Shown here: in pieces, positions 1 to 64,000 of the stretch
Numbering within the stretch: the first letter of the stretch is position 1
Layout of the letters: every line of letters begins with the position of its first letter
DNA from: Warburgia ugandensis
Taxonomy: Eukaryota > Streptophyta > Magnoliopsida > Canellales > Canellaceae
NCBI GenBank assembly: GCA_035236585.1
Contig: CP141128.1
Coordinates: 22,473,618-22,537,617 of the forward strand
Direction: 5' to 3'
Length of the DNA stretch: 64,000 nt
Notes under the pieces: model-generated
The model's database searches: none
What the model saw: only the letters and a program-made list of their open reading frames with translations
Told to the model about the DNA's origin: nothing
Translations under genes and position numbers: made by a program

Positions 1-453
1 TAATTTTCGAGCTACTGCTTAAATAGAGATGCAAATTAGCTAGTTGCCAACTGCACTAAATGAAAGAGGAAAGGGACAATTTCCTAGTCAGCCAATCCCA
101 AACCCTAAGGGACAGTTTGAATTAGGATCATCCTCATATTCCTTGAGACTCCCTGATAAGAAAATTCCTTAACTATCTTAGAAGTGGCGGTCATATAGAT
201 AACAGGGGTAGCATAGACTGAGGATAGATTAGATGAGAATGAATTGGCTATAACCAAGGAGAAGCAAAAAGGACAAAAAACTCCCACTACATCAGAACCT
301 ATAGTGGAGGCGCCCTATGTGCCTAAAGTTTCATTCCCTCAAATTTTGAGTAAGCAAAAGAAAGACTTTAATGAGATAATCAATATCTTTAAACATGTTC
401 AGATCAATATTCCACCACCCAATTTTATGAAAGATATCCTAGCCTATGCCAAT
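1..453 (+). mobile_element. Athila-like Gag C-terminal/linker fragment (H)
   Basis: This is a piece of an Athila-type Ty3/gypsy element on the plus strand, cut by the window edge. Bases 30-110 match, on the opposite strand, the Gag tail of element A near 47360-47480, which has the Athila-like 'FPSQ...NP.GQFE' style sequence. Bases 290-453 encode the Gag-protease linker (PYVPKVSFPQ followed by INIPPPN and DILAYA), homologous to element A at 47018-47221. Similarity stops near 453. It is a fossil fragment with no LTR, capsid or pol in the window. Its orientation is opposite to element A, so it belongs to a separate insertion. Confidence 0.75.
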
Positions 454-778
454 GTAGCAACCCTCAAATTTGAGTTATTTTCTATAATTATATTATATTT
501 TAATTGAAACAAAAATTAAGAATTTAATTTAGAGAAAAATTGAAATCCATCGAAGTGACCCCTTTGAAAACATTAATTTTGGACTCACAACTATAAAAAA
601 TGAAATGTAAGTGTTGGTACGATTCCAATGACACTGCTTCTACACGAAATGGAGATCACAGTGGAAAAACCCAAAAATGTTACTAATTTAAGAGGGGGAA
701 AAATTGATAATGACACCTTCTCACATGTGTTAGGACATGAAATGTAGAAGAGTGCCCTAGATGTAGAGTGGGCACTGT
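454..778. other. Unassigned AT-rich flank left of element A
   Basis: About 325 bases lie between the end of the Athila-like fragment and the LTR of element A. I see no convincing open frame, terminal inverted repeat or LTR boundary. The stretch contains a short purine run near 690-705. It could be host intergenic DNA or part of another decayed element. The five bases before the A LTR (774-778, ACTGT) find no partner at the right end of A. Confidence 0.4.
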
Positions 779-789
779 TGTGATTTTAG

Positions 790-794
790 GTCTT
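790..794. repeat. Target-site duplication of element B (left)
   Basis: GTCTT lies directly before the TGTTGATTG end of the LTR and is repeated exactly at 9593-9597. The duplicated bases belong to the LTR of element A, which resumes after the second copy. Confidence 0.9.
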
Positions 795-3066
795 TGTTGA
801 TTGTTTAACCGCAAGTGCACATGCTATTGTAGTGTAGCTTATGCAAGTACGGGTCGATCCTATGAGGACTTGAATTAAAAAGTAGGAATTTCAATAAAAT
901 TTAATAATGTAAAATTAAAAATAAATCACTCAAAATTATTGAAATGAGAATCAATGTTCAGATCTAATCAACTTCTCAAAAATACAGAATTTCCAGTTCC
1001 TAAAGAAAACAAACAAAATCAAATAATGAGAAAAAACTACTTCCCTAGATCACTCTTTATCAAAATCTTCACTTCTGGTCTTCTAAAAACTGATCCACCT
1101 TTACAGATATCTTCAACACGTTCTTGATTAGAGATCCACTAGTCAGATTTGACAGATTCTTCAAAATGGTCAAGATCTGGGCTAAATTGTCTTTTTAAGA
1201 TTTGGATGGCTCAGATTGATTTATGAATTTCAGATCTAAGATTAGAAGCATTGATTATGTCTATGGATTTCCTAAGAATGAACCTATAAAATTTATTTGA
1301 ATTCAGATAAGAAACGAAGGAGAAATTGTGGAATCTTGGTTGATTAAGGCTAACTCGTTGATTGGGTTAAGCCTTAAATCATCTAATTCAGTTTAGGCAG
1401 TTCCTGGATAAGAAAAATACAGATAAAACAAAGCCGGAATAAAATGGGATGCATATGGAATTAAACAGGGGACACAGATGGAATTAACGAGAAAGAACAT
1501 ATTTGTAATTTCATTAAATGAACAAGGGCAGAACTAGAATTAAACTAAGAATCTGGTTTTTAAGAAGAAACTAGACGAACCCGATGAAGAGGGGGAGTCG
1601 GAGGAGAAGGGAGAAAGGGAGAAGAGGGAAGAAGAGGAGAGGAAGAGAAAGAGGGAAGAAGGAGGGAAACCCGACTTGGGTTTCCTTCCCTAGCCCGTGT
1701 GGTGAAGTTCTGGGCAGTGGTGCCGCCGTCTAGGCAGTGCTGGTTAGGCTGGAAATGGGATGGCCTGGGTTTTTCCAGAAAATAGGTAGTAAGAAAAAAT
1801 CGCAAGAGAGAGAGAGAGAGAGAGAAGAAGAAGAAGAAGATGATGATGATGCCAGGCCTTCTAGGTGTGTCACGCACCTATGGCTGGCCAAGAGAAGACG
1901 GATGAAAAGTGGAAAATACAAAGGAGTAGAATCGACTAGCCTAACCAAAGGGAAACGAGAGATTAGAGAGGAGAGAGTGGAGGGAAAAGCGAGCCGGCCT
2001 ATGAGGTGCCAGGTAGAGGAAGAGGATGCCTGGTTTGGTTGCTGATCTATCTGGGCATGTGGCTGGGTGGAAGAGGTGGAGATCAATGGAGATTGGCAAT
2101 ATGAGAAGGTGGAGGAGCTGGGTGCGTGAGAGAAGGAGATGAGAGTGAGAAGGGTTCGTTAGCTATTTGGATGGAGATATAGGAGAAGAGAGATGGATAG
2201 AAGGGAGAATGGATAAAGACGTGAGAGAGGAAGAGAAGAGGAAGGTGATAAGAGGGATGGGTTTGCCAGAATGAGGAAGGGAAAAAGAGAGGAAATAAGG
2301 AGGGAAAGAGAAAAGAAAGGAAAGAGGGAGTGGGAATGGAAAGAGAGAATAAAGGAAAGAAAAAGAGAATAAGGAGGGAAAGAGAAGAGGAAGGGAAATA
2401 AGAGGAAAAGAGGAGATGGGGAGAATGGAGAAGAAGAAGAAGAAGAAGAAGAAGAAGAAGAGAATGGGTCTCCTCCTACGGTTCAGCCAAGAGGAAATGA
2501 GTGAGAGGTTGGGCGGTGAAGGAATAGGAGAAGGGAAACGTGGTGGAGAGGAGAAATAACGTGAGAGTAAAGTGGAAAGGAAAGAGGAGAAATAAGGCAG
2601 GAAAAAGAAAAGGAAAGAAGGAAAAAGAAAAGAAATAAAAAAAAAAGGAAGGAAAGAAGGAAAAAGAAAAGGAAGGAAAGAAGTGGGGGAAGGGGTTTCG
2701 TTTTTGTCCATGATTCCAAATTTAGCTCCATTGTCTTCTAGGAAACTATCACATCCATCTTCATGGGTGATCTGGCCCATCCAATCTTTTGTAAGATGAT
2801 CTGCACTGTTAACTTTTAATCGTATCCATCAGTGCCTCTTTTGGTTAATCCGCAAAAGAAAAGACTAAATCAAAATCATCTAAACTGTATATTAATTATC
2901 TAATGAGCTATAATGATCATCTGACCGTTGATTTTGACAAATTAAGGTTTGGATGGTCAATTGGAGTTAAATTCAAAATCAAGCTAAGTTTTGCAAAATG
3001 GAACGGTTAGATGATCTAATTGAACGTTAAATTAGGGGTATTTTGACGAAAATTGAACACTTAACA
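795..3066 (-). repeat. Element B left LTR (3' LTR)
   Basis: This LTR is about 2.27 kb, starting TGTTGATTGTTTAACC and ending TTAACA. It includes a long purine-rich tract on the plus strand (about 1560-2700) with a (GA)n run near 1804-1828 and a (GAA)n run near 2429-2461. Open frames across this tract are low-complexity artefacts. A motif, GGTCGATCCTATGAGGA (852-868), lies about 60 bases from the LTR end and is shared with element A. Confidence 0.88.
2429..2461 (+). repeat. (GAA)n microsatellite
   Basis: About eleven GAA units sit inside the purine-rich part of the left LTR of B. The matching place in the right LTR (about 8988-9002) is much shorter, so the tract has changed length since insertion. 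Confidence 0.9.
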
Positions 3067-3082
3067 CACCCCCCAACCAGCA
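3067..3082 (-). other. Element B polypurine tract
   Basis: Read on the minus strand, GGTTGGGGGGTGTG directly abuts the LTR beginning TGTTAAGTG. This is the expected position of the plus-strand primer of a minus-oriented LTR element. Confidence 0.8.
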
Positions 3083-4816
3083 TTTTGCTAGTCCCGAGCA
3101 ACACGTGCGAAAAACCAAATTTCAAGATTTCAAATTTTATTTTTAAGTCAACTCCTCTTTTTCCTCAGAGAATTATCTTTAATAAATCACATCACTTTAG
3201 CATACTAATAAAAATGACTGAAGAATTCAAAACCTTACCCATATGCCAATGTAATTCCACTTAAGCTCAGATCTCAAAGTGTGTGTGCATGTATGTACAG
3301 TTTACATATAGAATCATCTTAATCTCTAAGTAAACTTCTAACTTTTGAACTCCATCCGAAATATGTTTTGACCTCAATCCTCACTAATGGCATACACTCA
3401 GAAATAACATCTTTTAGATAAAGGGTCAAATCATATCTCTCTTTTAATTATGTGAGTTGAGTCAATAAAAGCAAAATTTTCTCACATGTGCTCATGAAAA
3501 ATGGGAGTTACTAAAGAATTTCATTATTTTGATCCCTTCAGAATAAATACCATTACCTTGGAATATTTAGAAATACCACTCTTTTAGATCCTGTCCATTC
3601 ATTTCCTCATCAATACTATATTCATCCCAGAATCAATAGGTCTTTAACTGGGACGAAATGTAGGCTTAGGACAAGGTACCAAAGAAAGGGTGTAAGGATA
3701 TTCAAAGTTTCTTCAAAAATAAGTAGAGGTCTTCTAAAGTTGATAACTCTTTCTTTCTTTGATGAAGTGAATATTCCTTTTTTCTTTCTCTTTTCTTTGC
3801 ATTCTTCAAACCTTTTTTTTTTTTCAAACTATTTTAGTACTTTTGAATCACTTTGAAGAATATTTCTTTTCTTAATATCCACTTTTCTACTTTTATTACA
3901 ACTAAAAGGGATTTCTTCATTCCTCTCTAATTTATTTTTCAAACAAAATGGGTAATGGATAATTTATACTGGGTTAATATGGGTAAAGGGTAATTTGGGA
4001 GGCAAAAGAAAAGGCTTATATTAAAGGCTCAAGTTGGCTAACTAGTGGTAAAAATATTTCTAGGTAGGCTTTATGTCTCCAGGTTAGCAATGAACTTCTA
4101 GACTTTTAAAGGTAACATTCTAATTATTCAGGTAATTAACCAAATTTAAGATTTTGTGGTCAATTTTCTTTAAGGGAAAATTAGGAATATTTATAACCTC
4201 TCAAAAAGGATGAATAGCTCGAAAAACTCACTTAGATTATAGGTCTTCACTGAATTTCTTTAGAATCTCTAAATTATAACAACTTATCAATCTAGACTAT
4301 CAATATGCAACTGCATGTACAGATGTGATCTAAGACTTTGCTTTCATGGAATACTTTAGAAAATGAGTAAAATGATGAATTAATCATATTTAATTTCATT
4401 AATAAGCTAAAGTTATCTAGATTATACTTTAGAAAATCCAATTCTCATCATAATGTAGGAAATGACCAAAAATTTTTCAATTTTTTTTTTTTTGAAAAAC
4501 AAGGAAAAACACCTAAAAATAAAAAAACTAGAATTTGCTAGAATTCTACACCCCCCAACACCTAAAAATAGAAAACCTAGAATTTGCTAGAATTCTACAC
4601 CCCCCAACCTAAGAGAAACATTGTCCTCAATGCTTAAAAAGTAGGACCTAAAATGAATATGGGTGATGTAGGAAACAACAAAAATGAAAAACTCTAGGTT
4701 GCCTCCCAGTGAGCGCTAAGTTTAAAGTCTTCAGCTAGACATATCCTCATTTATCTTTGAGTTTTCCTGATTCTAATAATGAAATGGCAAGATTTCTCAC
4801 ACCACTTCAAAATCTC
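3083..4816 (-). other. Element B 3' non-coding region
   Basis: This is about 1.7 kb of AT-rich sequence with T-runs near 3812 and 4481 and no credible open frame. It includes a 49-bp tandem duplication (4509-4606). After that comes a stretch (about 4606-4740, containing GGTTGCCTCCCAGTGAGCGC) that resembles a segment I recall as recurrent in plant LTR element 3' regions. No function can be assigned. Confidence 0.55.
4509..4606 (-). repeat. 49-bp tandem duplication with internal purine tract
   Basis: Two near-identical 49-bp units, 4509-4557 and 4558-4606, each contain on the minus strand TTGGGGGGTGTAGAATTC. That run is very like the polypurine tract at 3067-3082, about 1.5 kb away. The units also carry the imperfect palindrome CTAGAATTTGCTAG. 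Confidence 0.85.
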
Positions 4817-5422
4817 TCAGTAGTCTATATATTTCATCCACCCTGAAATTTTTAGTGATGGTCGCATTATAACACAATAAACTACCATGAATGTCAATTG
4901 AGTGGGACCACTCTGATGATCTCCTATCATCAAAATTTCACGGCAATCAATATAATTCCTCCACCTTGAAAATTTGGGTGGTGGAATCTTTATAACAATG
5001 TGAACTACCATTAATTTGAATTTTGTTTGACCATATGGATGTGGATGATCCTCCTTTTCCCTTACATTTTCCTTAAATTGAGGTATAAGCTGACTATGCC
5101 CTCTCTTAAAAGATTGTTCTGTTATTAATAAAGGAGGGGGCATGGTTTTGCTTACATCCTGATGATCTTCTAGTGTGTACCTTATAATTGATTGAGGTAT
5201 GGACAGTGTATCAATGAACTCTTTTTCCTCATGTTCAATTGGCACATGTAATACTTTAGGTGGTCCTAATTTCTTATCTAATGGTTGTTCAAATAAGGTC
5301 AGTAGGTCCCAATCAGGTACATCTTCAACATTACAAAGCTCAATTTGAATTTTAGGCTCTGTAAGGGGTTTTACTTTATCTTGCCATTGAGGAGTTTTCA
5401 TTAGTGGCACAATCTCCAACAA
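4817..5422 (-). CDS. Element B second open frame, function unknown
   Basis: A 201-residue open frame, downstream of the Gag-tail-like frame in element B and separated from it by 144 bases. I do not recognise a domain. The N-terminal 100 residues are acidic and proline-containing, with for example LTEPKIQIELCNVEDVPDWD at about 20-39. The C-terminal 70 residues look like two diverged copies of a roughly 33-residue unit: FKLMVVHIVIKI...WRNYID near 132-155 and TFMVVYCVIMRP...WMKYID near 175-200. There are no protease, zinc-knuckle or polymerase motifs. The start is the first ATG of the frame and is uncertain. It could be a decayed Gag-Pol remnant or an accessory protein of a non-autonomous element. 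Confidence 0.45.
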   Translation of the reverse strand: MLEIVPLMKTPQWQDKVKPLTEPKIQIELCNVEDVPDWDLLTLFEQPLDKKLGPPKVLHVPIEHEEKEFIDTLSIPQSIIRYTLEDHQDVSKTMPPPLLITEQSFKRGHSQLIPQFKENVREKEDHPHPYGQTKFKLMVVHIVIKIPPPKFSRWRNYIDCREILMIGDHQSGPTQLTFMVVYCVIMRPSLKISGWMKYIDY

Positions 5423-5565
5423 TTCCTTTACCTCTTCAAAGGATGTTCCTTCATTAATTTTGTAAAAATAAGCAGGACACGAATTGAGTGGTTTGGTGTT
5501 GGAGGTTCTTATGAATTCATCATCTTCCTCAATGGATGTCTCTTCATCGGAATCATAACAATGAC

Positions 5566-6165
5566 TCAGATCTGCCTCGAGTATATCTGTATTGGAGATT
5601 CTGTGGATAGTAGGGGACTTTGTATTTCAAAATGATCACATGAATTCTCTATCCTATCATTAATAGATGGTTCATCTTTATTTTCATTTGGTTCACATTC
5701 TCCAAATCTTTCCTTCAATGCAGCATGTAATCGACCCATCTCTTCATGAACTTGTTTGGTCGATTCTACTAATAACCCAAGGGTCTCGTTGAATGTGTCT
5801 TCCTCCGGTTGGAACCATAATTGTTGTTCTTGGTTTTTGTGATAATCCTGGTAGGGTTGATTAGGGTACGACCATGCTGGTTCTTCCTGAGATGGTTGAT
5901 AATCCTTAGACCATGATTGTTCCTGATACCTAGCCCATCCACTATAATCTTGGTAATTTGTCTCGGGATAGTAATTATTACTAGGTTCAGTGAATGCATG
6001 AGGTGCATCCATTGGCTCCTGATAATAATCATTATATGTAGAGCCATATGGCCAAGTAGAATTGGGATATTGTGGTTCAGCATAATAATTGTTGTACTGA
6101 GGTTGTGAATATGACTTAGCATCTTGCCTTGAGGCAAATAACCTATCTCTTGTACGAGTCATCAT
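5566..6165 (-). CDS. Element B first open frame, Athila Gag-tail-like
   Basis: A 199-residue open frame. Residues 20-115 are rich in Tyr, Gln, Pro and Asn, with repeated NYY/YxxP motifs. Residues 115-160 (TFNETLGLLVESTKQVHEEM and on) look helical or coiled-coil forming. The segment NNYYPETNYQDYSGWARYQ followed by SWSK matches NNLYFETYNLGWARHAK followed by SWSK encoded by element A near 47700-47785, the tail of Athila Gag beyond the capsid. No capsid domain or zinc knuckle is present. I infer a Gag-tail-derived protein kept by a non-autonomous element. The first ATG was chosen; the frame opens about 1.2 kb after the primer site. Confidence 0.6.
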   Translation of the reverse strand: MMTRTRDRLFASRQDAKSYSQPQYNNYYAEPQYPNSTWPYGSTYNDYYQEPMDAPHAFTEPSNNYYPETNYQDYSGWARYQEQSWSKDYQPSQEEPAWSYPNQPYQDYHKNQEQQLWFQPEEDTFNETLGLLVESTKQVHEEMGRLHAALKERFGECEPNENKDEPSINDRIENSCDHFEIQSPLLSTESPIQIYSRQI

Positions 6166-6439
6166 TTATCTATCCCATTCTTGATAAGCCATTGTAATCA
6201 ATCTTTATATACAACAAACTAAATTGTATATAATGAATGAGTACTTTTTTTTTTTTTTTTCTGAAAGACTATCCTAAATGCCTAGGATGATGCACAATCA
6301 AGGACACAATCAAGAAATCCCTTAAGGTTAACAAGCATAAATATTTTGATTTTCTTGATTTTCTGTGAGGACAACGCTTTTAATTAGCCTGATCTAACGC
6401 TCCTACTCTCTTTAGGAGTTGACTACTACTTACCAGTTA

Positions 6440-6770
6440 GGTTCTAACCAAAGCGGTTAATACAACCCTCGTATAAGGAGGCATTTAGACCTCAACAAAC
6501 GTCGACAGGCGGTGGGGGAAGAGCGAGGCTCTATTAGACAACCCCCAATAACTACAGTGATCAAAAGCAACCAGAGTGATAGTAATTCGTGTCCTATTAA
6601 GAGGGTCCTATGAGCATGTGATGACCCTATAGGTCTCTTCTGATTAATTTTAAATTAATGTGACTGGTGGGGTTGTGCGCTTAAGGTGATTATCCTATGT
6701 GGGCTAAGGAGTGGTGATGAAATCCACCCTTGATCTTGTGGGGTCGGGTGCCCTTACTAATTAATTTTCA
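6440..6770 (-). repeat. Leader module shared with elements A and G
   Basis: Part of the 1.2-kb untranslated leader of B. It aligns with the leader of element A (about 49005-49325) and with both LTRs of chromovirus G (about 17430-17760 and 26395-26705). Anchors are GGAGGCATTTAGACCTCA, GGGGAAGAGCGAGGCTCTAT and GGTCCTATGAGCAT. The rest of the leader (6166-6439 and 6771-7378) is AT-rich, with a T-run at 6247-6261 and nothing else recognised. Confidence 0.8.
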
Positions 6771-7378
6771 CACACCATGGCAATTCGATCAGCATATAAA
6801 TCACCTTAAAGCGTTAAATGTGCCCTAAGAATGCAATTGAAAGCATTAAACTAATGCAAAATCCTAAAATGCAACAATTATTAAAAGATGCTTTCTATAT
6901 GAGTTACACTACCAAACAATGCAAACCCTAATCTAGAAATTAAATGAGTGAGAAGACTTACAGTGAGGTTTCTAATGAAGATCAAGTGTGGACCACCTTA
7001 ACCCACACTTGCCCTATATTATACAACCCTTTAAAATTTGAAATGGAAATTCCAATTTACAACGATCCTCACTACAAGATTCACTCAAAAGAAAAAAGAA
7101 AGTCTTATTCTAGGAAAGCAGGAAAATTTCCATATTGGTTAAGATCCACTTGCCAAATTCCTCCACTTTCCAATTTCCTGAAAAATAAAATTAGAAATTA
7201 GTACCAAATTCAGGAAACAAGGTGATTATGCCCTAAAAACAATTGAAAAATGCACCTAAAATTTTCCTAAAATGCTAAAAATTGTAATTCCTATTTTTTT
7301 CTGAATTTTTAGAAATTTTCTAATTTTTTTTTATTTTTTTGGATTTTTAATTAAATTTTATGAAAACTCCTTTGCAAG

Positions 7379-7396
7379 TCCCCAGCAACGGCTCCA
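7379..7396 (-). other. Element B primer-binding site (tRNA-Asp-like)
   Basis: The minus strand reads TGGAGCCGTTGCTGGGGA. It differs at two of 18 positions from TGGCGCCGTTGCCGGGGA, the complement of the plant tRNA-Asp 3' end used by Athila-type elements. It lies six bases from the LTR. Confidence 0.85.
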
Positions 7397-7402
7397 AAAA
7401 CT

Positions 7403-8375
7403 TGTTGATTGTTTAACCATAAGTGCACGAGCTATTGTAGTATAGCTTATGCAAGTACGGGTCGATCCCACGAGGACTTGATTTAAAAAGTAGGAATTTC
7501 ATTAAAATTTAATAATGTAAAATTAAAAATAAATCACTCAAAATTATTGAAATGAGAATCAATGTTCAGATCTAATCAGCTTCACAAAAATACAGAATTT
7601 CTAGTTCCTAAAGAAAATAAACAAAATCAAATAATGAGAAAAAACTACTTCCCTAGATCACTCTTTATCAAAATCTTCACTTCTGGTCTTCTAAAAATTG
7701 ATCCAACTTTACAGATATCTTCAACACATTCTTGATTAGAGATCCTCCAGTCGGATTTGACAGATTCTTCAAAATGGTCAAGATCTGGGCTAAATTGTCT
7801 TTTTAAGATTTGGACGGCTCAGATTGATTTACGTATTTCAGATCTTAGATCAAAAGCATTGATTATGTCTACGGATTTCATAAGAATGAACCTGTAAAAT
7901 TTATTTGAATTTAGATAAGAAATGAAAGAGAAATTGTGGATTCTTGGTTGATTAAGGCTAACTCGTTGATTAGGTTAAGCCTTAAATAATCTGATTCAGA
8001 TTAGGTAGTTCCTGGATAAGAAAAATGCAGATAAAATAAAACCGGAATAAAACAGGACACAGATGGAATTAACAAGAAAGAAGATATTTGTAATTTTGTT
8101 AAATGAACAAGGGCAGAATTGGAATTAAACTAAAAAATCTGGTTTTTAAGAAAAAACCAGACGAACCCGATGAAGAAGGGGAGCCGGAGGAGAAGGGAGA
8201 AAGGGAGAAGAGAGGAGGACGGAAGAAGAGGAGAGAAAGAGAAAGAGGGAAGATGGGTTTCCCTCTTCGGCCCGTGCGGTGAAGTTCTGGGCAGTGGTGC
8301 CGCCGTCTGGGCGGTGCTGGTTAGGCTGGAAATGGGATGGCCTAGGTTTTGCTGGAAAACAAGTAATAAGCGAAA

Positions 8376-8444
<69 letters not shown>

Positions 8445-9592
8445 GATGCTAGGCCTTCTAGGTGTGTCACGCACCTATGGCCGGCCAAGAGAAGAGGGAT
8501 GAAACATGGAAAATATAGAGCAGTAGAATCGACCAGCCTAACCAGAGGGAAACGAGAGATTAGAGAGGAGAGGAAGAGGATGCCTGGTTTGGTTGCCGAT
8601 CTATCTAGGCATGCGGCTGGATGGAAGAGGTGGAGATCAATGGAGATTGGGAATACGAGAAGGTGGAGGAGCTGGGTGTGTGAGAGAAGGAGATGAGAGT
8701 GAGAAGGGTTTGCTAGTTGGTTGGATAGAGATAGGAGAAGAGAGATGGATAGAAGGGAGAATGGAGAAAGACGTGAGAGAGGAAGAGAAGAGGGATGGGT
8801 TCGTCAGAATGAGGAAGGGAGAAAGAGAGGAAATAAGGAAGAAAATAAGGAGGGAAAGAGAAAAGAAAGGAAAGAGGGAGTGGGAAAGGAAAGAGAGAAT
8901 GAAGGAAAGAAAAAGAGAATAAGGAGGGAAAGAGAAGAGGAAGGGAAATAAGAGGAAAAGAGGAGATTGGGAGAATGGAGAATGGAGAAGAAGAAGAAGA
9001 GAATGAGTCTCCTCCTCCTACGGTTCAGCCAAGAGCAGATGAGGGAGAGGTTGGACGGTGAAGGAATAGGAGAAGGGAAACGTGGTGGAGAGGAGAAATA
9101 ATGTGAGAGTAAAGTGGAAAGGAAAGAGAAGAAATAAGGAAGGAAAAAGAAAAAAAAAGAAAAAAAAAAAAAGGAAGGAAAGAAGGAAAAAGAAAAGGAA
9201 GGAGAGAAGTGGGGGAAGGGCTTTCCTTCTTGTCCATGATTCCAAATTTAGCTCCATTGTCTTCTAGGAAACTATCACATCCATCTTCATGGGTGATCTG
9301 GCCCATCCAATCTTTTGTAAGATGATTTGCACTGTTAACTTTTAATCGTATACATCAGAGCCTCTTTTGGTTAATCTGCAAAAGAAAAGACTAAATCAAA
9401 ATCATCTAAACTATATATTAATTATCTAATGAGCTATAATGATCATCTGACCGTTGATTTTGACAAATTAAGGTTTGGATGGTCAATTGGAGTTAAATTT
9501 AAAATCAAGCTAAGTTTTGCAAAATTGAATGGTTAGATGATCTAATTGAACGCTAAATTTGGGGTATTTTGACCGAAATTGAACGTTTAACA
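7403..9592 (-). repeat. Element B right LTR (5' LTR)
   Basis: This LTR is about 2.19 kb, TGTTGATTG to TTTAACA. It is followed by the target duplication GTCTT at 9593-9597. It has the same purine-rich centre as the left LTR. The motif GGTCGATCCCACGAGGA is at 7460-7476. Minus-strand open frames across 9018-9306 and plus-strand ones across 8499-8951 are low-complexity by-products. Confidence 0.88.
8382..8441 (+). repeat. (GA)n microsatellite
   Basis: About 60 bases of GA repeat lie in the right LTR of B. The matching run in the left LTR is only about 25 bases, so it expanded or contracted after insertion. Confidence 0.95.
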
Positions 9593-9597
9593 GTCTT
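9593..9597. repeat. Target-site duplication of element B (right)
   Basis: GTCTT, an exact copy of 790-794. The LTR of element A resumes immediately afterwards. Confidence 0.9.
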
Positions 9598-11102
9598 TAC
9601 TCACAAGCACATGAATCAATTATAGTAAATCATGTGATTGAGTTCGATGCCATGAGGAATCAAATGGTCTTGACATTAATGGTCTTTACTTAAATTATCT
9701 AACCTGGCATAAATAAGGAGATGTTTAACCTAAACTATGATTAGAAATTTGAAACAAAAGTAAGATATGGACAATGAAATTAATCAAGCATTCTAATAAA
9801 TATAGAAATTGTCCTGAAACAAACTTTCAAAAATAATTCTTTCCTAAATTAAAATCTTTCCAAAATTTGAACTTATCCAAATTAAGAACTTCCTAAAAAT
9901 GAAATTTAGCAACTTTTCTAAATCAAACTTTCTAAACATGAAATTAGCAACTATTATAATGAAACAATTCAATCACTTTCCTAAACTAAAATTAGAAACT
10001 AAACTAAGACATAAACTAGTAAATAATGAAATTTAAACTAAGATCAACTACAATTAAACAATAAACTAAAGGAAAACAACAACTAATCAAGGATGTAAAA
10101 GATGAGCTACCCAAGTTCATGTGCATGACCACGTAATGGTGGGCATGATTCATAGGTTAGAAGTTGGCCTAAGTACTTAATTTAGAAACCTAGCACATGC
10201 AATCTAATTCAAGTATTGACTAAACAATCTAACACTCTAATTGGGTCCTTAAATAAACATGTAAACATGAAGTATAAGGTGCTGGAAATTAATCATAAAC
10301 ATTCCCTATAAAAATTCCCATAGCATGCTATTTTTGAACATTCAATCAATGAGACATGGAAAACATTGAATTAAGTACTTTTTATGCAATAAACCATTCA
10401 AGAATTGAGATGATTAACTGCTGTAAATACATATGAAATAGGAATTACAAATTAATTTATTCAATCAACAGCAAAATCCGTCAATATAGTGTGCATAATA
10501 CATGTATTCCAAATCTGAAAATTGTGTCCTATTACAATGAATGATACTTGATCTTAATGAAACCAAAAATACATACTAAACCTTCTTCAATCATTTAACA
10601 TCAATCATAAGTGTTCATGCATTGATATTAATGAAAAATCCACTTGAAAGTAAAGGAAACTCTTGAGGAACACTAAGAAATCAAGAAAGAGATCAATTAA
10701 ATCAAAGGGAGATCTAGTGAAGTGAAAAGCAAAGAAAAGAGAGTTGAATCAATAGTTTCAAGGTGACATTTTCTTGGCTGCCACTTTATGGGGAAAATAA
10801 CCTTGGATCTAAGCTAGAAAAGTTAAGGAATGAAAAGGCAAGATAATAACTTTCTAGGCATGAAACTAAGAAGGATTCAAAGTGAAGAAGATCAAAAGAG
10901 GAACACCTAACCTTTAATGGAGAACAAAAGGACCAAAGATTGGAACCATGCATGGAACAGTAGGAAGAAGAGTAGCCACCCAAGGAAAATATGTTGAATG
11001 CTAGAAGGAAAGGAAAGAGGGGAGGAAAAGGGATGCCACCTCTCTTTGGAGTAAGTATTCTTTTCCTTCATAAGGGGGATATTTGTATTCTTTTTGGGGA
11101 CC

Positions 11103-11111
11103 TCTTTATAC
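11103..11111 (-). promoter_or_regulatory. Candidate TATA box, element A left LTR
   Basis: The minus strand reads GTATAAAGA. The same sequence is kept in the right LTR at about 51468-51476 although the flanks have diverged, which supports but does not prove a promoter. Confidence 0.4.
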
Positions 11112-12225
11112 TTTCTTTCCTAAATTTTTTAAGGTCATATATGGTAAAGGTAGGGTGGAGATGAAATTAAAAGAGGATTGGATGGCCAGAATTAAGATAT
11201 GGAGGGCTACCAAGGATTTATTAAAGAAGGAAACAAGTGGGATGTTTTGGTGGGAGATGCCACTTTTTTAGGATGGGGCACCACCCCTTATAAAAATCAT
11301 GGAAGGCTATGAGATTTAGTAAGATAAGGAGGTAGAGATGGAGAGAAGATTGTATAGAGAGGGAAAGTGATTAAAAAAGAAGGGTGACGTGGAAGGGGAT
11401 GATTGGGTAGTGGGTTAGGACTTTAGGTTAATCTTTGGAAAGTGGTGGAGTGGACGAGCTAGGGAGTGGGGGAAGCTCTTACTTTGTAGGAGTTTCACAT
11501 GGAACTCCCTCCTTAGATGTCATCCACAAGAAATTCCTCACATGAACAGGAAGGTGGGAGGAAAGAGAGGGATAGGAAGAGATTAGGAAGAGGGGTGAAG
11601 TGGATGAAGATGATTGGTTAGGTACTTTTTTAGGAAGGTGGGGGTTGGTTTTCTGGTTGAAATATGGCAAGGTGGTAGAGTCTTAGAAAGATAGGACTCT
11701 TGGATGGAAACCAAAATTCATAGTGCCCCTTAGTGGTGAGGTGGAAAGTGAGAAAAATATATGGGAAAATCATGGAAAACCAATAAAAATGGAGAGATAT
11801 CTTCCTATTGGTTCACATGTGACCTTATCCTAGTAGATTTTTTCTCATTTATCTTCATAATAAACTTTGAAATTCTATGGATATTTCTTTCAATTCTCAT
11901 CCAATCATGGGCTTCCATGTAGCTAGGCTCATGTGGCTTGATGGCTATCTTTTAAAGCACCATTGACTTAGCTTCATGGCTGGATTTTATGGCTTTATTG
12001 GCTTAGCTTGATGGCTCAAATCCTTGGCTTTGGTGGCGGGCTAGGCTCCTTAGCTTGTCACCTTGTTCAAGGCTTGAATATGGTTAAGTGGCTTAAGTGA
12101 AACCCATGCAAAGGTGATGGACTTTGCATGGCTTGCGCGTTGGCCCACTCTGGCCACCTTTGACTCCTTCCATTCCATCTTCAAGTAATTTTAAGATGAT
12201 CTAGACCCTTTCTCTCATGTTGAAG

Positions 12226-14843
12226 TGTGACGACCTGGGTTTTTCCATGCATTTTTAAATGCAAGATCTAAATTCCTAAGGCGGGATGCATCCCTATTTG
12301 AAAATCATTTTATAAAAACCATGCAATGCAACGAAAAATCTTTAGTTTTTTAAACTCATTTTGGAAAACCCGAGTGTCATTTGCTTTCACAACAATCAAA
12401 GTAGTTTTTGAAAAACTTTAGAAATCATAAATGTTTTTCCCCAGGTCTATCCAGTCACAGTACACAGTCCAACTGTAAATAAATACAAATACATGTCCAA
12501 AGGGTAGAGAGATTACTTACATGTATAATTGTCTCCTATTTGATTCACTTGCTCGTAGCACTAACATAGGCATCTTCTACTTGTGAATGGAACTATCCTG
12601 AAAAATGTTAAGGATAGGGTGAGTATATACTATACTCAGTAAAAGTCTATCACTACTAGTTTTGCAATGCATGCTATGTTTAAAATCATATGCTCTTTAA
12701 AACATGTGCATGTTCGAACAACCATGTTCAATATCGATATTAAAAACCATTGTCGAATCGGAATACTAACGACTTAAAGAATAGCATAATCCAAGTCGAA
12801 TGTATCATATATATATCATGAACATAATGATATGCATAAGATGCTCAACTGAATCCAACTCATGGATATCTGGTATGGTTGACCAACCCCATGTCATGCC
12901 ATATGCAATGCAAGTAAATCCTCAAACCATAGGGCCCAACTATGCCCACGACCTCGTCGCCGTGTGGTCCTCGGGTACCTAAGGACACAGGGTCATATGC
13001 CTCCATGGGACATATGACACTTCGACCCAGTGCCATGACACCAGTGGTAGCCCCCTGTACCACATGCAGTTGATGTAGGGACGTTGCCCTTTTTGAGCGT
13101 GGTACCCATTCCACCTAGTAGTGGTAGAGGCTGGAGGCCAACCCAGACCTCTCGGCATAGCGCCCAGGAGCTTATTAGCCCAAATCATATAAGATCAAAC
13201 AAGCGAAAACCTCTTTATCAAAACCTGTCCTCTTTGGGTCCCTCACAACTGCCTACCCAGCATCTTTTGGGCACTCCAGCGTCTTTTGGTAACCCTCAAG
13301 GACATGCAAATTTTCAAGAACTTAATGCTCACAAATCATGCAATATATGCAATTGTTTACAAAACATGTCTATGCATAATGTATTTATCATATGCATGCT
13401 GAATTCATTCAAGTCATAAAATAAGTCATGCTAAACAAGTCATATACTTCTACTTAAAACATGCATTCTCAAAACGATCATGGCTCTTTTAAAAAGTCTA
13501 GTAGCGATAGAGCACCTACCTGAAAGTCTCCTGGAGTCACGTCCTTTATCACTCAACCCATCCCTGGGTCTCATTTATAAACTCCTGGGTATGCATGGAT
13601 ACAAGGAGTCCTTATCAATTTCATTCTATTTAGACATTAGATCGCTAGATCTGCCTTTTAGGGTCCATGGTCCTTGCCTAATTCATTGTCAAACTAGATC
13701 CTATGATGTGGATCTATTATTCAATAGTTAAACTCTATAAATTTACCTCTATTCCTAACTTATAGTTCCATTAGGTCCACATGTCCTAGTTCCCAGGACA
13801 CACGTGCATCTTGGTTAAACCGTGACTGCCTCATGTGCGCACACGCCCAAAGACCATGCCAGGGACTGCGTTTTGCACGCGCACATGCATGCTTAAGCAA
13901 CGCACTATGATGCGCATCTTGAATGGCATCGCACGAATGCACCTTTGGTGTAGCATGGCGCGTCTCAGCTCCCAGGGCACCTTGTGCATCCTGGTCGAGC
14001 TAGGACCTGTGCCCCATGTCACGTGCAAACCCAAAGGCCGCACCTGGGACAGTGTACGCACTGTCGTACATGCATGCCCAAGTAACGCGCTATAGCACGC
14101 GTCCCAGTCAATGTCCTGCGAATGTGTCTTTGATGCAGGCGGGCCGCGTCTTAGTGCCCAGGACGCCCTACGCATCCGTGACAACTGGTTTTGGATGGGT
14201 TTCAGGGGAAACCCATCTTCTTCAATTTTCAACAGCATCTCTCAGCCGGAAAACTCGATGAAGGGGGAAACCCCATTGCCAAGACCGAAAAGAAGAGAGG
14301 GTTATGGGGAAAATGGCAATGGTCGGCCTGACTTGGGCCTGGCCGTTGCTGAAAAACGCAGAGGGAACTGGGTTGAGATGAGTTTCCGGTTTTTGCCAGA
14401 AACCGTGTTTTCGTGAGGGGGGAGATGGGGCTTTTGTAGAGGGGAGAATGCAGTGCCTCTCAATGGTGGTGCTGCCATTTCCCTTGGTGTGTTCTGGAGA
14501 AATCGGGAGAAAAGGGTTTTCTGGAGAAGTCTGGAGGTGGAAGACGATAGGGGGTGCCGTTATCAAAACGACCCCCTGCATTTTTCGTTCTTTTTCATTT
14601 TCTGTTTTAAATTACAAAACTGCCCCTGATCTTTAAACGGCCGTAACTTCTTCATACGAACTCCATTTTCAGCGTTCTTTGAGGCGTTGGATTCCATTTT
14701 TCGAGTAGAATCTAATGGTACCATGTTTTCTCATAAATTCCTTTGTTTACTATTTTAAATAAAGTCAAACATTCAACATTGTTCATTTCCCATAGAATGT
14801 CCAATTTTTTGTTAAAAATAGCATAAATTGCTCGGGTATTACA
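12226..14843 (-). mobile_element. Solo LTR of family C in the LTR of A
   Basis: A single 2.6-kb LTR, TGTGACGACCTGGG to GGTATTACA, flanked by exact TGAAG duplications (12221-12225 and 14844-14848). It matches both LTRs of element C (53668-56263 and 59656 on). The undisturbed A LTR at about 52592 reads straight across the insertion site. A solo LTR with intact duplications indicates recombination between the two LTRs of a former full element. The open frames inside (for example 13084-13419 and 14222-14581) are not conserved as frames in the sister copies and are not called as genes. Confidence 0.88.
13789..14240 (-). repeat. CpG-rich tandem repeat in family C LTR
   Basis: A diverged tandem array with a period of about 180-186 bases. 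Unit starts marked by TCCCAGG-type sequence are near 13789, 13968 and 14154. It is strikingly GC- and CpG-rich compared with the AT-rich surroundings. A related array with a different unit arrangement lies in the left LTR of element C near 55255-55530. Confidence 0.65.
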
Positions 14844-15159
14844 TGAAGTGATGGCCTTGGGGCTTTGACTTGTTCTTTCAGTTTTGATCATCAATTTTCA
14901 TCTCAATTGATCTTATCTATCAGATCATCAGCTCGCTCCCTACAAAAGTAAAAATCTCTTATTAAATCTTAGAAAAATATGATTATTCACATACTTGCCT
15001 CAGATTGGCCTCTAAGCATACAAAATATCAAAATTTTGAGTCATTAGATAAAAAACGCATGTGTTACAAGTTTTGGGAAAAAACCCTAATTTACCCCTAT
15101 TAGTTATAACACATGGGTAACAAATTGTGTAGTTTTTGTGCAAAATTAGACACTTATTA

Positions 15160-15677
15160 GGCTTGGCACATGGCTAGTTAACCCACCACATGTAACTTGG
15201 GGTTTCCATGTCAGGCAACAAGCCAAACGAGGAAAAACTTGGTATGTTAGAGAAAATGAAGAGAAAACCATTACCTACGCGCACTCCGCCCCTCTGTCCG
15301 ATCTCCCTCTTTCATGCCACTAGCATGAAATCCATTATGCTAGGATCTTTTCTAGTGTCGATGACCCAAAAAAGCCCCATTCCATTGGATCTTGCATCCC
15401 TAATGACTCATTCTCGATCGTCCTCCTCTTTCTGCTCTATTCTTTGTCACTAGTAGACACGATGCCAATTCTCGCTAATCCCCATTCCCTTTGTCCATTA
15501 GAGTATGCACCCTATCATTTTTCAATCCTATCATGGTGGGATACAAGTGGAATTGTACTCAATGTTTGAAAACATAGAACCATATATGAAAATGGAAAGA
15601 TGTACAAGATTGAGATTTGAACCAGATGTAATGATGAGTGCAAGGATGGTGATCTACAAGATTCCTTAGAGTATTCT
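15160..15677 (-). other. Element A 3' internal region (piece)
   Basis: About 520 bases lie between the left LTR of A and the insertion of G. I see no coding similarity and no clear purine tract next to the LTR. By position it should be the 3' untranslated part of A, and the internal region resumes beyond G at 29303. The small plus-strand frame at 15208-15453 has no recognisable features. Confidence 0.45.
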
Positions 15678-18600
15678 TGTGACGACCCAGGTTTTTGTAA
15701 CATATTTTGTAAAACATTTTTCAAAGGCAGGGCCCTTAATGGTAAAATTTTTTTGCAAACAATGCAGTGGAAATTCTTTTCATTTAAATTATTTTGTAGC
15801 AAAACCCAAGTCTCACGTCAAGGTACACAATACACATAAACATTTTCTACAAAATAAAATTTTATTGAATACTAGGAATCATCTAGTAGTTCACTCTTAC
15901 ACAACCCTTGTATTACAATTACAATCCATTGTCCAAATACAATCCAAATTACACAATCTTCAAGGAAAATACTCTAATCAGTCTTGCAGCTTCTGAGTCT
16001 TCAAGCTTTACTTCCTTAAGTCTCCTTCCCTATATCTGAGATATTGTAAACATTCAAACATTTATAATATCTCAGCAAGCTATGATTGGTAGGGGATACA
16101 AAAATATACTACTTCACTAATATAAGAATACATACCTCAAACACTCTTCCATCATTGTTATCTACTCATGAGTTACCTCAACATAGAGTATATATGTTAT
16201 TTATGTAGTATAGGATAAATCTGTTAAAATAGAGAAAAATTTCCAAAACTTGTTCCTTCCCCTAGCTATACTTCCACTGATCAATATTCAGCCAATTCTC
16301 ATACGGGGATTTTCTTTCTAGGAACTCATGTAGTGGCATCTCATCATGTCATGGAATTACACTATGCCTATCATATGTGCATCATAATGCAAAATACTCA
16401 AGGACTACTATGTCGTAGTCTAAATACGTATAGCGTGCCCAGATAACTACATAATAATCCACTAATACCAATTGTAGAAATAACAAAATCCATATCTGCA
16501 TGGGGGGGACCATGGTTATCACAGTAGTGGCCTTCCCATGATTGTCCCACCTGACATTTAGCCTCTCTTTGGGCATGGTATCCAACATATAACTTTCAAG
16601 AAGTGGGTGGCCAAACCCTCATAACTTCCTTAGGATAGCATCCCTAGTCATAAGATTGTGTAAAACAAAATCACAAGCCACCATGCTTGTATGTGAAATA
16701 TATTGTATATATCAGATGATGTGTTTGTTTAAATAAGGCTGAAATATTTTCTATGCCCTATTCTTAGGATTTCCTTAGTCTACACATCTCATCACTTTAA
16801 CCTCATTTGATTAGATAATTAGATTAGATCAATTAAATTGGATCATGTGATTGGATCATTATTATACTAAGGTACCAAGTATACTTATATCATAAAGGTC
16901 TATAATTCTTGGCAGAAGAGCATGTATGTATACACATGAATCCTTAATACATTATTGTACATCCATCTACCACAAAGTGGTATCATGGTCTTGATTCATA
17001 CATCTCAAGTGGTATTCACTCCACATTGGATTCATGCATCTATCAAACCATATGTATAAAGTTATTCCTCTATACAAGTATTCTTCCTTCATGTATTCCT
17101 ATAAGGGATGCCCTAATTTTCCTTGAATCATTTTTTGATCAAGGGTTTGGGTTCTCTATCTATATTTTTCTGCATATACATACATAATAAAATATGAGAT
17201 TTTGTATTCTTACTATTTTTTATCATTCGAGATCCTATGGATCTTGTTTGATCATCCTTAGCTTTCTTACAATTTTTATTAGGATTAGATAATTTACTAA
17301 CCTTTTATACACTTATTATTATTATTACTCAACCAGTTAATGTTTTACTAGTTGAGGATAGCTTATTCCATCCTAAGTCTAGACAGCTCCTCTTATGTCA
17401 AATTGGCTAAGGCTTACTAACTGAATGGTTGAACACAAAGTGGTTACTTCAATCCTTATGTAAGGAGGCATTTAGACCTCACAAATGTCAACAAAAGGTA
17501 GGGGAAGAGTGAGGCTATATTAGACAATCCCCTTAATCACCATGTTCATCATTTACTAGAGTGGCCTTTGCTCAACCTTTCATAAGGTTCCTATGAGCAT
17601 TTTAACCCTAAGTACTTTTTCTAATTAATTTTAATTAAATCCATGAACATTTAAAATGTCATTCATGGAGTTTCATTATTCTCCTAATTTGGGCCAAGGA
17701 AATGATATTCCTTAGATTATCCTACTAACTATGGCCCTTACTATCATTAAGTCCATATCATTCATTCCATGTAATTGTCCTTCAACTCTATTTTTCATTT
17801 ATTACATTTTCAATGTAATTTTCATAACATAAACATTAAACTATAAATAAATAATTCTATTAATTAAATCTACTAAGCAATGAAAAAAAAATTATAATAA
17901 CATTCAATAATTCAAATGAAAATTTTGCATGCCATAACTATTCATCACAATCCAACGGTTATAGTTGATTTCAATTCTTTTTTTCATCTCTTTTTGGGTT
18001 TAGATCTTGATCTTTCATTTTCCTTTAGATCTAATACATCTTATTAATGTGATTTTATCACTAGATCATTGATGCATCTCATCAAATGATCTGATCCTTC
18101 TTGATCCAACCGATCAAGAAGATCATAAGTCATTTTTTTCAATATTAAGGGTGTATATCTTCATCTATACCAAATTATCATCATCAAGTCCATCAATCCA
18201 TATGATATTAACTTTATATCATTATCCAATTACATCTACACTATCCAATCCTCCTTGATCAAGGAGATTTCCATTCATTTTTATGGATTTTATTACTTTT
18301 AAGGCTAGATCTCTTAAGATCTACCAATTCAATTACATCTAACCCATTTATTTAAGTTAATATATTATTAGATAATCATCCAAAAGGGTTTGAATGGGCT
18401 GATCATCCTAGATCTTGTAGATCAAGGATGTTAGTACCCTTATCTACTTAAATACAGAAATTTTCATGAATTAAATTTATGATTTTGTTGCTTTAGTGGA
18501 TTCTCTAAACCAAGAGGAATCCAACTCAACTTTTTTATCTCAATTTAGAGTTAAATTGAGATCATAATTTAGATTTTAAGATTTCGTCCTATTTTAAGGG

Positions 18601-20472
18601 CTGATATTGAATCTTACTATTTTTGTTTAATTTCTTGATCTATATATATATAAATTTAACTATGATCATGATCCATAGATTTTTGAGACCTCCTGAACCC
18701 ATCTATCAGTTAAGATTTTTATTTTAAAGTCATTTAGATCACGATCGACCACTGTTGGTACGAATGTTACTAATTATCACAAGTAAATACAATTGAAAAC
18801 ACAAATCTTATGACTTCAGTAACTTTTACAAGTGACAAGAAATATATAGACACATTCAGATTTGAAATCAGAGCTAAATTGAGCTCTTAATTACAGAAAT
18901 GGGCTTCTAGTTCAAATATTGGGCTATCCAGATCTAATATGGACTTATAGGTGTGGGGACAACAGTGACCCGAGCCTGTTACCACCTATTATAGGTGCTC
19001 GGATGGAGGTGATTGGCTATGGGCGAGACAGTCCAGATCTGGACCATCAGATCACCCCTCGCCGTATCTCCTCCATCCTTGACATCCAACTGCTCATATT
19101 TCATCTCCTGGGGATTTTGGGCCCTAGGAATCCATCCAATGGCTCAGAAGTTTCATCTAAGTTGTCCAAGATGGTGGATCTCAACCCTGTTGCTGAATCC
19201 GTTGTTCTCGTTGGATCAATGGGCGGGGACAACTCCTGGAGGCTGGAAAACCCAAGCTAAATGCTAGAATGGAAAGAGGGGAGAAAGGTGCACCTACCTG
19301 TGCCGGTTTAGTGAAGAGTGAGTCACCAGAGAAGAAGAAATTATGCCAGAGAAGATATAGGATACCCTAGACCTTGAAAAATATACAAAGGTTGATTCCT
19401 CCATCACCATTGTGGAGATGCAGTGAGACCTTAGGGCTTCTGTAGATCACCCCTCTCTAAAGGGTTTCCATGGTTCCAGATCAAGTTTTAAGGCTAGAAT
19501 AACTAGGATTGACTGCTAGAGATGGTACCCAATACCATTCTTGTTTTCATTTTGATTTTCCTGGCTATCCAAGAGGTGGATCATCCAAATTTCTTAGGGC
19601 TTTTGTACATCTCCTCAGTCTGAACAGATCCAACGATTAAGATTGAAATTTAATGGCTGAAAATGGATGGATAATTCAAATAGGGTTTCCTAGGAGAAAA
19701 CCCTAGTTCAATGGGGATGACATGTCCCTGGACGCACCCCGATAACAGACATGAATGGTTTGTCGGGTGCATCTGTGGACACTCTCCCAGGGAAAGAGAG
19801 AGAGAGGATTTTGGAGCTGGGATTTCAGGGCATTGTAGGGGATCTCCTGAAGAACATTAGGAAAATTTTTGGGGATTTTATGGCCTATTTATAGGGCTTT
19901 TGGAATTTTCCATGATTACATGTAATTATCATGTTCAATTCTTTTTATTATTAAATGGTCATTGGATTCCCATAACTACCTCCTTCTTGACCAGAAGGTG
20001 GTAGTGGTTTGACTCATGATTACATGTTTTCTGGTTGTTGGATTCCTTTGTGGACCCCACGGAGGTGTGAAAGGACCATTTCTCCCTTTTAATTCCAAAA
20101 ATGGAGAAAAATAGGGTTTATTCCCATGAACTCAGAATTGAGCGTACATAGTGGCGTTGGAATCGTATTTATGAGTACATTCTAAATTTTTATTTCTAAT
20201 ATCTCAGTTATTAGTAAAATTACCATTTTACCCTTTTATTCTTAAAAATGTAGAAAAATAAGGATTTTTCATCCAAACTCAGAATTTGATGTACTTACAA
20301 TCATTCTAAAGGGTTCGTCGAGTATGATTTCAATTATACATTTTTTTTTATATTTTGATTCTACTTCTATAAGAAGTGAATTTGAATAACCCTAATATTT
20401 CAGCCTAATTTTTTTTGAAAATTTTAATTTCATTATTTATTCAATATCCTTACAAAAGTTAGGGGTGTTATA
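15678..20472 (-). repeat. Element G left LTR (3' LTR)
   Basis: It begins TGTGACGACCCAGG and ends GTTATA. It includes the leader module shared with elements A and B at about 17430-17760. A TATA box is seen as CTATAAATAG on the minus strand at 19885-19894. The sequence is AT-rich with repeated GATC-containing words between 17950 and 18450. Confidence 0.85.
19885..19894 (-). promoter_or_regulatory. TATA box in LTR of G
   Basis: CTATAAATAG on the minus strand, about 580 bases into the LTR in the sense of the element. The matching site in the other LTR is at 28732-28741. Confidence 0.6.
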
Positions 20473-20486
20473 ATCTACCCCCTTAC
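20473..20486 (-). other. Element G polypurine tract
   Basis: The minus strand reads GTAAGGGGGTAGAT directly before the 3' LTR. Similar tracts sit at the same position in C and E. Confidence 0.8.
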
Positions 20487-20539
20487 AAAAATTTCTTCCT
20501 CGAAATTTGTAATTTACAACTACTCAAATAGACTAAGAT

Positions 20540-21700
20540 ACATCTTTTTCATTTCCTCTTCTAATTCCTAGGTAGCTTCCTTGATAATATGATGTTTCCA
20601 TAATACCTTGACTAAAGGGATAGATTTGGTCCTCAATTGTTGCTCTTTTCTGTCCAAGATCCGGATTGCCCTTTCTTTAAAGGTTAAGTTTGTATTCAAT
20701 GCTTCTGGTATCCTTTGAAGTACATGCGTCTCATTTGGAATGCACTTTTGTAACATGGATACATGAAATACATTGTGCACTTCTGAGAGTTGGGGTGGTA
20801 GGGCTAATTTGTAAGCCATCAGACCAACCCTTTCCAGAATTTCAAAAGGAGCAATATACTTTGGACTGAGTTTACCCTTACTTCCTAACCTCCTTACTCC
20901 CTTAACTGGAGAAACCTTCAAAAACACGTGGTCACCTACTTCAAATTCCAGGGTTAGGCATCTTTTATTCGCATAACTTTTCTGACGACTATGAGCAGCT
21001 AACAATCTTTTCTTTATTATTCTCACCTTGTCTGTATATTATTCCACTAGTTCTAATTTTATCAACTTCCTCTTTCCCACATCATCGCATCAAGTTGGCG
21101 ATCGACATGGTTGTCCATACAATGCTTCATATGATGCCATGCTGATACTTGCATGGGAACTGTTATTATATGCAAACTACAGTAGTGGAAGATGTTCATC
21201 CCAACTTCGTCTCCAGTCTAGTGCACAAGCCCTTAGCATATCTTATAAGGTTTTGAATGGTCCTTTCTCACTAACCATTAGATTGGAGATGGAAAGCTAT
21301 ACTAAACTTTAGTGATGTCCCTGATGTCTGTTGCGCACTCTTCCAACTTCTAGAGGTAAACCTTCCATCTGGATCAAAGATGATGGAGAGTGGGACCCCA
21401 TGAAGACTGACTATTTCTCTTACATATAATTGGGCTCAATTGTCGATAGATTGGTTTTGTTTGATCAAAAGGAAGTGTTCAGACTTGGTTATCCTATCAA
21501 CTATTACCCAAATCATATCATGACTTGCCCGGGTCCTTGGTAACCCTACAACAAAGTCCATGGTGATATGTTCCCATTTCCATTTTAGTAGTTCCAGGGT
21601 TTGTAGTAATCGAATTGGTCTTTGATGTTCATCCTTCACTTACTGGTAAGTTAAGCACTTAGCCACACATTCCCCAATATCTCTCTTCATACCTTCCCAC
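20540..21700 (-). pseudogene. Element G integrase region with chromodomain-like end
   Basis: The integrase C-terminal part is clear in 20568-21026: SRQKSYA, GDHVFLKVSPVKG, GKLSPKYIAPFEIL and HNVFHVSMLQKC. After these comes the Tekay-type tail ILDRKEQQLRTK and IPLVKVLW. The core region is recognisable at 21436-21639 (TMDFVVGLP). These are typical of chromovirus integrase, which inserts the cDNA into chromosomal DNA. It is a fossil, broken in several places. Confidence 0.85.
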
Positions 21701-21989
21701 TAGAAGTTTCTTTTTAAAACTTGGTACATTTTTGTTCCTCCAAGGTGTATAGAAAATTTGGATTGATGGGCTTCTTGTAGTAGTGCTTTCCTCAAACTCG
21801 AGGCTATCAGTTCCTTAGAACCGAATACCCCTGTCTGAAGCTTTACTAATCCCTATCTTTTCACACATTTCTAGATTGCTATATCCCCTTCTTGGGCCTT
21901 TAACATTTGTTCAATAAAAGCTGACTTAAAGGTGACATTAGCCAATACTGTTTTTGTGTGTCTGCTTAGTGCATCAGCCACTACATTAG

Positions 21990-23320
21990 CCTTTCAAGGA
22001 TGGTATTGAATTACAAAATCATAATCCGTAAGATATTCCATCCACCTTCTTTGTCTCATATTCAGATCAATTTGCGTGAAAATATACTTGAGGCTCTTGT
22101 GATCAGTAAATATGTTGAATTTCTCCCCATACAGGTAATGTCGCCAAATTTGTAAGGCAAACACTACCACCACAAGTTCTAGGTCGTGTACCGGGAAGTT
22201 CATTTCATGCTTCTTCAGTTGTCGTGAAGCATAAGCAATGACCTTCCCATTTTGCAGCAGTACACTTCCTAACGCTTTTCCTAAAGCATCACTGTATATC
22301 TCATAACCTCCACTCCCTGATGGTAAAGTCAATACTACTGCTGTAGTTAATCTCCTCTTTAACTCTTGAAAACTCCTTTCACATTCATCAATCCAAGTAA
22401 ATTGTACTCCTTTTCTAGTTAAAGAAGTCAAAGGAAGACCTATATAGGAAAATCCTTGGATAAATCTACGATAATACCCAACTAACCCTAGGAAACTTTG
22501 TATTTCAGTTACTCTCTTTCGCTATTCCCAATTCATTACTGCTTCCACCTTGGTTGGGTCCACCTCTACTTCATTCTAGGAAATTACATGACCTAAAAAG
22601 TTGACTTTTTCCAACCAAAATTCACACTTATTAAATTTTCCAAATAGTTTGTCTTCTAAATGTGTTTAATACATTCCGTAAATGTTCATGATGTTCTCGT
22701 ATACTGGTAGAATAAATTAGTATATCATCAATGAATACAATTACAAATTTATTCAAAAATTCCTTGAAAATTCTATTCATCAAGTCCATGAATACAACAG
22801 GAGCATTGGTTAATCCAAATGCCATCACCAAAAATTCATAATGTCTGTACTGGGTTCTAAATGTGATTTTGAGTATATCTTCATTTTTCATATGCAATTG
22901 ATGATATCCTGATCTAAGGTCAATTTTGGAAACGACCTTAGCAGATTGGAGTTGATAAAAGAGATCATCAATGCGGGGTAGAGGGTATCTATTTTTTATT
23001 GTCACATTGTTTAGCATCTGATAATTGATACATAACCTCATAGACCCATCTTTCTTTTTCACAAATATCACTGGTGCTTCCCATGGTGAACTACTTAGTC
23101 GCATAGACCCTTTGTCCAAGTTGATTCTTCAATTCCCTTAACTCAACTAAGGCCATCCTATAGGGTGCTTTAGAAATTGGAGTTGTACCAGGAATTACTT
23201 CGATGGTAAACTCAATTTCCGTATGGGGTGGTAAACCTAGGAATTCTTCAAGAAACACATCTTGGAGTTCCCTGACTATGTCGGTTTCTTCTATCATGGG
23301 CTGTTCAACATTCAAAGCAA
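21990..23320 (-). pseudogene. Element G reverse transcriptase and RNase H region
   Basis: RT motifs are visible at 22631-23119: [48 protein letters not shown] and the catalytic FIDDILIYS. RNase H lies at 21994-22431, with [25 protein letters not shown] and [11 protein letters not shown]. The region copies element RNA into DNA in family members that work. It is broken here. Confidence 0.9.
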
Positions 23321-23339
23321 CTACAGTAGCTAAAAATTC

Positions 23340-23870
23340 CTAACATCCCTTGGACATATATTTGGCAACCTTCATAGCTGATATGATAGATTTGTATAAG
23401 CCATTTGGTCTTCCATGCAATACTAGCATTTCTTCCCCTAGTATGTTATAAGTGATTTTCTTTTTACGACAATCCATAATTACCCAGTATTTTGCTAGCC
23501 AATCCATACCTAATATTATGTCAAAATCAACCATGTTTAGTAAAATGAGGTCTATACCCATTCTTTTCCCTTGTACTTCAACAGGTACATCTTGAAGGTA
23601 TTCCTGTAATTTAACTGTTTACCCACTGGTGTCATCACATCCAGATGGAATCCCAATTTCTTCACTATCAATTGTATACGAGATGCAAATACACATGATA
23701 TGAAAGAATGGATAGATCCAAAATCAAATAGTACTTTAACATGGTGATTAGATACCAGCAATGTACCTTCAATAACTACATTAGAAGTACCAGCCTCTCT
23801 ATCAATAATGGCAAACACCCTTCCTTGATGGTGCGGTACATTTTTAGGTTTTGCATCCTTAATTGCCAAG
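23340..23870 (-). pseudogene. Element G aspartic protease region
   Basis: The retropepsin-like segment shows VLFDFGSIHSFIS (the position of the usual D-S/T-G) and, further on, DIILGMDWLAKY, the conserved downstream motif of Ty3/gypsy protease. It lies between the Gag zinc knuckle and RT, as expected. Confidence 0.8.
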
Positions 23871-23875
23871 GGTTT

Positions 23876-25040
23876 GTTGCAGTTATTAGAGAAATGCCCT
23901 AACTCACCACAATTGTAACATTTGATAGGAGGTCATAGTGGTTGTGGCACTAGATGGGGACACACATTGCTTGGATGATATGCTCTGCATTTGGGGCATC
24001 GTTTTCATTTAGCTTGATTTCCCTGATGGCTAGAAGGTTTGAAGTTGTTTGGAAATCTTTTGCTCTTCTTGAAGGGTTTTTGATGACAATTGTCCCCTCC
24101 TCCAAGTTTGGTGAATTAGTTTCTCTTATAGTCTTCTTCGAATTTAAAAGCTATCTCAACACATTCGATCATAGTTGTAGGCTTGGTTCCTAGCACCTTC
24201 GTTCTTAGCCCTGGGTGTAACCCTTCCATAAAATGATCCACTGTATGCCATTCAGTGTCACATATATGGCCTGCAAATCTCTTCAGTTGAATGAACTTAT
24301 TTTCATAATCAACAACTAAAAGGTTTCCTTGTCATAGATCTAGGAACTCCTCCTTTCAGACTTGCACATTGACTAGGAAATAATTTCTTTTAAAAATTTT
24401 CGTAAACTTTTCCCATGAAATTTCTTTAGGATTGGAGAAGAAATTCCTTTGTGCTGATCTCCACTAGAAAGCCACTTCTTTCTTCAATATATATATGTGG
24501 CCAACTTGACCTTCAGATTCTCTAAAGTCCTCAATACACTGAAGGTCTTCTCTACTTCATATATCCACTCTTCAGCTTTCTCGGCATCACCCTTGCAATT
24601 GTAGTTGATAACCATCTTGTGGAACCTTTCAACCATCTTGTCTATCTTTTCAGGTGTCAATTGAGAAGTTTCCAACACTCCACTAGATACAGGTGAAGAA
24701 TTATCCTGTACCAGAGTTGGGGTATCCTGTTTGGGTATAGGAGTACTGAGTTCCTACATGAGGTTGAGCCTAGGCTTGAATACTTGGTGCCTCAACTAGA
24801 GTAGCTTGAGGTTGTATGAGGTGAGGAATAAGATTCCTCTATACCCTAGTCATCACCTCCTCCACATTATTCCCAGATGATCCTTTCATAACATTCTCAA
24901 GTTCCCTTTGAGCCATCCACCTAGTTGCCCTTTTAAGTGGCATCTGCTCAAAACCCAGATTTCTATATAAGTATTCTACTTAACCCATTTCTAATTTATC
25001 CTAAATTAGATTATTCCTTTGGACATATTGGGGTTGTGAG
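23876..25040 (-). pseudogene. Element G Gag region with zinc knuckle
   Basis: A CCHC knuckle, CYNCGELGHFSNNC, is encoded near 23879-23920. Upstream lie capsid-type remnants, including the frame at 24484-24678 (KVVINYNCKGDAEKAEEW-like segment, WIYEVEKTF). The region reaches to the primer site at 25054. It is a broken fossil. Confidence 0.75.
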
Positions 25041-25053
25041 TGACTGGATGAAT

Positions 25054-25066
25054 GGCTCTTATACCA
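25054..25066 (-). other. Element G primer-binding site (tRNA-iMet-like)
   Basis: The minus strand reads TGGTATAAGAGCC, one difference from TGGTATCAGAGCC, the complement of the plant initiator tRNA-Met 3' end. It is two bases from the LTR at 25069. Confidence 0.88.
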
Positions 25067-25068
25067 AT

Positions 25069-28000
25069 TGTGACGACTCGGGTTTTTGTAACACATTTTG
25101 TAAAACATTTTTCAAAGGCAAGGCCCTTAATGGTGAAAATTTTTGGTAAACAATGCAGTAGAAATTCTTTTCTTTTAAATTCGTTTGTAACAAAACCCAA
25201 GTCTCACTTTAAGGTAGATATTACATAGACATTTTGTATAAAATAATTTTTTATTGAATACCAAGAATCATCCAATAGATGACTCTTACACAGCCCCTGT
25301 ATTATAATTACAATCCATTATCCAAATACAATCCAAATTACAAAGTACATAACCAAATTACATAATCCTCATGGGAAATACTTTGATCAGTCTTTATATC
25401 TTTAAGTCTCCTTCCCTGTATCTGAGATATTGTAAACATATAAACATTTATAATATCTCAGCAAGCTATGCTTGGTAAGGGATACAAAAATATACGACTT
25501 CACTAATATAAGAATGCATAACTCAGTCATTATTCTATCATGGTTATCTACTCATAAGTTACCTCAACATAGAGTATATACATTATTTATGTAGTATAGG
25601 ATAAATCCTTTAAAATAGTGAAAATTTCTCAAAACTTGTTCCTTCCCCTAACTATATTTCCACTTAGGAGATCAATATTCAACCTTCTCATATGGGGATT
25701 TTCTTTCTAAGAACTCATGTAGTGACATCTCATCATGCCATGGCATTAGACTATGCCTATCATATGTGCATCATAATGCAAAATACTCAAGGACTACTAT
25801 GTTGCTGTCTAAATCTGTATAGCCTAGATAACTGCATAATAATCTATTGATACCAACTGTGGAAATAACAAAATCTATGTGTGCATGGGGGGGGGGGACC
25901 ATGGCTATCACAGTGGTGGCCTTCCCATGATTGCCCCACCTGACATTTAACCTCTCTTTGGTCATGGTATTCAGTCCACATTGCCCTCATGGTCTGGATT
26001 CATACATTTGTCAAACCAAACATATAAAGTTATTCCTCTATACAAGTATTCTTCCTTCATGTATTCATATAAGGGATGACCTAATTTTCCTTGAATCATG
26101 TTTGATCAAGGGTTTGGGTTCTCTATCTATATTTTTCTACATATACAGACATAATAAAATATGACATTTAGTATTCTAATTGTTTTTTATCATTCAAGAT
26201 CCTATGGATCTTGTTTGATCATCCTTATCTTTCTTACAAATTTTATTAGGATTAGATAATTTACTTACCTTTTATGCTCTTATTATTATTACTTTACCAA
26301 TTAATGTTTTATTGGGTGAGGATAGCTTATTCCATCCTAAGTATAGACAGCTCCTCTTATATCAAATTGGCTAAGGCTTACTAGTGGAATGGTTAAACAT
26401 AAAGTGGTTACTTCAATCCTCATGTAAGGAGGCGTTTAGACTCACTAACATCAACAGAAGGTAGGGGAAGAGCGAGGCCCTATTAGAGAACCCCTTTAAC
26501 CACCATGTTCATCATTCACTAGAGTGACCTTTGCTCAACCTTTCATAAGGTTCCTATGAGCATTTTAACCCTAAGTACTCTTTATAATTTATTTTAATTA
26601 AATCCACAAACATTTAAAATGTCATTCATGGAGTTTCATTATTCTCCTAATTTGGGCCAAGGAAATGATATTCCTCATATTATCCTACCAACTATGGCCC
26701 TTACTATCATTAAGTCCATATCATTCATTCCATGTAATTGTCCTTCAACTCTATTTTTCATTTATTACATTTTCAATGTAATTTTTATAACATAAACATT
26801 AAAGCGTAAATAAATAAATAAATCTACTAAGCAATAAAAAGGAAATTATAATAGCATTCAATAATTCAAATGAAAATTTAACATGCCATAACTATTCATC
26901 ATAATGCAACGATTATAGTTGATTTCTATTCATTTTTTCATCTCTTTTAGGGTTTAGATCTTGATCTTTCATTTTCCTTTAGATCTAATACATCTTCTTA
27001 ATGTAATTTTATCATTAGATCATTGATGCATATTATCAAATGATTTGATCCTTCTTAATCCAACCGAATTATCATCATCAAGTCCATCAATTTATATGAT
27101 ATTAACTTTATATCATTATCCAATTACATCCATACTGTCCAATCCTCCTTGATGAACTTGATTAAGGGGATTTCCATTTATTTTTATGTATTTTACTACT
27201 TTTAAAGGTAGATCTCTTAAGATCTACCAATTTTATTACATCTAACCTATTTATTTAAGCTAGTATATTATTAGATCATCATCCAAAATGGTTTAAATGG
27301 TCTGATCATCCACGATCTTGTAGATCAAGGATGTTAGTATCCTTATCTACTTAAATCCAAAAAATTTCATGAATTAAATTTATGATTTTGTTGGTTTAGT
27401 GGGTTCTCCTCATCAAGAGGAACCCAACTTTTTGATCTCAATTTAGAGTTAAATTGAGATCAGAATTTAGATTTTAAGATTTTAGTCTGTTTTAAGGGCT
27501 AATATTGAATCCTACTATTTTTGATTAAAATATTTATCTAGATATACAGAAATTTCATTGTGATCATGATCCATAGGTTTTCTAGGCCTCCTAAACCCAT
27601 CTATCAATTTAGATTTTCATTTTAAAGTCATTTGGATCATGATCCACCACTAGTGGTACGGATTTTACTAATTATCACACATAAATACAATTGAAAACAC
27701 AAATCTTATGAGTTCAGTAACTTCTACAAGTGACAAGGAATCTATAGACACTTTCTGATATGAAATCAGAGCTAAATTGAGTTGTTAATTGCAAAAATGA
27801 GCTTCAAATTCAAATATTGGACGGTCTAGATCTAATTTGGACTTACGGGTGCGGGGACAACCAGCGGCCCATGGTTGGATCTCCTCCATCCTTGACATCC
27901 AACTACTCAGATTTCATCTCCTGGGACTTTTGGGCCCTAGGAATCCATCCAACTGCTCAGACATTTCATCTGAGCTATCTAAGATGGTGGATCTCAACCA

Positions 28001-29297
28001 TGTGCCCGATCAATCATTCCCGATAGATCAACGGCTAGGGAGATCTCTTGGAGATTGGAAAACCCAAGATAAACACCAGACTGGAAAGAGGGGAGAAAGA
28101 TGACCCTACCTGTGCTGGTCAGCTGAAGAGAGAGTCATTAGAGAAGAAGAAATTATGTTGGAGAAGATATAAGAAACCTTGGATGCCGAAAAATATACAG
28201 AGGTTAATTCCTCTATCGCCATTGCCAAAGATGGAGTGAGACCTTAGGGCTTTTGTAGATCACCCCTCCCTAAAGAGTTTCCACAGTTCCAGATAAAGTT
28301 TTACGAGATTGGCTGGAAGAACTAGGATTGACCGCTGAAGACGGTACCCAACACCGTTCTTGTTTTAGTTTTGATTTTCCCAACGATCTAGGAGGCAGAT
28401 CATCCAAATTTCTTAGGGCATTTGTAGACCTCCTCAGTTAGACAAATCCAATGGTTAAGATTGAAAGGTAATGGCTAGAAATGGATAGCAAATAGGGTTT
28501 CCTAGGTGGAAACCCTGGTTCATAGGGGACGACATGTCTTTGGACATGGCCCGATAACAAACATGAATTATCTATGGTGTGCGTCTGTGGACACCCTCTT
28601 AGGGAAAAAGAGAGAAAGAAGGAAAGAAGAAAATTTTGTGGAAGATTGGGGATGATTTTGGAGTTGGGACTTTAGGGCATAGTGGGGGACCTTGTGAAGA
28701 ACATTAGAAATTTTTTTGAGAATTTTTTGGGCTATTTATAAGGATTTTTGGAATTTTCCATGATTACATGTAATTATCATGTTCAATTCTTTTTATTATT
28801 AAATGGTCATTGGATTCCTACTACCACCTCCTGCTCCACTAGTAGGTGGTACTGGTTTGACTCATGATTTCTGGTCATTGGATTCCTTTGTGGGCCCCAT
28901 AGAGGTGTGAAAGGACCATTGTGCCCTTTTAATTCTAAAAATGGAGAAAAATAGGGTTTATTCCCATGAACTCAGAATTGAGCGTACTTAGTGGAATTAG
29001 AATTGTATTTCTGAGTAGATTCCAAATTTTTATGTCTTATGTCTCAGTTATGACCATAATTACCATTTTATCCTTTTATTCATAAAAATAGAGAAAAATA
29101 AGGATTTTTCATCCGAACTCAGAATTTGATGTACTTACAGTCATTCTGAAGGGTTCATAGAGTATGATTTCAATTATACATGTCTTATATCTTGATTGTA
29201 CTTCTATGAGAAGTGAGTTTTTAATAACCCTAATTTTCCTTGAAATTTTCAATTTCATTATTTATTCAATCTCCTCACAAAAGTTAGGGGTGTTACA
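25069..29297 (-). repeat. Element G right LTR (5' LTR)
   Basis: TGTGACGACTCGGG to GTGTTACA, shorter than the left copy. It includes the shared leader module at about 26395-26705 and the TATA box CTATAAATA(A) on the minus strand at 28732-28741. It is followed by the target duplication ATTCT. Confidence 0.85.
28732..28741 (-). promoter_or_regulatory. TATA box in 5' LTR of G
   Basis: The minus strand reads TTATAAATAG, aligned with 19885-19894 in the other LTR. Confidence 0.55.
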
Positions 29298-29302
29298 ATT
29301 CT

Positions 29303-30580
29303 AAGGAGGGCCATGATAATGTGGTGCCTTTAGTAATGTGTCTTCAATTTCAGGATTAGGAAATTCTAAGAAAAGTTTTAACCTCTGGCCATTTACTTTT
29401 AAGATCTCATCATCATTCTCAATCTCGATGGCCCCGTGATGGTATATTATGCATACTATGTAAGGTCCAATCTGTCAAGATTTGAGTTTCCTTGGTAAGA
29501 GATCCAAACTTGAATTATACAATAAGACTTTTTGTCTAAGTGTGAAGGATTTCCTTAATATTTGGAGATCATGCTTAATCTTCATTCGATCTTTGTATAG
29601 TCATGTGGAGTCATATGCATCATTTCTCAACTCCTCCAATTCATTGAGTTAAAGTTTTTGGTGGGTCCCAACAACATCTAATTCAAAATTGAGCTTTTTG
29701 ATAGCCCAATATGCCTTGTGTTCATGTTCTACTAGTAAGTGGCATGTCTCTCCATGAACCAGGTAGTAGGGTGACATGCCTACTTGGATTGACTGCCGTC
29801 TTTAGTCTATGCTTAATTGTCCTATTTGATACATCTACTTGATCACTGATCTGGGGGTAGTATGAGCTAGCCATTCTATGGATGACACCATACTTTTTCA
29901 TTAAATTTTCAAACATTTTATTACATAAGTGCTTCCCACCATCATTGGTTATGGCTTGCAAAGTACCAAACCATGCAAAAATATGTTTTGTTATAAATTT
30001 TACCACTACTTTGTGGTCATTGGTTTTGTAAGGTACAACCTCTACCCACTTAGATACATAGTCCACTCCCACTAAGATGTATAAATTCCCAAAAGGATTA
30101 GGAAAGTTCCATGAAATGTATGCCCCAAACAATGAATGGCTCTACAAGAAGGATCAGGATTAAGAACATCATGAGTCACCTCCCTAGACTTCCTAATCGT
30201 TATGAAGCTTTAAAAATGGTAGGCCAATAAAAATCATACTGCAAAATTTTTGTAACTGTCTTTTTAGAGGTAAAATGGCCCATACATGCATGATAATGGA
30301 AGAAGTAGATTGTGTTACTGTTCTCACTCTCTGGTATGCATCTCCTTATAACCTAATTAGGATAGTACTTGAATAAGTATGGGTCGTACTAGGTAAAGTA
30401 TTTAACCTCGATCGAAAATCTCTTCATATCTTGTTTGGTCCAATGATTGGACATTGGTCCTATAACAAGAAAATTCATTATGCCTCCATACCAAGGTAAT
30501 TGGGAAATGTGCATTAATAATTCATCCAAAAAGGATTTAGTTATAGGCACATTTTTTCTGGTTTTCTCTACCAATAGTAT
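29303..30580 (-). pseudogene. Element A integrase region
   Basis: Athila-type integrase fossil. The core at 29722-30132 shows GVDYVSKWVEVVP, TKHIFAWFGT, ITNDGGKHLCN and YYPQISDQVDVSNR. The C-terminal part is readable at about 29330-29720 ([10 protein letters not shown] and NELEELRNDAYD). The RNase H-integrase connection, LMHISQLPWYGGIMNFLV, is at 30389-30574. It has several breaks. Element G entered just past its C-terminal end. Confidence 0.85.
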
Positions 30581-31939
30581 GGATAAGTGGTTTGCTATAT
30601 CATAGTTTTGGAACCTTTCTTGTCTTGAATTTCCATGTCAAATTCCTATAGTAGGAGTATCCAATGAATCAACCTGGGTTTTGCATCCTTTTTAGAAAGG
30701 AGGTACTTTAGAATTGCATCATTCAAGTACACTATGACTTTAGACCTTAACAAGTAAGATCTAAATTTATCCAGACCAAAAACTATAGCCAAAAATTCCT
30801 TTTCTATAATTGAATGGTTGAGTTGGGAATCATTCATTGTTTTGCTAATGTGGTATATCACATGGAGAAGTTTGCCAATGCATTGTCCCAAAACAGCTTC
30901 GATTGGATAATAGTGGTAGAGGTTAGTTCGGCCTTTAGCCATTCAAAAGCTTTCTTACAGTCTTCATCAAAGTAAAAAGTAGCCTCCTTTGTTGGTAAAT
31001 TACAAAGGGGCTTGACAATTTTCTTGAAGTCCTTAATGAATCTTCTATAGAAGCCAGCATGCTTAAGAAAGGAGTGGATTTTTGTTACCATCATTGGTGG
31101 AGAAAGGATGGCTATTAAATCCACCTTAGCCTTATCTATCTCTATCCCATTATGTGATATTATATGGCCTAACACTATACCACTATGCACCATAAAATGG
31201 AACTTTTCCCACTTCAATACTTAATTCTTCTACTGACACCTTGGAAGATTTTACTTCAAATGGTGTAGGCACTCAATCAAAAGAAGACCCAAATATTGAG
31301 AAGTAATTTATGAACACCTCGAGAAACTTTTCTACCATATCAAAAGGTACGTTTAGCATACACCTTCTAAAAGTGGCTAGAGCATTGCAAAGCCCAAAAG
31401 GATGACATCAGTAAGCAAAGGTCTCAAAAGGGCAGGTGAAGGTGGTCTTCTCCTGATCCTTAAGTGTTACATGAATGTGGTTATAACTGGACTATCCATC
31501 TAGAAAATAATAATAATAACTATGTCTGACCAACCTCAAGCATTTGGTTAGTAAAAGTCAGAGGAAAGGGGTCTTTACTCATGACCGTATTCAATTTTGG
31601 GAAATCAATGCATGCTCTTTACTCGGTGGTCATGCATCAAAATTCTTGGGCACAACCTAAACAAAGTTGATGTAAGTACTATCAAAGATGGGGTATATGA
31701 CACCAAAGTCTAGAAGCTTAAGGACTTCATCTCTAACCACATCATTCATGTGAGGATTTAGTCATCGTTGAGTCTCCCTAGATGATTTAGCATTTTCTCC
31801 CATGTGTATATTGTGCATGTACACAACTAGACTAATCCCCTTGATGTTTGATATGGTCTAGCCTAGAGCAATCTTATGTCCCTTAAGAACATCAAGTAAC
31901 TCTCCTTCTTATTCCTTGTCCAAATCTGATGTGATTACT
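30581..31939 (-). pseudogene. Element A reverse transcriptase and RNase H region
   Basis: The RNase H piece at 30646-30942 shows [20 protein letters not shown] and [17 protein letters not shown]. The RT C-terminal part at 30858-31217 shows GIVLGHIISHNGIEIDKAKV and FLKHAGFYRRFIKDF. Further RT remnants reach the insertion site of element E at 31939. Many breaks; Athila-like. Confidence 0.85.
31935..31939. repeat. Target-site duplication of element E (left)
   Basis: TTACT, repeated exactly at 46603-46607 after the other LTR of E. Confidence 0.9.
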
Positions 31940-34900
31940 TGTAACATCCTAGTTTTTTTTTCAAACTTTTTTTCATTTGAATTTTTAAAGGTTTTGAAAA
32001 CAAGATTAGAGTGATAATATATATAAGAAGGTTTAAACTCACCAACTTCATTTTGGGAGTTAGCTAAGAAAACCTCCACATATGAGTAAAATAATAATCA
32101 TCTAATCTAAGGATGGTTTGAGACACATGCCATAGGATCTACCACACAGTCACAATTAGAGTCATAATCCTTTTTAAGTAACTTAAGGAAATTATACTAC
32201 AAGAATCCAAATTGTCAACAAAATTCTTGATTTAGGTATGATACTCGACAAGGAAAATGTATTGCATTGGTTTCTAGCAAAAGTAACTATAGCAAAAAGT
32301 ATGTTCTTCTCACGTCTAAAGTGATCCTGGCACCTTTGCCTTCTTAGAATCCTGTGCTTGTGAACTACCTGGGGTGTCACTTGAAATGTTTGGTTGTAGG
32401 GGGTGAGCAAGAACAACATCTCACAGTAGGGTAAAAAAACTAATATAAGCTGGAACACATAAAATACGTCAAGCGATAATATAAGTATAAGCATATGTAA
32501 AATTATGCATATACACAAATATAATTTCTGAAAAAGGATGGTTGATGCATGTGCAATGGAGATCACTAATGCCTCCAAAAATCAATGTCAACTATAAGAT
32601 CAAAGTTAAGCCTACTAATTTGTTAAAATCTATGCATATCAAACCAATGTCATTGAATCGAGGCGAAATACCTCTAATCCACAAATGCATAAAGCCATGC
32701 CCACATCATCATGTGAAAACTGATCGCTCCAATCATAATGGCAAACAGTCCTACCACCCTGGACAAGGTTTAACGCTCGAGACATGACCTGCATAAATAT
32801 AGCACAGACTAGACACCTATGCTTGTAGGGCCTTACCATCACCCATAGGCGACTACCATGACCTCTACATCTGCTCGTGGATACCTACACTAACCATAAC
32901 TCACTAGACCTCATGGGGTCTACCCGGCTACCACTCAAAGCACTTCACCATGAGAAGATGCTCCTACTACCTGCATTCTCCATTACAGGGCTGGTATCAA
33001 ATCATCTCAGAGGTTAGTAGCCAACTGCACCTCCTAGTGCAGGGTCTTAGGACTTATAGCACACAGTAGGCCTTTAGGACTTATGGTACTCATAGAGCAC
33101 TAGCCGAGCAATCCAGGACTTAGGGAACTCCTTGAGTACCTGCCCAATATGTCAATAAATCCTATAATCATTAGGACTCACAGCTGCTCATAGAGCGCTT
33201 GCCTAAATGCCAACAAAAACCAAAACTGTCGACCTATGAAACAAGTCCAAGGTTTATGAGGCTTTATCATAGACCAAGGCCTATGTCAATAAGCTTAAAT
33301 AGAAACATTATAAGAGGTTTCAATCTTAGATTTGATATAATTTTTTTTCCAAATTATCCAAGTTTAATCTAAGGGTAATTTGGTAAATTTTCTCACTTTA
33401 ACCTAAGTTATATTTTTACCCTTCATTGATTTAGTACAAGACTTGTTCTTAGGTTGCTCAATGTTTAGTGAGTCATGCTGTCGATAAGCTTTTCTGACAA
33501 TTAAAAATAAATTAGGGTTTCTTCATTGTCTCTTTATTAAGGACATCTGGAATTCCTTTACCCTAGGAGTTTGGTAATTTTTCACCTTCTAGACAAATTA
33601 CTTCTTGCCTCTCATTTTGTTTAGCTCAAAATATTGTTTTTCATTCTTTATATCATTAGTTAAGAGGGTCATTAGTAGTGATCATGTTCCTAAGTTAAAA
33701 AGATTTAAGTTTTAGAGATTTCTCTTTTTTTTATTGGAATTCTAAAATTCCTAGAGTTCCCTGTAATTCTAGTTTTAACACTTAGAATTCCAGTCGTCTT
33801 CTCCACTTGACTTTTCTAGTACTAGGTGAGTTTGAATCTTTCATTTCCAACTATCAACCAAAACTTGACATTCCAATTTTTTCCTACCTTGCCCATAGTT
33901 TTCCACTTAAGGAATACAATTTTATTTAAAATTTTGTTAGAAGAGCTTGGATGATTCACAAGTTCCCAATTTCAAGAAACCACCGGCATAGGCGCTACCA
34001 ACACTCAAGCAGTTCCTTGCTCCTATTATTTACTGCAATTATTTGAGTGAGTTTCAGTTCACTACTCTCCGACTAACTTCCTATCATCTCCAATCATATA
34101 ACTTCAGCCAAACAAATTGTAATTCAGGAAATGTTATAAGTAAGGATTCCATGTACCGTTTTTTGCATAACCAACATAGGAAACTAAATCTGCAATTTGA
34201 ACTGGGATCTTGATTTCTTTCCTTAACTACTTAATAAGATGTTCAGACCAAGTTACTGATTTAGCCATAAGAAGTTTACAATCATTTGGACAAGCCCAAG
34301 TGAATGCGTCAGGCGACAACAGTTAGGCATCATTGCTTGCACACATTATGCAAGTGATGATGCCATTTTCCCCCAACCATTGCCCTTCAGCCTGTAACTT
34401 TGAAACAAAATTTTGTGGAAAAAAATTTACATACAATGAAATGTGATTACGTGCTCTTGAAGACCCAAGTGTTACTTTGTCTTGATTTGAGTTAAACTAA
34501 ACAAATTGTTGGTTGGGAATTTGGGTGTCACCTGCCTACCCATGAACAGGAAACTAGTGTGCCTGATCCTTGTTTCACCTTGCATCACCAAGAAGTCAAT
34601 GAAAACACCACAAAATCTCCACTTTGGTGCATTGATACAAAGATTATCCACCCAGAAAGAGTACCCAAAAGGGAATCATGGAAAGAAATAGATCACAGAG
34701 GGTGCTTAGCATGAGAACCAAAACTCTGTTCTTTAACACTGCATGCAGTCAAGAAGAATAGAGTATGATTTAACAATCTAAATGCTGAATTTGACCAACT
34801 AAAAACAAGTTCAAATCTAGAATGCATCTTAATTGAACATATATTTAGCTCATGCAAATAAAAATCAAGGATTAAGGCAACATTCTTTCACATATGCAAG

Positions 34901-35802
34901 AGATTTTCTAGAATCTTGTAATGGTTTGTTCAACTACAAAAACCATAAAATTTGAGGTTTTTGAAATGTTGTATTGTTATGATTTTGGCTTGGCTTATCC
35001 AAGCTTCCATTATTAATATCATCCTACTAGTATCCCCTACCTGATGGTGTTTGAATGGCTAGAACTTTTAGCTAATTTCTCCTCTCCCACATACCCATTT
35101 CCCATTTCCCAGTCCTCTCTTCCTTGTCTTTCCCCTCCCCTCTCTACGCATGGCTGGAATTCTAGCCTTTTTCCTTTTCTTCTTCATTATATACCTAGGG
35201 TGGGGTAAGACAAATGGCACATAGGACCAGCCAATTGCCATGGGAGAGTTTACCCATGTGGTTGGCTGGATCTCCCCCCATCCAACCTCAAATTTGGAAA
35301 CCCTCCCATTCTTGGTTTTCAATAACAACCCCTACTATCCAAACATTTTGCAATTACCTGTCAAGGAAAATTTTCTCAATTGTGCTGCAAACAACCATTC
35401 CTCTATTTCTAAAATTTCAAGTTAATTGGTTGAGATTTTATCCTAAGATTTTAATGAAGCTTAGCTTAGTGTCTCTGCTAATTAGTGGTCTAACTATTTC
35501 TTTAAATTTAACATCAATTTATCTTTTATTATTATTATTATTTTTTATTAACCTATGTAAGGTCAACTTTTAAGAAATCATTAAATCTCTTACTATTTCT
35601 TAAAATCTTTATTTCTAATTCCTTGTGTTAACCTAACCATCTCTTCCAACACTTCAGCCTAACCAAATTTCTCAACATGCTTGTTCCAATCTTCATTTTC
35701 ACCTCTAAAACTTACTCTAAAATCAACAAAATAAATTTCTATCATTTTTTTTTATAAAAATATAACTTTATTTATCATATTTGTGTAATTACATGTATTA
35801 CA
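31940..35802 (-). repeat. Element E left LTR (3' LTR)
   Basis: A 3.9-kb LTR, TGTAACATCCTAG to GTATTACA. A TATA-like site lies on the minus strand at 35185-35194. Between 32990 and 33200 there are loosely repeated words around AGGACTTA. The small open frames in it (for example 32192-32578) are not gene-like. Confidence 0.88.
35185..35194 (-). promoter_or_regulatory. Candidate TATA box in LTR of E
   Basis: The minus strand reads GTATATAATG, kept at 46018-46027 in the other LTR, about 600 bases into the LTR in the sense of the element. Confidence 0.45.
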
Positions 35803-35816
35803 TTCCTCCACCTTAC
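35803..35816 (-). other. Element E polypurine tract
   Basis: The minus strand reads GTAAGGTGGAGGAA directly before the 3' LTR. Confidence 0.75.
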
Positions 35817-35859
35817 AAAAATTTCATCTTCAAAATTTCTTACATAGATATAGAATATC

Positions 35860-37150
35860 AAAACAACTCCAAAAAACACTGCCTCATATCCTCTTTGACC
35901 TCCCACATGGCCTCATAAGAATGATGCTGCCATAGAACCTTGATGAGGCGGATCGTCTTGGTTCATAATGCCTTCTCCTTCCTATGAATGATCTGTAACG
36001 GCTGCTCCTGAAATGTCAAATCTGCCCATAAATCGGCTAATAACTGATCGAGGATATGAGTAGGATCTGCAACATATTTCCTCAGTATAGAAACATGGAA
36101 TACGTCATGCACATTAGCAAGCAAAGGAGGAAGTGCCAATCTATATGCCACTCTGCCAATCCTCTATAGAATCTCAAAGGGTCCACAAACCTAGGCCTCA
36201 ACTTGCCTTTCACCCTGAATCTCATTGCACCCTTGGTTGGAGAAACTTTAAGAAAAACATGGTCTCCCACTCGAAACTCCAAATCTCTCCTCCTCGTGTC
36301 ATCATAGCTCTTTTGCCTATTATGGGAAGCCATCAAGCATCTCCTAATCAATCTCACCTTATCTGCACACTGCTCTACCAACTCGGATCTGTCGAATTGT
36401 CTCTTTCCAACATTGCTCGAGCATGTAGGTGTGCGGTAAGGTCTGCCATACAATGCCTCATATGGGGCCATCCCAATGCTTGAATGATAGTTGTTGTTGT
36501 AGGTGAACTCTATTAGCGGGAGATGTTCGTCCCAACAACCTTTCCAATCTAGCACACATGCTCTCAACATATTCTCTAGCGTCTGAATCATTTTCTTAGA
36601 TTGACCATTAGTCTGGGGGTAAAATGTTGTACCAAAATGTGTAATGGACCCTAGACCCTCCTATACAATCTGCCAAAATTGAGAGGTGAACCTGCTATGC
36701 CTATCTAAAATGATGACTACGGGAACTCTATGCAAGCTCACTATCTCCTAGATGTACAACTTAGCAAGGCTCTCTAAAGTCTGTCCTTGTCTAAAGGGAA
36801 GAAAATGTGCTGACTTAGTAAGTCGATCCACTATGACCCAAATCACATCGTGTCCACTACAAGTCTTAAGTAGTCCAACCACAAAATCCATAGTGATGTG
36901 CTTCCATTTCCACTCTGGAAGCTATATAATCTGTAGTAACCCTGCAGGTCGTTGATGTTCAGCCTTGACTTGCTGACAAGTAATGCATCTAGCTACACAC
37001 TCTCCTATATCTCTCTTCATGCCCTACCACCAAAACAATCTTCTCATGTCATGATACATCTTCGTGCCGCTTAGATGCATGGCCCACTTAGAGTGATGGG
37101 CTGCTCTTAATAGCTCCTATCTCAAATCGACTACTGCTGGCACAACCAAT
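35860..37150 (-). pseudogene. Element E integrase region with chromodomain-like end
   Basis: At 36082-36591 the integrase shows LPLIEFTYNNNYHSSIGMAP, YEALYGRPYRTP, GDHVFLKVSPTKG and GKLRPRFV. The tail at 35963-36151 shows LALPPLLANVHDVFHVSIL. Chromodomain-like remnants (LIKVLW-type) follow near 35880-35960. Zinc-finger-side remnants lie near 36950-37100. It is a broken fossil, Tekay-like by the order and wording of these motifs. Confidence 0.82.
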
Positions 37151-37199
37151 CTACCCTGATTCTGATCCCCCCATCTTCTCCTCTCTCAAAATGATCTCT

Positions 37200-38500
37200 G
37201 TCACATAGCCTGTGTCTTTCGACATGATTGTTGTGCCTGTAAAATCTGATCCACAAATGCTGATGGAATGGTGAGATTGGCTATCACGCCACTCGACTTC
37301 CTACTAAGGGCATCAACCACTACATTAGCCTTGCTCGGATGGTATTGGATCGTGAAATCAAAGTCCTTCAAGTACTCTAGCCAATGTCTCTGCCTCATAT
37401 TGAGGTTGCTCTGAGTAAACAAGTATTTGAGGCTTTTGTGATCTATGTAAACATCAAATTTCTCCCCATACAAATAATGCCACCATATCTTAAGGGAAAA
37501 TACTCTTGCTGCTAACTCCAAGTCATGTGTGGGGTAATTCTGCCTGTGCTTCTTCAATTGGCTCAATGCATAAGCAATAACTCTACCATGTTGCATGAGG
37601 ACACAATGAAGTCCCTATCCTGATGCATTGCTATACACTACAAATCCACCACTGCCCTAAGGAAGCGATAACACAGGTGCCGAGGTAAGTCTCTCTTTTA
37701 ACTCTAAGAAACTCTCCTCACACCTATCAGACCAGTCGAACTTCTGGTCCTTCTTAGTAAGGGCTGTTAAAGGTTGAGCAATACGAGAGAATGCCTCTAT
37801 AAATCACCAACGATAGCTTGCTGGACCTAGAAAACTGTGTACCTATGTCACAGTCTTGGGTCGCTTCCAATCAACTATGGCCTCTACTTTTTGTGGGTCC
37901 ACTTCCATGCCCTCCTTGGATATAACATGCCCTAGAAAATGTACCCAATCCAACCAAATTTTGCACTTAGAGAACTTGGCATACAATCGATGCACTCAAA
38001 GAGTGCTTAAGATAGTCCTCAAGTGCTCTCTATGCTCCTCTACACTGATAGAGTATATCGAAATATCATCAACAAACACAATCACGAACTTGTCCAGAAA
38101 ATTTTTGAACACTTAGTTCATCAAGTCCATGAAAGCTACTAATGCATTTGTCAACCTAAACGACATCACTAAGAACTCATAGTGGTCATATCGTGTCCTA
38201 AACGCAGTCTTAGGGATATCCTCATCCCATATCCTCTAATGATAATGGCCTGTCCTTAGGTCAACCTTGGAGAAAACCTTGGCTGACTGCAATTGATCAA
38301 ATAGATCATCAATGCATGGGATGGGGTACTTGGCCTTCACCGTTACGCCATTGAGTGCCCTATAATCTACGCATAGTCTCAAAGAGCCATCCTTTTTCTT
38401 GACGAACAAGAATAATGCTCCCCAAGGTGAAAAACTAGGGCGTATGAAGCTCTAGTTCAACAACTCTTGCAATTGCACCTTCAGTTCCCTCAACTTAGCC
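37200..38500 (-). pseudogene. Element E reverse transcriptase and RNase H region
   Basis: RNase H at 37201-37596 shows [39 protein letters not shown] and [17 protein letters not shown] remnants occupy about 37620-38480, with a recognisable catalytic-loop neighbourhood near 38050-38080. Many breaks. Confidence 0.82.
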
Positions 38501-39250
38501 AGTGCCATATGATAAGGAGCTTTGGATATAGGACTTTCTCTAGGTAGTAACTCAATCGTGAACTCCATCTCTCCACTAGGTGGTAACCTAAGCAACTCGT
38601 CAGGAAACACATCTCTAAAATCACATACCACATCAATCTCCTCAATATTAGGAATCTACTCCTCCTGTGGGTCAACATAGGCCATGAAAGATTGGCAACC
38701 ACTGGATATAAGATGTGTAGCTTTGATTGCTGAGATGATACTAAGGTTACCAATATCTAGCCTCCCTTGAAAATACACCGACTCACCATCAGGGGTACAT
38801 AGAGTGACTTACTTCTTTCTACAATCAACTAGAGCTCCATACTCAGCTAAACAATCCATGCATAATATCACATCAAAATTTGTCATATCTAGGATGATGA
38901 GATCTATGCTCAGTACCTTATTTGAGATGACCATAGCCAACCCTAGACATACTCTTATACCATCACCGATTGGCTTAATGGTGTACTAACCTCTAACAGA
39001 AAGTCCAATCTACTCAATGCGCATCTATACATGCAGCAAAACTATGCGAGATGAATGAATAGGTGAATCCAAGAACACGCGCATACCTATTAGTAATAAG
39101 GATAGTACCTTCGACGTCACCACTCAATGCACGTGCCTGGTTGGTCGTAACAATGAATACTCACCCCTAACTCGTGGGTGCCTGACCCTGTCACGGTGTA
39201 TGATCCCTACCTTGATCTCGTCGTGGTTGTCCCAATCTACCAACTTTGGG
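38500..39250 (-). pseudogene. Element E protease region
   Basis: Remnants of retropepsin are readable around 38750-39130, including a DVILCMD-like downstream motif. They sit between RT and the zinc knuckle. The region is strongly decayed. Confidence 0.6.
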
Positions 39251-40150
39251 ATAATCCTATGCTATGTGGCTAGGTTGGTCACAACTGTAACATCGATGTG
39301 GTTCCTGACATGGTTGTCCTAGATGCTAACGCCAGCATCTTTGACACACTTCCTAATCACTGCCTCTACCTCTAGTTTGCCCCCATGCTAGTTGACCCTG
39401 TCACTGGATCACCTTCCTGGTGGCAAACTTCCTCTTCTACACCCCTCCTGACATAGGCCTAAGACCACTGAATCTACTCCTCTCTCTATTGGCATCTCGC
39501 AGCTCACGCTCTAGGATTGAGGCAAGCTCTACTACCCATGTTATTGTAGTGGGCTGAGATGTCAATATCCGACTCTTTAGATCAGACTTTAGCCCTCTAA
39601 CAAACTTTTGTGCCTCCTTCAACTCTGTAGAGCACACATCTAGTGCAAACTGGCACAACTGAGAGAAATCTACCTCATACTGCGTTACAGTTCTTGTGCC
39701 TTGCACAAGTGTCATAAAGTCTAGTTCCATCTTCTCCCAAAGATGGGGAGGAAGGAACCAATCAACAAAAATGGCTTTGAAGTCATCCCATGCAATAATT
39801 TTGCCACCATCAAAGCAATTGTGCCACATCACCTGCGAGGACAAAAGTGGCCACTGCTACCCTGTATCCTCTGGCACTACCATGGCCTCAAAAATACTCT
39901 CCACATTGAATAGCCATGAGTCAGCAGCCTCTGGGCCATCTCTCCCTCAGGGTCCGCTACCTCTCCTACATTGGATGCACCAACCAAGGCTCGTAGTCTC
40001 CATGTCATCCTCTGAAATAAGAGATTGACGACCCCATCCACTGTGTCGCTCCAGCCCCCATCTATGGCCACTTGCGTATCATGTGATGATGATTATAAGT
40101 AGGCAATATGTCTTCGGGGAGGCATCTATGACAATGAGGGAGATTTCTAA
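39251..40150 (-). pseudogene. Element E Gag region
   Basis: The frame at 39437-39844 matches the retrotransposon Gag capsid family: WDDFKAIFVDWFLPPHLWEK, MTLVQGTRTVTQYEVDFSQL and KFVRGLKSDLKSRIL. Zinc-knuckle remnants (CYSC) lie near 39260-39320, and an N-terminal Gag piece at about 39877-40071. It is a broken fossil. Confidence 0.8.
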
Positions 40151-40263
40151 TAAGACTTCTTTCCTAGTTATCATAACTAAGTTTCCTACACATACCAAAA
40201 CCTAATTTCATAAGTGTTGACACATTGTCCTTTGATGACTTTAATTGTGATTGGTGTGGCATG

Positions 40264-40276
40264 GGCTCTAATACTA
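40264..40276 (-). other. Element E primer-binding site (tRNA-iMet-like)
   Basis: The minus strand reads TAGTATTAGAGCC, two differences from TGGTATCAGAGCC. It is five bases from the LTR. Confidence 0.75.
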
Positions 40277-41271
40277 AAATCTGTAACATCCCAGTTTTTT
40301 TTCAAACTTTTATTCATTTTAATTTTTAAAGGCTATGGAAATTTCCTTGTTTTTGAAAACGAGATCAGAGTGATAATATATATATATATATATAAGAAGG
40401 TTTAAACTCACCAACTTCATTTTGGGAGTTAACTGAGAAAGCCTCCACATACAAGTAAAATAATAATCATCTAACCTAAGGATGGTTTGAGACACATGCC
40501 ACATAATCTACCACATAGTCACAATTAGAGTCACAATCCTTTTTAAGTAACTTAAGGTAATTATACTACAAGTATCCAAAGTGTGAACAAAAGTCTTGAT
40601 TTAGGTACGATACTCCACAAAGAAAATCCTATACATGGATTTCTAGCAAAAGTAACTATAGCAAAAAGTATGTTCTTCTCACGTCTAAAGTGATCTTGGC
40701 ACCTTTTCCTTCTTAGAATCCTACACTCATGAAGTACCTGGGGTGTCACGTGAAATGTTTGGTTGTAGGGGGTGAGCGAAAACAACAACTCACAGTAGGG
40801 TAAAAAAAAACTAATACAAGCTGAAACGCCTAAAATAGGTCAAGCGATAACATAAGTATAAGCATATGTAAAATTATGCATACATACATATATAATTTCT
40901 GAAAAAGGATGGTTGATGCGTGTATGATGAAGATCATTAATGCCTACAAAAATCAATGTTGACTATAAGATCAAAGTTAAGCTTACTAATTTATTAAAAT
41001 CTATGCATATCAAACCAATGCCATCGAATCGAGGTGAAAAACCTCTAATTCGCAAATGCATAAAGCCATGCCCACATCGCCGTGGGAAAACTGATCGCTC
41101 TAATCACAATGGCATATAGTCCTACCTCCCTGGAAGAGGTTTAACACACAAGACATGACCCACATAAATATAGCACAAACTATACACATATGCTAGTAGG
41201 GCCCTACCATCACCCACAGGCAACTATCGTCGCCTCTACGTCTGATCGTGGATACTTGCATGCACCATAAT

Positions 41272-43743
41272 TGTGACGACCTGGGTTTTTATATGATGCA
41301 ACTTTGATAAAAAGGAGAGATCACTTGTTTTATAAATATGAAATGCATGAAAATCTTTTGGTTTTGGAAAGAAATCTTTCGTATAAAACCCTAAGTGTCA
41401 AAACACATTTTCAAATTATATAGCCATGGCATACTTTAAATCAACACTTTCCCAAGAAAGTGTTAGTCACAGCCTCAGTTATAGAGAGTAACTACAATCA
41501 AGTAACATTGAAAGATAAGGTAGGGGTTTACTTACTTGTACTTAATTTGGGTCTCTTCTGTCAGAGGCGTACCTTGTCCTTAAGTGTTTACTTTGTGTTT
41601 GAAAAATGTTGAGGATTGGATGAGTATATACTATACTCAGTAGGAGTCCATCACTACTAGTTTTACAATGCATGCTATGTTTAAAATCATATGCTCTTTC
41701 AAAACATGTGCATGTTTGAACACTCATGTTCAATATCGATATTTAAAAACCATTGTCAAATTGGAATACTAACCACTTAAAGAATCACATAATCTAAGTT
41801 GAAAGTATCATATATATCATAAACATAATGATATGCATAAGATGCTCAACTTAATCCAACTCATGGATATATAGTATGGTCGACCAACCTCATGTCATGC
41901 CATATGCATTGCAAGTAAATCCTCAAAACATACGGCCTACTATGCCCACAACCTTGCCGCCATGTGGTCCCCGGGTACATGGGGACACTCGGTCATAGCC
42001 TTTACGGGGCATATGACACATCGACCCAGTGCTGTGACACCAATGGTAGCCCCCTGTACCACATGCAGTCGACGTAGGGACATGCCCTTTTTGGGCGTGG
42101 TACCCATTCCACCTAATAGTGGTAGAGGCTAGGAGGCCACCCCAGACCTCTCGGCATAGCGCCCACGAGATTACTAGCCCAAATCATATACGATCAAACA
42201 AGCAAAAACATCTTTTTCAAAACCTGTCCTGTTTAGGTCCCTCACAACTGCTTGGTCCTCACAACTGCCTACCCAGCGTCTTTTGGGCACTCCAGCGTCT
42301 TTTGGTAACCCTTAAGGACATACAATTTTTCAAGAACTCAATGCTCACAAATCATGCAATATATGCAATTGTTTGCAAAACATGTCTATGCATAATGTAT
42401 TTGTCATATGCATGCTGAATTCGTTTATAAAATTAAGTCATATAATTTAAACTTAAAACATGCATTCTCAAAACAATCATGGGTTCTTTTAAAAAGTCTA
42501 GTAGCAATAAAGCACCTACCCGGCTAGATCACGCTAATCCCCTTGTCCTCGTATGCTCCTGAACATGGTTTAGGGGAACAAGGTTAGCTTGGCCTAGTTC
42601 TATAAGTTTTAGAATAGTTTACCACACTACTTAGGCATTAAGGGTTCATTCCCATGCCTAAGGGTCTCCTAAGGTCCCTAATTAGGCCTTGGTATAGTCA
42701 GGTTTACAAAGGTTTAGTGGTCCTGCGCCACTATTATGGTTTAAGGGTCATGCCTACCTCAGATAGGGCCTTGATAAGGTATTTTATGGTTTGGATGTGT
42801 CAGTATCGTCGACACGGACACAACGCCTTTCACGGTGCCTCAATCGGAGCCCTAGAACTCAAGTTATAGGCAAATTAATATCATATGTACATAGAGGGTC
42901 AAATGAGGTGGAAGCCCAGGACGCGTCAGCGGCGCGCGCCTCAATGGGCGTGTCTGCAGACGCACCGGGCTTCCTCCCGTTGATCTCATTTGCGGGACGC
43001 ACCCGTCAGGTTTTCTCAATGCACAAGACGTGTTTTAGTTTGACGGGGACCTGGGCGTCCTAGGGACGCCCTGGTTCAACCCTGTCGAGCCAGTGCACCC
43101 TAGGGACCGTCCCTGGGTCCTTTGTGGCTCCCTAGAGCCCTGTTTTGCATGATTTTTCATGCAAAAACTTGGGGAAACTTAGCCTACGACTAAGGGGGAG
43201 ACGGGTTTGGAGGGGTTTTGGGCATACCTGGTTCGTGGCCGGGTTTTTCCTACATTTTCTCCTCTTGTTTACTTCTCCACAATGGGTTTTTCCCAAGCTT
43301 TTGGGCTGCCATTAGAGGCACCCAAGAGCTCTATTTATAGAGCTAGAAGAGGGTTCTTGAGGGGGTTCTTACAGCCATTGAATGGCAGTGGTTTCTCCCC
43401 TAAACAGTATCATTCTAGAACCCTCCAGGAGGTTGAAGAAGAGGGGTGCCTGTATCAAAATGGGCCCCTATGTTTCTCAGGCTAAATCCCTTTTTAATGT
43501 AAATTACGCTTTTGCCCTTGAACTTCAAAGGGCCATAACTTGCTCATTTTAACTCTGTTTTGTGTGATTTTGGTCTTGTTGGATTTATTTTTCCGAGATG
43601 CACCTAATGGTACCATTCTCAGTACAAAATTTCTAGGTCTAGTCAGGGTGAATAGTAAAATGACCAAAATACCCTTATCTCCAAAAAGTGAAATTTTCAT
43701 TACTAACTTGGGATTTCAATGTTATAAAAATGGGGTCATTACA
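41272..43743 (-). mobile_element. Solo LTR of family D, mosaic with family C
   Basis: A 2.5-kb LTR, TGTGACGACCTGGG to GGTCATTACA. The flanks are ATAAT (41267-41271) and ATAAC (43744-43748), a target duplication differing at one base. The left LTR of E reads straight across the site (about 32898). Both ends match the LTR of D (60419-63029). The centre, about 41600-42500, matches family C (54030-54985) more closely than D. A TATA box, CTATAAATAG on the minus strand, is at 43331-43340. Confidence 0.85.
43331..43340 (-). promoter_or_regulatory. TATA box in solo LTR of family D
   Basis: CTATAAATAG on the minus strand, inside an AGCTCT/AGAGCT near-palindrome. It is conserved at 62595-62604 in element D. 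Confidence 0.6.
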
Positions 43744-46602
43744 ATAACTCACTGGACCTCATGGGGGCTACCCAACTACTACTCAGAGCACTTCCCCATG
43801 AGAAGATGCTCCTACTGCTCGTCGTCTCCATCATAGGGTTGGTATCAAATCATCTTAGAGGTCAGTGGCCAACTGCACCTCCTAGTATAGTGTCTCAGGA
43901 CTTATAGCACATAGCGGGCCTTTAGGACTTATGGCACTAGTAGATCACTAGCCAAGCAATCCAGGACTTAGGGCATTCCTAGAGTACCTGCCCAAAATGT
44001 CAATAAATCCTGTAATCATTAGGACTCATAGCTGCTCATAGAACGCTTGTCTAAATGCTGCAAAAACCAAAACTATCGACCTATAAAACAATCCAAGGTT
44101 TGTGAGGCTTTATCATAGACCAAGGCCTATGTGGATAAGCTTAAATAGAAACATTATAAGAAGTTTCATATTAGGTTTGATTTAATTTTTTTTTCCAAAT
44201 TATCCAAGTTTAATCCAAGGGTAATTTTGTAATTTTTCTCACTTTAACCTAAGTTATATTTTTACCATTTATTGATTTAGTACATGACTTGTTCTTAGGT
44301 TGCTCAACATTTAGTGAGTCATACCGTTGATAGGCTTTCCTAAGAATTAAAAAGAAATAAGGGTTTCTTCATCTTCTCTTCATTAAGGACTTTTAGAATT
44401 CCTCTCTACCCTAAGTGTTTGGTAATTTTTCACCTTCTAAACAAATTACTTCTTGCCTCTCATTTTGTTTAGTTCAAATTTTTGTTTTTCATTCTTTATA
44501 TCATCAGGTAGGAGGGTCATTAGTAGTGGTCACATTCCTAAGTTAAAAAGATTTAAGGTTTAGAGATTTCTTTTATTTATTGGAATTCTGAAAGTCCTAG
44601 AGTTCCCTGTAATTCTAGTTTTAACACTTAAAGTTCCGTGATGAGAATTCTCTGGAACTTGAGAATTCCAGTCGTCTTCTCCACTCGACTTTTCTAGTAC
44701 TAGGTGAGTTTGAATCTTTCATTTCCAACTATCACCCAAAACCTGACATTCCAATTCTTTCCTACCTTGCCCATAATTTTGCACTTAAGGAATACAATTT
44801 TATTTAAATTTTCATTACTGGAGCTTGCATGATTCACAAGTTCCCAATTTCAGGAAACCACCTTCATACGAGCTACGAGCTACCAGCACCTAGGCAGTTC
44901 CCTGCTCCTATCATTTGTCACAATTCTTTGAGTGAGTTTCAGTTCACTACTCTCCGATTAACTTCCTATCATCTCCAATCATATAACTTCAGCCAAATGA
45001 ATTGTGATTCAGGAAACGTTATAAGTAAGGATTCCATGCACCTTTTTCTACATAACGAACACAAGAAACTAAATCTACGATTTGAACTAGGATCTTGATT
45101 TCTTTCCTTAACTACTTAATAAGTTGTTCAGTCCAAGTTACAATTTAAGCCATAAGAAGTTTACAATCATTTGGACAAGCCCAAGTGAATGCATCAGGCG
45201 ATAGTAGTTAGGCATCGTTGCTTGCACGCATTATGCAAGTGATGATGCCATTTCCCCCTAGCCATTGCCCTTTAGCGTGTAATTTTGATGCAAAATTTTG
45301 TGGAACAAAATTTACTTACAATGAAATGTGATTTTCTGTTCTTGAAGGCCCAGGTGTTACTTTGTCCTGATTTGAGTTAAACTAAACAAATTGTTGGTTA
45401 GGAATTTGGGCGTCACCTGCCTACCCGTGAGCAGGAAACTAGTGAAAACACCATAAAATCTCCACTTTGGTGCATTGATACAAAGATTATCCACCCAGAA
45501 AGAGAACCCAAAAGGGAATCTTGGAAAGAAATAGATTGTAGGGGGTGCCTAGCATGAGAACCAAAACTCTGTTCTTTAACACTGCATGCAGTCAAGAAGA
45601 ATAAAGTACGATCTAACAATCTAAATGCTGAATTTGACCAACTAAAACAAGTTCAAATTAGGAATGCATGTTAATGGAACATATATTTAGTTCCTGCAAA
45701 TAAAAATCAAGGATTAAGACAACATTCATTCACATATGCAAGAGATTTTCCAGACATGTAACGGTTCGTTCAGCTACAAAAACCAGATAATTTGAGGTTT
45801 TTGAAATGTCGTATTGTTAAAATTTTGGCTTGGCTAATCTAAGCTTCCATTAGTAATATCATCCTACTAGTCTCCCCTACCTGATGGAGTTTGAATGGCA
45901 GGAACTTTTAGCTGATTTCTCCTCTCCCACGTAGCCATTTCCCAGTCCTCTCTTCCTTATCTTTCCCCTCCCCTCTCTATGCATGGCGGGAATTCCAGCC
46001 TTTTTCCTTTTCTTCTTCATTATATACCTAGGGTGGGGTCAGACAAATGACACATAGGACCAGCCAACTTCCATGGAAGAGTTTACCCACATGTTTGGTT
46101 GAATCTCCCCCATTTAGCCTCAAATTTGGACACCCTCCCATTCTTGGTTTTCAATAATAACCCCTACTATTTCTAAAATTTCTCAATTGTACCCCAAACA
46201 ACCATTCCTCTATTTCTAAAATTTCAAGTTAATTGGTTGAGATTTTATCCTAAGATTTTAATGAGCTTAGCTTAGTGTCTCTTCTAACTAGTGGTCTAAC
46301 TATTTCTTTAAATTTAATATCAATTTATCTTTTAATATTATTTTCTTTTATTAATCCACGCAAGGTCAACTTTTAAGAAATCATCAAATCTCCTACTATT
46401 TCTTCAAATCTTTATTTCTAGTTGCTTGTATTAACCTAAACATCTCTTCCAACACTTTAGCCTAACCAAATTTCTCAATGCCCTTGTTCCAATCTTCATT
46501 TTCACCTCTAAAACTTACTCTAAAATCAACAAAATAAATTTCTATCATTTTTTGTAAAAATATAACTTTATTTATCATATTTGTGTAATTACATGTATTG
46601 CA

Positions 46603-46607
46603 TTACT
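46603..46607. repeat. Target-site duplication of element E (right)
   Basis: TTACT, an exact copy of 31935-31939. The internal region of element A resumes here. Confidence 0.9.
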
Positions 46608-46990
46608 ACACGTAAGGATTCATATGGCCCTAGGTAAGAATATTTGAGGTTGTCAAACAACAATTTCATTAAATCATTCCTACAGTTAATAATGGCATTG
46701 GACATCGCTAAGATTGGACATCTAAGTATAACAAAAATTTGACTGCTGGGATCAGATATAGACTGGGTGTCCAGTACAATGAAATCTACTAGGTAGTAAA
46801 AGTAGTCCACCTATATCAAATATATCTTAAACCATACCACAGAGTATCTTCATTGATCTATTTGCTAATTGCAATGTAGTGGCGGTTGGTTTTAGCTCAC
46901 CGATCCTTAGTTGCTCATAGACAGAGTATAGCAACAAGTTTGCACTGTGTCATTAAATTTGGGTACGATCTTGTGTTGAATTAAAGGGCT
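46608..46990 (-). pseudogene. Element A protease region
   Basis: The frame at 46589-46810 shows VDFIVLDTQSISDPSSQIF followed by NAIINCRNDLMKLLFDNL, the conserved downstream part of Athila-type protease. It is broken, and separated from RT by the insertion of E. Confidence 0.8.
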
Positions 46991-48128
46991 CACTTCCTCT
47001 ATGAGGAAAGCCTTCTTCTATACATTCAACTTTCTCTTTCTAGTGTAGAGCTCTTTAAGGAACTTGGCATAGGTAAGGACATCTTTTATTACATTGAGCA
47101 ATGGGATGTTAATTTGTAGATATTGAAATACATCTATGAGCTTGTTGAAGTTTCCTCCCTTTCTAGCCTTGTTCATTAACTGAGGAAATAGGGCTTTGGG
47201 CACATACACTATAGGTTCCACAAGATATTTCTATCTTTGCTCTTTTTTCCTCTCCAGTTTCTTTAGATTGCCCTACTTTGTTGTTGACCTAAAGATTTCT
47301 CCTAAGGGTTGTTGCAGACTTAGCATGCTAATGAGGATTATGAGTTTGAGAACTTGACCCTATCTCAAATTGGCCCTCGGGATTTGGGAGAGATTGACTA
47401 GGAAACCCACCCTTTCCTCTATCTTGTATTGCAGTAGACAATTGGCTAACCTACTTCTCTAATGTTGCAATGGCTTGAGAGTTAGCATAGGTTGAATGTT
47501 AATTATCATTTTTACAATTGGTTTTTAGCCTTGATAGTTTCTTCATTTTGCTTTAAAGATATATTAATAAGGGCCTAAATGTTTTCCTCAAAGGATGGTT
47601 TCTTTCATTCCTAAGGTTGTTTGAAACTAGGTGGCTGTTAAGGAATTATAGCTCTATGAATGTTTTGGTTAGGGAGATTCATAGATGGTTCCCCTTGGCA
47701 GTTATTCTTTGACCAAGAAACTTTTGCATGCCTAGCCCATCCAAGATTATAGGTCTCAAAATATAGGTTGTTGCTAGGATTGCAATATGAATTTTATGCA
47801 TTCATGTGTTCAATAAGATAGTTAGTAGGTGCCCTATTTGATGGACAAGATATGGTCATATGGGTTGGGTTAGAATAGAGAGCACGGACCCCTTGTGGAG
47901 GCTTAATAAATGTAACTTCCATGAGGGACTCAAACATAGTTTCAAGTTTGTCTGCTCTCCCATCATACTGGTTCATTCTCTCATGTATAGAGTCGAGCTG
48001 ATGGGCTAGATCTCTATGCACTTCAATCTCATATAGAGCCCCTTTCTTTAGAGGTTGTTGCTTCTCTCTCTTCTATTTGAATAATCTCATTGTCGAGAAT
48101 TATTTACCAATATCTGAAAGAACTCCCA

Positions 48129-48163
<35 letters not shown>

Positions 48164-48720
48164 TATTAGCATGAGAGCCCCTTCACTCATGGCATCTACC
48201 ATTTGCCAATTCTGAGGCATCAATGTCTTAAAGAAGTATTACACTTGTTGACAGTTTTTGAGTCCACGAGGTGTGCATTTTTACACTACATTCCACTGTT
48301 CCCAACATTCATAATATTGTTCATCATCCCTTTGTTGGAAATTTATAATTTCCCTACAAAGGGCATTTTTTTGTGAATAGGGAAGAATTTATTTAAGAAC
48401 TTCATAGACAATTGGTCCCATGTACATATGGAACCTACCTCCAACGAATTTAGCCAGGATATGGCTTTATCCTTGAGTGAAAATAAGAATAAGTTAATCC
48501 TAATAGCATCGTCCAAAAACTTTTAGAACTTAAATGTGGAGCAAATATTAAGGAACTCCTTGATATGTAGGTAATGATCATCTCATTCTTGACCACAAAA
48601 TTTGTTGGGGGTAGAGCTATGCAAGATGGGCTCTTGAGATTTAGTGGTGCATAAAAATCTCTAATAGATTTGCACTTGACTTCTACTAGTAGTGCACCCA
48701 CGGAATAGGTACTTGCTTTC
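46991..48720 (-). pseudogene. Element A Gag and linker region
   Basis: The linker at 47018-47221 shows YVPKALFPQLMNK, LQINIPLLNVIKDVLTYAKF and LYTRKRKLNV. The Gag tail at about 47690-48021 includes LGWARHAKVSWSKNN, the segment echoed in element B. Capsid-type remnants occupy about 48180-48701. A (TC)n run lies inside the region. Many breaks. Confidence 0.8.
48131..48160 (+). repeat. (TC)n microsatellite
   Basis: About 15 TC units lie inside the Gag region of element A. Confidence 0.95.
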
Positions 48721-49933
48721 TTTCCCCTTGCTTAGTATTTCATTTAAGCTTCGGGTCAAAAAGAGCTAACTCTAAGTTGTGAGCTCGACTTCCTTGAGCA
48801 AACTATTCTAATTCCTGTGTAAATGTCCTAAATATATGATGACTCTAACTCTAAGTGATGTGCAATAAAATCTAGTATTCACCAATTGAGTAGTGTCTTG
48901 ATTATCTTTTCCTACTACATAGGTGCTAGCTTCTTAGACCTAGATCTGGATATCTCCTTTCATCCAGATTTGACTGCTCCTTACTAGTTGGGTTATGTTG
49001 TGAAGTGGTTAATACAATCCTTATGTCATGAGGCATTTAGACCTCAGCAAAAGGTGTGAGAAAATTGTTGGATTTTAAGACACCCACTATAACCACAGTA
49101 CTTAGTAGCCACTAGGGTGACAATAGATCACGTCCTTCTAAAAGGATCCTATGAGCTTAATACCCTAAGTCTCTTTCTACTTGATTTTAAATTAATGTTC
49201 AAGGGTTGGGATCACCACATACAGGAATGTTGATTGATTCCTAGGTGGGCCAAAGGGCTGGTGATGATATTCAGTCCTTATCTTATAAGGGTTCTTATGG
49301 AGCCCTTATTAGCATTATGTTCCATTCCACCATAAGGCTATAAATGTGCAATGCAAAACAAAAATAAAACTAATACCTACCTATATGTTACTTAACAAAG
49401 GTTCAGGAACCTCAACAAACTAGATAATATAGCCATGAAGCATATGTCATGGTTATAGCAAAGCTTAGGCTAGCCTTTGTTAAATAGTTGCTTGAACTAG
49501 TGAAGCAATCTTTTGTATTATGCAACATTTATTAGTGTAAGACCCTGATCTGTATGATTTATACTACCATCACACATGCAATTCTATACTGAATGCATTT
49601 TATTGTAAAAATTAAAATTTAGGTGAAGATTGCTCACAGTGAGCGGTCCAATGATTATCGTGTGGGCCACCATACCTCACACTTGTCCTATATTATTGCA
49701 ATACATTTAAAAATGAAATAAAATCAAAATTACAATAGGCCTCACTATAATTTTAGTCAAACCGTAATCTAAGAAAGTAATAAAAACCTAATCTATGTAG
49801 ATGAAGCTATGGCCCATAGGATCGCATTGCTCCTTCAATGATGTTCCTCAGACAAAAACATAATTGATGCACCCCAAATGTAGACTAGAGGTAAATAAAC
49901 TAAGACCTAATCCATTATACAAGTTGTTGTGAT
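48721..49933 (-). other. Element A leader with shared module
   Basis: An untranslated leader between the primer site and Gag. The part at about 49005-49325 is homologous to the leader of B (6440-6770) and to the LTR of G (17430-17760). Anchors are GAGGCATTTAGACCTCA and GGATCCTATGAGC. The remainder is AT-rich with nothing recognised. Confidence 0.7.
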
Positions 49934-49951
49934 TCCTTGGCAACAATGCCA
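49934..49951 (-). other. Element A primer-binding site (decayed tRNA-Asp-like)
   Basis: The minus strand reads TGGCATTGTTGCCAAGGA, 13 of 18 matches to TGGCGCCGTTGCCGGGGA. All five differences are C/T or G/A transitions, as expected after long cytosine methylation. It lies nine bases from the LTR. Confidence 0.75.
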
Positions 49952-49960
49952 AAAACTCGA

Positions 49961-52855
49961 TGTGATTTTATGTCTTAACTTACAAGAGCACGAATCAATT
50001 ATAATAATTCATGCAATGGAGGTCGATCCCACAAGGAATCAAATGGTTGTGATATTAGTTGTCCTTGCTTAAATTATCTAACCTAGCCAAATTGAAGACA
50101 TGTTTAAACTAAACTAAGATTACAAATTTCACTCAAAATTAAGGCATGAACTATGAAATTAATTGAGCAATCTAGTAAATATAGAAATTGTCCTAAAACA
50201 AAGTTTCTAAGAATAAATATTTCCTAGACTAAAATATTTCTAAAGTTAAAACATTCCTAAATTGAGAACTTTGTAAAATGAAATTTTGCAACATTCCAAA
50301 ATCAAACTTTCTAAACATGAAATTAGCAATTATTATAAGGAAACAATTCTAACTAAAATGAGAAACTAAACCAAGATGCAAACTAGTAACTAAATGAATC
50401 TAAACTAAGATCAATTATAATTAAACAAGAAACTAAAGGAAAACAACAACTAATCAAGCATGTAAAACATGAGCTAACCAAGTATCATGCGCATGACCAT
50501 GTAATGGTATGCACGATTCATGGGTTAGGAGTTGGCCAAAGTACTTAATTTTAAAATCTAGCACATGCAATCTAATTCAAGTATTGACTAAACAATCTAA
50601 CACTCTAATTGAGTCTTTAAAGAGACAAGAAAACATGAAATATAAGGTGCTACAAATTAAACATAAACATTCCATTAAAAAATTCCAATAGCATGCTATT
50701 TTTGAACATCCAATCAATTAGACATGGAAAAAAAGAATTAAGCATTTTTTATGCAATAAACCATTTAAGAATTGAAATCATTAACTGCTGGAAATATGTA
50801 TTAAACATGAATTCCAAATAACTTCAGTGAATCAACATCAAAATCCATCAACATAGTGGGCATAATACATGTATTCCATATCTGAAAATGGCATCTTATT
50901 ACAATGAGAGACACTTCATCTTAATCAACCCAAAAATACATGATAAACCTTTTTAAATTATCTAACATCAATAATAAATAAGAATGCATTGATAATAATG
51001 GAAAATTCACTAGAAATTAAAGGAAAAGCTTGAGAAACACTAAGGAGATTAATAAAGTAAACAATGGAATCAAATGGAGATCTAATGGTACTAAAAAGCA
51101 AATAAAAAGAGAGTTGAATCAATAAATTCAAGGTGATTTTCCCTTTGACGTCGCTTCAAGAGAAAATAACATTGGATCTAAGCAAGAAAAGTTGAGGAAT
51201 GGAAAGGCAAGATAACAACTTGCTAAGTATGAAACTAAGAAGGATTCAAAGTCAAGACGATCAAAAGATGAACAACTAACCTTTAATGGAGAACTAAATG
51301 ACCAAATCTAGGAACCATGCATGGAACACTAGGAAGAAGAGTAGCCACCCAAGGAAAAATAAGTGAATGCTAGAAGGAAAGAAAAGGGATGACTCCTCTC
51401 TTTCGAGCAAGCATTCTTCTTCTTCTTTTTTGTCCAAAAGTAGGATATTTGAGTTCTTTTTGGGGCCTCTTTATACTTTATTTCCTAAGTTTTCTAGGGA
51501 GACATAGGGTAAAGGTAGGGTGGGGATGAAATGGGAAGTGGATTGGACGGCTAGGATTAAGATATGGAGGGTTGCTTAGGGTTTATTAAAGAAGGAAATG
51601 AGTGGGAGGTTTCAGTAAGAGATAAGGTGGGAAAAACTCCTTTTTTAAGGAGGGGACATCTCCCCCTTGTAAAAATCATGGAAAGTTATGGGATTTAGAA
51701 AGATAAGGAGATAAGGATGAGAGAACATTGGACAGAGAGGGAAGGAGATTAAGAAATAAGTGTGAAGTGGAAGGGGATGATTGGATCGTGGGTTAGGACT
51801 TTAAGTTAATCTTAGGAAAATGGTGAATGGATGAGCTAATGAGGGGAGAGAAGCTGCTATTTTGTAGGAGTTTCACATGGAACTTCCTTCTTGAATGTTA
51901 TTCACTTGGAATTCCTCATAAGGGAAGATTGGAGGAAAGAGAGTGAGAGGAAGAGATGAGGAAGAGGGGTGAAGTGGAATAAGATGATTGGCAAGGTAGT
52001 TTTTTAGGAAGGTGGTGATTGGTTGGTTGGTTGAAATGGAGGTTTAGAAACAAGGTAGACTCTCAGAAAGATAGGACTCTTGGATGGAAAATGAAATTCA
52101 TAGTGCCAATTAGTGGTGAGGTGGAAAGTGAGAAAAAATAGAAACATCTTGAAAAATAATAAAAATGGAGAGGTATCTTTCTATTGGTCCACATGCTGCC
52201 TTATCCCAGTAGATTTTCCCTCAATTATGTTCAAAGTAAATCTATAAATCCCAAGGATATTTCTCTAGATTATCCTCCAATCATGGCCTTCCATAAAGCT
52301 TGGCTCATGTGGCTTGATGGCTAACTTTGAGAGCTCCATTCGCTTGGTTTCATGGCTAATTGCTTTCTCAGCTTATCTTGATAGCTCAAATAATTGATGT
52401 AGGTGGTTGGCTAGCCTCCTGAGCTTGTCACCTTATTCATGACTTGAATATGGCCAAGTGGTTTAAGTGAAACCCAGGCAAAGATGGTGCACTTTCCATG
52501 GCTAGAGTATGGGCCCACTATGGCCACAATTGATTCCTACTATTCCATTTTCAAGTCATCATAAGATGATCTGGACCCTTGATCTATTATTGAAGTGATG
52601 ACTTTGAGGCTTTGACTTGATCTTTTGATCTTGATTATCAATTTTTATCTAGATCACTCTCAACTATCAGATCATCATCTCGCTCCCTGTAAAAAGTGAA
52701 GAACTCTAATTAAAAATTAGAAAAAATATGGTTAATCACATACTTAACTCGGATTAGCCTCTAAACCTATAGAATATCAAATTTTTTAGTTGGCCAAAAG
52801 CCCTAATTCACCCTTATAAGTTATAATACATGGGTAACTAATTGGGTGGTTTTTA
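49961..52855 (-). repeat. Element A right LTR (5' LTR)
   Basis: About 2.9 kb, uninterrupted, aligned with the three pieces of the left LTR. The LTR-end motif GGTCGATCCCACAAGGA is at 50021-50037. A TATA-like site is at 51467-51476 on the minus strand. The outer boundary near 52855 is approximate. Confidence 0.82.
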
Positions 52856-53083
52856 TTTGTGAGTAATGCACATACAAATGATTTCATTGATTATCATTTA
52901 TGATGGATGCATGATTTGACTTTGATTTAGTCATATTTTATAAGCGATAGTGATGGTGAATGATTTTAGTTTTCGTCCATGACATGTGAAGTAATTAAAT
53001 GGTAATTATGTTTACTACAGCATATTGAGGTATGTGAATGCTTGGTTTCCATCTCTTATTTTTCTGTGGACATAGTGGTAGAA
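52856..53083. other. Spacer between two opposed family-A LTRs
   Basis: About 228 AT-rich bases lie between the right LTR of A and the inverted LTR start F. No open frame or repeat was recognised. Confidence 0.4.
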
Positions 53084-53667
53084 TGATAAGTGTTTAATTT
53101 TGCATAAAACCCACCTAATTAGTTACCCATGTGTTAAAACTTATAGAGGTAAATTAGGATTTTTATGCAAAAATTCGTAACATATGCATGTTTGACCTAA
53201 TGAAGAAAAATATGTTATTTTGTAGGTGTAGAAGGTAATCCAAGGTAAGTATTAATTATTTATATTTTTCTAGGATTTAATTAGGGTTTTTCACTTTTTG
53301 TAGGAAGTAAGATGGTAATTTGACGGTAGAGATTAATGGGGACGAAATTGAAGATCAAGAACAAAAGATCAAGTCAAAGCCCCAAAATCATCAATCTCAC
53401 ATGAAAGTAAAGGTTAAGATCATATTGTGGACTAAAAATGGATGTGTTTAAAGAAGCTAAAGATGGCTAAAGTGGGCCCATGAAGTAAGCCACGCATTCC
53501 CACCACCTTTGCATGGAAGCCACTGAAGCCATCTTAGCCATATAAGCCAAGAGAGAAGGTGGCAAGCTAAGGAATTCAAGCCACTCAAGCCAATAGATTG
53601 AGCCATGAGGTCAAGCCAAGGAAGCTTCCAAAGTTAGCCCTGAAGCGAAGCCAATGGAACTCTTAAA
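53084..53667 (+). mobile_element. Start of an inverted family-A LTR (F)
   Basis: TGATAAGTGTTTAATTTTGC and the following 580 bases match the reverse complement of the left LTR of A (15159 back to about 14849 and then 12225 on). It is therefore a family-A LTR in the opposite orientation. It stops where element C is inserted at 53668 and must resume beyond the window. Whether it is a solo LTR or part of a longer element cannot be seen. Confidence 0.8.
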
Positions 53668-56263
53668 GTGTGACGACCCGAGTTTTCTCATGCATTTTTA
53701 AATGAAAAATCTAAATTCCTAAGGTGGGATCCCGATTTGAAAAACACTTTTATAAAAACCATGCAATGCAACAGAAAATCTTTAGTTTTAAACTCATTTT
53801 GAAAACCCCGAGTGTCATTTGCTTTCACAACAACCAAAGTAGTTTTTTGAAAAACTTCAGCAATCATAAATGTTTTCCCAGGTCTATCTAGTCACAGCTC
53901 ACAGCCCAACTATAATTAAATGCAAATATATGTCCAAAGGGTAGAGTGTTTACTTGCATGTATAATTGTCTCCTTTTGATTTTTCTTTCTCGTAGCACTA
54001 ACATAGGTGTCCTTTACTCGAGAATGGAACTATCCTGAAAAATGTTAAGGATAGGGTGAGTATATACTATACTTAGTAGGAGTCAATCACTACTAGTTTT
54101 ACAATGCATGTGATGTTTAAAATCATATGCTCTTTCAAAACATGTGCATATTTGAACACTCGAGTTCAATATCGAGATTAAAAACCATTGTCGAATTGGA
54201 ATACTGATGACTTAAAGAAATCACATAATCCAAGTCCAAAGTATCATATATATCATAAACATAATGATATGCATAAGATACTCAACTGAATCCAACTCGT
54301 GGATATATAGTATGGTCGACCAACCTCATGTCATGCCATATGCAGTGCATGTAAATGCTCAAACCATAGGGCCCAACTATGCCTACAACCTCGCTGCCGT
54401 GTGGTCCCCAGGTACCTAGGGACACAGCGTCATAGCCTCCATGGGGCATATGACACATGGACCCAGTGCCGTGATACCAGTGGTAGCCCCCTGTACCACA
54501 TGCAGTCGACGTAGGGACATTGCCCTTTTTAGGTGTGGTACCCATTCCACCTAATAGTGGTAGAGGCTGGAGGCCAACCCAGACCTCTCGGCATAGCGCC
54601 CACGAGCTTATTAGCCCAAATCCTATAAGATCAAACAAGTGAAAACCTTTTTTTTCAAAACCTGTCCTCTTTGGGTTCCTCACGACTGCCTGGCCCTCAC
54701 AATTGCCTACCCAGCGACTTTTGGGCACTCCAGCATCTTTTGGTAACCCTCAAGGACATGCAATTTTTCAAGAACTCAATGCTCACAAATCATGTGATAT
54801 ATGCAATTGTTTGCAAAACATGTCTATGCATAATGTATTTGTCATATGCATGCTGAATTCGTTTATAAGCTAAACAAGTCATAAAATAAGTCATGCTAAA
54901 CAAATCATATAACTTATACTTTAAAACATGCAGTCTCAAAACAATCATGGCTCTTTTTAAAAGTCTAGTAGCGATAGAGTACCTACCTCAAAGTCTCCTA
55001 GAGTCGCATCCTTTATCACTTCAACTCGTCCTTGGGTCTCATTTATAAACTCCTGGGTATGAATGGATACAAGGAGTCCTTATTAATTTCATTCTATTTA
55101 GACATTAGATCGCTAGATCTGCCTTTTAGGGTCCATGGTCCTTGCCTAATTCATTGTCAAGCTAGATCCTATGATGTAGATCTACTAGTCAATGGTTAAC
55201 TCTGTAATTTGTCTTCATATCCTAACTATATAGTCTCATTAGGTCTGCGTGTCCCAGTTCCCAGAACACCCGTGTATCCTAGATGACATTGCACGGACGC
55301 ACCTATGGTGTAGCATGGCGCGTCTTAGCTCCCAGGGTACCCCATGCATCCTGGTCGAGCCAGGACCCGTGCCCCATGTAACTCGCCCACCCAAGGGCTG
55401 CACCTGGGACAGTGTACTCATTGTCATACGCCCGGAACCCATCCCAGGGACCCTGTCCCAGGCGTACGTGGAGCATGGCATCCCTGGGACGCCTTGTTGG
55501 TGCAGGGCCGGCTGGAACCGTCTTGGAGCGTTTTTTGGCCAGCAAATCCGGCTGGAAAACCTGTTGGAAATGCTAGATCAAGCATGGATCTAGCTTGAAA
55601 GGGGGAAGAACCCAAGAGAGAGGGAAAGCCGACTTACCTGGGTAGCCTTGGAACGCTTATTGCCGGTGGTAAAACCCTCGCTCTGGTTTTGAAACCCTTT
55701 ATCACCGGAAAACTCGATGAAGGTAACAACCCCATTGTCAAGACTGGAAAAGAGAAGAGAGGGGAATGGGGAGATGGGTAAAGGAATGGCCAGCCTGATT
55801 TGGGCCTGGCCGTTGCCGAAAAACTCAGGGAAGACTGGCTTGAGATGGGTTTCCGATTTTGCCGGAAACCCCAGTCTCAAAATGGCCAGAAAATCATGTT
55901 TTCGTGAGGGGGGAGGTGGGGCTTTTATGGAGGGGAGAAGGCGGTGCCACCATTTCCCCTGGTGTGTTCTGGAGAAATTGGGAGAAAAGGGTTTCTGGAG
56001 AAATCTAGAGGTGGAAGACGACAGGGGGTGCCGTTAACAAAATGGCCCCCTGCGTTTCCAGCTTTCTTTGAGGCGTAACTTCTTCATACGAACTCCGTTT
56101 TCGACGTTCTTTGAGGCATTGGATTCTATTTTTCGAGTAGAATCTAATGGTACCAAGTTTCTTCACAAATTCCTTCATTTACTATTTTAAATAAGGTAAA
56201 ACATTCAACATAGTTCATTTCTTATAGAATGTCCAAAATGGTGTAAATTGCTTGGGCGTTACA
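53668..56263 (-). repeat. Element C left LTR (3' LTR)
   Basis: A 2.6-kb LTR, TGTGACGACCCGAG to GGGCGTTACA. It is nearly the same as the solo LTR at 12226-14843. It holds a GC- and CpG-rich array near 55240-55600. Long frames there (55239-55615) are by-products of high GC and are not called. Confidence 0.88.
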
Positions 56264-56280
56264 TTATTACCCCCTTAAAA
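56264..56280 (-). other. Element C polypurine tract
   Basis: The minus strand reads TTTTAAGGGGGTAATAA next to the LTR. The sequence just upstream in the element sense (GAATTTCGAGGTCGAAATTC) resembles the end of chromovirus pol next to the purine tract in G. Confidence 0.8.
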
Positions 56281-59200
56281 GAATTTCGACCTCGAAATTC
56301 CATAAATTATCATCTTCAAGGTATTTTGTCTCTTAGATAAATTCTTGGTGAATGCACTCCCCCCTTAGGAATCAATTATAGGCTTAACCTCAATTTATCA
56401 TTTTTATTGTTCCTTCTACAAGGCCTTACCTTTAAGGGCAGCTTTCGCTGCGTACTCTGATGCATACTCCCATATGTGCCAGTTTAACAATACTGGTTTC
56501 TAGCTCGAAATCCTTAAATGCCTATACTTTTCTCATCATGTATAGGATAGTCTCTTCGTGGGATCATGCTTCTTTATTCATGTATAAATTACTCCATACT
56601 TCTTTCGAGATCATATTATCTTATTTCTCATAGTCCTTTTTGAATATCATAGGATAATCCCTTTTTCTTCTTGTTGTTCATCTAGTGATCTCTTCATCAT
56701 CCATATCTCCTTCTAATGATTGGTTATATGTCATTAGTAAGAGTCCAAAAAAGTTACCTTCTTTATATTGTGTCTAACTTTGCTTCTTATCTTTTATATT
56801 TGTCTCCAAGATACTTCAATAACTGATATGGTATCATGTGCTCTACAGCCAAACTCTTAATTAACTTCGAATTTCAATTGTCTGTCGTTTTCCATAGTAG
56901 CTTCTTCTATTGAGGACCTTATCATATACTTGAAAGTAAAATGTCCTAACTCTATATCCAGTTTCATAATTATTGAATTCATTAAACGCTTTTCTCCATG
57001 AAGATTTTATCCAAACTCATGTCAAATGTTAATGGTCGATTCATCATCATGGGTCACATGTTCTCGTCCAGAGGCCTATCTCACTTTTCACATCAATTTG
57101 TCATTAGGATTTTCAATAATGTTCCCATTTATGCAAAGCAAAAACTCTCTTATTCATAACCGAGTACCCTTTCTAGGTCATGGTTGAATCTTTTGTCATC
57201 ATCCTCTTTGTCCCTTCTTTGCTTGATGGTTTTCTAATTAACCTTTCAGTCCAAAAGTTCTATACTCAATCCAGTACGGTTAGTCCTTAAGAAATTCCTT
57301 CAATTGATTTTTGTACTTGGTATATGCACATAACAACTATCTTTTTATCTAAAGGTAATGTAACATTAAATCTTCACCTTATAGTGTGCTAGCCATCTCA
57401 CCTTTTCTCCTTTCATCCCCTATGTCAATATATTGTCTAATCTTTTACCAAGGCTTTATCGTCAACCATGCAGTCTGTATTGTCAGGAGGTATCCTCATA
57501 AGTAGTGATTTTCTCAATTCCTCAAAATTTATCCTTCAAGTGCCTCCTCATACTTAGCTTATAATAGCCGTTCTCGGTCAATAACTACTACATCAAGTTA
57601 TGTTGAAGCTATTAAATCATCAAATTTGAAAAACACTCAGGTAAGCATGGAACATTTTCGTAGACACATAGAAAGACTTTATTTGATTACCTTTTGATCT
57701 CTTTCTAGATATATCTTTGTCATAAGCACAAGGGACTCTAAAGTGATCGGTACTTATCTACCTTTCTTTTCAATCCAAGTCAGTAGTATTTTTCAGACTC
57801 AAAGTAGTTTCTTCACCTTGTCATGGTAGCTATTAAGGTTTGAAAAATCTTTCACATTGGTTTAGATCACTTCTTATTTTTGCTCCTATCTCAGTTGCTA
57901 CTGGCCTCATCAACTGACCTCATACCCTCAACTGACGTAGTCTAACAAGTACTTTTCTTTTCAAGGAAAACTCAAGTCTAAAGACTTATAACATCCCTTT
58001 GAGTATATAACTTCGACTACTAACTCATAGATACTAGCATACTTGATTAAATATGGTGGGATACACTTATTTTAGTCAACAGTGCTCTAAAGGTAATGAC
58101 TAAATAATGGTTTTAAGATATTTGCTCTTCCAATCTATGATAGTAAGACCTCAATTTGATCCTTGATGGTACCCTTCTTGCTAAATGGACAAGTCACTGT
58201 CCCAGCTTAATTCCCTTTTTAATATATTTTATTGGCAAGATGGGATATCACCAAATTTTCCTTTTTATGGATTATATCCATTGGTGTTCCCCATAAGCTA
58301 ATGGATCCTATAAGAATCTAATTGTAATAATTGATATCAAACCATTTGCAGAATTTAATTTCTAGTTGGTCACCATTCATCTTCGAAAATTTCTTGTCGC
58401 ATACTCTCCTGAAATTCGATACTCTACTCAAAGTCTTAAACCCCATATGCTTTTTCTCTTTTATACTCTTTTACAATAAGATCACCAACTCATCTATCAT
58501 CATTCCTTCGAAGTTGATTGGTTTATCTTCCCCACTCGATGAAAGATTTGTATGTATCTTCATAAAGTCATGATCTTCTTCTTCTGAATATTCAATATTC
58601 ATGGAATATTAGTAGTTACATCTTTATCTCTTTCTTTCTTTTCTTCAATATCCTCATTTTTGTCTACCTAGATCAATATCTTCATGTGCTTTGTTGCATA
58701 TAATCGATACTGCATCTACTCCTTTAATTGACAGATATGATAAACTGAATGCTTCTAAGAATTGAAATCCTCAATTGCTTATAGCCTCAATAAAATTCAT
58801 ACAATGTCTTAATAATGACATTGAGGTTTTGATCATGCTATACTTTTTTGTTACAAGTTCATGTTAGGATCAATCTATTATCATCCTTAGTATTATCATC
58901 AAAATCTTTTGATAACTTGGTTGAATTCATTTCCCTATCATCTGTATACATCTTCTGATTTGCTCCATAATACTCAAGTAGTTATTATTCGATATCACTT
59001 CACTCTTCATGAGACTCCAATGAAGGTATCCAAAATTGAGCTAAGTCTTTCAGGATCCATACCTTTGTGATCTAGTACCAGTCACAGTTATTTCCTAATA
59101 TTATCTTGCATTCTCATCCCTCTTAGATTATCATCAAAATTTTCTCAAAGTCTATTTTTTACATCACTTATCATACTCATATCATATCCCTTGTGATAGT

Positions 59201-59640
59201 GTGCTCATATTCTGATATTCTTTATGATGGTAAGATAGCCATCTAGGTTTTTCGATGTTCTCACCTTTGATGAGATTACTTTATTGCAAGTCAGATCTAT
59301 CTACTAACAGGTCCACTAACATCCTCATTCCTCATTCCTCATTCTCATAATACGATCTAGATATGAGTTTTTATATTTTCACCATACAACAATCATTGAT
59401 CCTTAAGTTGTCTTAGACTAGATTTTGGATAAGGGTTGCATTATCCTTTGCCTAATTATTTGTTAAACCAAGCTGTGTTTCACCTATTTATTTATGGTGA
59501 ACTACCTTGTGCAATAATATTGTAATCCTCAAATAGAAGTAGTCATCTCTACTACTCCTATTTATACTACTTCTCCTTGATTTTCTCTATTGTCTATGAC
59601 CCATGGACATGCTAGACTGGCTATGAAAGGATAAAACCTA
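56281..59640 (-). other. Element C internal region, no domains recognised
   Basis: About 3.4 kb of AT-rich sequence. I searched by eye for RT (F-DD), RNase H, integrase, protease and CCHC words on the minus strand and found none. The only longer frame (58331-58573, plus strand, 80 residues) has no features and is probably chance. The length is below the roughly 4.5 kb of the coding internal regions of G and E. Confidence 0.6.
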
Positions 59641-59653
59641 GGCACTGATACCA
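59641..59653 (-). other. Element C primer-binding site (tRNA-iMet-like)
   Basis: The minus strand reads TGGTATCAGTGCC, one difference from TGGTATCAGAGCC. It is two bases from the LTR at 59656. Confidence 0.88.
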
Positions 59654-59655
59654 CC

Positions 59656-60418
59656 TGTGATGACCCAGGTTTTCTCATGCATTTTTAAATGAAAAATCTA
59701 AATTCCTAAGGTGGAATCCCAATTTGAAAAACATTTTTATAAAAACCATGCAATGCAGCAGAAAATCTTTAGTTTTAAACTCATTTTGAAAACCCCGAGT
59801 GTCATTTGCTTTCACAATAACCAAAGCAGTTTTTTGAAAAACTTCAGAAATCATAAATGTTTTCCCAGGTCTATCCAGTCACAGCTCACAGCCCAACTGT
59901 AATTAAATGCAAATACATGTCCAAAGGGTAGAGTGTTTACTTACATGTATAATTGTCTCCTTTTGATTTTTCTTGCTCGTAGCACTAACATAGGTGTCCT
60001 TTACTCGTGAATGGAACTATCCTGAAAAATGTTAAGGATAGGGTGAGCATATACTATACTCAGTAGGAGTCCATCATTACTAGTTTTACAATGCATGCGA
60101 TCTTTAAAATCTATGCTCTTTCAAAACATGTGCATGTTTGAACACTCAAGTTCAATATCGAGATTAAAACCATTATCGAATTGGAATACTAATGACTTAA
60201 AGAAATCACATAATCCAAGTCGAAAGTATCATATATATCATAAACATAATGATATGCATAAGATGCTCAACTGAATCCAACTCATGGATATATGGTATGG
60301 TCGACCAACCTCATGTCATGCCACATGCAGTGCAAGTAAATCCTCAAACCATAGGGCCCAACTATGCCCATGACCTCGCCGCCGTGTGGTCACCGGGTAC
60401 TTAGGGACATAGCGTCAT
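59656..60418 (-). repeat. Element C right LTR (5' LTR), first part
   Basis: TGTGATGACCCAGG onward, aligned with 53668 on. It is interrupted after GTCAT (60414-60418), the presumed target site of element D. Confidence 0.85.
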
Positions 60419-60957
60419 TGTCATGACCCGGGTTTTTATATGATGCAATTTTGATAAAAAGGTGAGATCTCTTGTTTTATAAATATGAAATGCATGAAAA
60501 TCTTTCTCATTTGGAAAACAACCTTTCATAAAAACCCCGAGTGTCCAAACACATTCTCATTTTATTTAGCCATGGAAAAGTTTAAATCAATATTATTCCC
60601 AAGAAAGTGTTAGTCACAGCCCCAACTATTAGAGAGTAACTACAATTAAGTAACATTGAAAGATAAGATAGGGGTTTACTTACTTGTACTTAGTCTGTGT
60701 CTCCTAGTACAAACGTTCCTTGCCCTTAAGTATTTATTTTGTATCTAAAAAATGTTGAGGATTGGGTGAGTATATACTATACTTAGTAGCAGCCTATCAC
60801 TACTAGTTTTACAAATGCATGAGATGTTTTAAAATCATATGCTCATTCAAAACATGTGTATGTTTGAATCCTCGAGTTCAATATCAGTATAAGAATCCAT
60901 GATCAAATTGAAATACTCATGACTTAAAAGATCACATAATCCAAAATTGAAAGTATC

Positions 60958-60977
60958 ATATATATATATATATATAT
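60958..60977 (+). repeat. (TA)n microsatellite
   Basis: About ten TA units in the LTR of D. The family C copies have only three or four units at this place. Confidence 0.9.
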
Positions 60978-62594
60978 GATGACATCATGGTATGCAATAG
61001 ATGCTTTATGGAGTCCAACTCATGGATCTCTAGTATGGTATGGTCGACCAACCTCATATCATGCTATATGAAATGCACATAAATCATCAAACCATAGGGT
61101 CCACTATGCCCACGACCTCCTCGCCGTGTGGTCCCCGGGTACCTGAGGACACTCGGTCATAGCCTCCACGGGGCCTATGACACGTCGACCCAGTGCCGTG
61201 ACACCGGTGGTAGCCCCCTGTACCACATGCAGTCGATGTAGGGACTTGCTCTTTTTGGGCGTGGTACCCATCCACCTAATAGTGGTAGAGGCCGGGTGGC
61301 CAACCCAGACCCCTCGGCATAGCACCCATGGGCTTACATGCCCAAATCACATAAGATTAAAGAAGCCAAAACCTCTTGTTAAAACTTGTCCGCTTTGGGT
61401 CCCTCACAACTACCTAGCCCTCGGCACTCCAGCATCTTTTGGCAACCCTCAAGGATATGCAATCTTTGCAAGTACTTAAATCATGCAATGTATGCACTTG
61501 TTTGCAACACATATATGTGCATAATGTATATGCCATCATTTCAAAACATGGCTATGTACAAAGCATTTATCATGCATGCTGAATTAAGTCATGCAAATCA
61601 AGTCATATATTTAAAACATATGTTCTCAAAATAATAATAGTTCTTTTAAAAGAATCTAATAGTGATAGAGCACCTACCTGGCTAGGCTGCACTAACCCTT
61701 TTGTCCTCGGATGCTCCTGATCATGGTTTGGGGAATCAAGGTTAGTTTGGCCCATCTTTTATGAGTTTTAGAGTAATTGGTCTTATTACTTAGGCATTAG
61801 GGGTTCATCCCTATGCCTATGGGTGTCCTAAGGTCCTAATTGGGCCTTGGTATCCTTAGTTTTCCAAAGTTCAAGTGGTCACGCACCACCATCCTATTCT
61901 AAGGGTCATGCATACCTTTGATTGGGCCTTGATTAGGGATTTTATAGTTTGGATGTATCTACGTCATCGACACAGACACAACGCCTTTTGCGGCGCCTCA
62001 ATCGGAGCTCTAGATCTCAAGTTATAAGCATTTTAGTGTCGTACGTACATAGGAGTCTTAAAATAAAAAGACGGAATGCTAGGGCGCTGTGTGTCTGCAA
62101 CGTGCGCCCCGGCTTCCTTAAGGAACCAAAAGACGGCGCGTTGCTAGCATGCTGCGCATCTATGGCGTTCGCGTCTACGGGCACGACAAATTTTGTACCT
62201 TTTTTTCTCTTTTGCTGGCGCGTCCCTGGACGCGCCCCGTTTGGTTTTTCAAACGGGGGTCGACGTTGGACGACGTGGGACGTTCCTATTGGATCGTCCA
62301 GCTCATTAGGGACCCGGGTCGTCCTCAGGTCACCCTGGTTCGACGCTGTCAAACCAGTGCGGCCCTGGGGACGTCCCAGGGTCCTTGGTGGCTCCCTAGA
62401 GGCCTATTCTCCATGGATTTTCGTGTAAAAACCTAGGGAAACTGAGCCTAGGACTATGGGTGAGATGGGTTTGGGGAGTTTTTGGGCGTACCTGCTTCGT
62501 GGCTGGTTTTCTCTCCATGTTTTCTCCTCTAGGTTACTGCTCCAAGATGGGTTTTCTCCAACATTTTGGGCTGCCATTAGAGGCACCCAAGAGC

Positions 62595-62604
62595 TCTATT
62601 TATA
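62595..62604 (-). promoter_or_regulatory. TATA box in LTR of D
   Basis: CTATAAATAG on the minus strand, inside an AGCTCT/AGAGCT near-palindrome and identical to 43331-43340. It is about 430 bases into the LTR in the sense of the element. Confidence 0.62.
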
Positions 62605-62663
62605 GAGCTAAGAGAGGGTTCTGGAGGGGGCTCTCACCACCTTTGAATGGCGGTGGAGAAACC

Positions 62664-62707
62664 TCTAGAATGGCGGTGATTTCTCCTCCAATCACCGCCA
62701 TTCTAGA
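62664..62707. repeat. Perfect 18-bp inverted repeat in LTR of D
   Basis: Arms 62664-62681 (TCTAGAATGGCGGTGATT) and 62690-62707 are exact reverse complements around an 8-base pyrimidine loop. The solo LTR of family D lacks this hairpin at the matching place (about 43375-43430). Confidence 0.9.
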
Positions 62708-63029
62708 ACCCTCTAGAGGTTGAAGATGACGGGGTGCCCGTATCAAAATGGGCCCCTGTGCTTTTCAGGTTAAATCGTTTTTGTGAAATTTACAGTTTTG
62801 CCCCTGAACTTCAAAGGGCCATATCTTGCTCATTTTAACTCCGTTTTGGGTGATTTTGGTCTCGTTGGATTCCTTTTTCCGAGACGCATCTAATGGAACC
62901 ACTTTTTGACCAAATTTCTGGGTTCAGTCAAGGTGAATGGTGAAATGACTAAAATGCCCTTTTCTTTAAAAACTAAACTTTTCATTACTAAACTTGGAAT
63001 TTCAATATTACAAAATTGGAGTCATTACA

Positions 63030-63042
63030 TTCTTACACCCTT
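63030..63042 (-). other. Element D polypurine tract
   Basis: The minus strand reads AAGGGTGTAAGAA next to the 3' LTR. A second purine-rich run (AAGGGGCAAAATTCCCC) precedes it. Confidence 0.7.
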
Positions 63043-63077
63043 AGGGGAATTTTGCCCCTTAATTCTACTATATACAG

Positions 63078-64000
63078 TCAAAAGATCTCGGGGTACTTTT
63101 CTCGCATTTCTGACTCCGGTTCCCAAGTCTCTTCTTCCATGTGCGCATTTCTCCCCAAAACTTTGACTAAGGGTATGTCCTTATTCCGCAGCTTCTTATT
63201 CTTACGATCCCGAATCTCAACTGGTCTTGTCTTTAGTTTGAGATCCTCCGTTATCTCTATGGGTACCGGGTCGATGACATGAGCGGGGTCAGGCACGTAC
63301 CTCCTTAGCATAGACACATGGAATACATTATGCACTTCGGATAGCTGAGGGGGTGGTGCGATCCTGTAGGCCACTTTTCCCACTTTCTCTAGGATTTCGA
63401 AAGGTCCTATGTAACGCGGACTAAGCTTGCCTTTGATACCGAACCTCATAACTCCTTTAGTGGGAGATATCTTTAGGAAAACGTGCTCTCCTATGTCGAA
63501 TTCCAATGGTCTCCTCCTTCGATCAGCATAGCTCTTTTGGCGGCTTTGAGCTGTGAGGAGGTGGCTTCTTATGAGTTTGACCTTCTCGGCACATTGCTCT
63601 ACCAGCTCGGACTGGAGCACCCTGGATTCTCCAACTTCACTCCAACTAGTGGGTGATCGACAGGGTCTCCCATAGAGAGCCTCGTATGGAGCCATGCCAA
63701 TGCTTGACTGAAAGCTATTGTTGTACGCAAACTCGACTAGCGGTAGGTTTTCATCCCAGCTCTGCTTCCAATCAAGGGCACAAGTTCGCAACATATCTTC
63801 GACTATCTGGATTGTGCGCTCTGACTGTCCATCGGTCTGTGGATGGAAGGCTGTGCTATAGTTCAAGGAAGATCCTAAGGATTTTTGGACAGACTTCCAG
63901 AGTTGCGAAGTGAAGCGACTATCCCTATCTGAAGTGATACTAAGGGGTATACCATGTAGACTTACTATCTCTTTGATGTATAGCTGGGATAGGCTGTCAG
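63078..64000 (-). CDS. Element D integrase C-terminal part with chromodomain-like end (partial)
   Basis: The end of the polyprotein, open from the window edge to its stop. In order it shows DRDSRFTSQLWKS (integrase core), NYSTAFHPQTDGQSERT, LPLVEFAYNNSFQSSIGMAP and YEALYGRPCRSP. After these come GEHVFLKISPTKGVMRFG, GKLSPRYIGPFEILEKVG and HNVFHVSMLRRYVPDP. The tail is VEIRDRKNKKLRNKDIPLVK plus EEETWEPESEMREKYPEIF, the chromodomain-like C-terminus of Tekay-type chromoviruses, thought to steer integration to heterochromatin. The upstream catalytic parts are outside the window. It looks intact as far as visible. Confidence 0.9.
   Translation of the reverse strand, partial: DSLSQLYIKEIVSLHGIPLSITSDRDSRFTSQLWKSVQKSLGSSLNYSTAFHPQTDGQSERTIQIVEDMLRTCALDWKQSWDENLPLVEFAYNNSFQSSIGMAPYEALYGRPCRSPTSWSEVGESRVLQSELVEQCAEKVKLIRSHLLTAQSRQKSYADRRRRPLEFDIGEHVFLKISPTKGVMRFGIKGKLSPRYIGPFEILEKVGKVAYRIAPPPQLSEVHNVFHVSMLRRYVPDPAHVIDPVPIEITEDLKLKTRPVEIRDRKNKKLRNKDIPLVKVLGRNAHMEEETWEPESEMREKYPEIF

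Follow-up and report, generated by a model that had tools for sequence, protein, structure and literature searches.

It is debated why non-autonomous LTR retrotransposons keep coding sequence, either because they provide Gag for the pool or because translation is needed for packaging of their RNA. Element B, an LTR element at 795-9592 on the minus strand of the 64,000 nt window analysed (Warburgia ugandensis, GCA_035236585.1, CP141128.1, 22,473,618-22,537,617, forward strand), bears on this question. A family with neither capsid domain nor enzymes, but with a frame that is still open, separates the Gag-supply idea from the translation-for-packaging idea because such an element is unable to supply particles. 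Relatives with gag-pol and a recombinant between the two types occur in the same genome, so that a large share of the problem is open to comparative tests, and the B family may help to show what hitchhiking elements still require from a protein of their own.

Both LTRs of B have TG...CA termini and, as described in the initial annotation, clean LTRs, a primer binding site, a polypurine tract and a target duplication are all present (Table 1), the two 5-bp copies of the duplication agreeing at 5/5 bases. The polypurine tract with the first LTR bases, TGTTAAGTGTT, is identical in the related elements L041, L043, L045 and L046 and has one difference in L044. The LTRs differ by more than the 5% or so first estimated, with 168 substitutions in 2,157 aligned positions (K2P 0.083). 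This distance is uneven, 0.051 over the first 480 alignment columns and 0.080 over the last 860, in an alignment where AG-rich repeats are possibly misaligned in part. The LTR-to-LTR distance is 6,526 in B versus ~10,720 in an element at C5:46.86 Mb. The copy in the window is an old, broken member of a non-autonomous family.

Table 1. Features of element B, in coordinates of the window
Feature	Coordinates	Strand	Details
5′ LTR	7403..9592	-	2,190 bp, TGTTAA...TCAACA
3′ LTR	795..3066	-	2,272 bp, TGTTAA...TCAACA
Target site duplication, upstream copy in element sense	9593..9597	.	GTCTT (+ strand), from sequence
Target site duplication, downstream copy	790..794	.	GTCTT (+ strand), from sequence
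Primer binding site, TTGGAGCCGTTGCTGGGGA	7379..7397	-	2 differences from L044, 2 from gag-pol element L047
Untranslated leader	6245..7378	-	stretches including the leader match gag-pol leaders at 84% (L047) and 83% (L048)
Upstream ORF, 8 codons, directly before main ORF	6166..6192	-	in many copies, not all
Remains of main ORF	4760..6165	-	single ORF in L041 (478 codons) and L044 (521 codons)
Gag-tail-like part of ORF	5770..6080	-	ORF residues ~29-133
Match to Pol protease-RT linker in ORF	5348..5521	-	ORF residues 218-275
Unrecognised C-terminal region of ORF	4760..5140	-	repeat region
3′ untranslated region	3079..4691	-	84-85% identical in gag-pol elements L045 and L046
Polypurine tract, GGTTGGGGGGTG	3067..3078	-	adjoins 3′ LTR

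Two open frames of about 200 residues had been reported in B and taken for a protein pair of its own. Frames of 199 and 201 amino acids (6165-5566 and 5422-4817) are indeed present, but they are the halves of a single ORF, as L041 and L044 read through both in one frame. In the window copy, the frame shifts at ~5,599 and there is a stop codon at 4,817-4,819. The aligned LTR pieces are 98-99% identical in L041 and 97% in L044, and the ORF is open in both. The continuous ORF in these two elements rules out two separate proteins.

By sequence comparison, this ORF reads as a composite of a Gag-tail-like piece, a protease-RT linker and an unrecognised repeat region. The resemblance of the first frame to the tail of Athila Gag was borne out, as the first half of the ORF is similar to a Gag tail encoded by a decayed element in the same window (hhalign P 3.7e-7) and has tblastn matches at four of six Gag loci related to that element. 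With the Gag of L043, which is of the partner type, the ORF has no significant hhalign match (E 0.45), and the Gag-tail link therefore rests on another lineage. The second half, originally described as unrecognised, is so only in its C-terminal region, where L041 has two copies of a 32-residue repeat with 20 residues identical; the match to the Pol linker, judged by eye to be the best part of a Pol alignment spanning residues 218-454, rules out that this half is wholly unrecognised. A Pfam search with the 199- and 201-residue frames returned no family at the cut-off, the sole row being DUF4404 at E 0.14, and one with the 478- and 521-residue ORFs nothing at E up to 0.5. A comparison of the ORF with solved structures gave no match at E up to 1. 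Retrotrans_gag is present in the L043 Gag (Pfam, E 3.4e-21) and absent from the L041 and L044 ORFs, and the L043 Gag used as a query has no match in L041, L042, L044 or B. An autonomous element would have a gag with a capsid and a pol with protease, RT, RNase H and integrase; capsid, protease, RT and integrase were looked for in B and none was found, consistent with the original description of B as having no pol and no capsid domain. Of Gag, the ORF has the tail-like part alone, joined to the Pol linker, without a recognised capsid domain.

Elements with this organization are not confined to the window. A pattern for the start of the B-type ORF occurs at 284 sites in the genome, and the reversed pattern used as a control at none; the pol-less and capsid-less B family exists in many copies. 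Selection was evaluated in 37 aligned copies taken from the top of the similarity lists. All six of the ORF indels common to at least three copies are multiples of three, as are 9 of 24 singletons, whereas only 8 of 41 shared indels are so in the 3′ untranslated region used as a control. The 37 copies have 123 stops in total. Internal branches have 10 stops versus 487 other changes and terminal branches 107 versus 1,396, a 3.7-fold depletion of stops on internal relative to terminal branches. Omega is 0.57 on internal and 0.94 on terminal branches by parsimony, and 0.67 and 0.92, respectively, by codon maximum likelihood (ML), with likelihood-ratio tests giving p 0.0024 for internal omega versus 1 and p 0.032 versus equal values. 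The ORF was kept open while the family spread. Constraint on its amino acid sequence is weak next to that in 15 Gag copies from the same genome, for which omega is 0.15 on internal and 0.52 on terminal branches, with internal values of 0.04 in the capsid (26 changes) and 0.20 in the tail (20 changes). Purifying selection on frames that stay open across copies, looked for as a follow-up to the initial annotation, is thus found for the source copies, weakly where sequence is concerned, but not for the first 190 codons taken alone, where internal and terminal branches do not differ significantly (p 0.11; ML p 0.48; p 0.9 with C>T and G>A changes left out); nor do they at rarely changed sites of the whole ORF (p 0.23 and 0.58).

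These observations bear on whether the ORF does anything for B. Large non-coding LTR derivatives (LARDs) have an internal region without coding function, and B could be a LARD-like deletion derivative with a neutral leftover in which frames are open by chance, as might be suggested by the broken window copy, the number of stops in the 37 copies, the near-neutral omega on terminal branches and the failure of Pfam to return a family above the cut-off. This reading is improbable and already disfavoured: the frame is kept, with shared indels in frame in the ORF and mostly out of frame in the 3′ untranslated region, internal branches are depleted of stops and have omega below 1, and the ORF runs open for 478 codons in L041 and for 521 in L044. 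The resemblance of both halves to parts of Gag and Pol would also fit conservation solely within an autonomous gag-pol ancestor, with the signal inherited from that time. The composite ORF is, however, already in every copy compared, and small clades (2-7 tips) have an internal omega of 0.61 with 5 stops versus 290 other changes on internal branches. The longest frame with the first half, among the matches listed, is 522 amino acids, too short for a 709-residue Gag plus that half. A gag-pol element in which these frames are leftovers was not found among the few examined, L043 having the second segment alone. Inheritance from such an ancestor is likewise disfavoured, with a slight chance of being correct.

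The ORF might instead encode a protein that has a specific function in trans, such as a decoy or regulator derived from the Gag tail that enters the particles of the partner or holds them in check, as a truncated Gag, Ty1 p22, reportedly does in another system. The Gag-tail similarity argues for such a function, as does internal omega below 1 in small (0.61) and large (0.50) clades. Constraint is, however, far weaker than in the 15 Gag copies and B has no capsid sequence, unlike the yeast factor Ty1 p22, which is said to retain it; we regard a specific trans-acting function as rather unlikely.

The gag-pol elements of this genome resemble B outside the coding region. Identity to B is 83-85% at the LTR ends, 83-84% in the leader and 84-85% in the 3′ region, and the purine tract is the same, as are the 11 bases at the start of the LTR. 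The primer site was located by pattern in B, L044 and the gag-pol element L047 and is also in the L041 sequence; the pattern has no match in L042, L043 or L048, and the L045 and L046 stretches start after the site. B thus has the primer site in common with gag-pol elements, in addition to the LTR ends, leader, purine tract and 3′ region, as expected for a partner family. Pfam domains for protease, RT (RVT_1), RNase H and integrase (rve) are present in L046, and for RT, RNase H and integrase in L045. The L045 and L046 stretches start near the end of gag and hold neither half of the B ORF; at both places gag matches the L043 Gag at 93% over its full length. None of the gag-pol elements examined is intact. 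L043 is a recombinant, in which a partner-like gag and protease are fused to the second segment of B at a short stretch of likeness, and this points to co-packaging. B, L043-L048 and the element at 47-48 kb in the window are provisionally labelled Athila, following the initial annotation and a resemblance in Gag, Pol and primer site; B itself has no RT by which it could be placed.

Altogether, B is quite likely a non-autonomous family that is copied by a gag-pol partner and, judging from the shared indels, stops and omega values, keeps a capsid-less composite ORF open under weak sequence constraint. With cis sequences shared and the L043 recombinant at hand, B is presumably mobilised in trans by enzymes of the partner. 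The cis sequences of B are akin to those of the gag-pol family and one composite ORF takes the position of gag-pol; the RT and integrase of the partner would most likely copy B inside the particles of the partner. There is about an even chance that the main reason for keeping the frame lies in cis, in a need of B RNA for translation over most of its length if it is to be stable and packaged, with only loose demands on the product. That the Gag-tail protein binds Gag of the partner and so brings B RNA into particles is a more doubtful proposal. Tentatively, B might be a long-lived parasite of parasites that gains entry to particles through a frame kept open and translated, or through an adaptor protein of the Gag-tail type, with selection for openness over sequence; with similar caution, its protein might be one in which no recognised structural or enzymatic domain is left while the protein or frame is still required.

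Non-autonomous Athila elements of Arabidopsis, as far as the available text describes them, retain Gag, with or without Env, at omega ~0.2-0.4 (Marco and Marin 2008, PMC2410132). Like B, these are pol-less, have multiplied for long and have ORFs under purifying selection, in B with a weak internal omega of 0.57-0.67, and recombination between families is frequent among them, with L043 as a case in the present genome. B differs in having no recognised capsid and a weakly constrained ORF that is Gag-tail-like with a Pol linker. In wheat centromeres, RLG_Quinta, the partner of RLG_Cereba, is also non-autonomous, shares LTR termini and primer site and encodes a domain of unknown function within its ORF, a further likeness to B, but is of a centromeric lineage and, in the account available, encodes a clear GAG (PMC11302176). 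The barley families RLG_Sabrina, RLG_WHAM and RLG_Derami are non-autonomous like B and belong to the Athila clade; as far as the source text extends, gag is potentially intact in WHAM and Sabrina_A and broken in Derami, Sabrina_B has no coding capacity, and a capsid-less maintained ORF is not described (PMC5738225). TR-GAG elements are also pol-less LTR elements with a single ORF but, in the portion of the source available, are defined by a GAG with its domain, with a mobile example in ATCOPIA63 (PMC8704663); the single ORF in L041 and L044 has no Retrotrans_gag. A capsid-less maintained ORF of the B kind was not found in the accessible text of the literature on non-autonomous LTR elements (including PMC2410132 and PMC10881000), which leaves its absence there unproven. 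Non-autonomous Athila elements with selected Gag or Env ORFs were known already; what B adds is an ORF without a capsid.

Element B, the non-autonomous LTR element studied here, lies on the minus strand of the window, and the clean LTRs, primer site, purine tract, target duplication and two open frames described in the initial annotation are all present. The LTR difference of about 5% given there was too low; overall divergence is K2P 0.083 (168 of 2,157 positions), the first 480 alignment columns giving 0.051 and the last 860 giving 0.080. From LTR to LTR, B measures 6,526 and an element at C5:46.86 Mb about 10,720. The last 700 bp of the 3′LTR have matches at 40 scored places of 4,493 candidates, among which there is no close sibling of B, the best identity outside B being 89%. 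The match at C9:25.15 Mb coincides with a B-type ORF, and those at C1:50.13, C12:22.63, C1:28.76, C2:36.12, C4:81.20 and C7:60.08 Mb are at gag-bearing elements. A second purine tract, resembling that at the 3′LTR and followed by GTAGAATTCTAG, is also present; this combination occurs twice in B, and L043, L045 and L046 (relatives described below) have a similar tract near the equivalent place. In many copies, a short upstream ORF ends just ahead of the main ATG, and in some B-type copies it is swapped for AG-rich sequence.

Coordinates of features in the window and, where a contig (C) is named, elsewhere in the same genome (G000)
Feature	Position	Strand	Remarks
LTRs of B	9592-7403 and 3066-795	minus	start TGTTAA, end TCAACA
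Target duplication GTCTT	790-794 and 9593-9597	plus	flanks both LTRs of B
First and second frames of B	6165-5566 and 5422-4817	minus	
Upstream ORF	6166-6192	minus	8 codons
Second purine tract and GTAGAATTCTAG	about 4555-4610	minus	directly after ORF
Decayed element of another lineage	46900-48650	minus	capsid, Gag tail, inserted AG-rich repeat
L043	C1:50127600-50134000		full Gag and protease segment; RT to integrase replaced by B-type segment
B-type ORF starts	C7:70079079-70092394		regular spacing, ~6.64 kb
gag starts	C6:10506796-10577626		regular spacing, ~10.7 kb
gag starts	C7:45929699-45955802		regular spacing, ~8.69 kb
Four B-type ORF starts	C2:18407054-18410864		1.23-1.29 kb apart; short-period array

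Genome-wide searches (1.12 Gb, 14 contigs) returned at least 241 matches to the first frame of B (best 150 of 6,336 candidates scored) and at least 150 to the second (best 150 of 8,029 scored). Among the matches listed, most B-type copies contain stops, and at four places (C14:19.67, C6:82.62, C9:33.90 and C7:70.09 Mb) both halves have the same open-frame length and no stops. Two of these four are the B-type relatives L041 and L044, in which a single ORF, of 478 and 521 aa respectively, spans both halves. The "own protein pair" originally attributed to B is therefore two halves of one ORF, and two separate proteins are rejected. Alignment with L041 shows that B shifts frame near 5,599 and is interrupted by a stop at 4,817-4,819. 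Aligned LTR pieces are 98.4% and 99.3% identical in L041 and 96.6% in L044. A large part of the 3′LTR is missing from L041, whose five-base flanks differ at one position, and the 3′LTR of L044 continues into a further primer-site-like sequence at about 9521 (element sense), as would be expected in a tandem LTR-internal-LTR layout; because of the flank mismatch and the extra primer-site-like sequence, neither is a textbook single insertion. With up to 3 mismatches allowed, the genome has 284 B-type ORF-start sites and 835 gag-start sites of the partner type (gag-pol relatives of B), and none for either pattern reversed, these sites being pattern matches rather than individually verified elements. 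The regular spacings of some start sites resemble those of tandem arrays with common LTRs, and a short-period array of B-type ORF starts is also present.

Neither half of the B ORF matches a Pfam family above cut-off, the full ORFs of L041 and L044 have no Pfam match at E up to 0.5, and no solved structure matches the B-type ORF. The second protein, initially reported as unrecognised, does in part have a counterpart: residues 218-454 of the ORF profile (37 copies) align with the protease-RT-RNase H frame of the gag-pol relative L046 at its residues 144-365 (hhalign P 5e-7; blastp E 7.5e-12), the strongest part, judged by eye, being residues 218-275, the linker preceding RT. The proposed resemblance of the first frame to a Gag tail is borne out by residues 29-133, which match the tail of the decayed Gag within the window (hhalign P 3.7e-7; tblastn E 6e-7 at 47,877-47,653, between the capsid-side and C-terminal Gag matches). 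The start of the ORF has its best match in this Gag tail, which belongs to a decayed element of another lineage. Four of six loci related to the decayed Gag have tblastn matches to the B ORF at E 0.01 or better (best 1.9e-9) and two have none; the partner-type Gag of L043 has no significant match (hhalign E 0.45). The C-terminal region of the L041 ORF is unrecognised and contains a repeat with 20 of 32 residues identical.

Selection was evaluated in a codon alignment of 37 copies (B, 34 loci from both frame searches, L041 and L044; L001, L009, L020, L038 and L042 were omitted as duplicate places) which, drawn from the top of the similarity lists, lean toward the subfamily of the window. Omega is 0.65 for changes in at least 3 copies and 1.14 for single changes (Fisher p 0.0013). 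Internal branches of the copy tree have 305 N, 182 S and 10 stop changes (omega 0.57), and terminal branches 1,026, 370 and 107 (0.94), with Fisher p 8.2e-6 for omega and 7.2e-6 for the stop share. The contrast persists when C>T and G>A changes are excluded (0.60 and 0.94, p 0.0035), but is not significant at rarely changed sites (p 0.23; p 0.58) or in the first 190 codons alone (p 0.11; p 0.9 without C>T and G>A). Omega is 0.61 and 0.50, in agreement, on branches above small and large clades. In control frames, internal omega exceeds terminal in frame +1 (0.90 and 0.62), is slightly lower in frame +2 (0.83 and 0.95, p 0.29) and does not drop at reverse offsets 0 and 1; reverse offset 2, with the same third codon position, has a drop equal to that of the true frame (0.56 versus 0.96). 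Codon maximum likelihood gives 0.67 for internal and 0.92 for terminal branches (p 0.0024 against internal = 1, p 0.032 against equality), the corresponding p values being 0.15 and 0.48 when the first 190 codons are taken alone and 0.0078 and 0.028 for the remainder.

Among indels present in at least 3 copies, all 6 in the ORF (37 copies) and 8 of 41 in the 3′UTR (31 copies) have a length divisible by three (p 0.0003); for at least 2 copies, the values are 10/11 and 10/57 (p 6e-6). A Gag yardstick of 15 copies (L043 and 14 of 63 listed, all at least 91% identical) has omega of 0.15 on internal and 0.52 on terminal branches; internal omega is 0.04 in the capsid part (26 changes) and 0.20 in the tail (20 changes; contrast p 0.079). 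From stop depletion, indel phase and omega relative to this yardstick, the openness of the B-type frame was clearly kept and its sequence loosely kept. Such strong frame-keeping versus weak sequence-keeping fits a model in which B RNA would need to be translated, for stability or for translation-coupled packaging; selection for a loosely constrained Gag-tail product would be the second choice.

Candidate partners, which like B carry the provisional name Athila from the initial annotation and from their likeness to that group, share its cis sequences. L045 and L046, covering gag-pol relatives from near the gag end onward, and the upstream parts L047 and L048 are 83-85% identical to B in the LTR ends, 83-84% in the leader and 84-85% in the 3′ region, with the purine tract and first 11 LTR bases in common; the ORF region of B has no DNA match in L045-L048. 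A pattern search located the primer site in B, L044 and L047 but not in L042, L043 or L048; in L041 it was recognised by eye. In L046, two frames separated by a stop encode protease, RT, RNase H and integrase, and in L045 interrupted frames encode RT, RNase H and integrase; the L045 protease segment, not named by Pfam, is 92% identical in DNA to that of L043. As gag also has two stops at the L046 place and five at the L045 place, none of the gag-pol elements read is intact.

In L043, a leader with 94% identity to that of L047 precedes a 709-aa Gag (Retrotrans_gag, E 3.4e-21) and a protease segment that shares 92% identity with those of L045 and L046. This is followed by a B-type second segment, 84-86% identical to B, L041, L042 and L044 and without a match in L045-L048; the first switch point is within a short stretch where both parents resemble each other. 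The 3′ region is 89-90% identical to L045/L046, 89% to L041/L044 and 82% to B, figures that do not tell the likely parents apart. Among the matches listed, those to gag and to the second segment lie roughly as far apart as in L043 at three further places, C7:35.10, C3:40.97 and C7:23.90 Mb. These structures suggest co-packaging and template switching, although this is unproven.

Marco and Marin (2008, PMC2410132) described frequently recombining non-autonomous Athila families whose Gag and Env ORFs have omega of about 0.2-0.4. In wheat, Quinta combines GAG with an unknown domain (PMC11302176), barley Sabrina, WHAM and Derami are Athila-clade non-autonomous families, some with gag (PMC5738225), and movement of the TR-GAG of ATCOPIA63 was observed in Arabidopsis (PMC8704663). 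As these elements are portrayed in the passages cited, B is of the same kind as Arabidopsis Athila, Quinta, Sabrina/WHAM/Derami and TR-GAG but lacks a capsid domain, and so is a variant of a known non-autonomous kind.
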